Below, one piece after another: positions 1 to 64,000 of a DNA stretch of 64,000 nt (position 1 is its first letter; every line of letters begins with the position of its first letter). The position numbers were made by a program, and so were the translations under genes. The stretch covers positions 6,535,278 to 6,599,277 of the forward strand of contig JAJEKV010000040.1 of assembly GCA_021234155.1 (NCBI GenBank), given 5' to 3'. The notes under the pieces were generated by a model, which was not told the origin of the DNA, searched no databases, and saw only the letters and a list, made by a program, of their open reading frames with translations. This stretch comes from Isoetes taiwanensis (lineage: Eukaryota; Streptophyta; Lycopodiopsida; Isoetales; Isoetaceae).

Positions 1-1399
1 TTTGAAAGGGGATGAAGAAATTAATGTAGATTGGCTTGAAAGAGACACAAAACATCTATCTATCAAAGAGATGAGTGATTAATCCCCTCAAAGCCATCAT
101 TGCCGGAAAAGTTATCACCATCATTTTGCCTAATTTGATGAAGAGAAATCTCCCAATTCTGCTTTTGTACAATTTAATGGTGATCCTTGTGTCTAGATGC
201 TCCGAAAGTATGCCCGAATAGTAGTTGTAGCTTCAATATTTTGGTACCAATGAATTCCTCAATCCAAGAACTGTAATTTGTATCTCAAATTCTTCACAAC
301 CCGACAAAAGAATATTCAAGTTGAAAGTTTCGATGAGGAAAGATGCCTCTATTGATGAGAGAGTGCCGAGATCGAGGAAACCACCAATTAGAAAACCACA
401 AGATAATCATCCCTCCCCGTTTGAATTGCAAAAATTACGCATCCATAGATAGATCTTTGCATGTTAGACACAGTGAAATGCTAGCCCCTACCAGGCTAGC
501 TCCCAATCCAAAGTAATTCGGGTTACAACCAGGTGAGATCGGGCATTCTTCAGCAAGAGTTGCCAAGAAAATGGTTTGAACGACTTTTGGGGGCAAAAGA
601 CAAAAAAATCAAGATTTTAGGCGCATTACCCACCTCGGCAAAGAACACCTTCCTCCTGCCTTCATTTATTACTTGCACAGCATTGTCTTCAATTCTGTTA
701 GAAATGTCAACTATAGAGTTTGAAATATCCAAACTTGAGCCTGCATCATTCAAATTATCAAACTAAATAAGTACTTATAGAAGAAAAAGCCAAAGTAGTT
801 ATACTTCACAAGAATAACTTACTTTTCAGTCTTTTACAACTATTACTTTGTTCAGCATTGTCTCTCTTCAAGTTTGGGCTTGTGGAAGATAATAAAGTGC
901 AATCTTCAATGGATTGCATAATTATACCAGCTCCTCCAAGTCGCCAGTGTGCTTAATGATGGATCTTCGGCATTCAATGGACTGACCGCACTATAATTGG
1001 GGAGCGATTCCAAGTCTGGATGTACATGGAAGTCCAATGGACCTGAACCAATTATGAGCATCCGCTCTCACAAGAGGGACAAGTTGATCTCTTTGAGAAA
1101 CATATGTAAGCGCAAATTGATGAAAACTGCATGCAATGTGCAACAATGGTTGAGACACAAAGTGGGTCAAAGGCATATGTACGTATGAACAACTTTGTAA
1201 TTTTGCAAATGCTACGGTAGAGAATTTTGGATGTTCCAAAAATGGAAGGTTGAGTTGCAGTCCGTATATCTTATTTAGAGATGAAGCTATTTCTTTCAAC
1301 TTCTCCAAATTTTGGTTGGAGTCTATGTTCTTCGCCTTCTTCCCGTTTAAAAAATAAAAAGAATGATGAAGCAGAAAAAAAAATTATTGAGCGCTATGT
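1..1399. other. No supported gene
   Basis: Only short ORFs on both strands with no recognisable motif. The stretch may belong to the same decayed transposon as 1400-1999, but nothing in it proves this. Confidence 0.4.
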
Positions 1400-1999
1400 A
1401 ATTACAAAGGTCATTAGCAATTACCCCTTTGTGAATTTCCTCCATACTCTTGTATGCCGTTGTCGCCTCAAAAGTTCCTTTTCCTTGGAAAGCAAAGATT
1501 GATGACAAGAATGTAATGACACCGGAGTGCTCACACCTGGCCTTTGCCGCTTCAATTTGCTTGCTTTGGCAAAGATCCACCTCGTGACCGCACTTCTTCC
1601 ACAACTTCCTTTTTCCTTCATTTCACCGGGTCGCACTTTTAAATCTAACATTCAAGTCATCCTTCTGCTTATCTAAGCCAGCAATCAAGGAGTTGATGAC
1701 AGAATAGTCCACCACACAATGAGGAAATGAGGGCTCATACTCACCCTCTTTCTCAACCTTAGCTGTAACACTTTTCTTCGTTTTAACCACAAATGACTGC
1801 CAGTTAATCTTTTGTCCTCTCACATGCAAAGTGAATGCCCGTGCAAAAAACTTCCCAATCTCTCCAACACAAACATCAGTTCTTTGGTAACATCTTCAGT
1901 TCTTTGGTTGCCCTCAGAAGGCAACACAGATGTGTCAAACATCCTCCTTGCTTCCTCTTCGTCTATGGTCACTTTAGGTTGAGTTTTCTTTGTTGCCAT
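1400..1999 (-). pseudogene. N-terminal relic of a Ulp1-transposon ORF
   Basis: Reading leftwards from an ATG at 1999 gives MATKKTQPKVTIDEEEARR, an opening like that of the minus-strand ORF in the 9.6-kb transposon (MAKTPKKSAAP at 32820). After one frameshift comes a segment ending in ...TLHVRGQKINWQSF, comparable to ...ALHLKGESVDWDDV at about 32440 in the intact transposon. The piece has several stops and frameshifts and no protease domain remains. I infer a fragment of a second, older member of the same transposon group. The similarity is by eye only, so the assignment is moderate. Confidence 0.45.
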
Positions 2000-2739
2000 T
2001 CTATCCCTGCACCAGCTTTGAGATTATGTATCACTGCAAGTTCTTCATTGTGTCTGCAAAAAACTAAACCCACTAAGTATCCTGAATAGTACTAACTCTA
2101 AGAGCTTAGCAATGAACTGCTACTTTTTTCAAATAATTACTAATTGTCATAAAAACACCAATTACCTTGGGTCTCTGTCCGCGAAAATAGCAAATGCTTA
2201 GCATGTCATGCTAAATAGCAGCTAACTCTTTCTAACTTAGCAATCGAACTTCATCTTCTTAGCAACCGCCGCTAATAACAATTTGAGCCCGCAAGTGTAG
2301 CACAAAATTGGCGTTTAATGTAACCTCGCTACTTAGCAAATGTTGCCTCGCAAACATAGCACCTAAATCACTAAGTAACTCCTGCACACAAGACATACTA
2401 ACTAGCAAGCATCAAAAAAAACATAGTACCAATATAACCTCGTTAGCATAATTTGCAAACATATGCAAACATAGTACCAAATGCTAAACTCGTTAGCATC
2501 AACTTATCGAGCTTGCACGACCAAACATTACTAAGTCAGATTACTTTTCCGGCGATACCAAGCCCAAAATATTCTCCACACTGAATGCAATCCTCCACAC
2601 CGCTACATTAACCTTTGTCTTCAATATAGAAGCATGAAATATAATAGAATGAAACCATTTCCACATTATTTACCATTCCCAAAGATTTGTCAACAACGAT
2701 TAGATGCTTACCACTAAAACAACTTTTCTTGAGTCCGGA

Positions 2740-3070
2740 AAATTGTTCGATGAGCAATTTGATCCGAGCTCTTTACAAAGCGAGTAATGGGATCTCGATT
2801 GTCTGGCAATCGATTGTTTAGAATGGTACAAATAACCTAATTTAGAATGGAAGCAAAGACACCACAACAATTTACTCCCGCCAGCTTAACCAAGCAGGGA
2901 AATGGGATCTCGATTGGGGATTTTGTTGAATCTAATGACTTGCAATTGTTTAGAATGGCATGTATAACGGATTTCGATAATTACTGCTGTGGGAGCAAAG
3001 ATACCACAAAGAATTTGATCCACCCAACTAACCAAGCAATGTACGGGGATCTCGATGGGGAGCAAATATG
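2740..3070. repeat. Degenerate tandem repeat, unit about 140 bp
   Basis: The phrases gggatctcgatt, caattgtttagaatgg, gcaaagacaccacaa and accaagca recur in the same order two to three times between about 2740 and 3070. Copies differ by substitutions and small indels. The flanking 2100-2740 is rich in 'tagca' words with no clear unit, and 3070-4160 shows nothing I can name. Confidence 0.5.
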
Positions 3071-4164
3071 TTTCAATCCGATCCAAGAAACTCCAAGAAA
3101 GTAGGAAAGGGGAAAGGTTCGACGGTTTAGAATCCATGGGCGGATTTAGTGCTAAAATAAAATTTAAAAAATTCAGTTAAACCCCTTAATTAGCTTATTA
3201 TTTAGGGCTAAAAATGGCGTCATTTATGCCACCCGTAGCGTGCGAGGACCCGAATACCTATGGTTAGATAGTCAAATATATTAGATTTATGGATGATAAC
3301 ATCTATGATATCGGAAAACAATCCTAGTATAATTCTTTTATGAAAGGATCGTCCCAAGAATTGAGCAAAGCTTCAAGGATCGGGAAGAAAACATATGGAG
3401 TAACTAAAATTATACACAATTGTTGACAGATGTCCAACATATTGGAATCTCTTCGTGAGCATGATCACCTCACTAAGAAGGATTCATTACTAGGATAATC
3501 GTTGACCATGTATAAGACGAGTCCCTCCACAACATAGGGAATAATCCGACTTAATGAAGAGAAGCAATCTAACAAGTCCGACCAACTTATTAGATGGCAT
3601 CGATCCAAAGGTTGGGCTATTTCAAGAGGGTGACAATTAAGAAAGGGGGAATTCTAAAGTATAGATTAGATCTAGAACAAGAATATTATTTTAAAGAATA
3701 CTCTTGGGTGACCAAAAGAACGTCATGTCGACAAAATCTTGTAGTCATAGGATTTATGTAAATAATTCATTAAGCCATAACTTTGCATCTTCTAGACGGC
3801 AGACATCTTTGACTCTTAAGACTCTTAAGTCTAAACCTAGGACGGTAATTATGACAAGATGAAGCAATTTACAACATCAAAAGAACAACAGTCAACCTCG
3901 ACACCACCTTAAGTAGAATATAGAATAGAATAGTTTTTTTAATGTCCAAGAAGACCAAGAGGCCATGGGACCGAAAGTTAAGCATCAATGCCAAAGTGTT
4001 ATAGACATTGACAAGTATGACATCATAGTTGGTATGGAGCTGCGAAAGCAATGATCGACTGTGATAAGCATGAGATATCAATCATGGCGCCCAATGGCAA
4101 TCGCTTTGTGGTCAAAGGTAAGGAAATTGCTTCTATAATGCAAATCGTCAGCTCAATAAGCAAA

Positions 4165-4600
4165 CAATAAAGAACAAGTATGCATGGCTAAGAGCAGATG
4201 ACCTAATGGATCAGCTCCAAGGAGTAAGAGTCTTTTCCAAAATTGATCTAAGGTCGAGCTATCACCAAATTCGCATCAAGAAAGAAGACATTCATAAGAC
4301 CGCTTTCAGAATGCGGTATGGGGTCTATGAGTTTACAATGCCCTTGGCGTATCAAATGCCCTAGCGACTTTCATGTGTTTGATGAATGACACCTTCAGGG
4401 ATTTCTTAGACGAATTCATCATCATTTTTTTTCGATGATATTCTAATCTATAGCAATTCTATGGAAAAGCATGCGTTACACTTAAGGACAGTTCTAGAAA
4501 AGCTAAAACAGCATCGTCTATATGCTAAATTCTCCAAATGCCATTTTACAACAGGTAGAGGGGATAGTTGGGGTATGTGCTCACGGGGAAGGGAATTGCC
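4165..4600 (+). pseudogene. Ty3/Gypsy reverse transcriptase fragment
   Basis: Translation in two frames gives [20 protein letters not shown], then [27 protein letters not shown], and after a frameshift [18 protein letters not shown]. These are the conserved blocks of the Gypsy RT palm, including the FDDILIYS active-site block. The copy has at least two frameshifts and a stop, with no protease, integrase or LTR attached. It is a dead fragment; its sequence resembles but is not identical to the RT piece at 56300-56589. The following 4600-5450 is AT-rich with no gene visible. Confidence 0.8.
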
Positions 4601-5459
4601 ACTAACCTGGCAAGAATAGAAGTCCTAGTAGGTTGGCCAGCACCAAGGAACGAGAAAAATAAAAAGTTAGTTTGTTCATTTCAATAGTCATTTCTAAATA
4701 GGTCAATTACGGGATCTCTAGGAAATATCTTCTTCCAATAGGCAAGAATCTACCTTGATAGCCATGAAGATGCACCCATTATGTCCTTCAGCTTCATAGA
4801 TAAAACATCTTATCCCTGTCTTGCCCACAAATGTGTTTTTTCATACCCTTTGATCAATTTGATTTTCTGTCAAATTTGTTCAATTGACCACTTGATTTAT
4901 TGTTAAATTTGTTTCTACGTGTGCATTGATAGGTTCTTAAAAGGCTAGAACATTGTTGTCCAGTTATTGGAGTTCTCTCAAACAAATTTCAAATATTTGC
5001 AAGCATATTATCTTCAAATTTCAACATATCAAAATTTATAAATCTCCATGTCTTTAATGTTGCCATGTTTCGCTTAGGTCACATATTAGGTCAATATATT
5101 ATCATTACATATCTACAAGATTTAAAGAAGTTATAATCTTTAGCGTATTAACTCGATTTGATATTTTACGTCATCAAATGAGAAAATTGAACATTAACGG
5201 AAGCATATGTTAATAGCTAATGAGAAAATTGAACACACTAATGGAAGCGTATTTTTAGTCGTTGTATTCATCTAATACCCAGGAAACCATTGCAATGATG
5301 TATACTCACCACTATCTTGTGCCCTGCATGTTTTTTACATTAAAAGCTTTCCCTTCAACTTTAATTTATTAAAAAAAAAAATGCCCTCGATATGAAAAAC
5401 ATGTGCGCCATTGGAATCTTTGCATCATTTGCCTGGTTAAAATCTTAGATGCCACAATT

Positions 5460-5858
5460 CTAGTGAACTAAATATTCAACACAAGGAAAAGCATCTAGAC
5501 AATGTCCCACCATTTCACAACGATGAGCATCAAAGTTAACTTTATACCTTGCATCTACTATGTCTACTACTGAAATCAAATCAAACAACATACCAGGAGT
5601 GTATAGAACATTTTCTAGACATACCTTCTCTTTAGTGTCATGATAAAACTGCAGCTTTCTGCATCCTTTAACTTCATGTAGATGGCCATTTTCTACTTGT
5701 ACACTCGGATTCTTTGAAATTAATGACTGTCCGTTCAACCCTAGAATCAATGGGCAAAGGAATACCTGCAGAAGCCATAACATGCACTCTGATACCACTA
5801 TTAGAAGTAGAAGCTTTTGATCCCAGGATTTGAACCTAGATAATAAACAAAGTCCCAA
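5460..5858 (-). pseudogene. Ty1/Copia protease-to-integrase fragment
   Basis: The minus-strand ORF contains VKGCRKLQFYHDTKE, then VCLENVLYTPGMLFDLISV. This is the stretch after the Copia aspartic protease where a usual element reads KNVLYVPGLxxNLLSV, just before the pre-integrase zinc region. Compare KNVLCVPGIIKNLISV in the better-preserved element at 39279. No gag, integrase or LTR is recognisable beside it. An isolated relic. Confidence 0.65.
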
Positions 5859-5859
5859 C

Positions 5860-7100
5860 CTTATACATTGTTCTCACTTTCGCTCTCCTGCAACCACATA
5901 GATAAATCCAAAAGGATGAGTTAACAATAGCTTTTGGCCCAATCTTTAAAGGATGAAAACCAACATAAAGATCACTTGCCTCTTCAGTTTCAACCTATTC
6001 AATGGACCAATTCCAGCCACTTAATGCCATGCTCAACTTTCGGGACAAAAACCTGACATGCAACACAAATCAAATGTGTTTTTATATCTTTCAGATTTGC
6101 CTTTCTTATCACCCTTGCACACTAATTAACACATGGCGTCATCTTGGGAATGATGAATGACAATTTGCAATGGGATATAAAAATGTTTCTTGTTCATACG
6201 ATTGTGTTTGACTTGTTTTTCTTGTTGGAGCTCTTGAACGAGCAACATTATATAATCATAGAGTTTGCTTGTAGGTGTTTTGTTGAGATATAGGTGCCTG
6301 GTAGAGATCATGAGAAGAGTCAAAGATGTACTAAATTATGACCTCAATTAGACTCCTACTGCTATGTGCCTAAACCTAGAGGTTGAACAATATCGTTGAA
6401 GAATTACAAATGAAAATACCAATGAATCACACGCATATATATAGAGGGTCAAAGTGTGCCATTCAACTTTAGAAAGACCAGGGATGTGAATTTTGATAAA
6501 GGTCAGGGCATTCACCTATATATAGTATAGATATTTCATCTGCATTCCCACTATAGCGGAAAAAAAAAAAAAAAAATTCCTTGGTATAAAGTTTAGAAAT
6601 TTAAAGAAAATGTTAATTTAAAAAATGTACCAGCTTAAAGTAGTGCACAATTTGGTGCAACAGGAGGCATGGGTATAGTTTTAGGCTTGGATTCAGTTTT
6701 ACATTTGATTAGGTCAGGTCATCGAGGAAACACTTATTAATAGTAACAAAACATTCAAAATAGGTTTCTATGTATTAAAGGTTGAATTAAAACCATCAAT
6801 GTTTTAAAGATGAAAACCAAACTTTCCTAAAACTACTACATTTGATTGCTCTGAAGCAGTTTTGGATTCTCAATAGCCTTATGACCAATTTAAAATCCAC
6901 AAGAATGGGCTATATTTATGGTGTCCAACAATATTATAGATGGATAGGTAGATAAACTTTTTATCGTCAACGAGAACCCAAACAAATCCCCAACCATTAT
7001 GTCTATATAATACTTTATTCATAGTACTTGTATTGGAACTTGAAGTTGGAAAGAACTTGAAGATCTTGAAAATTATGTATTTCAAAATTATTATGCCACT
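5860..7100. other. No supported gene; A-rich relic sequence
   Basis: A minus-strand ORF at 6126-6323 has no motif I can name; it may be retroelement gag. A 19-base A run lies near 6559-6577. Otherwise nothing recognisable. Confidence 0.35.
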
Positions 7101-7792
7101 CCATGCCACTCTATGCATGAGACGCTCACTGCCATACCGAGCGGTAAAGGATCATATCGCAAATGTGACACCATTAGACCCCATCGCTAGTCCTTTAGCA
7201 AAGCCTTGTCTGAGTCCCAGTTTGATAGCCAATTCCAAAGACGTAAAAAACATGTTTAGAGGGCTCTTCTCAACTGCAAAGGAGTGAACAATTCGAATTG
7301 ATGATATTGCCTGCTCTGCAACTATTTCATCTATGTCATATCCATGTTGACGAATATTCTCATACTCTGATAATGCTTTACCATAGAAATACCCAGGTGG
7401 TAGCAATAATGGTGTACGGTATCAGGACTATTGCTAGTTTCCAAACTTGGATAAAACCCACGAAGAATCCACTTATAAATTGAGATAAGTTCCGCACAAA
7501 TTCTTCCACCTGCACATTTCAATAAGAAATTAGTCTAGATTGCCTGAAAATTAAAAAAAATATAACAACAAAACTTCAAATATTGTTTGTTGTGCGGACT
7601 TGGCTTTTGGCTTATGCCCTCTTGCACAAGTATGCCATCAGAAGACACATTTTTCACCACCTCTGCAGTGCATATCTTTGTGTCAAGAAAGGCCACATTC
7701 TGTCGTAGAATTGCATGAAGATGCTATGCTCTAATTTTTGAAGTTTGACGTTCGTTGGTCCGCATCCAGCAGCTTGCATCTGCAATATATTA
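7100..7792 (-). pseudogene. ABCB (MDR/P-glycoprotein) transporter exon fragments
   Basis: Reading leftwards, conserved parts of the first transmembrane domain of plant ABCB proteins appear in the right order: ERQTSKIRA then AILRQNVAFLD (7790-7690), EVVKNVSSDGILVQEGISQK (to about 7605), FISGFFVGFIQVWKLAIVL (about 7470), and EIVAEQAISSIRIVHSFAVE with LGLRQGFAKGLAMGSNGV (7330-7152). Known ABCB proteins are plasma-membrane exporters, some moving auxin. Here the pieces lie in different frames, one stop precedes HLHAILRQ, and the Walker A/B nucleotide-binding domains are absent. One intron of about 90 bp may survive between the second and third piece. A truncated pseudogene. Confidence 0.8.
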
Positions 7793-8138
7793 AGATTCAA
7801 TTTCTAGCACAGTACTTGTATTGTCAAGAGCATCTTAAGGGCAATTTTAAGGGAAATCAACAAATGACCTGCAATCACGAGCAAGACTTTGAGAATATAA
7901 GCCCTTCGGCCAACCAAATTTGTAGCAGTAAGATAATTTTACAATGACTACTGCACATGGCATCCCCACAAACATGGTCCAGCGACAAGATGATCAGAAA
8001 TCTTCAACTTGATTGCTAAAATCTACATTTAGTATGTGTTATCTAATTTATGCAACAAGGCATTGAGTAAGCAATAAGAGTACTTATGCAAAACGAACAG
8101 GGGAAGCTTATTGGCATGTTTAGAAGATTGAAATTCCA

Positions 8139-8200
8139 TCGATCCGAGCCCTCGGATCGAGATTCTAGAGGGGGCGAGCATGCATGTCTCACATGCATGC
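8139..8200. repeat. Two adjacent perfect hairpins
   Basis: TCGATCCGAG (8139-8148) and CTCGGATCGA (8151-8160) are exact inverted copies with a 2-base centre. Eighteen bases on, GCATGCATGT (8178-8187) and ACATGCATGC (8191-8200) form a second perfect pair around CTC; its CATGCATG core equals the plant RY motif. No gene start is evident nearby. Confidence 0.6.
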
Positions 8201-8344
8201 ATTGCATCCCTTCTCTGGTTGGGAGATCGCTATACTAGGCGAGGTTCTTCATCAACGTCTCATCGGTGCTTCCTCTTTTCTCTCAGCAGTACCTTATTCT
8301 CTATTCTTTGAAACTCACCCTCCCCACCTTAAGTGTTTAATGTA

Positions 8345-8655
8345 TTTGTCGCCTGGCACGCGTGACCAGCCCCTCTATTTGAAAAGGTTTTTGTTTTGTT
8401 GTCGCGTGGCACCCATGATCAGCCCCTCCACTTTGGGAGGTTTGTTTTGTCACATTTGTTCTAGTGTTGGTGATATTCAGGTACAGGTTGGCAAGTGGCA
8501 GCAGCTTCGACTTCTCCATTCGTGGGTTTTTGGAAGCGAATTCTCAGCCTTACATTTGTCCAAGCCTCTTGCCAAAGTCTTATCACTAGGATTTTTCCTC
8601 GAAAACCCAAAAGGGCGGGGTTTTTTAATCCCGGTGATAAGCTTTCGGCAGGTGG
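8345..8655. repeat. 52-bp tandem pair and long imperfect hairpin
   Basis: About 8349-8452 contains two tandem copies of a 52-bp unit (cgcctggcacgcgtgaccag / cgcgtggcacccatgatcag). At 8571-8593 and 8627-8649 two 23-base arms pair with few mismatches (gccaaagtcttatcac / gtgataagctttcggc), and AAAACCC / GGGGTTTT pairs inside. The long ORF over this stretch (8184-8702) is probably chance. Confidence 0.5.
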
Positions 8656-8702
8656 ACCAAGCATCTATTAGCATTGTATTTCATGGGGTCCAAGTTGTAT
8701 AA

Positions 8703-11700
8703 TTGGACATTCCCTTTATTTTTGAGGGAATATCGAACCTGTATGTGGTTTTGCCTAAGATTTTAGAATATGAAATACAGGAGCTGGAACGTCTACCAAA
8801 ATAATTCAATGTTCTAACTAAGACTACTTTAACTAATATACTCAATGAGCTAATGCAATTATTTTTTATCTTGAATCTATGTTTTTTTATAACAACTTAT
8901 TCGATTGTCTTAGGGATGTATGGTCTATGGTTTCAGGAATTGTTATTTTTTACATTCATATCAAATTCCCCCTGGAACCCCCTGTTATTTTGCTACATAT
9001 TACAACACAATTCACAAAATTATGACGAAAGCCCACCTCGAGTTCGAGTTTATTTTTTAATTTGCCCATTAGTTATAGGCAAGAAGAGAAGTTCACAAAA
9101 ATTGTGATTTTTCCAGCATATGTAGCCGACCTCATAACTTTTGCAAACAAGAAGATTCAATAAGCTCATTCCAGGATCACAGCTATTTGAAGTAAACTAT
9201 GTATCGGCTCACTCAGTTAACTAAAGTAGCACAAACGATGACTTATCACAGTCACATCGGTATTTCTACTATAAACAAGTTATCAGCTATGTAATTATCT
9301 ATATTATTTCAGTAGATACATGGAAGGACTATAAGGGTCTAATAAAGAACATGTCATAGGCTACTGCATTTCATCCTAAGTAGGAGATCCATGGAGCAAG
9401 TTCGTCAAATCCATGCTTGGAGAATAAAGCTCATTTTGAAATGGTTGCAAACGTATATCGATATTCAGTGCAATATATGGGATAACAAAAGATGGGAAGT
9501 TTCAAAAACATACCAGCAGCCAATTCAAATATGATGCAGACGAATCATCTGCCATATTTTCTTTCAAGTCATGGGCCAAAAATGTTTTCCTCAATTCTTA
9601 TTTTGCGAACAGAAAGTGGTGTTACCATTTGTGGTAATGAATCACTTCTGCTTCTGAATATGCTGTTGCAGCATGCTCTAATGCATCACGATGCCTAGTG
9701 CATCATCACCTCCTTCATCAAGTGGCAAGATCATGCCCTGAATGTTCGTGCCCACAAATGAGTAATAATGCCATTGCTATTTTATTTTCCCCATATATTT
9801 CAAAACAACCAATAAAAAGAGAGGATGAAGGTCACAACTTGAAGCAAAGAAGGAGATCCCTCCTTTCCAAAAGACAAGAATGGATCAAGTCGCCATGGAG
9901 AACGTGCAAAAGGAGACAAAGGATTAAAAAGCCTCTCTTTGCAGGATAATAGTAAAATTCAAAAAACCATTGAGCAGGTATCAAAAGAGAAAATAAATAG
10001 AATTCCATAAACAACATGCAGTGAGCAATAATATGCAACATATCATTTATTTGCTGAGTTCATGCTATTGTGGCTCAGCACCCCATTTACTCCACCCAAT
10101 GCAAGCCGATTGGGTGTCTTAATAAACAGGTTGCCCCCCCGACATCTTTCCTTAGAAAACACAGGTTTTGATCCTTTATTGGCGCTCAATGGTGCAACTT
10201 GAGAATCAGATGGTCAAAATCTTAGATCCAAATTGCCATTGATGCCTGATTTTTCTTTGAATATAGAGATGCATTTGTCAAAGAGCTCCTGATGCATCAG
10301 AGCTTGCACGAAAAGCCAGACATCTTGCAGGCTGCAAAGCTGCTCAATTGCGGAAGATGTGAAAAAATGAAAAAATGGATGTTTAAGCAAAGAAAAGAGA
10401 TGAGCGCTATGCTATTCTACTGGATCTTACTTGCGATATGCCGGATCCAACCAGGATCAAGGAACATCAGCGGCTCCACTAAAGTTGGCGATATGTCAAG
10501 AATAGGGTACGGTTTCGTAAGAGGCACGGTTCACCAACAGTCACATAGTTCGCTCTTTTTCTTAATTGTCCATTTCCATAGATTAAGGGCTAGGTGAACG
10601 TCCATCTTGGATTTTAAGATATGTGGATAGGCTAGGCTCGGCCTAAAATGGTCCACGATTTGGTGTATATCCACCCCTTTCCAATATTTTCATGGGAAAG
10701 GAAACACCGAAATAATCTATCACCTAGATGCTTTATACAGGACTTCGAGGTGAAACCAAGAAATTGATAATGTCTTTGAATAGAAGGCTTGAAATTGCCC
10801 AATACTTTCTCCTAAAATATAATAGAAATACCTTCAATTTGCAAATATTACGAAAATACCATAAAAAATACCCTTCAGTTTGTAAATAAAATACCATCAG
10901 AAATAGGATATTCAGTTCAAATTTCGTTTGCTTCATAAACTCGCATCCAATCTGATTTGTCTTCCTTGGCATCACAGTTATCTCTCTTCTGGCAATACTC
11001 TTCTATGTCACAATGGCTATTTCTTTGCTATTTCTGCTCCACATCCCTCTTCGATGAACATCCCTTGCTTCCGTTTCAACTTGAGATAGTGCAATTTTCT
11101 TGCTCCATAGAAATGCATGATGTTCAAAAAATTTTGGATGCAGAGTTTTAGGCAGTTCACTTAGAGCTTTCTTGTAATTGGACCTTCTGGTCCCTCGGCT
11201 GGAACACGCCCAACAATTGTACAAATATGGTGGATAGCCGGCATGACTTGGTTTCAGACGTTGATGGGCACAATATCCATTTTAACCATCCACCATGGCT
11301 TTAACATTTCTTCAACTTCATCATGCCTAAGAAGATGGGCAACATAATGCTCACTTTTGATTCTCGATTTTTCAGTAAGCATGTACACAATTCCAAAATT
11401 AAGCTCAAAGTTGGCTCAAAGATGTTGATGAAGCTAGATCCAACAATATCAAATTGTTGTGGAAAAAGCTAAAAGACTGGTCTGCAAATACTACGTTTCC
11501 CCAGGCATTGTTGTGCACGAGCCAGATGTCATGCTACACAGGACGCACGATGAATTTCTTCGCATCAGAACCTCCACAAAAGCAAAGGTCCCACATCAAT
11601 TGGAAGGGGTGGGGGATGTGCATTTTCAACAACTTATTCTAAAACTAGTCTATCACAATAAGCTGGCCAAATAGCCTCACACTTTTATGCAAATGAAGTC

Positions 11701-13376
11701 TCACATTCTTTTGAAAATATAGTACATGCTGATACATATGAGGAAGAGGTGAGTCTAGACTCTTGCATCAAGTTTTAGCATGATAAGGGTATGGTCGATG
11801 AGCCTTGCTCTTTTAGCTTTGAAAACATGGACATGGTTTATGATAAGTTTGTTCTCCAAGAAGACTCTACCCAGCATCAATCTCCTCGGGCTGTAGATAG
11901 TTATGCCAATTCCACGTCCATCTTTGTAGTTCTTCTCCGTGAGGTCAAAAGTTGAAGGTAAAATACATAAATGAAAAAGCAGCTTCAACAAGTATTTAAA
12001 GACACATTGAAGAAGAACATGCAATAGCAGTAGTACCAATAGGCTAACTTAAAATTGAAGTTCCAGGCCCTACAACACAATTATGATGTTGAAGAAAATA
12101 AAAGATTCTCCTTGAAGATGAGAAACATTTGCAGTTAGCTAAGTAATACACTTCATAAACACCTACAACCATGTTGGGCATTATAGCATAATGTTAAAAT
12201 TGTTCTAAAAGGTATACTCTATGATACTTTCATTGTTATTCAATCCAAATATAATTAATTTCATCTCACATGAGAATAGATATGACCAAAGGCTTTAACT
12301 TCCAGTGACCAATAACAGTTGTAGGAACAAAATCTAGACTACACAACATTTCATTGAAAAATAAAAATAAAAGCATATGAAGTCTAAACACGATTTAATA
12401 TTTCTTCAAATGAAATATATTCTCTTATCCAGAGTAATTTGAGCATCAAAATTCATTGTATATTAGCACAAGGAACAGTTTCTAAAAGCACATGGAACTT
12501 GCAACAAATGAAAATGTGTAACAATTAAAAGAATGTCCAAACAAAAATTCCGCCCTGACCTCAATTGAGAATGGAGCTTCTGAGCCACCACCTTGTATTA
12601 TCTAAGGTAGCTTTTCCTCACATAATCAGTCCTTTTCTTTGCATTGAAAAAAACTTATGCAATGTTTACGTTTTGGTTTTCATAGTCTAGTAACAGACGG
12701 TGAATGCTAATTGAGATGAAGCTGCAGAAGAACACAAAATATTAACTTCCACTCTAGTTGAAAATTGTTGAATTGCACAAATCAAGCAACAGTTAGTAGA
12801 TAAAACTGTTAGAATGAAAGGACTCTCAACAGCTCATCTCATGTAGTTATGAAGTGGAAATATTTGCTAATCCATGAGCAGGTAGCTCATGACAAACAAA
12901 GTATAGGATGAAACCGACTTAAAAATACGTGGGCAAGTAGAGAAACTAGATTGAGCAAGTTGTCTAGTCACAAAAGCAAATGCCTGGTAAAAAAAATCCC
13001 CATGTTAATTCCTGAACTCTAAATATTTTTGAATTGTTTCAAATATATTTGCTCCAAAAGTCATAGTAAGCAAACTACTTATCTAAAATTTCTCAAGTTA
13101 ATTTCTATGGCATAAGATTCATGATTTTATGATCTCTAAATGTCATGATCTTACAAAGTGGCTATTTTCAAATTGTACAAATTTCCGATATAGTTGCTGA
13201 AAATTGCAAGTTTCAAATCTGAACAAGACATTTAATCCAACCCAACCCAACTTTTAAAGCAGCAAGATGCCATATTATCAATTACATGTTTTGTAGTATG
13301 AGGTTAATTCAAACAATGTGCATAGGACCACAATAGTGTGAGAGAATTAGACAAGCAATCAGATAAAAACTAACTC
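8703..13376. other. Long intergenic stretch without a supported gene
   Basis: Only short ORFs. The least random looking is a minus-strand ORF at 11755-12039 containing DLTEKNYKDGRGIGITIYSP and KAKRARLIDHTLIMLKLDA, which I do not recognise; it has no start context or neighbours to support it. No transposon ends or tandem arrays stand out. Confidence 0.35.
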
Positions 13377-14640
13377 GTGCCCATGGCAATTATTTACCTA
13401 AAGCTGATTGCCGATGAGAAGAGCCAAGGGGGGATGATTCTTGGTGAGATGAGATGGCATAAATCTCTAAACAAAATGGCATGGTCTTGGATGGCTCATT
13501 TGTATGGGATGCCAGATGACCTTAGACGACCCTCTGAGTGGGGGGGATTATCCAAACAACTGGTTGATGCTAAATGGCATAAATCTCTAAACAAAATGAC
13601 ATTTATCACCTATGGTAATGAAATCCCTTTAATCTATAGACCATACAATATGAATATTATTAGCAAATGCCAAAATCATTTGCCCATGAGCATGCCCTTT
13701 GGGCAACAGGAAAATGGGAGCTCAAATATCCAACTACAACATTGGTATACCTAACCTATCAACATTGGTATACCTAGCTTTTCAAAATTACTTCAATCCC
13801 CATAACCTATACTATAAAAGGCCTCATGAATTTTGTGAATAGAACATATATCTTCCTTCACACACATGAAAGCCTAAAAGGAATTGCCAACCTTAAGTAA
13901 ATTTTAAGTGCGCATGAGATATATTGAATGGTGGCTATGATAAATAAGTCATGCTTTGTGTATGACTGTATCATTTACTTAGGATATAATTTCTCCAATA
14001 GCAGTTCTAGATTGTATGCAAACATTCTTAATGACTTCTATATTATTCTCAGTTGTTGATTTTCAAAGGCTACATTACCGCCTATTCGAAAGTCTAAAGC
14101 ATAGATTGGTCTGAATCAAGAGCAGAACATGGCATATTGTTTTTTCAACTATTATTATAAAGAAAATACTCTGATCTAAAGGTAGTTTGAATGGACTAAA
14201 GCATAGGAGGGAAGTCAATGAAATCTCAACTAACATGGGAGGGAGACCTTTTGATATACGTGAAACTCACCTCTCCATTTAACACGTTGATGCAGTAGAT
14301 CATAGCTAATGAGCCATCTCCTCTGATCTATCAGTAATACTTTTATGAATATTTAACACGAAAACAGATCTAAGACTGCATCAAAATATACACAATTCAA
14401 TGACATGAAGGAGAGAACATGGGTTGGCATGTTGGGAATATTCTTAAACCCACTTTCAAACCGGCCACAACGTGGAATGGCACTTACATTAAAGACCACT
14501 AGGCAAAATCAAATCTTCAAGCAATAATACACGTGAAAATCATCACGCTAGGAGTAACATCCAATTACAAACTATCTTAACTACTCCAAAAAACACATCT
14601 GAGGGGGATAGTTAAGCTAGTAGATAGTTGGAATATTCCG
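13377..14640. repeat. Dispersed short repeats, no gene
   Basis: atggcataaatctctaaaca recurs at about 13456 and 13575, and caacattggtatacct at about 13738 and 13761. The 125-residue ORF at 13377-13754 simply runs through these repeats and has no motif. The remainder up to the expansin promoter shows nothing further. Confidence 0.4.
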
Positions 14641-14671
14641 CTGCCGTTGAGAATCTAGGGGATCGGGTGGG

Positions 14672-14681
14672 CTCTATATAA
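14672..14681 (+). promoter_or_regulatory. TATA box of the expansin gene
   Basis: CTCTATATAA sits about 260 bp before the ATG. A probable 5'-leader intron follows: donor GTGAAT at 14821 after ...CTGCAG, acceptor ...TACTACAG ending at 14931, nine bases before the start codon. Splicing it would leave a leader of roughly 125 nt. Confidence 0.5.
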
Positions 14682-14939
14682 CTCCAAGCTCTGGTTTTGC
14701 TCTGCATTGTACACTGCAGTTCTTATTATTCTTCTTGGGGGGCTCTGTTTCAGGATTGGGATTTGTTTTCACTCCTGGACCAGAAGCATCTTTGTGTTTT
14801 TTTTCTCTATCTCCCTGCAGGTGAATTTTCAGTATGCTCTTTGGAGTGTATTTTTTGGTCTTCTGTCTGAACAGTTTATGTTTTTGTCTTACAATTTGAG
14901 TAACTTAGCATTTTTTTTGTGTCTACTACAGATTACAGC

Positions 14940-16273
14940 ATGGCAAGAAGCTTCATGGTTCCATTGACCCTTGTAGCAATGCTGCATATTGTAACTGTGA
15001 TGGGATTTGATGAAGGAAACTGGCAAAATGCTCACGCCACATTCTATGGTGGGAGTGATGCTTCTGGGACCATGGGTAAGCAAGCATATTCTCTTGTTTT
15101 TTGTTCTATTCTCAGATACTATAAAATGTTGAAAGAAGAACAGGCTTCTAATTGAAAGCTTATGATGAACAGGTGGAGCATGTGGCTACAGCAATCTCTA
15201 CAGCCAGGGATATGGCACAAGCACTGCAGCCCTGAGCACTGCATTGTTCAACAATGGCTTGTCATGTGGAGCATGTTTTGAAGTAAGATGTGACTCAGAT
15301 CCACAATGGTGCCTTCCAGGCAGCCCATCTGTGATTGTCACTGCCACTAATTTTTGCCCTCCAAATGATGCACTTCCCAATAACAATGGAGGCTGGTGCA
15401 ACACTCCCTTAGAGCATTTTGACATGGCTCAGCCTGCATTTCAAAAGATTGCAGCCTACAGCGGAGGCATTGTCCCAGTAATGTACAGAAGGTCAGCTCT
15501 AGTTCCCCGTTGCTTATTTCTGCACTTCTTGAAAAAACCCAACTCCTGTTTCTATAGATCTTCAAAACCCAACTCATCTTTATGTAGATCTTTGAAACCA
15601 GTGCGTTTTTCTATGGAGTCTGAAACCCAGTTCATAGTTTAAGTTAACCTATAGGTAAGTTAGCTTTTGCTTCCACATATTTTTATAGATCCTGGAAACC
15701 TATTTGATCTCTTCATAACTACCTCATACTTCTATAGATCCTTGAGGAAACGCATATTTCTATAGATCCTGAAAACCAAACGCATATTCCTGTAGATCTT
15801 GGAAAACCCAATTCGTGTTTTTCTAGAAAGAAACCCATCATGTTCCTGTAGATCTTTGAAAACCCAACCCATCTTTTTTTGTAGTCTTGGAAACCCAACT
15901 TTGAAATGGTTTGGTCTTACACTTACAGTATCTTGTGACGCTCTCTGATCGAATATTTGTTAATTGCAGGGTGTCTTGTGCAAGAACAGGAGGGATCAGG
16001 TTCACCATTAATGGACATTCATATTTCAATCTGGTTCTGATCTCCAATGTTGGTGGAGCTGGGGATGTTAACTCTGTTTCCATAAAAGGATCCAACACAG
16101 GATGGCAGCCAATGTCCAGAAACTGGGGTCAGAATTGGCAGAGCAATGCCCTTTTAGATGGCCAGAGCCTGTCTTTTATGGTTACAACAAGTGATGGCAA
16201 GACTGTGACCTCCTATGACGTTGCCCCTAGCAACTGGCAGTTCGGGCAGACCTTCTCAGGGGACCAGTTTTGA
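14940..16273 (+). CDS. EXPA: Alpha-expansin, three exons, intact
   Basis: Exons 14940-15075, 15173-15491 and 15970-16273 have GT-AG borders in the two intron positions usual for alpha-expansins and join to 252 residues plus stop, the normal family size. The product is a secreted wall-loosening protein. Residues 1-22 form a signal peptide ([22 protein letters not shown]). The mature part has the ATFYGG and GGACGY blocks, the Cys-rich double-psi barrel, the HFD motif (LEHFDMAQ) and the C-terminal wall-binding domain with conserved Trp ([23 protein letters not shown]). The start is supported by the signal peptide. The stop TGA lies in TTTTGACGGAGG; in the next frame a short extension containing GGNFRV could be read, so an old slip at the very end is possible, but the encoded length is normal. 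An inverted partial copy lies at 60709-61245. Confidence 0.93.
15530..15905 (+). repeat. Minisatellite in expansin intron 2
   Basis: Roughly ten degenerate copies of a 28-35 bp unit of the form tctatagatcttgaaaaccc followed by aactcat. They fill most of the intron, leaving about 60 bp before the acceptor. A shortened array is kept at 61090-61225 in the inverted copy. Confidence 0.7.
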
Positions 16274-16600
16274 CGGAGGCAACTTCAGGGTCAGCTGTGG
16301 CGTTGCCCAACAAATTTGTGGCCTTGTAGCCCGCTGCCCTAAAATTGTCTCTTTGCTGTGGTGAGCTCCAAACACTTATGCCACCCGCAGTAATACCATT
16401 GACTTCGTTCTTTTTCAAAATAAAAAGAACACAAAATAAAAAAAGCAACTAAAACCTTATAGACTAGAATAGAATAAAATAGAATAAAGTTTTTTATTGT
16501 CCACGGAGGTCTTGCCGCCACCATTTTGTGCTTTTTAAAAGAGACAGGCAATATGAAGTATATATATGGAGTATCGGAAAAAACATATATGCATCCAACT
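16274..16600. other. Expansin 3' flank
   Basis: Transcribed-looking 3' sequence with aataaa-like words near 16420-16440 and 16470-16490 (usable poly(A) signals). It is shared in inverted orientation with about 59880-60105. Confidence 0.4.
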
Positions 16601-16679
16601 ACATGGACTACCGTGTTAAAGAAGAAGATGAAATATAGAATATAGAACTGCCCTGCAAAATCCAAAGGCTGGAGGAATT

Positions 16680-17330
16680 GAACCTCCATTTTGCATCAGC
16701 GCCTGTGGAAACCTGTGTAAAACCCTCTAAAAGGGTAAGGCTAAATGCCACTAGCACAGATGGACCAAGTTCTGAGCATGGCCATTTGCACCAAAATGCA
16801 AGGTCTGTCATTTGTGCAACTTCATCTTTTATTGCACCCTAATTTTGGGCTTTCAAACATGGATCTATATTTTCATCCAAAGCTTCAATTTGAACTTTTG
16901 CAACAAACAATGCTGCCAGATTAATCTCTCTCCTGTTTCTTGTCAGTTCCACTGCTTCTTTACGTGACAAATTGCTCTTATCCGTCAATTGGTAACAGTG
17001 TTGCTAATTTGACAATATGCATCTATATAACTAGGAGTTCCCTCTGGGGTAGTGCCTATCAGAAAACAAATCTAAACCGGGCACCAGTCTAGATAATCCA
17101 AAGTCCCCAACTCTAGCGTGGAACTCTGAATCTAAAAGAATGCTGGTAGATTTAATCTCTGTCATCCAAGTCGGCATCACAACTGGGGCAAAAACCTCAA
17201 CATGTTTTCATGGACTTGTTTACATAAGGGCAGCAGTTTTGGCATGGAAAGAGACAGCAATGACGTCGTGTCTCCTGTGCAAAAGTCCCCAAATCTGCCT
17301 TCGTCCTCCTCTATTTCCATACCATGCCCA
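16680..17330 (-). pseudogene. Receptor-like kinase relic (LRK10L-like kinase domain)
   Basis: Minus-strand pieces in order: IKSTSILLDSEFHARVGDFG, LSRLVPG (catalytic-to-DFG part of the kinase, about 17140-17060), then EAVELTRNRREINLAALFVA and KVQIEALDENIDPCLKAQN (C-lobe), as in LRK10L/WAK-type kinases. The HRD loop is lost (EIKST where HRDVKST is expected), and at least two frameshifts and one stop break it. No N-lobe or receptor part remains. The same relic is present inverted at 59090-59700, with its own extra stop. Confidence 0.7.
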
Positions 17331-17836
17331 AAAAAACAAAAAGAAAACCCCAAAAAGGAAACATAACCTCTAACCTCTAAATGAAATTAAGCTGCTCAAA
17401 CATGCACAAACATACGATTTTGCATATAGTACGCGCCAAGAATCATAGTCCCAACCATTCATGAAAGGCCCTCCCCTAATACAAAACGAATTGAGCAAAC
17501 TTAATTGGCAGGGCAGACAAATTAATCTAAAGGCTGGTTTTTTGTTAGTAGCCATGTGTTAATTGCATCTATCTCATGCCATAAATTTGTAAGCTATTGT
17601 ACTAAGCATGATTTCATTAATTGGATAGAATAACACAATTTTGAGAATTTCAAGCACAACTAATTTGCTTAAGCACAAATACTTTCACCTACTTCTTGAG
17701 CCCAAGATACATGTCACATGATACATATATCCATACAAATTATACATTATACTGGTACGTGTACATAATACTTGTACACGCTCAATAATGGCGCTACAAT
17801 GTACACCAATAATTCACATCAATAATTTTACTTGAC

Positions 17837-17844
17837 TATAAAAG
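17837..17844 (+). promoter_or_regulatory. TATA box of tandem gene 1
   Basis: TATAAAAG inside a 30-bp block (caataattttacttgacta...aaagcagctccattc) that is duplicated almost exactly before gene 2. It lies only 43 bp from the ATG, which implies a leader of little more than ten bases if this box is used. Confidence 0.45.
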
Positions 17845-17879
17845 CAGCTCCATTCGGTGGTAGAGGTCATTCATCTCCC

Positions 17880-18122
17880 ATGGCCTACTTGCCTCCTCGT
17901 CCGGAGCACATCCAAACCATCAAGTGCTCCATGAGCTACAATGATCTTGGTGAGTGCGTGAGAAAGGGTCTCAACCTTGATCCCTATCTGCAATCCAAAG
18001 CTAATGGTCCTGAGATTCGTTGCCGCGGGCTAACTCGTGTTGTGATCCACCTTATTTGGCTTCCTGATTGCGAGATCTATGAGCTGAATGCCATCACCTC
18101 AGCAGATGTTGATGATGAGTGA
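17880..18122 (+). CDS. Small protein of unknown function, tandem copy 1
   Basis: 80 residues from ATG 17880, no intron, no signal peptide or membrane segment. I do not recognise the family. Blocks shared with copy 2 are IKCSMSYNDL, LDPYLQSKANG, EIRC and HLIWLP, ending in an acidic tail DVDDE. Four cysteines are present. A longer reading from TTG at 17832 would run through the TATA box and is unlikely. The start is supported because promoter, ATG, length and stop are all conserved in copy 2. The 240-bp gap to the next promoter has nothing visible besides short AATAATTCACC repeats. Confidence 0.6.
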   Translation: MAYLPPRPEHIQTIKCSMSYNDLGECVRKGLNLDPYLQSKANGPEIRCRGLTRVVIHLIWLPDCEIYELNAITSADVDDE

Positions 18123-18368
18123 ATCAGTGATAATTTGTGTACCTATTAAGGATATAATGATATAAGCACTTCTGAAATATGTAAGGATGTATAAGCATAG
18201 TGAATATTATTTGATGTATCGAACCTGAGTAATTTGTAACGTTGTGCTCGTCGACCTCCACTTTTTCTGCAAGCAGTCCCTAATTTCAAGCACACCTAAT
18301 TTACTCAAAGTCCAATAATTCACCCCAATAATTCACCCCAATAATTCACCTCAATAATTTTACTTGAC

Positions 18369-18376
18369 TATAAAAG
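18369..18376 (+). promoter_or_regulatory. TATA box of tandem gene 2
   Basis: TATAAAAG in the same context as at 17837. It is preceded by four tandem copies of an 11-bp unit (caataattcacc type) between about 18312 and 18358; copy 1 has about two. Confidence 0.45.
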
Positions 18377-18411
18377 CAGCTCCATTCGTTGGTAGAGATC
18401 ATTCATCTCCT

Positions 18412-18654
18412 ATGGATTATTCGCCTACTTCTGTGCACCACATCGAGGCAATCAAGTGCTCAATGAGCTACAATGATCTTGTCGGTTGCCAAATAAGGGG
18501 TATTCTTCTAGATCCCTACCTGCAATCCAAAGCTAATGGTGCTGAGATTCGTTGCCCCGGGATAACCCGTATTATGATCCACCTTATTTGGCTTCCTGAG
18601 CGCAATAGCTATGAGATATCAGGGATCACCTCAGCAGGTGTTGAAGATGAGTGA
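18412..18654 (+). CDS. Small protein of unknown function, tandem copy 2
   Basis: 80 residues, same length as copy 1 with no indel. By codon-by-codon count, about 28 codons differ in amino acid and only about six are silent changes, yet the frame and the IKCSMSYNDL / LDPYLQSKANG core are kept. Three cysteines remain. It is intronless and unrecognised. The local duplication includes the promoter, so both copies are probably expressed alike. The pattern suggests functional coding sequence under changing selection. Confidence 0.6.
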   Translation: MDYSPTSVHHIEAIKCSMSYNDLVGCQIRGILLDPYLQSKANGAEIRCPGITRIMIHLIWLPERNSYEISGITSAGVEDE

Positions 18655-18786
18655 ATCAGAATTTCAGCAATATATAATATAGTGATGTTCTGGCATATGA
18701 CATATAGTAATGCATAAGATCACTTGTATTAATCTGAAATATGCAAAAAGTAATAAAAAATAACTACTTTAATGTACCTTGAAGAC

Positions 18787-21197
18787 TCAAGTTTCATCTC
18801 CGTCCTCTGAGGCCTCTTTGGCAAGTAATTCTTGTAATTGAGCCGCTACACTCGCAGGTATCACTACCATCTGAGGCTTGTCCTTGACTGACCAACCATA
18901 GTCTATGGTTTTGAGATGTTGATAACGCGGCCTGTCGTTCGGATTTGGCCTCCACCTTTTATGCCAACAGTCCCTATACGTTGTTCATAAGAGGTATCTT
19001 TTCTTGCTATCGGCTCCCACCAAGACGCAAACACCTCTTCGTAGTGGGGAAGAGTTGGGTCTTGCACAGGCTCCTCTTTAGCAAAGGCCATCCATGCAGG
19101 AGATGAGTCTCCTGGTCTAATGAGCAAGAGCATACTCTTCTTGACATCTTGGTAGGGATCGAATGTTTCAACTGGGTTTTGTGGTTTAGACTTTATAGGG
19201 CCGACATAGTGCGGACGTGTTATGTACTCGTCGAGCATTACTGACTCAGGCTCCATTAACACGGACTGTCTAGTGAGAGGCTAGAAGACTTTAATTTCTT
19301 GGGTTCCAGGTGGGACCTGTCCAAGTGCATGCATCAGAGTCGACCAGTAGTCAATAACCTCATTCATGTAGGCATTAGACCATGAGTTTACACCACCATG
19401 AGATATGTTTGCCCAATGCATCATGTACTTCGCCATGGACGAGCGCAAGGCACCCATATCCTTGAGGCTATCATATGGCTTCACAACCTTAGGTGTTCCT
19501 GTAGGTATTATTGGCATACCATCTGCATCTGCCTTCCACATTCTTATTCCATTCTCAGGGAGCTATTCTCGATGCCCTGGCCTCATCTTGTAATACGTAA
19601 ATGGCCATCCATCTTTCATGACAAATTTGAAGAGCAGGGGCTCCAGGTGCCCAATCAAGCGATCCTTCTGGTCTGGAATGTATCCTTTCACAAATGACTT
19701 CTAATCAGAAACTTCAATGACTAGGTACGGAGCCAGTGCTTTGGTACTACACTCTCAAAATAGCTGCATTAGTTCAGGAATGGTGAGTGCATCCGACCTG
19801 CGCAATAATGTTGAGTAATTCCCGAACAATGCATCAATGTCATCATGGGTGTGGCCGACCATCATAAATCCAAGCTGTATCTGATCAAAAACTCCCAGCC
19901 ATACAAGATAAAAAAGGTAGGAAAAGAGATATCTGTTCTTGTTCTGGCCAGAGCAATTGTCCAGTTGTAAATATAACCTTCTAGGTAGATGTTTGGGGTG
20001 AGCTGGAGCACTAGGAGGGGCCATAAATTCTTGTCCAGTGCTATTGACCTTTTTAGTCCTCAATGCCATAGTGTTGAGGACTGCTTGTCCCCATGCACAA
20101 TCAGGGCGCTCAGCTTCTCTTAAATGGCCCCAATTGTCTCTCGAAGCATCCTCCAAGGTTTTAAGCGTGTGGTTCAAGGACCCAATATGAAAATTAGAAT
20201 CATCCTTCCACAAATCTAGTGAAAAATGGCCCAGAGCCCCAATACCATGGCCATGCATCAATGCACCTGTCACACTTACTTTCAACCGTTCTTCTCTCCA
20301 CACTGATTTGGCTAACTTCTCCAATCTAGGTACCATTGTCTTGTTCTGATCCATCTTGTCATGAATGATTGTTAGAGCTTGCTCAGGAGCACGATGCGAT
20401 AAAGCTCTCCACGACCAATACAGGCTCCTACAAGAAATCTGTGCTGTCATGTGTGCTTTCCTCTCGATCTGCATTTCTCTTCTCTCAATTGGATCTCTTG
20501 TCTTAGCCATTTTCTCTTTTATTACAATACAGCTATTGCACTTGGAGAAAGCTATCCTCTTCCCAATTGCAAGCTCTGGGTGGTGTAACTTCCACCCCCC
20601 TAAGAATGATGATTGGGAGATGTGCTTGCCTGTCATCTCCACTACACTGGCATCCACCTCGTGGAGAATGTCCTTCTTTGTTAGGACAGAAGGGAGCCTC
20701 TTCACATTCGCTCTCACACCTTCATTAGTGATTTTTGACCTGTGGGGCATCGTCTCTGCATTCTCATCTATGTACATAGACAGTAGGGCATTTCCTGCTA
20801 GAGTGTGCGACCTTGGTTTCTTTGAGCCCGTATTACCATGTTCAGCAACTCTATGACCAGCAAGGAAAAGTTTACGCCACTTATTGAAAGTTGACATTGG
20901 AATGCTGTAAGCTTTTTGTCATGCTTTCAAGCATACTTGCCTGTTATTCAGCGTCACCTTCCGGACTTGCCCATTTTCTGAGCAAAGGTCAAGCATGTTA
21001 TAAGCAAAGGTGGTCCTGTCCGATGCACTCATGTTCCAAAAGAAACTTCGCATGCATTTGATCTCCCAGGTGGAGAAAAGTGCACAGCATCTGCGAATGC
21101 AGCAAATCGTTGACTTGAAGTCTAGAATAGAGGCCGCAGTGATTTTCTTATCAACCTTGCATGGGGTAGCAGGTGTTCGTGGTGTTTGATTTACCAT
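18787..21197 (-). pseudogene. DUF7869-type transposase-like gene, decayed by nonsense changes
   Basis: From ATG 21197 one frame runs about 2.3 kb with five in-frame stops (TGA 20919 and 19755; TAG 19701, 19563, 19281) and no frameshift until a one-base slip at about 18910; past the slip the C-terminus (YGWSVKDKPQMVVIPASVAA) ends at 18787. The core block LYLQLDNCSGQNKNRYLFSY followed by MMVGHTHDDIDALFGNYS is the signature of the DUF7869 group, RNase H-like proteins common in moss, fern and gymnosperm genomes; I infer a transposase. Upstream, a Cys/His-rich stretch may bind zinc. It lies head to head with the next gene, about 230 bp apart. All stops could come from C-to-T change (CAG to TAG, CGA to TGA), or G-to-A in TGG. 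Confidence 0.7.
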
Positions 21198-21429
21198 TCT
21201 ATAAGACCTCTTTCAAGTCTTAGGAACTTCCACTTGCATTGCATATAGTTCTACTTCGATATTCTGTTCTTTCACAGCCTTTATGAGAGTCAATACTGGG
21301 ATATTGTCAACTAACACGAAGGCATTTGACCACCTCACCAGATCGTGCAGTTGTGGCATTTCAGCACAAGCTCAACAGCTACAGTTTGTGGAATATATTT
21401 TGCGCTGACAAAACTATGATCCCTCTATC
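21198..21429. promoter_or_regulatory. Divergent intergenic region
   Basis: About 230 bp between two oppositely transcribed genes. No clear TATA box on either side; it probably holds both promoters. Confidence 0.3.
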
Positions 21430-22270
21430 ATGATCGCAAGCAAAGTAAATAAGCCTGCTAGTGGGAAGGGGTACCTAGGATATGGCTGGAACTTGCCATC
21501 TTATGATTCTTTGAGCCTGTCAGGGATAAAGTGCAATAGGGATATACTTGTTGGCTTCAGCATGCGTAGGAAGGGCCTTTCGGCTGATAAAAAACCTCCT
21601 TCCATTGCATTGAAGGCTACAAAGGACAACAAGATGCCTTCCAGAATGGACAAAACTAGTTGCAGGCAATTGCCAAGAAGAAAACCGTGATCCCATTGGC
21701 TCTTGCAGGTGAGCCATCGACTCCAAAAGAATCCTTGAGGTCATCTCCGCTGGTGCAGAATACAAATCCAGGCGGTCCAGCCGTTGTCGACCCCTCTGCA
21801 CAAACTATGCTTATTTTACTTCCAGTAAGGGATTCCCATACACAAGAGACACCTCTTCCCAAGAAGATAAGTACCTTCAAAATTAAACTTCGAAATTTAA
21901 ACACTGAAGAGACAGGGCAGCCCTCTACCTCGTCTACTCCCACCTCCTCTAACAACCCTTTGCCTACGACTTCCTTGTTAATTTGGCCATCTGTTTCACG
22001 TATGCCAGATGAATTAAGATTCAATCCGGATGAAGAAAAGAAGTTAGCTGAACAGACCGCCTCCAAGCTAGAGGAATTTAAAAGATTTTATCCTATGAGA
22101 GTGAATTGGTTCCAAAAGATCAGCATTTTTTATTGTGAGACAGCCCCTGCTAATCTAACTCATAGGGTTCGATCTAATGACCATGTACAGACACTAATCA
22201 GGAGTTTCAAGAGATGCCCAACAGAGGTTCTCACGCCTGCCGACGTTGTGCCATTTGACCCAGTGACAAG

Positions 22271-22345
22271 GTAAGGTTCATTGCATTTTTCCTCTGTTAG
22301 GCCGCCTGTTTACAATGCCTATTAACTGATGGGACATCAATGCAG
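22271..22345 (+). other. Intron in the ParB/methyltransferase-like gene
   Basis: GTAAGG donor at 22271 and TGCAG acceptor ending 22345; the join ACAAG|GAAATTAATC keeps the frame (T-R-K-L-I-T-W). A second GT-AG pair lies at about 22684-22748. Introns indicate a gene that has lived in a eukaryotic genome, not recent bacterial contamination. Confidence 0.6.
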
Positions 22346-23617
22346 GAAATTAATCACTTGGTCCCGTCCTGAGGAGCTCTTGAACAAAAAATTCTATATT
22401 ATTTCTGGTAATCATAGTATTTTTGCTGCACAGTCTATGATGGAAAATGTCGAACAACGGCTAGAATTTGCCAAAGCTTATGCAAAAAGAAGAAGCGGAT
22501 TTTGAATGGAAACCTATCCAATAAAGAGTATATTCAATTATTCATTCAGTGCAACGATATCATAGCGGATACAGTGTATAAGGAGCCACGAATTGAAAAG
22601 CTCCAGTAGTTAAGGAATCAGCATAAGGCCTATGGATGCCCTCCACAAGGCCCAACAGGCACAGCAGTCTCGTCAGCCTGGAAGGTAAAAACTTATTTTC
22701 AGCTATTGAAGATCGCCATCGCGATCCTGACCAGCTGTTGTTTGCAGGATTTTGTTGATGTAGCTACAACAACTTTGAAAGTTAAAGAACTCAAGGATGA
22801 AAAGCAATTCCTCTTCATGTAGGAGGAATCATGGAGTAAGCTTCTGGCTGTGGTTAACAAGTGGGCAGCACGCAAGCTGGCTGATGATCAGGGGGAACTG
22901 CCAGATAAGCCATCAAAAGGGTTCTGCAACAAGACATTCCTAAGATACCTTTGAGGAATGAATAATGCCAAGGTCAGCCAACTCATGGATGAAATTCTCG
23001 AAGGCAAGGTTTTCTTGAAAGTGCAGTCAGGTTATATAGGGCGGTTTGATTGCCGACAGAGGGCGCTGGACATCAGAACTCTATCGCTGATGCATCTGAA
23101 AAGCAATTGTCAATTGTGTTTCAGAAAAGCAATACAGGAGTTTTGAGGAATTGGCTATATCTTTTCCAGAACTTTCTGAACAACGGTTGCTGGATATAGC
23201 TGACACTGATTTCGATTACGTTAAAGCCAATTACAATAAGGACTCAGTGCAAGGCAATCTCCCCAGTGCTTTTTTGGAAGCCATTATCGCAATCATTAAG
23301 CTAGAAGAGGCAAGGGAACAGAAGGAGAAGAGGAACATCATGCACCATGTCACCGAGTCGGGGTATTCCCCGTTTTACGCACCTGTGTGTGAGAATGCAA
23401 CTATGATATTTATTGACATGCGTAGTTTCACGACGCTGTGGGAAGTTAAGAAATACACAGATCTATTTAGCAGGATTGCAAGCATGACAAAAGCTAAGGT
23501 TTATCACATCGTCATGTTCCTTAGATCTGCCCATTTGCCGAACTGCATGTACAACCAAAGTCAGATTCAAGGTAGTTCTCACGTTTCCCTTGGAGCTTAT
23601 AAAGAACAAGGCTACAG

Positions 23618-23637
23618 GGTAAAAGCACGTTAGGGTG
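23618..23637 (+). repeat. Left terminal inverted repeat of the 9.6-kb transposon
   Basis: GGTAAAAGCACGTTAGGGTG; an exact inverted match to 33200-33219. Similarity beyond 20 bp fades to a loose GGG/AATT pattern. Confidence 0.9.
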
Positions 23638-23914
23638 TCATACATTAGGGGGCAATTCATGTAAACTTTTGAACGGGTTGCTGAATTTTAAATGTACTTA
23701 TTTCATGTATAAATTTTGTCTTATATATTTAAAAGGGGCAAAATTCCGTTTGTTTGTAATTATGACGGTAGAGGCCCGGCGGTTGATCGCGAAAACTCCT
23801 GGAGGAAATTCCTCCCTCAATTTCCTCGGGGAAAATTCCCTCGAGAAAAATTTCCTTCCAAGAAAATTCCCAGATCGAACCAAGAAAGTAGAACACAATT
23901 TGAATTTTTTTCGA

Positions 23915-24048
23915 GGATCAGGAAACATGCAATCTGGTGATTTTGAAACTGAATGTGGCGATCAGGAAAACATGCAATCTGGTGATTTTGAAACCGAATG
24001 TGGCGTCGGGAGAACATGCAATCTGGTGATTTTGAAACCAATGTGGCA
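23915..24048 (+). repeat. Three 45-bp tandem repeats near the left end
   Basis: Three successive copies of a unit containing aacatgcaatctggtgattt then tgaaaccgaatgtggc, about 300 bp inside the left terminus. Subterminal repeats of this kind are typical transposase-binding regions in other plant DNA transposons; here that role is inferred. Confidence 0.6.
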
Positions 24049-24159
24049 AACATCGGATGGCATCCGTGAATTCAAAATTGTGAAGAGTAAACAACGGTGG
24101 CATCACGATAATTTCGAAAGTGGGAGAGATGAGAAAGGGAAAAAGAAGATGGCGAGAGC

Positions 24160-26950
24160 ATGATAGCGAAATTGAAAAGGGTAGTACATCCTCAAGGTAT
24201 GTTACCAAAAAATAAGGACCGATGTGCAAAATGCTATTCTTGTTATGAGAAAAGAAATTTGAATCTCGGCTCTAATCAAAGGTACTTATTTGCTTCTAGA
24301 TTCTTGCAAGATCACAGGCTATTGGAGCTTTTTGAACCTGTGATTGGTTTGCCTTCACAAGCAGTGGTCAAGCATGCAATTTTAGAAAACCTTAAAGATG
24401 GATTGGAAGAGGTAAAATGCTCTAATAGTGGTGATAAATTGGCTGCCAAGCACTCGGTTTATCAATGGTTGTGGGGAAAAATGGTGATTTGAAGCAAAGG
24501 GAATTGCTTGCAAGATGCTCAAATGCCATCCCCAAATCTTTCATATGTTTTTAGCGAAGAAAGAGAATGGCAATTGCTGGTTCAAACATTTGGGCATTAG
24601 CGGCGGGAATGCTAGATCGATCGTTTGGATGAAGAAACCAAGCTAAAAGTCATCCGATTCGGCTTAACAACACCAAGGTTTCACCAAAATACTGAGGAAT
24701 GTGAGGAAAAAAAAAGCGAGGCAATCCAGTATCTTGACATTCCTCAGGTATTAAAGCTTTTGTCAAAGAAACTATTACATTTCAGTTTCTTTGTTGTTTT
24801 CATGTACATTTTCATGCACATATGTGAACTCCTCTACTAATCTTAGTTTACTTGCTTTGATGTAGCCTTTTTTTCTGTTTTGCTTCTTTGTATTATACAT
24901 GTAAATGAGGTTTATGGGGTCATCTACTTGCTCTTGGAAGTATTTCATGTATATTATGTGATATATATGTACATAGTGTAAGGATGTAAGATTAAATGTG
25001 CCAGAAGTGAACTCCTTTGCCAATCTTAGTTTACTTGCTTTGATGTAGCCTTTTCGGTCTGTTTTACTTAATGTATTATACATGTAAATGAGGTTCATGG
25101 GGTCATCTACTTGCTCTTGGAAGTATTTCATGTATAATATGTGATATATATGTACATAGTGTAAGGATGTAGGATTAAATGTGCTATAAATTGATACTAT
25201 ACATAATCTACTGTACATATGTACCTTGAATATGTCAGATTCAATCAAATCTTTTTACATGTACAACTGATATGTACTGGTATACATAGTATTTCTTACT
25301 TATGTACTGGATATGTAAGGTATTCAATGCACAGTCTTCTCCAACTTACATATTTTCTTTTGCAATGTGCAGGCTGAGCTATATGAGCAGTTTGTGGAGG
25401 AGAATCCAGATCACGAGATGTTGGTATTAGAATGTTCGAATACACGAAACCAAGTTCTTGAGAAGGAAATTGAAGGAGAGAAACACTTATAGCATGATTG
25501 CAATTGTGATGTATGTCTTTGTTGGTACACATGATGGGGTTTGTCGGGGCACAAAAGCTTACATTTTGTAATGTTAGCACTCTTTGGAGAAATGGTTTAC
25601 CAAAAAGAGGAAAGGGAAGAGTGGCACAATCTAAGTGCATAAGGGGATTGTGAAAAATGTGGTAAGCAAAAGATTCCCTTATGTCCAAAAGAGACTGATC
25701 GAATAATGAAGATGATGTTAAATGGCGGAAACTTCTTGTTATATGGGCGAGAACTCAAGGAAGGGGCACTTCTAGAAGACTAAGATTGGTGGAGAAACAA
25801 GCGGATGCTCCTTTCATGCTATCTGCCATGTTTGATCACATGAAAAAAGTTTGTGCATCACAACTTTGCGGCTCATTGGCGAGCAAGGAATTTAGGAGAA
25901 GCATTGAGTCTAAGAGATGATTACGTGATATCGATGAGTAGACTTTGCAGAAAAATTACACATTGCGACCCTTCAAAGAAGTCTTGGTCGAACATTGGAA
26001 TCTGCGGACCGGATCACTATTTTGGTACACATCACTCTCTTCAAGGTAAATGGTAAGTTTCTTGAAGGCTGTTCACTTATATGTTTACGATGATAGAAGT
26101 CATGACACACATTTTTGTACAACATGCATTTCAACTTCATCTTCGATGGTTGAAAGAGAATGGAGGATCTCACATGCGGTATCATCTCGTGTGGTCGGAT
26201 GGTTGTCTTTGCTTTCGGTTCAAATCGAAGATCATTCTACTTCATATCACGGGTACCATTGTCGACATGGCATTAGTGTACAATGGAATTTCTTCGGATC
26301 AGGGGCATGGGAAGGGGAACATGATGGAGAGGCTGCCAAGGCCAAGCAACTCTTGGCCCGATGAGCAAAGAAGAGAGCATGGGATTGAAATAAAGGGTGC
26401 TCATGATGCTGTGTTGTTTTGAGAAACAAGAAATCTCAAGTTAAGTAGAGTGTATTGGGAAGTGAAGGAGGCTGAGATTGATGGGTCAAAGCCATTTGAT
26501 GTGCAACCCCTTCACGGTGTCCAAAGGCGGCCTTTGTGTATCTTCCATAAGTCCGGAGGACCCAACCTTCTTGATGGTTAGACCACTATCTTGTTTTTGC
26601 GGTGCACATAAACTTTGAATGGCATGTGAGTCTATTCAACAACGTGGAAAGTGGACATTGAAGAAGCTAGTCCCATGTGCACATCTTTGAAGGTGAGAAT
26701 TGGAATCGAAAAGCGCAATGTTTGCAAATGAGGTAGAGGAGTTACATGATGTGATCTGGTTTGGTGATAATTTTGCTTCTTTTGCTCTTCACGGTAATGA
26801 GGAAGATGTGCCATACTATGTTCTTGCTTGCACTAGAGAAAAGCATGTATTGGATCAAGCAGTCATTGATGATTACAAGAATGAGCATCATGCGGTGACG
26901 CAGATCATATCGCTTACTATTATCGAAATTGCCAAGTTGCCATAACAAAT
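24160..26950 (+). pseudogene. Transposase relic of the 9.6-kb transposon
   Basis: Ordered pieces in several frames: a Cys-rich CAKCYSC region with LGSNQRYLFASRFLQDHRLL (24160-24492), TKLKVIRFGLTTPRFHQN (24625-24747), an intron 24748-25372 (GT...CAG), AELYEQFVEENPDHEMLVLE (25373 on), YVQHAFQ-like then LRWLKENGG and WSDGCLCFRFKSK (26110-26240), GSGAWEGEHDG / GHGKGNMMER in overlapping frames (26300), and a C-terminal block DDVPYYVLACTREKH-like (26800). The order WSDG...FKS...WNFFG(S)GHGKGEHDG occurs in transposase-like proteins of moss, fern and gymnosperm genomes. Many frameshifts and stops make this copy non-functional, or partly mis-sequenced. Confidence 0.55.
24825..25190 (+). repeat. 184-bp tandem duplication inside the transposase intron
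   Basis: gtgaactcct...aatctt agtttacttg...gtacatagtgtaaggatgta occurs twice in a row (about 24825-25008 and 25009-25190) at over 90 percent identity by eye. The two units carry the same splice-neutral AT-rich content, so the intron was simply lengthened. Confidence 0.8.
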
Positions 26951-28349
26951 ATAAGTTGTTGGATGATAGAGAAGTATTGGTGCGGTAGAGTCTCGTTATT
27001 GGAGCTAAATTTCCCATGAAGAAGATAAATCCGCAGGGGTTAAAAGGTGCTAGTGCAGCTTTTTGCATTGTCCGATGATGTGCATGAGATGTTGCTAGGA
27101 AGTCTTCCCTAAATGGTGGATGCCTTGGATTAGAAGAAGGCTTTGAATTTGCATGCTTTGTATTGTGTTACTTTTTGAATTGAATTGAATTTGCGGTGGT
27201 TTGTCTTGTGTGAACTACTGGTTTGTAAAATATAGCATGGAACATGTTGAAGTTCAAATCGTAGACAAGTGCAAAAGGTACACATAATTATATTTCTGGA
27301 GCAAATAGTACGGTGTACACACTTAATAACTTAAGAAGGGGCCTAATCACTATGTCATTTGGAACACAATATCTCGATTACTATTGCATCATGCACGCCT
27401 TTCTTCCAACGGTTTTCGATTTACATGTGTCTTTGCGGTAGCACTTCTTTGTTGGGCATTCTCGGCTATTGGAAGGCGGTCCACCCTATTGGGCGATCAA
27501 CTACTTACGCAAAGGATGGTCTCCCCAAGGATTATGTAGTAAACCTTGGATTGCAAAATAGATTTAGCAAATTGCTTTCGAGTATCACAATCATCGATTC
27601 TCTCAACCATTTCCCAAAGCTCGGGGGAAGCATGGTATTCGACCTTGGATTAGTCCCCGGCCAAAGATATTGGGAACTTAGATTTCTTTCTTCTAGATCA
27701 GTTGGTTGAAGATCTACTTCAGCTGGTTGAAGAATTTGACACTTGTTTTGTGGATCATTCCTTACACCTACAATGCATACAAAATTATTAGTATATCATG
27801 TGAAAGCTTAAGCAGTATTACCTAAGTTATGTACATACGACTGTATTGCAAAAGCTCTACAACATACAACATCTAAGCATAATTGTATTACCTAAGTTAG
27901 ATACATACATACGAAGATGTGCCCGTGTCCTCGACTTGTTTGCTATCGATGTACCCGGCACACTCATCTTGTACCCCACCTTCATCATCTTCACTAGATT
28001 CTTCTATTATTGTAAAAATCTCTTCAACGTGTGATGCTAGGCTTCTTAATTAGCAAGCAACCTCTATTGCAAAAGCTCCATAAACTATCAATGTCTTCAC
28101 CATATTGAGATTTTATGCATTTCCTCTTGTGTCATTGTATGCACGAGAAGTATCAAATTGATGCTCTTGGACATAAGTGGTAAAGTCATTTGCATTCTTC
28201 AAACCTACAAACCCAGTCAAATAGCCAACACAAATCTTTGTCTTCACCGGTTAGCACAGGGATGCCATCTTGGTATCACGGCAAGAGCAACCCTCATTGA
28301 AGATACATTTGAAAGGAAGGTCGATAATCATAACACATCTATTTCCATT
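26951..28349. other. Middle of the transposon, no assigned gene
   Basis: A 116-residue plus-strand ORF at 27359-27709 has no motif I know. The rest is short ORFs between the transposase and protease genes. Confidence 0.35.
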
Positions 28350-31300
28350 ATTACGGATACTTGAGGAGTGGAATATCAAAAGGGAAAAGAAATATATACG
28401 TCCCATCATTGGCCTCTAAGAAGAGGGTCCAACATCTATTGCCACCATAAATGAATTTAAATCTTGGTATGCCTTGCTCATACAACTTGTCTACAATGGC
28501 TGTATCGAACATCCAAGGGAAGATCGACCAAGCGATAAATCCCAATGGTTGGAACACCAAGATTACAACAATGATTTCGACAATGGACGACAAAAAAGAA
28601 GACTCCATCGGTGGTGGATTGGCACTTGAGTGCCATTATAGTCACCGGGTGCTGATTTACAATAGTAACCCAAAATGCCTTGGAGATCAAATATAATAAG
28701 CCCAAATAAGTAATCCAGGGCGCTTAGGTTAGCCATACATCTAACGACCAAGCATAAGGATAAGATGAAAGTCTAAACTAATTCTAGTTTTTAACCCTTG
28801 ATAGAAATTAAAGCGTTGCAAACAATTTCTTATTCAAATAAATTTCAAAGTACAATAGTCAATTAGCTTTAAATTCCATAAGTTGGAATGAGTTTAACTA
28901 CCACTCTTCCGCCCAGGCCCAGTGACAACTTGTTTTGTCTCATCTCTTCTTCTCAAACCATATTCAATCATGGCTTTTATTAATACATTTCTTTTGCCAA
29001 GTGCAAAATCCTTGTCGAACCATGTTGATGAAAAAAACAAAAACACAAGAATTAAGATCCGCTACAATAAAACATCCCAAAAGATTTATGTGAAATATAA
29101 GAACAACTCACCATGCTTTTAGAATTCACTTGGGCATCCACAAAAGCTTGCATAAAGGCCATCACATAAAGACCGCAGCTTACATTATCTGGTTGTTGTG
29201 GAACCTCTGGAATAGTTTCCTTCTTCACTGCATTCTTCACATATAATTCGACTCTCGTGAGCTAGAGTTGGTTAGATATGTGATGACATCCTTATGAAGC
29301 ACACACACAAATGAGAACATGCAACTAAGATTTAAGCAAGCAAAGGTGGTACATATCTTGAAAGAAAATGCTCACATATTTAGGAGTTTGTTTGTCCACC
29401 ATTATACCCAGTCATGGAGTTCAACACAATAATTGCGGGAGAAGCCATTGAGGTGGTAATGCAAATTTTTCTGAACTCTAAAACAAAAATCACCAAAACA
29501 TGATGGGCGGGGTCCTCAACTTGAATGGAACCATAATATCTTTGGCATTTACTAACAACAATGCCTTGTAGCCCTTTCTCAACGCACTTACACTTTGACC
29601 GTCCCATACTATTAGCATCCGGGGCTAATCTTTTAAATGCTGCCCGATAAGTCAAAAAGTTTTCTGAAGGAAGAAAAAAGAAGACATCTCGCCATTTGGA
29701 TGTCAATGTGCTGCTCACATACCTTTCGAATATGTCTAAATGTTTGTTAGACATGTACCTATCTTTAAACAATGTCTCCACCACGATTTTTGTTGACCTT
29801 AATGGAGGTTCGGCTTGGAACGGATAGAATGGAACCATTGTCCGAAGGTTATCCATGTCAATTTGCAAACCAAGCATCAATGGTAACTAGCATAAAACAC
29901 ATATTTACTAATCCAATTACACTTACAGTTTGCTCAACCGATGTCCGGCTTCTAGTTCTCTTAGTGGCCGCGACACCTTTGTATCTTTTCTTTTTTTGAC
30001 TCTTTCGTTCACACCACTATCTCAGATCACGTTCTATCCTCAGATTCCTCCTTCTCTTGCTTCACCACAACCACACTTTGCTTCATATCGTAGCCACATT
30101 CTCCACTAAAATTTCTTCATTACCGGTTGTATATGTTCTGTCTTACATGATTCTTCAATCTTTTCGATTGTAGTTCCAACTAAGGCCATAGATCCACTAG
30201 TTTCCTCTGTTTTACGCGAATAATAAAATGTATGAACATGCAATAACTAAATGCAATAAGTAAAATTTGACTTACCACTTGAAAACAACATTTCAAGTTC
30301 GATTACGATGATGTGGCATTGGCTTTAGAATTGGTACCTTCTGCACATTGTCTGCAACTGTTTTCTTGGGAGTGTCGAAGACCTCTACAATAATATCTTT
30401 TTTCTTTAGAGTGTCGAGAGACCTCATTGTTCTCCTCCTTTCTGGTTCCAGTACTACAAGATAACTCATTGTCAACAACGGCAGATAAACATCAAGAAAA
30501 TGTAGAAATTAAACTAATATGGACACACACCTATCTTGCCACATTCAGCCCTTTGCTTCAGGAGCTCAATTTGTTGTGCATATGAAGCTACAATTGTAAC
30601 TTTGCTTGTGACAAGCGTATCTGTATTAAAAAATGAGCTCAATTTGCTTCCTTATAAAATCCAAAAATTCATTTAAAACTAATTACTTACTTGATGTTCC
30701 TTTTCCTCCTCTCTCATGCTCGCTACAAAAATGTTTGAATGTGTTGAGGTGACCTAGATGTGGGCGGGGTTGACTTATCATGCTTCCCTCCATAATAATC
30801 ATCTACACAACTTGAAAAATCAAGTGTCTTTCTTGGGGAGGATCTACTCTGTTCTTGCCGCATCATCACATAATGAGGTGAAATTGAAATACATATGAAA
30901 ATACCATAACCACATATCACATACCTTTCTCGGCTTCTTTATACTACCCATGTCACCGCAAGAATGAAAGCATTACCAATAATAACTAGATGACTGAAAG
31001 AAATGTACAATCCGGAAAAGCAATGTACAATCCAATTCCAAATGTATTCCATGTATCGTAGATTGCGAAATATATACAGTTTTATGTACACACATCCAAA
31101 TGTAGAAAGCTTCCTAGAAAAAAGAATTCATAAATGCATTCCATGTAGTCTGTATTAGATATATTAGATATATGTATTTGGTTGGAGCCAACGTAGAAAA
31201 AGCTTTTTGGAAATTTGTAATTGCATTAAAATGTATCATAGAGTACAAAGATGTATCAAAATGTCCCCGGTAGAAGACCACATGTTATACAAATGTACAC

Positions 31301-32820
31301 ACAGTGCGTTACCTACTTATCCTATTTTCTTAGTACATAAAAGTAACTCCTCAATATTATCGGCAACATCGTACACCATGCACATTAATAATATGCATGT
31401 ACTAAGATGATGTTTACACCCGACCTAGAAAAGCAAAACGATCCAACCCTACAAATCTTCACTTCAACCTACATTTTAAAACCCAAATGTAATTAATATA
31501 CTACGGAACAATTAACGACAACCAATGCACAACTTCTAACTAATATCCATCTACCAATCTTACACCAACTAATAAAGAAAGACATGAAAGAAATCGAATA
31601 TGCATGCTTACCTTTTCCAATCAGCCCCAATGCACGAGGTAGATTCACATCCCATGTGCGCTGGTACCATGCTAGCTTGTTCCTTGTGCTAGCAAGATAG
31701 GAGATACATAATAGGCAAAGAAGGATGTCTGCAAGAGATGTCAATACCACTTGGGGAGGAACCAAAACATCTTTTCGCAATTTGTGCGGGGATCAAAACC
31801 AAAGATTTGGTCGCTCTGCAATCGAAATCAAAGAAAGAGGAGGAGGTGCAAGCTAAGGACCGAGGAGTGATCTAAGAACTCCCTCAACTCCAAAATCTTT
31901 GTGTCCCCCTCCTCAATTGCTCTCTTCTTTGAAGACCTTAAATTGAGTTCGAATCTAGGCGCCTCAACTTTCGGATGCTTTTTGCTTCCACTTCCTTGCT
32001 AAGCTCAGCTAGATCCCGCCCCGCTTTGCTCTTCTCAGAATTGCATCCTCCACCTTCCATTTTATGTGCTCAAACTTCATAGCACTACCGTCACTTCCAT
32101 CCATCTGCTGTTGAAATGCCTCCAACTCGACATCAGTTCAAGTAATTAGTCTCTACCTCATGGACTAGCTTTGAATATCCCCGCCCCTTTCCCCTTCCCT
32201 ATGCTTCAAAGTCTCCGTATAGGCTGCGGTCTCGTCTCACAGAAATTCAAATCTCCTTACATATGCTTTCCTTCAAAGAGGATCTGCTCTCAAGAAATAC
32301 ATTCAAACTGTCGTCCTCTTTTTTGTAGAAAGTATCATAGGACTTGTGGCCCTTGGCATTCTTTGGACTTGATCATTACAACTTCATCAAAACCTCAGTT
32401 CTTTGACCTTGCTTTTAGTCGTAGCTGTTTTTTAACATCATCCCAATCAACCGATTCACCTTTTAAGTGTAAGGCAAATGCTCTAGCAAAATACAGGGGA
32501 ACATAGTGATTACATACATCTTTCCTACCGAATGCAAACTCATACCACTTAAAAAAATTCTGCCGGTCTTCCAACTTCACCCGGCTCATCCTTGTACCCA
32601 CGTGCACTGTAGGTTCCTTAGATCCCCAAACTGGTCACTAAAGAGTTGTACTCTGCAAATTTTCCTTGAATTTCATATTCGCGGATCCCTTCTTGAAAAA
32701 TCATGGTCCTCCTTGTCTGCAGCGGGGACTTCCGGACTTCAAATGTGTCCCCTTTGGAAGCCCCGGGAGATTTTCTTGGACCGATGCGGGGGCAGCACTC
32801 TTCTTTGGTGTCTTTGCCAT
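28350..32820 (-). pseudogene. Ulp1/C48 cysteine-protease gene of the transposon, broken
   Basis: The start is ATG 32820 (MAKTPKKSAAPASVQENLPG), then after a frame change FFKWYEFAFGRKDVC and FARAFALHLKGESVDWDDV (32395-32560). Farther on, at 29390-29880, comes AHHVLVIFVLEF ... IIVLNSMTG, matching the His/Asp part of Ulp1 (HW...DSL; here the Asp is Asn). At 29100-29240 VPQQPDNVSCGLYVMAFMQA carries the Gln and catalytic Cys. Introns probably separate these blocks. A tail at 28351-28608 contains YGGNRCWTLFLEANDGTY. Ulp1 enzymes cleave SUMO or NEDD8-like modifiers; the role inside transposons is unknown. The Asp loss and frame breaks suggest an inactive copy. Confidence 0.6.
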
Positions 32821-33199
32821 TGTCTATACCTGCAATGCAACAAGAAATATCTTTTAATTGTCCTAAAGGTGCAACAACTGAGCTTGCACATGTAAACAAA
32901 ACCCTAAAGTAATAAATTAACAAAAAAAAAAAACTAGGGAAGAAGACGATTGTACCTTTGATTTGTTGAGAATGGCCAGCGACTTTAAGAAGAAAGCGTG
33001 CTTTAGTCGCTTTAGAGATCGAGGTGCGGATCGCAGGGTAAAAGCGGAGAGATCAAATGACAAAGAAACAAGAACGGGAAGAAAGAATTGGAGGAATTTT
33101 CGATATGCCTATTTTCGGCCGAAAAAAAAAAACAAAATTCACGTTAATTATTATACATTTCTAAAAATGTATATGTATTAAAATGACCCAATATTTTAT

Positions 33200-33219
33200 C
33201 ACCCTAACGTGCTTTTACC
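33200..33219 (-). repeat. Right terminal inverted repeat of the 9.6-kb transposon
   Basis: Exact inverted copy of the left end, directly followed by the second CTACAG target copy. Confidence 0.9.
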
Positions 33220-34180
33220 CTACAGAAGTGAGGCCTATGTGTTGCCTGTGAAGCCGAAGCTTGAGTTAAGGCTGACTCAGGTGACTAGTGCACCCAAGAG
33301 CACGCCCCTTCCCAAGTATCCAATAACTGGTGACGAGGAGATAGATATGAAAACAAAGAAAAAATATTTAGAGTATTTTACAGGTAAGCCCAAGTTCTCT
33401 TGGGCAGCAATGGATGATGACTTCGTCCACAAGAGCCAAGCAAAGACTTCCTATGTATATGCAATGGTAAAGGAGCTGGTTCCAATGGACGGTTGTGTCC
33501 TTGATTTTTTTTCGGCAGGCACAACTTCTAGAGTTGCTCTGATGCAGGGGAAACACAGTGTTTCATTCGAATATGATGATAAGATATGCCGTTTCCTTCG
33601 ATCTTTCTTCGAGACTTTAGAGAAGATGACACGGCCTGCAAATGAAGAGGAAGAAGAAAATGCAGTGCCGGATAAGCCAAGCAGTTCAGATATTCCAGAC
33701 ATCAAAATCACTCAGGAGACAGATCCTAGCAAGATGGATGAAATACGGGATGCTCTGGATCAAAAAAGCTTCGAAGAGAGGTTACAAGAAACCCGGGCAT
33801 TGTTAGAACAAACAGAAAAAGCAACTGCTGAGCTCGATCCACAATTCAAGAAGCTGGAGGCTCTCAACAAAAATTTTGAGAAGACCCTGCCAGTAATAAC
33901 AGGTTCTGTCGAAAAACCACTTCATAATTTCGAATATATTGGAGTGTCTGGAGGCACATCTGGAAGTGGGAGACTGGATGGCGATCCTTCACCAAAGAGA
34001 CTGAAGTTGGTTAGGCCTACAGAGTACTCAGAGGCATTGGCAGAAGAATTGCTGGATACTCCACAGATCTCACAGCGTGTGCAAGAGATAGTTGTTGCTA
34101 TGGATGTGGATATTTCGAACACCACAGGATATACGAAATCGATACATCACAAACCATTGCAGCAGGAAATGAACAAGTGA

Positions 34181-34680
34181 GAAGAATAGCAGCAGAGCTT
34201 GGCTTAAATATAGAATCTGTGCCAGAAACTCAGTGAGAATGTCTATCATATGAAAAATTTATTGTAAAACTTTTCTGAATATATATGAATCCACCAATTT
34301 TGCGGAATTTACTTGTCTAAAAGATCACGATCGCGTTTATTCCGACAAGATTTGCCTTTTATTTAGATAGATATTACTTAGTTCTAAGCAATGAATTTGT
34401 TATACTTTGCCTGCTTACTTGTCCAACTCGCCATGGCGATCTTTGGGAGCATTAGTAATGCTTTTCGAACTTAATAATTAATGTCATCCGACCTCGAGGC
34501 CATAAGTGTACAGACGATTTTTGGCGACTATAATTTTATTGAGCTGATTTACTAATTTGAAATGCTTCATTGTGCTTGCTTACAACCATTTTTTACTTTG
34601 CCCGAGGTGATCGCGACCTATTTCGTGGTCAAACGAGAAAATGAAATTTCTCTAATTAATGAAATCTTGATTTACTCTTC
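34181..34680. other. Downstream flank of the methyltransferase-like gene
   Basis: The reading past the stop at 34180 could continue in another frame for about 18 residues (RRIAAELGLNIESVPETQ). Beyond that no gene and no obvious terminal repeat is seen. Confidence 0.35.
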
Positions 34681-35023
34681 CAGGGGTTTTTCAACCCTTT
34701 AGAGAATGGAGGTTTTTTTTAAGGTATGCATCGAAATGGTTAAGCGCAAGGATTTGCTATTGAGATAATACGGTGAAAACATATTTGTCCAATAAAATGT
34801 CAAGGTATAAAAATTTACATATTGTTATATTTACATTTAACATACATTAGGATAAATCCAATGGTGTGGGAGACCATAACCTTCTTATCACTATGTGCTC
34901 TTCAGGTTGTAAAAAAATATTAAATGACTTTTGCCACTTGGTTGGATGCAAAAAAATCAAGATATTTCAGATGCATTACTATAGCAATTTAAAGAAGAGT
35001 CATGTTGTTTCTATTACTCCCTC

Positions 35024-36762
35024 TTTTTTTTTTTTTTTTTTTTTTGGAAGAATGAACAAACTTTATACTAATAGGAAGATGCTAATACAATGGGAAGTCA
35101 AGGCAGGTTGAGGTAACCCCAAACCTCATCCTTAATATCTGGACGTAATTTCGAAGCCCAAACTGATCATACAGACGAGATTTTATCTCTTGGTGGAGGC
35201 CCGCAGAAGGGGTGTTCAAACCTTGGAAGACCAGATGGTATCTGCGCTTCTAAATCACCCAACAAACCAATCCCCTGCAGATATTGAATGCCCACTTCTT
35301 GAAGCGAGGCCATCTGTCAGGGTAGATGACCAAGAAAATATGCTGACTCGTGAGGCGAGTACGAAAGGAAAAGCGTATAGCTGACCAGATGCGAGAGAGA
35401 TCATTACAAAGTAGAAAGCAATGCTCAATTGATTCAGATGCACCCTTGAAGACTGGACACAGAGGACTGATATTTGGCTTGAAGGAGTGAACACGAAGAT
35501 TAGTCCTCAATGCTCTATGCACAGAATGCTGAGCCTTAAGGTGGATTATGCCCGCTGAGTCTTTGGGTGGACCATGGAGGCTAAAGGAGTCGGTCGAGTC
35601 AGGGAATTGAGGCAACAGTACCCACAAAAAGGGAGAGGAGGTTTGGGACCAATTATGCGGATGCAAAGTAAGCAATGAGCTGACATCTTTTGAAGGTTTG
35701 AGAACTCTAGAAAGGAAAGTAGAAGCATGCTGAGATGGCTTCAAGGGATAGAAGAGAGCCCAAGGCAGACAAGGGACCAGGGAAGACTTGTAAGGCCTTG
35801 ACAAGCAACCGCATGCCACATGACTGCGTCTGATCGAAGAGAATTCTCCATATGAACTTTGGGTTTACTACCTTGTTATGGATCATACCAAGACAACCAT
35901 CCCTCTTAGAGCGCACACACTTCTTCTATGCTACTTTGACCATTGCTCCCTTTTCGTTACCACCCCAAACAAAGTTACGTATAATGGTCTGTATCTCTTT
36001 GAAGTTTGAGAATGGAGCTAACAAAGCAGAAGTGACATAGACATAACTGTTATTTAGAATAGACTTAGCGACCGTTGGTGACCTGTGTACGCCTTGCCAT
36101 AGAGAGCGATGCCTTACCAAAGTAGATGCCGCTAAAGGCCTAAGATAACCTGATCCCAAGCCTGCATAATGTCCACCTCTATACCAAATGGCACCCCCAA
36201 AAAATTTGGTGACAGTGGTGGGCAGAACAAACTACCATGGATAGGCCCGAACGCATGCCAGCAGAGGAGTGCCCATGCCCATATGGCGCTGCACTTATGC
36301 CAGTTCAATAAAATCCCGATGCTAAGGAAAAGTGATCTAGGAGCTGCTTAGACTTGTTAAGGTTTGCTTCAAGATGCCTTCAGGAGAAGAAATGTATCAT
36401 TTGCAAACTGATTGCACACGATCTGAGAGTCATCAGCCATACCCAAGCCTTGTACAAAGGAATCATCCACTGCACACCAAAGAAGCTGTGAGAGGCCTTC
36501 TACAACAACAGTAAAAAGAAACGGGGCCAAAGGACATCCTTGTCTAATACCTCTCCCAAGAAATATGTCAAGGGTTCACCTTGGTATAGCATTGATGCCT
36601 TAGTCGACCTCAACAGCCTTCCATATTATGTCACGTAAAGTAAATCCGAAGCCCAATTTGCGCATAATCTGCAGAAGGAATGTCCAAGAGACAATGTCGT
36701 AGGCTTTGGCAAAATCCAACTTTAAGTACACTACATGTTGATCAATACGTCTTGCCCAATGC
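35024..36762 (-). mobile_element. 5'-truncated L1-type LINE
   Basis: Minus-strand element ending in a poly(A) tail (T run 35024-35045). It starts inside the RT domain (ARRxDQHVVYLKLDFAKAYD) and ends with the zinc-like HCFLLC region (CPVFKGASESIEHCFLLC) of plant L1 elements. Stops and frameshifts make it inactive. The 340 bp before the poly(A) and the LINE itself are duplicated, inverted, at 56590-58815; this copy keeps about 400 bp (35470-35810) that the other lacks. It lies directly downstream of the NPH3-like relic. Confidence 0.8.
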
Positions 36763-36933
36763 AAATTTACTTGAAAGTTTGAGACAACCCTAAAAAGTAG
36801 CAGAGAAAACTAGAAAACCTCAACAACATTTGATTTAAGCCATGACGCTTGGTCTTATTATCCCTCCCCTCGCAGTATTTTTAGTTATGGTACATGCCCA
36901 TCAATCTTGAGACCCCACATTTTTATTCCGTTG

Positions 36934-38640
36934 TTACAATTCAAGTCGCAGCCACCTTTGTCCAAGCAATATATCGATAAAGAATTGCCGCCATGTATAT
37001 CCATTAGCTTTGAGATCCGTGCATGTGGTGCCTTGATATTTGCGAAGATCTTTCTCTCTGTCCCTAAGCCTCATTGTTTTATTGTTGCCATTTCCTCGGA
37101 ACTTGCTCACACTATATGTTAATCCCATCATAGTTAGATCCGCTCCTACTCTAACAAACACAGGGATCATATAATGTTCTATGCATGCCCACAAACAGAG
37201 ACCGTTTTCTCCCTTCTTTCTTGGTGCAGGCACTGGTCCCTTTGATGTGAACTTTATCTCCACTAGTTTTTCTACTATGGTCACATATTTCATTGGACAT
37301 GGTACTATCACCATGATCTTGAATGCTGGACACTATCACACTTCTTTGACGAGTTTCGAGACATTTCTTGCACTAACATTCTCTTGATTTGAGGCATAGC
37401 ATCAGATGCTTTGATTGGAAACGAAATGCATACTCCATTAACTGTCAGCACAGAAATGTAGAAGGAAATGCAAGAACTTTCCAGGCATTTCTTCTTTCTT
37501 GCATATCAATCTCTTTGTTGTTCTTCAAACAAAACACCCTTTCATGCACTTCAGTTCGACCGCATTAATTCCATAAGCATATGGTCCCGACAATAACACA
37601 AAAGCGGTTAAAAAGTTCACGAAAAAACTTACCTAAATCCTAAACTTCACAACATAATGAAAATATTACCTTTGAATTCCTTTGCTTGGCATGGCGCCTC
37701 TTCCCCATTGGATCTTTCAAAGAGGCAATTTCTACCTCGGTGAGCAAACCTATTCCCCGAGAGAAATAAGAAAATTGATTGCAAGCACTTGTTCCACTGT
37801 TCTTTCGACAGAATTGCAGAGTTAACTAAATTTTCAAAACAAATTTTTCTTCCTCCCGGAAATATTAACTTCTTGGTTATAGCTCAAGATCTCATCATAT
37901 AGAGCATCATGAGAATCTTTACCCAAGACACAAAAAGAGTCTTAGTATGAAGAAAAAGAGCTCAAATGGCGAGAGGGCTGCATTCTTTTTACACGATCCG
38001 TGATAGCTCAAGGTCAACATGTGGCCATTTTCCTCTAACTTTACGCTCTCTTTACGTATTTAAAATATTACCAATAAATTGCAAAGCGGTTCGGAGAAGA
38101 AATACCCAAATCTTACGCCACTAGAATTTCAAAGCGGAATACTTTAATATTCTTAACCTCTTTTGCAACATTCTCAAATGTTCCTTTATAGACCAAATCG
38201 AAAAAGGCGCCCGTAGTGATGAGCATGTGTGTTATAGGTCGAGCATCCTTAAGAGCCATAAAACTTTGCAAGCATGGTAAATTTCTTGAATCCTCTTCTT
38301 CATGTAGATTAAACTTGCAATAAGCTCTTGGCAATGAGACCAAACTTATCGCTTACATGTTACATTATATCCTAGCATTTGAGCCGCTAATGCAAAAGAT
38401 ATGATCACATTGTGTGTTTTACATTGTGGCCGGTTTGTTCTAGAATTCAAAACTAACGGTGAGATGGTCTTTACCGGCTTGTAGATGCATTCCCAAGTCC
38501 CCTCAGAGTTCATGTTCTTCATGGCGTGACCAAGCCCTTCCAAGCATTTTTGTAAGTAAAGATCAACTTGGTACTTTGGAAGCACTAAATTTCCTTCTTT
38601 CAATATACCCAAGATATCTAATACGGCTTTCATGAACATA
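36934..38640 (-). pseudogene. BTB-NPH3 family gene relic, left copy without exon 1
   Basis: Carries the second large exon starting MFMKAVLDILGILKEGNLVL (38639 leftwards) and the downstream exons, but is broken by many small changes concentrated at CAG/CTG sites. It lacks the BTB exon because the Copia LTR and body follow on the right. See 43380-45510 for the better copy. Confidence 0.7.
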
Positions 38641-38646
38641 ATATAT

Positions 38647-39243
38647 TGTTGGAGTTTGAGGTCATTGCATAAATACTTCTTCCATACATAACTTCATTTC
38701 TCAAGCAGGTTGCAGAATGGTCTGTAAGTTTGCATTTATTTTCTTTAACCCTAATGGTCTAAGTTCTTGTATTGAGGTTGAAGACAAAAACAAAGTTAAA
38801 TGGTCGAGACCATTAATTTTATGGTCAATGGGTCAAAAGCCCATTTATACATATTAGCCTGTGGGATAATTCGATCAACACGAAAACTCGTTGGATTGGA
38901 GTCTATCCCATCCGAAAATGAAGCCTTGTCGGTAGACCATCGAAAATATAATGGGAGCCAATCAAGAACAACACACGTGGAAGAAAACTAATCATTCACA
39001 CACGATTTGGTTTACTGACGAGATCGATCTGCTTGTGGAAAGATTGATCTTATTTCACTGCAGTAAGTTATTGGGAATGACATCAAATAATATACTCTAT
39101 GGTATTATTTGAATTGTTGATTGTCTTGTTAAAGAAAAGGGTTCATTTAAGCTTACTAAGTTGTGTTGAAATTTGAAGAAAGATTAATTCAATATTGCTA
39201 CTTCAAGTGATTAAGTTGCATTAACTAGTGCTTAAATTTCTCA
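38647..39243 (+). mobile_element. Copia 5' LTR
   Basis: Begins TGTTGGAG and ends TTTCTCA, 597 bp, preceded by TATAT (38642-38646) and followed after two bases by the primer site at 39246. Its partner is at 44507-45105. The differences between the two cluster at CWG sites, so LTR-based dating would overestimate age. Confidence 0.85.
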
Positions 39244-39245
39244 TC

Positions 39246-39257
39246 TGGTATCAGAGC
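39246..39257 (+). other. Copia primer binding site
   Basis: TGGTATCAGAGC, complementary to the 3' end of plant initiator Met-tRNA, two bases after the LTR. Confidence 0.9.
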
Positions 39258-39278
39258 ACAGGTTATTGATTGCAGAAA

Positions 39279-42200
39279 ATGTCAAGTCGATTTGGTGCTG
39301 GTCTCTTGGTCACTGTGGAAGTTTATAAAGGGGGACCTGGCTTCCAGATTTGGAAGGATGCTGTGAAGCATGTATTAGAAGTTGAAGATTTATGGGATCT
39401 TGTTGATCCTACTGTTGTTGTCACTGATGCAGGTGTTGCTAGTCCTACTGCAAGTACTAGTGCTACTGTTGCTGCAAAAGGAAAAGAAGGAGAGGGAGAT
39501 GCTAGTAGTGCTGGAGAGGTTACCTCTGGTGAGAGCAGTGGAGCAAAGGCTCGTTCCAGCTTGGCAAAAATTAAAGAGGCTCAAGGAATCATTGCTTGCA
39601 AGGTTAGTCCTACAATTAGGCTAAAGTTAAGAAATAAGAGCCCTAGGGAAATGTGGATGTTTATGCTCAAACATTATGAAGAAAAGACCTCTTCACAAAT
39701 AGATTTGTTGGATAAAGAATTAAGGAATCTTAAGCTGCATGAAGAGGATGATGTGTCAGACTTTTTTAATAAGTTTGATAACATAATAGCTGACCTAGAA
39801 GGAGCTGGAGTAGAGCTGTCAGAAAGATATCAGGTCTTAGCCATTGCAAGAGCAGTTATGGATAATGAACAATTGGGATTGTTCATTAGAAATGTTGCCA
39901 AAAACAGAGATGAGGCTGAAACTATCATTAGAACTGAGATTGAACAAAAAAAGGTAACTAAAGATGTTGAAGAAGAAACTGAACTTTTATATGCTGGTAA
40001 CAAAAAGCAAGAGAAACTCACTTGTTATTACTGTCATGAATCTGGCCACATGAAAAACAATTGTCCAAAATTAAAGAAAAATGAGTTCTTCTGTTATACT
40101 TGTGGTGGTCAAGGGCATTTGGCATCTAAGTGTCCCACTCCTAAGGAGTTTGGAAGAGGAAGAGGCACTTCTCAAAGGGGCAGAAATGTAGCAAGAGGTC
40201 GAGGAGGAGGAAGGAGATCTGCAGGGGCATTTATAACACAAGAGCATGGAGAAGGATCAAAACCTATAGATGAAGATGAGGTAAATTTGTTAAATTCAGT
40301 CCTTGAGAATAAATCAAATACTAACAAATTATCTCATGCTCTTGTAGTTGATAGTGGAGCTGAAAGATCAGTAGTCCACTCTGCTGAGATACTCAAAAAT
40401 CTAGAACAAGGAGAAGCTAGAAATGTTCAAGTTGGAAATGGAGCCTTGCAAAGGATTGAAGGAAGAGGATTATTGCAGTTATGGGATATGCAAGGAAATT
40501 TAGTAGATATTAAAAATGTTTTGTGTGTGCCTGGAATTATCAAGAACTTGATTTCTGTTAGCCAGCTGGTTGATTTGGGATATAGAGTTGTATTTGATGA
40601 TACAGGATGTACTATTTGGTTGAATAATGAAATCAAATTTCATGCCAAACATGTGGGCAGACTATTTCAGCTAGAACATGAAAGTGATTGCAAAATACTT
40701 ATGCTTTCTGATTTTGAATTATGGCATAATCGATTGGCTCATACACACTCAAATAATTTGAAGTTGCTGGCAAAGAAAGGCCTTATTAAATATGAAAGTG
40801 GAGAAAAGGGACATATTTGTGAAGGATGCATGTTAGGCAAATTACATAGGTTGCCTTTTCATAAATCAAACAAGAAAACTAAGGAGGTTCTTGAGCTGGT
40901 TCACACTGATTTATGTGGACCATTAAACATCAGAGGCAGAACTAACAAAAGGTATTTCATCACATTTATTGATGATTACACTAGGAAATGCAAATGTTAT
41001 CTGCTTCACAATAAATCTCAAGCACTGGTAGCCTTCAAACAATATGTAGCAGAATTTGAAAGGCAAACAGGAAAGAAATTAAAATGCATAAGGTCAGATA
41101 GAGGAGGAGAATACCTTTCAGCCAAATTTAAAAGTTTTTGTATTACTAATGACATTAAAAGGCAGCTGACATGTAGGTACAGTCCCTCAATGAGTAATGG
41201 TGTGGCGAAAGAAGGAACGTAAACCTTAATGAATGCGCTAGATCAATGATTAAGAATAGTGGATTACCCAACTATTTGTGGAAGAAGCTTTGCTAACTGC
41301 TAACATCATACAAAATAAACTTCCCTCCTCAAGCTTGCAAGGAAATATTCCTGATCTAATGTGGCATGGAGAAAATTCAGAAATCAATTATGAAAAGTTT
41401 AAAGTTTATGGATGTTTGGCTTATGTGCATAAACCAGATGAGCTGAGAAAAAAACTAGATGACAAGGCTGAAATTGGCTTCTTAGTAGGTTATGACAACC
41501 ACTCTAAAGGTTACAGAATATTCACTCCAGAAAATAAAAGCATAATCATTAGCAGGGATGTGGTATTTTGTGAAGATGTACTTTACAACCAAAGACACCA
41601 AATTATAAAAGAGGTTACTGTTGACAAGCCTTTAGAGATAACAGCTGATCAGCTTGATGATGAAGAGGAGGAGGAGAATAATGGTGAAAATAAAAAGGTT
41701 GAAGTTGTACCCCAAATTCATAGGGCTGAAAATGAACCTGTAGAGCAGGAAATTGCTGAAGACAATAAAATACCTGAGAAAAAGATAAGGAAAAGAAGGA
41801 CTGAAGCACAAAGACTTCTGGATGAGGTCAAATTTGATCAAGAGGCTTATGGAAGAACTGAGTTAGGTGGAAGTAAAAGACTAGAACAAGTGCAAGAAAC
41901 TGATGAAATTGAACAAATTATGGCAATATTAGAAGATGTTGAAATACCTAGAACAGTTGAGCAGGCTTTGGAAAGTGTAAATGCACAAGATTGGAAAAAT
42001 GCTATGAATGATGAATTGAATTCCTTTGTGGACACTCACACCTATGATGTTGTTGAACAACCTGCTGGTCAGAATGTTATTGGTAGCAAATGGATTTTTA
42101 AAATTAAGACAAATACAGATGGATCAAAGAAATATAAGGCTCGACTGGTTGCACAAGGATTCACTCAAAAACAGGGCCAAGACTATGATGAAACATACTC

Positions 42201-42296
42201 TCCAATAGTTAAACTCACAAGCATAAGAGTGCTTTTAAGTTTGGCAAATGCACTAGATTGTGAAATACATCATATGGATGTTAAGACTGCCTTTTA
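39279..42296 (+). pseudogene. Ty1/Copia gag-pol, truncated in RT
   Basis: ORF 39279-41222, then 41278-42296. In order: gag with two zinc knuckles (CYYCHESGHMKNNC, CYTCGGQGHLASKC), aspartic protease (VVDSGAERS), pre-integrase HHCC-type region (LWHNRLAH ... CEGCMLGK), integrase core (HTDLCGP, IDDYTRKC, SDRGGEY), then RT start (WIFKIKTNTDGSKKYKARLV, then MDVKTAF). The frame breaks at about 41205-41240, where three sites look like CAG/CTG miscalls. At 42296, in RT motif A, the body joins antisense LINE sequence, so the rest of RT, RNase H and the internal 3' end are missing. Confidence 0.9.
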
Positions 42297-42297
42297 C

Positions 42298-45105
42298 AAG
42301 CCTTGTACAAAGGAATCATCCACTGCACACCAAAGAAGCTGTGAGAGGCCTTCTACAACAACAGTAAAAAGAAACGGGGCCAAAGGACATCCTTGTCTAA
42401 TACCTCTCCCAACAGAGAATATGTCGAAGGGTTCACCTTGGTATAGCATTGATGCCTTAGCTGACCTCAACAGCTTCCATATTATGTCACAGAAAGTAAA
42501 TCCGAAGCCCAATTTGCGCATAATCTGCAGAAGGAATGTCCAAGAGACAATGTCGTAGGCTTTGGCAAAATCCAACTTTAAGTACACTACATGTTGATCA
42601 ATACGTCTTGCCCAATGCAAATTTACTTGAAAGTTTGAGACAACCCTAAAAAGTAGCAGAGAAAACTAGAAAAACCTCAACAACATTTGATTTAAGCCAT
42701 GACGCAGATGTATTATCCCTCCCTGCAAAGTATTTTTAGTTATGGTACATGCCTGTCAATCTTGAGACCCCACATTTTTATTCTGTGTTACAATTCAAGT
42801 GCAGCCACCTTTGTCCAAGCTTAATATATCGATAAAGAATTGCCGCCATGTATATCCATTAGCTTTGAGATCCGTGCATGTGGTGCCTTGATATTTGCAG
42901 CATCTTTTCTCTGTCCCTTAAGCCTCATTGTTTTTATTGTTGCCATTTCCTCAGAACTTGCTCACACTATATGTTAATCCCATCATAGTTCGTCCTGCTC
43001 CTACTCTAACAAACACAGGATCATATAATGTTCTATGCATGCCCACAAACAGAGACCGTTTTCTCCCTTCTTTCTTGGTGCAGGCACTGGTCCCTTTGAT
43101 GTGAACTTTATCTCCACTAGTTTTTCTACTATGGTCACATATTTCATTGGACATGGTACTATCACCATGATCTTGAACAGTGACACTATCACACTTCTTT
43201 GACAGAGTTTCGAGACATTTCTTGCACTAACATTCTCTTGATTTGAGGCATAGCATCAGATGCTTTGATTGGAAACGAAATGCATACTCCATTAACTGTC
43301 AGCACAGAAATGTAGAAGGAAATGCAAGAACTTTCCAGGCATTTCTTCTTTCTTGCATATCCAATCTCTTTGTTGTTCTTCAAACAAAACACCCTTTCAT
43401 GCACTTCTGGTTCTGAATCTGCATTAATTCCATAAGCATATGGTCCTGAATAACACAAAAGCAGTTAAAAAAGTTCACAGAAAAACTTACCTAAATCCTA
43501 AACTTCACAACATAATGAAAATATTACCTTTGAATTCCTTTGCTTGGCGCGGCGCCTCTTCCTGCTGTGATCTTTCAAAGAGGCAATTTCTCGCCTCAGT
43601 GAGCAAACCTATTCCCTGAGAGAAATAAGAAAATTGATTGCAAGCACTTGTTCCAGCCTGTTACTGGACAGAATTGCAGAGTTAACTAAATTTTCCAAAC
43701 AAATTTTTTCTTCCTCAGAAATATTAACTTCTTGGTTATAGCTCAAGATCTCATCATATAGAGCATCATGAGAATCTTTACCCAAGACACAAAGAGTCTT
43801 GGCGTATGAAGAAAAGAGCTCAAATGGCAGAGGGCTGCATTCTTTTTTACACAGATCCAGATAGCTCAAGGTCAACATGTGGCCATTTTCCTCTAACTTT
43901 CTGCTCTCTTTCTGTGTTAAAATATTACCAATAAATTGCAAAGCAGTTTCAGGAGAAGAAATACCCAAATCTTCTGCCACTAGAATTTCAAGGCAGATAA
44001 CTTTAATATTCTTAACCTCTTTTGCAACATTCTCAAATTTTCCTTTATAGACCAAATCAGAAAAGGCATCCAGAAGTATGAGCATGTGTGTTATAGGCTG
44101 AGCATCCTTAAGAGCCATAAAACTTGGCAAGCATGGTAAATTTCGTGAATCCTCTTCTTCATGTAATTTCGCTTGCAATAAGCTCTTGGCAATGAGACCA
44201 AACTTATCAGTTACACAGGTTACATTATATCCTAGCATTTGAGCTGCTAATGCAAAAGATATGATCACATTGTGTGTTTTACATTGTGGCCAGTTTGTTA
44301 TAGAATTCAAAACTAACGGTGAGATGGTCTTTACTAGCTTGTAGATGCATTCTGGTAAGTCCCTGTAGTTCATGTTCTTCATGGCAGGACCAAGCCCTTC
44401 CAAGCATTTTTGTAAGTAAAGATCAACTTGGTACTTTGGAAGCACTAAATTTCCTTCTTTCAATATACCCAAGATATCTAATACGGCTTTCATGAACATA
44501 ATATATTGTTGGAGTTTGAGGTCATTGCATAAATACTTCTTCCATACATAACTTCATTTCTCAAGCAGGTTGCAGAATGGTCTGTAAGTTTGCATTTATT
44601 TTCTTTAACCCTAATGGTCTAAGTTCTTGTATTGAGGTTGAAGACAAAAACAAAGTTAAATGGTCGAGACCATTAATTTTATGGTCAATGGGTCAAAAGC
44701 CCATTTATACATATTAGCCTGTGGGATAATTCGACCAACACGAAACTCGGTTCGGTGGAGTCTATCCCATCCGGAAATGAAGCCTTGTCGGTAGACTACT
44801 GAAAATATAATGGGAGCCAATCTGAAGAACAACACACAGGGAAGAAGACGGAATCGTTCACACACGATTTGGTTTACTGACGAGATCGATCTGCTTGTGG
44901 AAAGATTGATCTTATTTCACTGCAGTAAGTTATTGGGAATGACATCAAATAATATACTCTATGGTATTATTTGAATTGTTGATTGTCTTGTTAAAGAAAA
45001 GGGTTCATTTAAGCTTACTAAGTTGTGTTGAAATTTGAAGAAAGATTAATTCAATATTGCTACTTCAAGTGATTAAGTTGCATTAACTAATGCTTAAATT
45101 TCTCA
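42298..45105. repeat. 2.8-kb direct duplicate, right copy
   Basis: Partner of 36448-39243. Contains LINE minus-strand piece 42298-42618 (RT block with RQGCPLAPFLF), the NPH3-like exons and the LTR. CAG/CTG sites here look normal and reading frames are longer. Confidence 0.85.
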
Positions 45106-45510
45106 TATATGATCTTACCAGAACGACTCACACTGCTTTTCCAGGTTATCTCCCTCTGATTTGGACGAATTTTTCATGCCTAAGTACATTGCTGCATGGT
45201 GAAGATATAAAAAAATTTTATCAGCTAAAACGAGGACTCTTTTTCCATAGCAGAAATTCAAAATCATCTCGAATGCAGCCCCTGCTCCAGGAAAATCATC
45301 TATGGCAATATACATGTGTTTAGGATATTCTTTCTCTTCCAGGCCAAGGAAGTATTTCTTGTGTTTGGTTGATCTGCATAAATTTCTGAAGAAACTGCTT
45401 CTGTTGGACAATATGCATCTTAAGCATTTAAATTTCTGGTTGCCTATTGTCACAGTCATATCAAAAGAGTCCTCATCCAACCAAAGGCCTCCAAACTGGA
45501 AACTTCTCAT
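43380..45510 (-). pseudogene. BTB-NPH3 family gene, LTR-interrupted, with nonsense codon
   Basis: Exon 1, 45510-45119, encodes a BTB domain (FDMTVTIGNQKFKCLRCILS, IAIDDFPGAGAAFEMILNFC, LYLHHAAMYLGM) and ends at a GTAAG donor. Exon 2, 44499-43528, is the NPH3 domain (LPKYQVDLYLQKCLEGLG, LEQVLAINFLISLRE) with an in-frame TAG at 43609, after which the same frame continues (VCSLRREIASLKDHS). Exon 3, 43445-43380, closes with ELMQIQNQKCMKGCFV. Plant NPH3 proteins are adaptors of CUL3 ubiquitin ligases at the plasma membrane. The LTR sits between exons 1 and 2; I find no clean acceptor for exon 2. The TAG is shared by both copies and could come from CAG. Probably a pseudogene. Confidence 0.75.
44507..45105 (+). 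mobile_element. Copia LTR flanked by TATAT on both sides (solo-LTR form)
   Basis: 599 bp, TGTTGGAG...TTTCTCA. TATAT lies immediately before (44502-44506) and after (45106-45110), a 5-bp target duplication normal for Copia. The left flank here is gene sequence, not Copia internal sequence, so this copy looks like a solo LTR inside the NPH3-like gene. Confidence 0.85.
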
Positions 45511-47577
45511 TCCTGCGGATCAAGGCTATGCACAGAAAGCACAACATTTGCTTCAAGGCTTTATGAGGCATAATATTGTATCTAGATTATTGAAAATTAT
45601 AGCGCATCTGGGCTGAAAGGAAGCTAAAGCTAGATGCACAATGACTATATGTGTTGATTCAAATTTCTGAGCAGTGTAGGTCCAGTAGTGTCCGACTGTC
45701 CATGTAATAATTCCTCGCGTTGTAAAATACAAGAGTTGAAATTTGATCCATACATCTTATTTTTAGCTTATTTTTCGTTGCATTATAGAGAGATGTGTAT
45801 GATTATGAGTCATTTTGTTCCATCAAATTTGTGGAATATGTATCCTTCTTAATAATTAATTGTGAAATATGTAGGGTGCAGACCAAAACTACTTGTGGTG
45901 GTAGCAAGGTGTAGATAACGTCCTGCCCCAAGGACGTTATCTAAAAAAAGCTTTGAGGGCCAATAAAAACGCCGAGGGCGCCATGCCCGAGGCATTTTCA
46001 TTGGCCCAATTTTTTTATTTTTTTTTTATAACATCCGAGGGCCAGGACGTTATCGCCCTTAACGCCCTGGTTCGAGGGTTTGCTAAGCCAAGGCAGGGAC
46101 GCCAGAATGGAGTCGGCCTGAAGTGATGGAATGAAGCACAGCAGAATGCCGCTTGAAGAAGCCTTTGCAGAAAGCCGCTTTGCAGAAGCCCCAGTCTTGC
46201 TTTGCAGACCCCCCAGCCGGAATCCAAAAAGCCTTGCTTTGCAGAAGCCTTTGCTTTAGCATTCAAGAAGGCAGAATCCAAGAAGCTTTTGCTTTAGCAT
46301 GGTCGGATTTATAGAAGGGGGGGAGAAAGTAGGGTCAGATTGGGAAGGATTGAAGAAAAAGGGAGAAGCAGGGGCTGTTTGTCGAAATTGTGGCTATTGT
46401 AGCGTAATACTCTAGGATGTTATGCAAAAGCAGTGGCTGTGGATGCTTCTCTCATCGTAATATTCTAGGATGTTATGGAAAGGGAGCAAAAACATTGGGC
46501 ATGTGAACTGTTATTAGGTGGTAGCAGCACTCTGAGTAATGGATGAGATTAGATCTCAGCTTGTAAACCTGAGGACCAGGGCATTAAGGAAGTGTAAAAA
46601 TGCTACAACAACCTAATAGTTTAATAGTTCAGAATATAAATATTTCACACCCAGATAGGCACAAATTTATTTTTTAAGACTTATTGTCACAAGCCTAAAA
46701 TTGAAGCGATGAATATGGCATCATTCATGCAATCCATTTGGTTTTCAGATTTGGAGAAGGGGAATTGTCTGTATAGGAGCTTGGGAACCAGATTCTATCT
46801 TGGGTTTATATCGCAGGCCAGGAGCACGAAACAAGATTTGTTTCAACGAAATTTGAGATCAGTAAATTGTATGAATGCTTAGAATTGAATTACCGAGGAT
46901 GAAATAAGATAAGTAATATCTGAATACCGAAAATCAACAAGGTAGATGCAAGAATTAGTGGGAATTCAAAAATTTGTCCAGCCTTGAAGACCAAGAAACA
47001 GGAGAAAATGGCGCCTCTAATTTTCGGTGAGGGAAAGATCTTGGGGAGTTTTTTCAGACGACATATAGGGGGACGATTAAGTTAGTGGATAATGAAAACG
47101 CCCCTACGCCTGTAGGGGCAAATCATCTCTCAAGGTGAGAGTTAAGTTTTTTTTTTCACTCTCACCCATCTCTCCCAATATCCCATCTCTCCTATTCTCT
47201 CTCATGCTCTCTAAGTCTGCATGTGGCCAAGGCATCTCTCCCCCTCCCTCCCTCCCTCCCTCCCTCCCTCTCTCTCTCTCTGTGTGTAAAGTGGCTACCA
47301 CGAGCCCAAAATTGGGTCTGGGTGATGCTATTTCATCCAAACATATTAAGATGCTGGAGAAGCTCAATATCAAATAAAAAATCTATTTTTTTTGAATAAC
47401 GGGACCGATCACTGGATCCTTGGATATACCGATTGAATTTTTTGAAATAGGGAAAAGCAGCGACACTACAACTATCCTGGCTGCTGGAACTATGGTAACA
47501 GGCTTCCCAGACCTTCCAAAGCTCACTCCCCATTAAATCCGACCTCAAGCAAATCTAGTTCGCTCCCCATTAAATCC
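45511..47577. other. Intergenic, with hairpins and simple repeats
   Basis: TAGATAACGTCCT (45912-45924) and AGGACGTTATCTA (45931-45943) form a perfect 13-bp hairpin; further copies of 'ggacgttat' lie at 46031 and 45934. At 46130-46300 a GCTTTGCAGAAGCC-type repeat recurs about six times. GCCCCTAC/GTAGGGGC pairs at 47100-47119. A (CCCT)n(CT)n microsatellite spans about 47237-47287. No gene is supported. Confidence 0.55.
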
Positions 47578-49098
47578 TGTGACGTTCCAGCACAGTATAC
47601 GGTCCCAGGACGTATACTGTACTGCATCGTCATGCGTACACACCATCCCGATTGACGTGTACGCCGACGTGTAGCTAAGCAAGTAGCGCCCTAGGGGGCA
47701 ACTTGCAAGTGTGTGCACATTTATTCATGTGTGCACTTTAGGCCACTTAAATAATAAGTGGGCATCTCAAGGGTTGATGGAAACTCTAACCCTAACTTAT
47801 AGCCTATGTAAGGTATTCAAACCCTAACTTTCCATTTCCGTCCACAACCTTCTATGCTCCGTTTCGCTTGCTCCAAGAGCCAATCTCGACTCCCGAAGTC
47901 TGTCTAAGCAGCCCAGCTCATCAGCTTTCCTTTCTGGCTTCATCTTCAAGCAGTTCAGCAACATGGACGCGTTCAGAGCAGGAGGAGCAGGCCAGGGATC
48001 AGGTATTTTGCCAATTCAATAGTCTAATCCGCATCCTAGGCATAGAATAAGTAGGTTTAGCCTATTGAATTGCCCAGCAGCCATCTAGGCCTCTAAATAT
48101 CAAGCCATAATTAAAGAACCTAACTTCTGTGATTTAGATTAAATCTTGTTTATTAGTTCTTTTATGATATGTATGCGATGATGATCTCTGTGGAATCATT
48201 GTATTGGGAAGGGGGGTAGAGGCCCTAAAAGCCTAGTAGTTTGATGCTCCTAGCTAGTCCTCTTTAATTGCACTATTAAATTCGGCATGTGTACAAGAAC
48301 CAAACCTGGTTGTGGGTGGAGGGACTAGAATGGCTTACAAGGAGATTCATGTCCTGGCTCATGATCATGTCCCTCTGGTAGTAAAGCCTATCGGGGACTA
48401 CAATGCTCTAGACCTAATGCTCTGCCACTGCGTGCGGGCTTTGCATGGGTTCGACACTCTTGGGATGGTGTACACCTTACATGGAGTTCAGTCGAGTACG
48501 GGCAGTGGGCCTCTAGTCACCTTGAGTCAGCATGGCCAGCCTCTGGTGGGAGTAATCCCTACCTGCCCCATCGGAACTGGGGAGATGCAACCCAGGAGTA
48601 GCCTCTCTGGCTATGCATCCGGCAGGCTACAGTCAAGTCCCAAGACCTTTCAACCTGCTCTGCAAAGTGTGCACAAGAGGGACGGATGGAGTGGACTACC
48701 TTAAGCCATGTTCTTATGCCAGCCAAATCCAATTGCCATGAATTCTGTCTGCAATGACTTCTGGAGACCCAAGCCGTCAGTCATCCCCCTTGAGTCTGAA
48801 CCTTGGGTAGGATCTCCATATGCGATGTACTGATCTCTGTCTATGCAGATATGTGGTGAGCCATCCTTCTTGATGGTCATGTGATGTTGATGTATGTATA
48901 CTTACATATATGTTACGCTTCCACAACTAGGTAGGCCCTGAGGGAGACAGGGTAAAATGACCCCTTCATTCTTCGTACTGAAACTCGTCAAGGTTGCAGT
49001 GATTCGTGGAGGGCCTTGTATCAGCATGGAGCTGGTATGGGGGATGAACTCCTGTTTGTATATGGTGAGTGCACCGTATATGAGTAGGGGACGTCACA
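47578..49098 (+). mobile_element. Gypsy-type 5' LTR, 1,521 bp
   Basis: Begins TGTGACGT and ends ACGTCACA, an exact 8-bp inverted pair starting TG and ending CA, followed at once by the primer site at 49100. A 130-residue ORF inside (48312-48704) is unrecognised and probably chance. No second copy is found in the window, so the 3' half of the element is lost or lies outside. Confidence 0.75.
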
Positions 49099-49099
49099 G

Positions 49100-49111
49100 T
49101 GGTATCAGAGC
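49100..49111 (+). other. Gypsy primer binding site
   Basis: TGGTATCAGAGC, one base after the LTR end. Confidence 0.85.
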
Positions 49112-49310
49112 AATGTTATTGGAGACCAAGAACAAAGCACTGGCCATGTTCCCAGTAGTACTAACTTAGTAGAATTCTCAAACCTCGAAAAAGTGGAATT
49201 TTTTTTTCTCATTTTTTTGTAGCATATGCTAAGCTAGTAACAGTTAGAAGAATTGAAAACCAAGAAAAACTAAAAAGTTGAACTAAATCTTGACCAAAGT
49301 GTGGAAATTG

Positions 49311-49373
49311 CTCATGGTATGCGCCAGAGCATCGACCTAAATTTTAGGTCAGGCCCCAGGGGCACACCATGAG
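49311..49373 (+). repeat. 63-bp hairpin, module A copy 1
   Basis: Arms CTCATGGT / ACCATGAG at the ends, GCGCC / GGGGC next, and an inner palindrome GACCTAAATTTTAGGTC. Followed 209 bp later by copy 2. Confidence 0.85.
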
Positions 49374-49519
49374 TAACTCACCATATTCACCTTCAAACTT
49401 GATGAAGTTGAACAAGATAATACGCTAGATCGAATTTTAAGGTAAGGTTTAGCTAGAATTGTATATCACACCCCTAGGAATATATCTAGAAGTTATTTTT
49501 AGTCAAAAATGCAAAAATA

Positions 49520-49582
49520 CTCATGGTATGCGCCAGAGCCTCGATCTAAATTTTAGATCAGCCCTCAGGCGCACACCATGAG
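49520..49582 (+). repeat. 63-bp hairpin, module A copy 2
   Basis: Same ends CTCATGGT / ACCATGAG; inner palindrome changed on both sides to GATCTAAATTTTAGATC. TATAAATAG follows at about 49690. Confidence 0.85.
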
Positions 49583-49689
49583 TAATTTGACTTAGAAAAC
49601 TCTAAAGTAAGTACATGTTTTAAGTTAATATGTGCCTTTATTCAAGAAAATGAGCAACTTAGAATTTGACCTAAAATTTGGCCAAACTA

Positions 49690-49698
49690 TAAATAGAC
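49690..49698 (+). promoter_or_regulatory. TATA box, module A
   Basis: TATAAATAG about 105 bp after the second hairpin and before gag-like sequence; further on, ggcgatttttaggcgc recurs in module B (tttaggcgattttcc ... ttaggcgc). Confidence 0.5.
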
Positions 49699-49899
49699 CT
49701 CAAACCCTTCTCATTAATAGACTTTCTGCTTAGAAGTTAGCTCCCGCACTTTGAGGCGATTTTTAGGCGCCAGAGCTCCGATTGACTTGAAGTAAAACAT
49801 GACGTGCACCAAACAGACTGCACGAAAGTATCGACCAGGCGAAAGGGCCAGCGCCCAAGACAAGAGGAGAATTCAGCCGCTACTTTGGGAGTAGCTTCT

Positions 49900-51042
49900 C
49901 GCTGGAGGAGACCCACATTCGTCAGCAGAGGAGAGTACTTCTGACGAGCCACACGAGGAGGAGTCCAGGCAGGAATCACTAGACGAGCTGGCCAACCTTA
50001 TCAACCAGCAGTTAGACGAAGAACCAGACTCTGAGGGATCGATGGATGAAGAAACCTGCAGAGTGTACGAAGAAATCGAGGAGGAGATATAAGAGCAGGA
50101 GAAGGCAAGAACGAGCAAAGGTGAACGAGCAAGAAGAATGTATGAGCCCTCTCCCGAACCCACCCTGGAAGAAGAACTCGAGGCCTGGATCCAAATGCAA
50201 GGGGAAGTCGCAACGCCACAAGAAGAAAAATGCCGAGAAGAAAAGGAAGATAGAAGAACAGGAGGCAGAAGCAAAGAAGAAGCTCAAAGGGAAGGTCAAA
50301 GAGGAACCCAAGAGAAAACTGAAGAAGACACTCATGGTCAAGCTCGTCATCAAGGAACGACAGCCCGATCAGCCACCATCTACTGACGACTCTGTCACTC
50401 TGATGACGAGGATTACTAGCCCTTCCCCAACGGAGACCAAGAAGTAGGGAGCTCCTCAAAACCAAGTAATACGAGGATCGCCAGATATTAAGCACCCCAC
50501 CCTACCTCGAGCAGGAGAAAGATCCAAAGAAGCCAACCCGACCTGCCCGGGAGTCGTATGTGGTAGACCATCTCAGGATCTACCAGAAGAAATTAAAGGC
50601 CTACAAGGAATACATGAAGAAGGAGGAGGCCTACAACTCCTACTATCAGGCAAACAAGGTCACTTACATCGAAGGAGGATGACCATCGAAGAAGAAGACT
50701 CTCAAGCCGCCTCCAGAGAAGCCGCACCCCAAGAAGCCAAGAGCAAAAGGAAGCCCGGATCGAGATTGTCGCAGCAGTCCAGAGATCCGCATTTTCGTGA
50801 GAGTTACTACTTTCTCATCCCCTCGAAAGCACCATTCGGCTGTGCTCGCCAAGGAGGTCGTACAAGAGTTTGACACGAGCATGAGAGTCACAGGCGAAAT
50901 GCTGCTAGTCTTACAGGAAGCAGCAAAGCAAAAGTTGGTGCAGCATTTTGAGGACTCGAGGGCATGCACTTTGCACGCCAGGAGAGTAACATTGATGACC
51001 AAGGACATGCACTTGACAAGTTCTATTAAACGAGAACGCTAA
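49900..51042 (+). pseudogene. Acidic/charged retroelement ORF, broken
   Basis: One frame reads an acidic stretch (ESLDELANLINQQLDEEPDS, EETCRVYEEIEEEI, stop near 50089, MYEPSPEPTLEEELEAWIQM); another continues as Lys/Glu repeats (KKKNAEKKRKIEEQEAEAKK). No catalytic motif. Position after LTR, PBS and a TATA module suggests a gag or extra ORF. Family unknown. Confidence 0.4.
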
Positions 51043-51187
51043 ATCTTGTAAATAATAAATTTTGTAAATAAAAAGTTTTGTAGAACAAGTTCTAAGTTCA
51101 TAAATGTTGTTAATGAGGTTGAATTAGCAGTAATTGCTTTTTGTTTTAGTTAAAATAGACTTCATATGGTCAAGTAGTGAGAATGTA

Positions 51188-51250
51188 CTCACGGTATGCG
51201 CCAGAGCATCGACCTAAATTTTAGGTCAGGCCCCAGGCGCACACCGTGAG
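51188..51250 (+). repeat. 63-bp hairpin, module B copy 1
   Basis: Ends CTCACGGT / ACCGTGAG: both arms differ from module A in a way that keeps pairing. Inner palindrome GACCTAAATTTTAGGTC. Confidence 0.85.
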
Positions 51251-51377
51251 TATTTTGCATCGAAAAGAGTCCTAACCATCTCCAAACCGGCCAAGTAAGG
51301 GGTCAATCTTGCATATCTCGGTTTTGACCCTTGATTCATCCTGTTTAGATAAGTTTTGACCAAATAGGGCCAAATTA

Positions 51378-51440
51378 CTCACGGTATGCGCCAGGACCTC
51401 GACCTAAAATTTAGGTCAGCCTTCTAGCGCACACCGTGAG
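51378..51440 (+). repeat. 63-bp hairpin, module B copy 2
   Basis: Ends CTCACGGT / ACCGTGAG; inner palindrome GACCTAAAATTTAGGTC. 190 bp after copy 1. Confidence 0.85.
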
Positions 51441-51642
51441 TATTTTCAGCATTATCCCTTTCATGCTACCTCCAATTGACCTCAAATTTGTTGCGTAGGT
51501 TCATTAGGTAGTCTTATTCATGCTCAGACCCTCAAATTAGCCTTCAAATCCTCATTTTGACCTCAAAATAGGTGAGATTTTCCAAACCCAAAATTTTTCT
51601 AAGATTTCCAAAAATTAGTTTTTTTTTTTTTTCCTATAAATA

Positions 51643-51651
51643 GGCCCCATA
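51643..51651 (+). promoter_or_regulatory. TATA box, module B
   Basis: TATAAATAG after a T run, about 200 bp after the hairpins, and about 90 bp before an ATG (ATGGCAACTACAGATTTC near 51740) whose frame is soon broken. Confidence 0.5.
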
Positions 51652-51739
51652 TCTCAGTTATCATCTTACAACTTTTAGGCGATTTTCCAAACTCCTTAGG
51701 CGCTTCAAGAGCTGTTTGCTAGCCCCATTCAGTCAAGAT

Positions 51740-54231
51740 CAATGGCAACTACAGATTTCAAGCTACCGGTACGCCATTAAGCTCATGTGGTCGAGGGGTG
51801 ATATCAATGCCATTGTTGCAGTTTTCCAGAAGGAGATAGACATCCAAGCCACCTTGTAGGCAACCCCATCCTATATGGAAGTCATGACTGAGTTCCAAGC
51901 TAGGGTAGGACCCTCCCTTAGTACGACTTCCCCTTATACGATATATTTTGTTCCTAAGCAATCCCTCCAAGCAGCCGTGGGTGATGTCCCTAACATCGCT
52001 GGCACCAACAACAAGGTTGCTAGATTGCCGATTACATGGTCATGACAGGTTAATAGGGCTGGGCTATTTCTCCTATACCGCTGCCATAGCCATTTTCTCT
52101 CTCACCATGCCCAGAACCCAATCGAGGAACCCTCCATCCCGGCCATGGATGTGGACCCCCTAGCCTCTTCAAATTGGGGTCAGCTCCTCTTGCAAGATTA
52201 TCAAGCGAGCAAGAAGGAAGAGCCCGAAGACAAAGAGCTCGACTCGGGCGAATTTAAGACTACGCCGAGTTCAACCCTACCAAGAGCGGCAACAAGCGAG
52301 AAGATCCGGTCTTTCGACGGAGACCTCGAGACCATCGAAAATTTTAGTGGCCCTGTACATGGGCCATTTTTTTTGCCACAAATTACGTGTTCTCGACAAA
52401 ATCATGACCGGCGGCTTGAGTAGGATGCTTTACCTATGGACTATCCGCAGATTCGCCATTTCGTGGCACTTTATTGCCTATTACGACATTAGAATGGCCA
52501 ATTAAATGTTTGCTAATTGGAGTGGTATCGACTTTGGGGCCAATTTAGTCCCAAGTGAGAACTAGATATGCTTATGGAATGGCCATTTAGGCCACTTGGC
52601 CAAATCTTGTAATGCCTTAAGTTTGCCAAATCTTAACTCATTAAGAGGCCCCCTCATAAATTCGTCACTTATGGGAGGCCAACATTATTAGAAATTTTTA
52701 TTCCTAAATTCATCTACCAACTAAGAATAGATCTTGCTTTTTTGGAAAATAAAATGTCAAGGCACTTTTCAATCCTCTTTACAAAGACTCTGGCATCCGA
52801 TTTTCAATTCTCCCTACCAGCAATATGTGCATTATTGAAATACATGGGGTATGAATTCAAATTCATACAACATGTAACTTAAATACATTTATGTAGGATA
52901 GCGACTTCTTTATGTTTGGGCAACTAACTCTATATTTAATATGAGTCTAGCTAAAAATTGTCATTTGAGCTACACATTATTAGATATTTGGTTCAAAAAT
53001 CACCAATTGGGTTACAGCCACATTAAAAAAAAATAGGAGAAATGGCCAGTTCAGCCTACACTTTTGGGGGCATATTTTACACGGAATGGCCAATTCATTA
53101 TACTTATACAAAATTATAGGTCCCTTAAAATTTTCCCTGCTGCAGACCCACAGGATTGCTCCCCCGCTCGGGCTAGGTATCACAAGCCTAGCCCCCATCA
53201 TCATCAACGGCCAGGAGTAGCTGCTCCTGAGTGACATCCAGAACCTCCCGAATGCAGAGCCAGGTAGTACAGACGCGATGAGTTGCTGCACCTTCTGTGG
53301 CAACAACCAGATCTGGATGAGTTTATCGATCGGGAGGCTTCCGATTTCCCAATCCCCGTAAGAGAAGCCGGCTACACGCAATCGAGAATCCACGTGTCGA
53401 GGGCATATAGCGGCGATTCGGCAATTGATGACATTTCGGGATCCGCCGTAAGAAGAATTCTACCATCAAAGAACGGATGGGGATCCGCGGAAGACCACAA
53501 GCATTTTGATGCCGAGTTCTTCACCACCTTCCCACGGGTGTGTCCAAAGAAGAGGGCGAGCAACCCCAGCCTAGCATCAACAATAAGAGACCACGAAGAC
53601 CTGACCGGAAGTGCACGGATGAGCATACAGGAAGACATAGAGCTAGTGCCCTGCCGGACGAAGAATCAACAAAGAACGCGTGGACAAATCGTTAAGGTAT
53701 TACCTTCCTCCGCATTTGAACGGGAGAATAGCGGTCCATCCACAAAATTCAGGCTTAAGAAGGAGTATTCATGCTCATCGCATCTCGGGCTTTGGTAGAC
53801 ATGCTACCGATCCCAACAAATGACCATGTCATCCTAGTCAAGAGAATGGTGGCACTTGATATCTTCGACTTGGTACCCTCTCACGGCAAGGAAGATTAGC
53901 ATGACCAAGCCTACACTCGCCCCGCGGTGGTGGAAGACTTGGTGACAACCTTGCAGGGCGGAACACCAACGAACATCCTCAGGAACTTGGGACGCTCCGT
54001 AGGAACGGCCCAAGTTAAGAAGTTCGTTCAGGACAACCCATCCCGCCAGAAATTCCAAGAATAGTTACTCTTGATCCCAGAAGCATTGTAATTAAATCTA
54101 CGATATATATAAATACATTTTGTTTGGCATTCTAAATGTTTTGTTGATGTACTTTGTTTCCACAACTATATCAGCAAACACATATAATGCAATAAAACAA
54201 ACAAAGCTAACTATAAGGCTATGGCCTACTT
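51740..54231 (+). other. Decayed Gypsy internal region
   Basis: No complete domain. Short ORFs at 52145-52423 and 53283-53798 are charged and gag-like in composition without a motif. Much of 52430-53000 is non-coding AT-rich. Confidence 0.35.
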
Positions 54232-55440
54232 GTGTATGCAGCTAGAGGTCCAAGAGCAGTTGAGCAAGACCGGCGAGTCCCTAGAGATGAAGAGACTCTG
54301 GCCAGACAGCACCTAGCAAGTAACCTGTACGAAGAATTCGGTCCCATGACTCCCGAAGAGGAGATATCGCAGATGAGATCGTACCTTCAAGAAATAAAGG
54401 CCTTATTGGCAGCGCAAGCAGCAGATGGCCCAGATGTCAACGTCCAGTTGCCGAAAGCAACACCCTCGAAAAGATCTGAAAGGATAAGAAGAAGAGCAAG
54501 AGAAGGAGGTCCCCGCATACGGACTCCTCCGACACAAGCTCTGTCGGACTCGACTCGAGGAAGAAGTGGAAGATGTGCAGATCAGAGGGATGGCGTGATT
54601 CGAAACACAAGGACCTCGGACCGTAAGAAAGTAGATTCCGCATTGAGCAATGTGTAGAAGGCAAGAAAGCTCAAATCAGCCTCGGTGACAAATGGCCGCA
54701 TGGAGGCGAGTCGGCCAACGATATGAGGGAATATGGGAATGCATACCTTAATGAAGGACAAAGACAAAGCGGTGGTGGCTACAGACAAACCTGAAGGGAG
54801 CAAACGATATGGTGGAAGGGATATGCTAAGGCACATGGATTGAGCAGGGACAGCTACAGATTCAAGAAGTTCGCTAAAGCATTCAAGCGCCACTATGTGC
54901 CAAGGGAGTACAAATGGCATATGATGCAGCAATTCTATCTACTAGAGCGATAAAAATGCGTCCGTCAGAAATACACTAAGAGTTCATGAAACCCAGGCTT
55001 TATGTGCCGGCCGAAAGTGAACGCCATGCAAATGAAGGGTACATCGAGGGATTAAACGATGAGATAAGAAGCCGGGTAAGAGCAATTAATCCTCGAACAA
55101 AGATCGGGTTTTAATCGAAGCAACACCCGAAGGCCTATCCGCCCCCTACAAGCGGTGGGGCGAAACATCGCATTTACCGTGATAAGGGCAAAGCATCGGG
55201 GAGTTATAGCCCTAGGGCATCTAGTCCGGAACCAGCAAAGGCCCCATACAGTGGCAGTTATGGGAGATAGCAAGAAAAGAAACAGGTATCCTTCAAGGAT
55301 AAGCCGCAGCAAGAAGGGTCAAATTATTCGAAAGCTGCAAGATCCTTTTTGGTACAATACCTAAGGAGAAGAGGCAGAGTGCATTGAGAAACAAACCGCT
55401 CTCGTGCTTCCAGCCGAGCCACGAATAGCAAACCGGCCCT
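54232..55440 (+). pseudogene. Gypsy gag relic
   Basis: MYAARGPRAVEQDRRVPRDE opens a charged ORF with a helical part (EEEISQMRSYLQEIKALLAA) and a basic tail. In other frames farther on: HANEGYIEGLNDEIRSRVRA, KASGSYSPRASSPEPAKAP and QVSFKDKPQQEGSNYSKAAR. This resembles Gypsy gag with the zinc-knuckle region lost or frame-broken. At least four frame changes. Confidence 0.5.
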
Positions 55441-55446
55441 TTTGTC

Positions 55447-55863
55447 ATGAATGCGGCATTAGCAGAGATAAGTGGATGGGAGACTCCCCTTGACGACGAC
55501 AGCGGGGAAGCACGCGATTTCATTCAGGGTGAGTGTCACATCTTTGCAGCCATAGATTCAAACCAAGCAAAAAATCAGTATCAGGTAATCTCCACAGTAG
55601 GGAAGGCCAGGGCCAAGTCTTTTATAGTCCTGATAGATACGGGGAGCACCCACAATTTTTCGTCTCCAAGAATGGTTGAGATGTTGAAGCTCAAGCCGTT
55701 GAAGTCAACACCGAGACCCGTGGTGTTAGCAAGTGGGGCAGTGAGGCACACGGCAGGCAAAAGGATAAATTTTGACATTGATTTGCCAGGGATCAACATC
55801 CAAATGGGAGCAGAAGTGATGAACATCGGAAGTATGATTTCATCATCGGCATGGAGTACCTAA
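55447..55863 (+). pseudogene. Gypsy aspartic protease region
   Basis: SFIVLIDTGSTHNF carries the active-site DTGS; VVLASGAVRHTAGKRINFDI and LPGINIQMG fit the flap and second half of retropepsin-like Gypsy proteases. The C-terminal end (usually GMDWL/GMEYL) is displaced: 'ggcatggagtacc' at 55850 codes for it in the next frame. Confidence 0.75.
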
Positions 55864-56299
55864 GCCCAAAGAAAGGCCATCATCGACCGTGGAAACGATA
55901 AAGTGACCATGACGGCCTAAATCGACAAGATCATAGAAATTGCAGGTAAAGAAGTTGTTCCTATCATGCAATGTATGTCTAGTAAGCAGCTGCTGCATAA
56001 AGAGCGAGCAAGTAGCCTATGTCTTCAAGCTTCAGATCGAAGAGCCCGAGTCAAAAGAAAGCAAGGAAGATAAGGTGCTCAGCAAATTACCAAAGCAGAT
56101 AGCTAAGTTGGTAAAGGAGTTCCATAATCTCTTCCCAGACGATCAAGCAGCTTCCTCCTTACTGTGGGAGTCGAAAGTGTGAGATAGCACCGAACCGTGC
56201 ACGGCCGATGAGCAAAGCGCCAGACAGATAATGACGCAAGAGCTAGCCGAAGTTGAAGAAGCAATTGGCAGGAGTTGCTTGACCTAGGGTTCATTAGAC

Positions 56300-56589
56300 C
56301 TAGCGTCTCTCACATTTGGAGCACCCATCCTTTTTGTGAAGAAGAAGGATGGCGCCTTGAGGATGTGCATAGATTACGTGCAAACTAAACAAGCACACCA
56401 TCAAGAATAAGTATGCACTCCCTCGAAATCGGACGACCTGATGGATCAGCTCAAAGGCGCCGGTTTTCTCCAAGATAGACCTGAGGTCAGGGTACCATTA
56501 GATCAGGATTAAGGAGGAAGACGTCCACAAAACGGCATTCAGGACCAGGTATGGGCATTATGAGTTCACCATCTCTATCTTCTCTTTAG
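56300..56589 (+). pseudogene. Gypsy RT, start only
   Basis: In broken frames: ILFVKKKDGALRMCIDYV, then KYALP-like, LMDQLKG and KIDLRS-like, [23 protein letters not shown]. Sequence stops being Gypsy at about 56590, where the LINE copy begins. Near 56377 'ttacgtgcaaac' stands where RT elements encode the residues after DY; the frame break there fits the CAG-to-CGT pattern seen elsewhere. Confidence 0.75.
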
Positions 56590-58465
56590 GGTAAAAATGG
56601 TGATCCCATCTCCACTTCATAGCATATTAAGCAGTTCCTTTCAGTGCATTTTAGTTTCTTCTTTGCAAAGAAATCACTTTCTTTTGAGAATAAAGCATGA
56701 AACATTGTGCTATCAAAAGTGTATCCGCTAATTTCTTTAACCCAACAACGACAACTAGAAGCTCCTCTCACCGTTCAAGATCTCGAAAAAGTAGTGCTCC
56801 TCATAGCAGCAGATAAATGTCTGGGTATGGATGGTATCTCTGTGGAGTTTTTCAGAGTCTCTTGGGATTGGTCATCAGAATTGCTTTGGCACACATATCA
56901 GGATATGCTTCAGTCACAACAGTCAGAAAGGACCTTAATACCAAAGGTCAAAGAGCTTAGGACGATTTCAGATTGGCGACCTATTACCTTGCTGTTGGTC
57001 ACCTATAAGGTTATAGCGAAGGCATACACTGAATGGTTAAAGGTGATTCTGGGGAAAAAGATCAGTCAAGAACAACCCAGCTTCTTGCCGGGTCGGCATA
57101 TTCTCTACAATGTCACAACGGCATATAAAGGTATGCATTGGGCAAGACTTACTGATCAACATGTAGTGTACTTAAAGTTGGATTTTGCCAAAGCCTACGA
57201 TAGTGTCTCTTGGACATTCCTGCTGCGGATTATGCGCAAATTGGGCTTCGGATTTACTTTCTGTGACACAATATGAAAGTTGTTGAGGTCAGTTAAGGCA
57301 GCAATGCTATACCAAGGTGCCCCGTTTCTTTTTACTATTGTTGTAGAAGGCCTCTCACAGCTTCTTTGGTGTGCAGTGGATGATTCCTTTGTACAAGGCT
57401 TGGGTATGGCTGATGGCTCTCAGATTGTGTGCAATCAGTTTGAAAATGATACATTTCTTCTCCTAAAGGCATCTTGAAGCAAACCTTGACAAGGCTAAGC
57501 AGCTCCTAGATCACTTTTCCTTGGCATCGGGATATTTTATTGAACTGGCATAAGTGCAGCGCCATATGGGCATGGGCACTCCTCTGCTGGCATGCGTTCG
57601 AGCCTATCCATGGTCGTTTGTCCTGCCCACCACTGTCACCAAATTGTTGGGGGTGCCATTTGGTATAGAGGTGGACATTGCACAGGTTTGGGATCAGGTT
57701 ATCTTAGGCCTTTAGCGGCATCTACTTTGGTAAGGCATTGCTCTCTATGGCTAGGCGTACACAGGTCGCCAAGATCACCAAGTCTGTTCTAAATAACACT
57801 TATGTCTATGTCACTTCTGCTTTGTTAGCTCCAATCTCAAAGTTCAAAGAGATATAGACCATTATACGTAACTTTGTTTGGGGTGGTAACAAAAACGGAG
57901 CAATGGTCAAAATAGCATAGAAGAAGTGTGTGCACTCTAAGAGGGATGGTGGCCTTGGTATGATGAACTTACCACTCCATAACAAGGCATTAAACTCAAA
58001 GTTCATATGGAGAATTCTCTTCGATCAGACTAGTCATGAGGCATCAGTCTTCAAGGGTGCATCTGAATCAATTGAGCATTGTTTTCTACTTTGTAATGAT
58101 CTCTCTCGCATCTGGTCAGTATACGCTTTTCCTTTCGTACTCGCCTCACGAGTCAGCAAATTTCCTTGGCCATCTACCCTGACAGATGGCCTCGCTTCAA
58201 GAAGTGGGCATTCAATATCTGCAGGGGATTGGTTTGTTGGGTGATTTAGAAGCGCAGATACCATCTGGTCTTCCAAGGTTTGAACACCCCTTCTGCGGGC
58301 CTCCACCAAGAGATAAAATCTCGTCTGCATGATCAGTTTGGGCTTCGAAATTACGTCCAGATATTAAGGATGAGGTTTGGAGTTACATCAACCTCCCTTG
58401 ACTTCCCATTGTATTAGCATCTTCCTATTAGTATACAGTTTATTCATTCTTCCAAAAAAAAAAAG
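56590..58465 (+). mobile_element. L1-type LINE, inverted partner of 35024-36762
   Basis: RT region 56707-57480: LIAADKCLGMDGISVEFFRV, SFLPGRHILYNV, VYLKLDFAKAYDSVSWTFLL; the YADD site reads FENDT, so it is inactive. A stop at 57274 splits the domain. The 3' part lacks about 400 bp present in the other copy (join near 58037, DQTSHEAS|VFKGASES). The poly(A) is at about 58455-58465. Confidence 0.8.
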
Positions 58466-58815
58466 GAAAAACGGGGGGGGAACAGAGTAATAGAAACAAC
58501 ATGACTCTTCTTTAAATGGCTTCAGTAATGCATCTGAAATATCTTGATTTTCTTGCATCCAACCAAGTGGCAAAAGTCATTTAATATTTTTTTACAACCT
58601 GAAGAGCACATAGTGATAAGAAGATTAAGCTCTCCCAATCCTAATGTATGTTAAATGTAAATATAACAATATGAAATTGTTAGACCCTGATATTTTATTG
58701 GACAAATATGTTTTCACCGTATTATCTCAATAGCAAATCCTTGCGCTTAACCATTTCGATGTATACCTTAAAAAAATTCTCCATTCTCTAAAGGGTTGAA
58801 AAACCCCTGGAAGAG
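58466..58815 (-). repeat. Inverted copy of 34690-35023
   Basis: Post-LINE flank, e.g. gggttgaaaaacccctggaa at 58793 against its complement at 34683. Ends near 58816. Confidence 0.75.
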
Positions 58816-60105
58816 TACAGTAGCTTACAAATTTATGGCATGAGATAGATGCAGTTAACACAGGGCCACTAACAAAAAATCGGCCTCTACATTAATTTGT
58901 CTGCCCTGCCAATTAAGTTTGCTCAATTCGTTTTGTATTGGGGAGGGCCTTTCATGCATGGTTGGAACTATGATTCTTGGTGCGTACTATATGCAAAATC
59001 GTATGTTTGTGCATGTTTGAGCAGCTTAATTTCATTTAGAGGTTATGTTTCCGTTTTTGGGGTTTTTCTTTTTGTCTTTTTGGGGCATGGTATGGAAATA
59101 GAGGAGGACGAAGGCAGATTTGGGAACTTTTGCACAGGAGACACGACGTCATTGCTGTCTTTTCCCATGCCGAAACTGCTGCCCTTATGTAAACAAGTTC
59201 ATGAGGAGCCTGTGCTGCATATTTATAATGTGAAAGGAAAAGGTTTGACATGGCATATCCGATTCAGAATTGCATTAGAAACTGCACAGGCTATCACAGA
59301 GATTAAATCTACCAGCATTCTTTTAGATTCATAGTTCCACGCTACAGTTGGGGACTTTGGATTATCTAGACTGGTGCCCGCTTTAGATTTGTTTTCTGAT
59401 AGGCACTACCCCAAAGGGAACTCCTAGTTATTTAGATGCATATTGTCAAATTATCAACGCTGTTACCAATTGACGGATAAGAGCGATGTGTCACGTAAAG
59501 AAGCAGTGGAACTGACAAGAAATAGGAGAGAGATTAATCTGGCAGCATTGTTTGTTGCAGAAGTTCAAATTGAAGCTTTGGATGAAAGTGTAGATCCATG
59601 TTTGAAAGCCCAAAATTAGGATGCAATAAAAGATGGAGTTGCACAAGCAACTGACCTTGCTCAGAACTTGGTCAATGCTAGTAGCATTTAGCCTTGCCTT
59701 TTTAGAGGGTTTTACACAGGTTTCCACAGGCGCTGGTGCAAAATGGAGGTTCAATTCCTCCAGCCTCTGGATTTTGCAGGGCAGTTCTATATTCTATATT
59801 TCATCTTCTTCTTTAACACGATAGTCCATGTGGTTGGATGCATATACTCTTTTGAAAAGCACAAAATGGTGGCGGCGAAACCAAGTGGTCTCCGTGGACA
59901 ATAAAAACTTTATTCTATTTTATTCTATTCTAGGTTCTTTGCTTTTTTTATTTTGTGTTCTTTTTATTTTGAAAAAGAATGAAGTCAATGGTATTACTGC
60001 GGGTGGCATAAGTGTTTGAGCTCACCACAGCAAAGAGACAATTTTAGGGCAGCGGGCTACAAGGCCACAAATTTGTTGGGCAACGCCACAGTTGCCTCCG
60101 TCAAA
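58816..60105 (-). repeat. Inverted copy of the expansin 3' flank (about 16285-17590)
   Basis: Starts gtagcttacaaatttatggc against its complement at 17567-17590. Includes the receptor-kinase relic on the plus strand (59090-59700; LTWHIRFRIALETAQAITEI, KSTSILLDS, stop, VGDFGLSRLVP, EAVELTRNRREI-like) which keeps the WHIRFRIALETAQ part lost in the other copy. Confidence 0.8.
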
Positions 60106-60708
60106 CAGGGAATAAATTACTAATCGCATATTTCTTATTAGCCAGAATGACTTTAGCTAAACTTGCTCGATATTAATTCCAAAACTTTCTGTGGTTTAGC
60201 TAAACTCTACACATTTTTCCTCTCATACTTTCTAGTATTTAGCTAAACTAACCCAAACATCAATCCAAAAATTTCTATGGTATGGCCAACAGAAAATATT
60301 AAGCCAAATTACTATACTTTTTTTCAATATATTGCACTTATTTTAGTCATTTTCTTTGTGAAAACATTCTAAAGTAATGCTAACTAGCAAAGTCTAGGAC
60401 TCAAATTAATTCATAATGCTAGAAACTAAACTACTAGTCATATATTTCATATAACCTAGAATGATGTTAGCTAAAGTAGCCCGAAATTCATTCTAAAAGT
60501 TTCTATGGTTTAGCTAAACAGTACAAAATTTTACTCTCTTACTTTCTAGCGTTTGGCTAAAGAGCTCCGAGGTCGGTCTGGAGTCGAAAAAGTTAAGCTA
60601 AAATTATTATTTTTTTCCCAATTTTTTCCATTTACTTTAGCCAATGTTTTTTGAAAATGTGCTAAAAAATCGTCAAATAGCTAAGTTTAGCCCTTAAATT
60701 ATTCCATT
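60106..60708. mobile_element. 603-bp MITE made of two tandem units
   Basis: Flanked by GTCAAA (60100-60105, 60709-60714). The intact locus at about 16265-16275 has the uninterrupted sequence, so this is an insertion. Ends are CAGGGAATAAATTA and, inverted, CAATGGAATAATTTA, an imperfect terminal repeat. Two units of about 300 bp (60106-60410, 60411-60708) share actag/taatc...catatttc, ccagaatga...ttagctaaa and tttctatggtttagctaaac. No ORF. Confidence 0.75.
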
Positions 60709-61245
60709 GTCAAAACTGGTCTCCTGAGAAGGTCTGCCCGAACTGCCAGTTGCTAGGGGCAACGTCATAGGCGGTCACAGTCTTGCCATCACTTGTTGTA
60801 ACCATAAAAGACAGGCTCTGGCCATCTAAAGGGCATTGCTCGCCAATTCGACCCGGTTTACGGACATTGGTCGCCATCCCCCCATGTTGGATCCTTTTAT
60901 GGAAACAGAGTTAACATCCCCAGCTCCACCAACATTGGAGATCAGAACCAGATTGAAATATGAATGTCCATTAATGGTGAACATGATCCCTCCTGTTCTT
61001 GCAGACACCTTGCAATTAACAAATATTCCATCAGAGAGGGTCACAAGATACTGTAAGTGTAAGACCAAACCATTTCAAAGTTGGGTTTCCAAGACTACAA
61101 AAAAAATGGGTTGGGTTTTCAAAGATCTATAGGAACATAGATGGGTTTGTTTCTAGAAAAGCACGAATTGGGTTTTCCAAGATCTACAGGAATATGCGTT
61201 TGGTTTTCAGGATCTATGCAGATTTGTACCTGAATGGGTGGCTCT
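60709..61245 (-). pseudogene. Expansin exon 3 and intron 2, inverted partial copy
   Basis: Matches 15770-16270. Contains [20 protein letters not shown] and [14 protein letters not shown], but the conserved Cys at the exon start is deleted (VSARTGG for VSCARTGG), the acceptor region is changed (gcaagg for gcaggg), and the W-rich part is frameshifted. Exons 1 and 2 are absent. Confidence 0.85.
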
Positions 61246-61685
61246 TGAAATTGACCCCTTCCTTTTCCTTCATTTTCCTGTAGTCTACATACAAACTGGT
61301 GATAATGAAGCATGTCCAGCAGCCCACGAGGTAATACAGGACCTGGAAAATTATTCAGAGGCAAGACCCAGCTTGGCAAATGAGTATGAAAATGTGAGCA
61401 GAACTTGTGCTATCTGCCAAAAAAGTTTGGAAATATATGCATCATTTGTGCGCTCTAAGAAAATGAAAACAAAACAAAAAAGAACCCATCTACCTGAGTA
61501 GAGGTTGCATTCAGCCATGCATCAAAGGCAGATTCACCATGCCAGAATAGCTTGGCAAACCAATGAGTTGATTCAGAGACCAAATTTTTTTCATTTTGAT
61601 TTTTTCCTTCCACGTCTTGAGTCAGAGATACATTAGATAGAACCAGAGATACATTTGATAGTACCAATGCATTAGATACAGCCAT
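61230..61685 (-). pseudogene. AUX/LAX auxin influx carrier, exons 1-2 only
   Basis: Exon 1, 61685-61494, gives 64 residues ending HWFAKLFWHGESAFDAWLNA then TSTQ before a GTAGAT donor. Exon 2, 61413-61230, begins IAQVLLTFSYSFAKLGLAS and, after a one-step frame change, YRKMKEKEGVNFKSHPF, before another GT. These match the AUX1/LAX start (LFWHGGSVYDAWFSCASNQ|VAQVLLTLPYSFSQLG) including the conserved intron after the Gln. AUX/LAX proteins are 10-11-helix H+/auxin importers of the plasma membrane. Downstream exons are replaced by the inverted expansin intron. SNVSLVLSNVSL in the N-terminus is a short internal duplication. Confidence 0.8.
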
Positions 61686-62700
61686 GTTGTGCTAGTACAT
61701 AGGAATGTAGTACAGCTTAACCTAAAAATTGGGTTGCTACCTTGTGCAACGCCACTATACCTTGCAATACTTTAGACTTATCTGATCATTTACCAAGACG
61801 AAATAATCTTGACTTTTAACTATGAGATATAATGTTCAAGAGAGCAGAAACGGATAGAATACTACAAACGATTACTTAAACAAGAGTTTTTGGTTGTGTT
61901 TTGTAAAACTGAAGCAGCTCAAATTGCTAAGAAATAAGCAAAGGAATGAGGTAAAGTACTTGTTTTGAATGTCTAAGTTAAGCGCCTACCGCCAGAAGCC
62001 GCCTCCTTTGATCGATGCTCCATCTAGAGCTTCTCCCATGCGTCGGACGAAAGGAAGATAATGGACGAATGAAGGTCCAATAGTGGACGAAAATGGAAAA
62101 AATTATTGGCAGATAACAGGTGTTAAAAAGTCGAAGAATGGTAATCTGACAGAGGAGGTCACCCTCCCCTAGGGCTCCAAAAAATTTGTTGATGCTTTTT
62201 TCTTCTGTTCCAAACTCGATCAGCCACCAATACATCCTTCAGACAATTTAGATGCAGACGTTTTAATCCATGTGAAGCCCTGAACAACAAATCTAATAAG
62301 GCCTAAAAGAAACCACGGAAACCGCCCCCTCTGCTCTGCTGTCCTCTGCACTCAAGTCCAATTTTCACCAAGGAGCTTCAATTAGAAGCATGAATATCTA
62401 GGCAACGAAAAGGATTTTTGAGGAACTGGCAAGGCCAAAGCCTCCTGGAGGTTCAAATCCTCAATGTCTCTCTCAACTCCACAAAATACAATAGATATAC
62501 TATAAAAACAATAGATAAACAATAAAACAGATAAACAGAAGAGATTCAAAAGACAATAGATACAATAGATAAAAACAATAGACAAACAGAAGAGATTGAA
62601 AGACAACAGATTAATAAACTGTAAACAGTTTTTTCAAGCTCAAAAATTGCCCCAAGCTGCCCTGAACTCACAGAGAACAGAGAACAAAAACAAGATTGAT
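61686..62700. other. No supported gene; AUX/LAX 5' flank
   Basis: Likely old upstream region of the AUX/LAX piece. 62480-62620 is a run of 'aatagataaacagaa' repeats. No promoter stands out. Confidence 0.35.
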
Positions 62701-62787
62701 TTACCAAACACAAAATCGCACCAGTCGAGGCCAGATTAAGGGTCCCGAGTCCAAACATGGCTACAATGTATCTTCTGTCCGAGCTTA

Positions 62788-63127
62788 TCCACAACAATCA
62801 AGCTGTTCTGTGCCACTCCGCCACTTTATCAACCACCATCAGGCTATTTTCTGCCAGCTTATCGACCACCACCAGGCTCTTTTCTCCAAGCTTATCAACC
62901 ACGAGCAAGCATTTCTCCCCGATTTTATCAACGGCATGATCGGTAATTATTCCCATCATCCAAACAGCAACCATCATGAAGCATCCTTGAACTGTGGCGA
63001 CAACTACAGGGGGTGTAATCCATCGCCTAACAGATCGTACAGGTAGAGGCACTTCTGGCGGAAGAGTCGACATTGAAGGTAACAAGCCCAATAACCCAAC
63101 CTTCCTCATTAGGCCCAGATTCCACAA
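62788..63127 (-). CDS. Small ORF with hydrophobic segment and 11-residue repeats
   Basis: 109 residues from ATG 63127: an Arg-containing N-terminus, a hydrophobic segment (PPVVVATVQGCFMMVAVWMM), then 11-residue repeats (GEKCLLVVDKL, GEKSLVVVDKL, AENSLMVVDKV). The DNA repeat unit is 33 bp. After the stop-containing frame a fifth unit (NSLIVVDKLGQ) is seen in another frame, so the ORF is shifted near 62810. I do not recognise the family. The plus strand also has long ORFs across the array, so coding is uncertain. Confidence 0.35.
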
Positions 63128-64000
63128 GCGGCTGTTAGTGCCCGGCTTTTAGCAGTAAGCCAATCAAATCGAATAATTAGAAACTTCCGGAGTTGCTCTC
63201 TCATTCCACAAGCACCGGAGTTTAGATTTAGGGAGGGTGCCCATCTTTGGCGCATGTCCCCTTATGGATCGGCCCCAAATGGCTCAGATCCAACGGATGA
63301 GATTAAATCTGTGTACTTTTCCCCCCTTTTTTGCTATTTCTTTGATCTAAAAAATCTTTTCAAAGACGAGGCGAGATTCCAGCAAACCAGATGCATTAGA
63401 ATCCCCACACCAATAGCTTTCAAATGAATATATGGATGCCATATTCTGAGATGCCCTCGATGGATTTCAATGGTGCAGGGCATTGGGGTGCTCCATTAGG
63501 GGCCAAAACAAAGCCCCATTTGAAGCCTAGTAGCTCTCCAACGAGGGCTCCAAACAGGTTTATTTTTAGGGCAATGGAAAGGATCACATCTGTGGCATCC
63601 AACGAGCCATTCATGGCTGTGTTCTGAGCACAAGAAGGCAGTCATCGATCCAATCTCCCCTTAAATGGACCAAAGATGGACCTAGATCTTTTGACAGGTG
63701 CTCCTCAACACCGACGGATTTGCTCTTAATAGCTTTGGTGCCTTTTAATAGCTTTCGTGTCTTCCTTTTTAATAAAATTCCACGACATCCCAGAGCTTAC
63801 GTCAATGCCTTTTTTTATTAATGCCTTTTTAAGAGAAAAAATTCTGATCAGAGCTCAGCGTCAATGCCTTTTTTATTATTATTAGCAGGGTTGCCTAACC
63901 GGAGCTGCCCACTTTTCTGTGTTTCTAGCTATGCCACGTGTCGTGCCACGTCAGTTGTAATCATCTTTAGCCGTCCGATTCTGTATTTTTTTTTATCGTA
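63128..64000. other. Intergenic with G-box motif
   Basis: CCACGTGTC (G-box/ABRE-like, CACGTG at 63935-63940) is followed by a second GCCACGTCAG, which could be part of a promoter beyond the right edge. A segment containing cgtcaatgccttttttatta recurs at about 63800 and 63868. ORFs at 63420-63627 are unrecognised. Confidence 0.35.

Follow-up and report, generated by a model that had tools for sequence, protein, structure and literature searches.

A DNA transposon family in Isoetes taiwanensis with divergent DUF7869 and ParB/methylase-like genes and family-private palindrome arrays

Positions 17604–34672 of the window (the whole 64,000-nucleotide stretch of Isoetes taiwanensis DNA analyzed here) hold a defective copy of a cut-and-paste DNA transposon of ~10 kb, termed family A; the module reported earlier for this locus (18787–34180) was too short. 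The element is bounded by a left terminal inverted repeat, AAGCATGATTTCATTAATTGGA..., at 17604–17630 on the plus strand (22/22 to the form searched) and a right one at 34646–34672 on the minus strand (24/26), and these are flanked by a matching target-site duplication (TSD), TACT, at 17600–17603 and 34673–34676. The same outer edges are found in this copy and in four others, and a 4-bp TSD, the length also made by Sola1 transposons, is exact in nine of 11 copies in which both ends were recognized (15 were examined; the four with one recognized end only were left out of the count). Two related small open reading frames (ORFs), each of 98 aa from stop to stop, lie in tandem on the plus strand at the left end. 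ORF 1 (17826–18122) is open at the same position in copies C1007 and C996, partial in C908 and not seen in C1034, C1067 and C1075; ORF 2 (18358–18654) is open in C1007, C996, C1034 and C1067 and broken in C1075 and C908.

The putative transposase gene, of the DUF7869 type, occupies approximately 18787–21250 on the minus strand. Its core ORF (19755–20918) contains the LDNCSGQNKN...VGHTHDDIDALF motif set where the earlier note had placed it, and matches Pfam DUF7869 (PF25273) with an E value of 1.5e-37 and 129.5 bits, above the Pfam cut-off of 26; the genome's 150 best-listed DUF7869 matches, with 167–187 bits, all score above this ORF and, so far as they were inspected, come from other families. 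In the window, the gene is split into several frames and its 5′ end is deleted, while up to 1019 aa are open in another copy. The D-x-MDQ, LDN and HTHD motifs are conserved between family A and a sister family, B, described below. Structure prediction for the DUF7869 protein gave a mean pLDDT of 45.3, too poor to call an RNase H-like fold. We infer that this protein is most likely the transposase of the element.

The second gene, here called ParB/methylase-like, lies on the plus strand. It comprises the remainder of exon 1 (21409–22270, with a frame change near 21660), exon 2 (22346–22684, lacking 10 nt relative to other copies, with GNHSIFAA at 22407), a first part of exon 3 (22748–23615, with an in-frame TAG near 22820 and FIDMRSF at the motif IV position) and a second part of exon 3 (33222–34180), which holds a putative motif I, VLDFFSAGTTSR, and the N6_N4_Mtase match. 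MIFIDMRSF falls within 23100–23633 (plus strand) and HKSQAK...VLDFFSAGTTSR...FEYDD within 33182–34180 (plus strand), and these motif sets, like GNHSIFAA, are all located as first described. The introns claimed for the module are likewise real, being of the GT-AG type and conserved between copies. The 9.6 kb separating the two parts of exon 3 was considered as an intron and rejected: it is a separate transposon (23616–33221) with 22-bp perfect inverted ends and CTACAG at both edges, nested in the methylase-like gene. The two genes had been described as divergent and about 230 bp apart; the divergence holds, and the head-to-head spacing does not, because ~2.5 kb present in other copies is deleted here (scar at 21371–21385), together with both genes’ 5′ ends and the palindromes found there in other copies. 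A genuine shared promoter in this gap was therefore rejected. Both genes are broken by frameshifts, an in-frame stop and the nested insertion, and this copy of the family A element is dead. With at least 220 merged methylase-like loci in the genome, the suggested domesticated remnant was not borne out, and a domesticated gene was rejected in view of the many copies.

Among the matches listed (109 and 122, at 107 and 121 places once second pieces of the same place were left out), 29 of the 30 DUF7869/methylase-like pairs within 10 kb are divergent, the window pair included, and 0.28 pairs would be expected by chance. Together with the common edges, this agrees with the proposal that the two divergent genes form a module of a mobile plant element; the genome-wide search that had been suggested for further adjacent, divergent pairs thus finds the pair recurring with shared outer ends.

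The spliced ParB/methylase-like protein is 1,189 aa from stop to stop in copy C1067. In the window, the PF01555 (N6_N4_Mtase) match has an E value of 5.8e-5 and scores 23.6 bits, short of its curated cut-off (26.7). The active beta-class motif IV, [DN]PP[YFW], was not found in family A: the corresponding position, set by order and context, reads D-x-[RH], and never PP, in 21 of 21 copies read by pattern (20 loci and the window; L048, the same locus as L002, was skipped). The putative motif I is of the VLDFFSAGTASR type in family A versus VLDAFSGSGTT in the sister family, the beta-class pattern being F-x-G-x-G. The SAM-fold domain of family A probably acts as a binding module, either non-catalytic or altered. 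Two MAFFT alignments with misplaced short exon rows (A4 and A5) were discarded in favor of another, A6. Structure prediction for this protein was poor (mean pLDDT 40.7), PDB sequence searches returned chance-like matches only (best E values 0.15 and 0.072), and a scan of viral contigs for relatives gave 202 pattern matches, none of them confirmed. A phage tblastn search with the sister methylase returned 620 records; the ten listed are 28–33% identical and annotated as DNA methylases, which has no bearing on origin.

The ParB label is less firm. Searches of Pfam, PHROG, NCBIfam and the PDB gave no ParB match for the family A protein, PF02195 (ParB_N) matched neither this protein nor the sister-family exons, and a whole-genome PF02195 search gave a single match, below the cut-off (E value 1.49, 19.2 bits). 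Of the two profiles named in the earlier note, the family A protein matches PF01555, below its cut-off, and not PF02195. Family A has the GNHS motif and a motif order that may be ParB-like. In the sister family, an NCBIfam ParB model matches with E values of 8.4e-4 and 1.1e-3, far short of its own cut-off; the best Pfam match of the ParB-like exon is DUF6551 (E values 0.002–0.009) rather than ParB_N, and the top PHROG match of this region is annotated as of unknown function. A profile comparison of families A and B gave an E value of 9.2e-4 with a probability of only 22.7%. The ParB label thus draws on the sister-family NCBIfam matches, the A–B profile and an algal parallel (below), against the lack of any library match in family A, and on these sequence grounds we assign the family A protein only weakly as ParB-like.

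Family A elements carry, arrayed in non-coding DNA, a palindrome of the form GCTC-N6-ATCGC-N4-GCGAT-N6-GAGC. Each element has about ten of them, which lie in the upstream regions of both genes, within intron 2 and 3′ of the methylase-like gene. The window copy retains one in intron 2 with exact arms (GATCGCCATCGCGATC, 22711–22726), a decayed one 3′ of the gene (34323–34338, two arm mismatches) where other copies also have one, and another at 34426–34441 (one arm mismatch). Further matches at 18599 (two mismatches) and 28523 (one mismatch, in the nested insertion) are taken as chance. The degenerate core occurs 1,790 times in the genome versus six times for a control. Each of four full copies has 9–11 sites with at most one arm mismatch (shuffle means 0.07–0.3) and none in its flanks. 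With the conserved Met taken as the DUF7869 start, all 24 exact-arm sites of these copies fall outside coding intervals, as do 13 of the 16 one-mismatch sites, the other three being in coding exons. Element protein sequence was present in 18 of 19 sampled site windows, and the 19th holds 138 bp of element-like DNA; the 19 were picked from 50 listed sites after those on C1 near 0.65 Mb and on C6, C48 and C68, close to matches already in the list, had been set aside. The palindrome in intron 2 is kept in 18 of 19 rows, or 17 of 18 loci (L019, without a site, is counted as a miss), and synonymous sites between subfamilies are saturated (dN/dS; 40 of 78 methylase pairs listed). Outer half-sites are also apparent, with T(−8) in 184 and A(+21) in 176 of 206 sites, which are not independent because some trace back to a common ancestral site.

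Sister family B is larger than family A and has the same gene layout: of 22 pairs within 12 kb among the matches listed, 20 are divergent (0.33 expected). Both sister copies read have DLPY at motif IV, and PF01555 matches two copies with E values of 2.3e-18 and 2.9e-17. This family has a palindrome of its own, GTGTATTCCGGAATACAC, with 2,585 exact copies in the genome versus none for a control; three of eight loci of this family, each covering 2.6 kb of largely coding sequence, are without it. The distribution of the two palindromes is nearly private, with almost no cross-occurrence and one weak B-palindrome match in the family A locus L022. Array periods are ~34 bp and ~42 bp.

ParB-methylase genes opposite a transposase have already been published for algae: passages of a paper on the brown alga Ectocarpus describe Sola1-1_Ec32, with a ParB-methylase accessory gene opposite its Sola1 transposase, and refer to Iyer 2011 and Petroll 2025 for transposons of green and red algae (PMC12477816). 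As described there, Sola1-1_Ec32 shares with family A a ParB-like and N4/N6 methylase-like protein (1,104 aa, versus 1,189 aa in copy C1067) encoded on the strand opposite the transposase of a DNA transposon. However, Sola1-1_Ec32 is a 21.5-kb algal element, whereas the present one is ~10 kb, resides in a vascular plant, has a DUF7869 protein as putative transposase, lacks motif IV in family A and carries private palindrome arrays. The word ‘palindrom’ is absent from the main text of that paper (PMC12477816), and family-private palindrome arrays beside ParB/methylase-like genes are new as far as the literature searched goes. In the passages on VANC, the anti-silencing protein of Arabidopsis VANDAL elements, its motif clusters lie in non-coding DNA, and the 9-bp motif it binds is repeated in a single orientation (PMC5735166). 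Judged by motif layout alone, family A resembles these VANDALs in that introns and upstream regions hold tandem arrays of a private motif, which differs between related families; unlike VANC’s short motif, the site here is a long dyad, and its candidate binder is ParB/methylase-like. Bacterial parS sites are palindromic. The present system may, as in ParB–parS, combine a ParB-like protein with a DNA site, although in a eukaryotic host and with a longer site repeated about ten times per element. The ParB–N6_N4 methylase domain pair is frequent in phages, according to a passage of PMC12704722.

We consider it somewhat probable that family A is a transposon whose ParB/methylase-like protein achieves self-recognition through private palindromes. 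This protein would most likely bind its own family’s dyad and load on the palindrome arrays in a parS-like manner, giving a self-recognition address; once bound, it may sustain the expression of that family despite host silencing and/or tune its own promoters. The sister-family protein, with DLPY intact, may also mark DNA by N4/N6 methylation. We infer both the identity of the binder and the effect of binding; the palindrome arrays are in line with the earlier note’s suggestion that this protein is perhaps a DNA-binding partner. DUF7869, being as tightly linked to the palindromes as the ParB-like gene, could itself be the binder. The palindromes would then be accessory sites of the transposase, like the subterminal repeats of other transposons, with the ParB/methylase-like protein doing something else; such a role would suit the pair of palindromes that every one of the four full copies has toward its right end, at distances of 245 and 352 bp. 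We regard this as unlikely: the layout is asymmetric, the leftmost ~3.9 kb of those copies holding no site with one mismatch or fewer, and the palindromes cluster upstream of genes and in the intron.

It is possible, if somewhat doubtful, that the palindromes play no epigenetic role and are plain operators: sites in promoters or enhancers through which an element protein or a host factor exerts autoregulation. Sites upstream of both genes, in the intron and in the 3′ region would be in keeping with this, and dyads typically bind dimers, but arrays with these periods go beyond what a simple operator needs, and two families with unrelated words and almost no mixing argue against a shared host factor. 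Active self-methylation in both families, with the palindromes as methylation sites, appears quite unlikely; the PF01555 match, the retained motif I-like sequence and the DLPY of the sister family speak for it, as does the proposal by the Ectocarpus authors, in passages of their paper, of own-transposon binding and epigenetic modification (PMC12477816), yet every family A copy read has D-x-[RH] in place of motif IV. That the arrays are functionless tandem-repeat debris amplified with the element, as the tandem arrangement of some sites might suggest, is most improbable given the retention of the intron-2 site despite saturated synonymous divergence, the dyad symmetry and outer half-sites shared by different positions of one element, and the location of all exact-arm sites of the full copies outside coding intervals. 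Self-recognition by the ParB/methylase-like protein may have a wider reading, for and against which we see the case as evenly balanced: that land-plant DNA transposons run ParB–parS-like address systems in which a protein and a long private palindrome coevolve, sister families are without cross-recognition, and the methylase of one branch is a non-catalytic reader.

The Ectocarpus paper suggests, in passages that name no site, that a transposon’s ParB-methylase protein may bind the element’s own DNA and mark it (PMC12477816). Here, two family-private palindromes found with their proteins provide candidate sites, which makes the idea of own-DNA binding directly testable by EMSA or DAP-seq; a single genome holds 1,790 copies of the degenerate core of one and 2,585 exact copies of the other. 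The system is a possible eukaryotic counterpart of ParB–parS and would, beside VANC, be another case of transposons that may counter silencing with a private DNA word. The present elements would extend ParB-methylase transposons to a vascular plant, in which one branch has lost the catalytic motif.

Comparison of the window's element with four other copies from the host genome (G000; 1,110 contigs, 1,658,258,908 bases), each read across 15 kb, revealed outer edges common to all of them, which lie at 17604 and 34672 in the window. The termini are imperfect inverted repeats starting AAGCATGATTTC; both are recognizable in 11 of 15 copies examined, and nine of these two-ended copies have an exact 4-bp duplication adjoining the ends (TACT for the window copy), with one matching at three of four bases and one offset by a base. 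The four full copies of this transposon family (family A) span 9,653–10,307 bp and are arranged as two small, mutually related ORFs in tandem (+), the DUF7869 gene (−; putative transposase), a ~2 kb spacer, and the ParB/methylase-like gene (+), the GT-AG introns of the last being conserved. The small ORFs at the left end (window 17826–18122 and 18358–18654, +; each ~98 aa between stops, with DE as the final residues) occupy the same place in other family A copies, and are possibly a third gene.

Merging the genome matches listed gave at least 220 methylase-like and at least 107 DUF7869 loci. Among these matches, 30 pairs lie ≤10 kb apart, including the window's own, against a chance expectation of 0.28 in any orientation; 29 are divergent and one is on the same strand. 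The recurrence of a divergent pair with common outer ends, as anticipated in the earlier note, is thus borne out, and the transposon and its gene pair are firm.

The window copy itself is dead. It lacks about 2.5 kb where the two genes have their 5′ ends, so that the head-to-head spacing of ~230 bp noted earlier is only apparent, and the ParB/methylase-like gene has a frame change in exon 1, an exon 2 that is 10 nt short and a stop in exon 3. Exon 3 also houses a 9.6-kb nested insertion (23616–33221), which is bounded by perfect inverted repeats of 22 bp (AGGGTAAAAGCACGTTAGGGTG) and shows CTACAG at both edges; it contains a tandem duplication of 183 bp (24824–25184) and a piece (29052–29261, −) that looks Ulp1-like by its motif QQPDNVSCGLYVMAF. 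Beside the element, a zf-RVT match (35250–35864, −; E = 8.4e-6, slightly below its cut-off) is perhaps a retroelement remnant. The motifs quoted in the earlier note were found at their positions, and its DUF7869 label is supported by a Pfam match of the minus-strand core ORF (E = 1.5e-37). The last plus-strand exon matches N6_N4_Mtase (PF01555; E = 5.8e-5), its 23.6 bits falling short of the 26.7-bit cut-off.

In the partner protein of family A, methylase motif I is retained (VLDFFSAGTASR type), and the motif IV position, assigned from order and context, is occupied by D-x-[RH] in all 21 pattern-found copies (20 loci and the window). Between subfamilies, dN is 0.25–0.43 with dS saturated among the pairs listed, and the protein has therefore long been kept under selection; dN/dS within subfamilies is ~0.25–0.44. 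A ParB-like region with GNHSI[FC]A spans exons 1 and 2; no profile library searched (Pfam, PHROG, NCBIfam) named ParB for this protein. AlphaFold models of both element proteins were of too low quality for use.

DUF7869 is far more widespread in the host genome than family A, with 9,907 first-look candidates (PF25273). A PF01555 genome search yielded at least 150 matches above cut-off (best 3.0e-17), and the best 150 of each gave 22 pairs ≤12 kb apart (20 divergent, one convergent, one same-strand; chance expectation 0.33). Two loci of this sister family (family B), read across 9.9 kb, carry VIADLPYGF and VLDAFSGSGTT, together with the ParB-like motif YVLGGNHSFKA, with MHYVLGGNHSFKA in one and THYVLGGNHSFKA in the other. 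For the ParB-like exon, NCBIfam matches a ParB family and nothing else (E = 8.4e-4 and 1.1e-3, with scores of 19 bits where the cut-off is 143.75), PHROG gives ParB-like matches (E = 0.031 and 0.29) ranked below a family of unknown function, and Pfam gives DUF6551 (E = 0.0087 and 0.0023). In a profile comparison, the GNHS blocks of the two families align (E = 9.2e-4, probability 22.7%). Taken together, these matches make a ParB domain likely in the sister-family protein and the earlier ParB label plausible for the window's family, albeit with no library match naming ParB there. Upstream of this exon, the sister gene has a conserved exon (IYENFQTQW...RG...GKY...TF; L051 4584–5321, +; L073 4522–4968, +; L074 4108–4986, −), two copies of which had no Pfam match.

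Reading of the family A introns brought to light a repeated palindrome with arms ATCGC-N4-GCGAT (A site). When ≤1 mismatch is allowed, A sites number 9, 10, 10 and 11 in the four full copies, with none in their flanks and means of 0.07–0.3 in dinucleotide shuffles. With a conserved Met taken as the DUF7869 start, all 24 exact-arm sites and 13 of 16 one-mismatch sites lie outside coding intervals. The window retains sites at 22712 (exact), 34427 (one mismatch) and 34324 (two mismatches), the others having been deleted with the ~2.5-kb segment. Genome-wide, RATCGCSRYSGCGATY occurs 1,790 times (backwards control, 6). Of 19 3-kb windows picked from 50 genome sites listed, excluding those already near listed matches, 18 encode element protein; the other, L045 (C99:71200–74200), has four A sites and 138 bp of element-like DNA, and may be either a very old copy or a non-autonomous one. 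Intron 2 has an A site in 18 of 19 rows, or 17 of 18 distinct loci because L002 and L048 are the same locus; L019 is the miss. Across 206 different site sequences, some of them derived from common ancestral sites, T occurs at −8 in 184 and A at +21 in 176, and at least three of five bases of outer half-sites are present on the left (TGCTC) in 158, on the right (GAGCA) in 156 and left and right together in 117; random 5-mers would reach this in 9.6% of cases per side. Sites repeatedly lie 34 bp or ~63 bp apart.

Family B carries a word of its own: L073, L074 and L051 contain, respectively, 15, 14 and 8 instances of CAAAGTGTATTCCGGAATACACTTTG or close variants (none in 30 shuffles per locus), and GTGTATTCCGGAATACAC is present 2,585 times genome-wide (control, 0), with recurring spacings of 41–42 bp among 50 sites listed. 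The words hardly mix. Fifteen family A sequences have 3–13 A sites each and no B site, except one weak one in L022; in this count, one of the window's three A sites sits in the nested insertion. Eight family B loci have no A site; five have B sites, and three, short and mostly coding, have none.

The parS site is palindromic. ParB proteins load at parS, and phage proteins frequently join the ParB fold to an N6_N4 methylase, according to PMC12704722. As described in PMC5735166, VANC proteins of VANDAL transposons recognize arrays of private motifs, located within introns and in upstream regions, and cause loss of DNA methylation, a layout similar to that of the palindromes here. The main text of PMC12477816 describes Sola1-1_Ec32 of Ectocarpus, where a ParB-like plus methylase protein lies opposite the transposase, as its counterpart does opposite the putative transposase here, cites similar proteins from green and red algae, and suggests that such proteins may attach to the transposon encoding them and alter it epigenetically; neither 'palindrom' nor 'DUF7869' occurs in that text. 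This kind of element is thus already known from algae. Our literature search, in which subscription journals were mostly outside coverage and papers were judged by titles and abstract openings, turned up no paper on DUF7869 and none that describes private palindromes for elements of this kind; as far as these searches go, three things are new: the private palindromes, a second family using a separate word, and the loss of motif IV.

Palindrome binding, the binder's identity and the effect of binding are what we infer. Two related families each pair a ParB/methylase-like gene with a separate long dyad, placed both in introns and upstream of genes; the best explanation is that a protein of the element reads the element's own word. 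Methylation would be possible in the DLPY (sister) family only. Given ParB loading at parS, the phage fusions and the VANDAL-like layout, we favor the view that the palindromes serve self-recognition for element expression.
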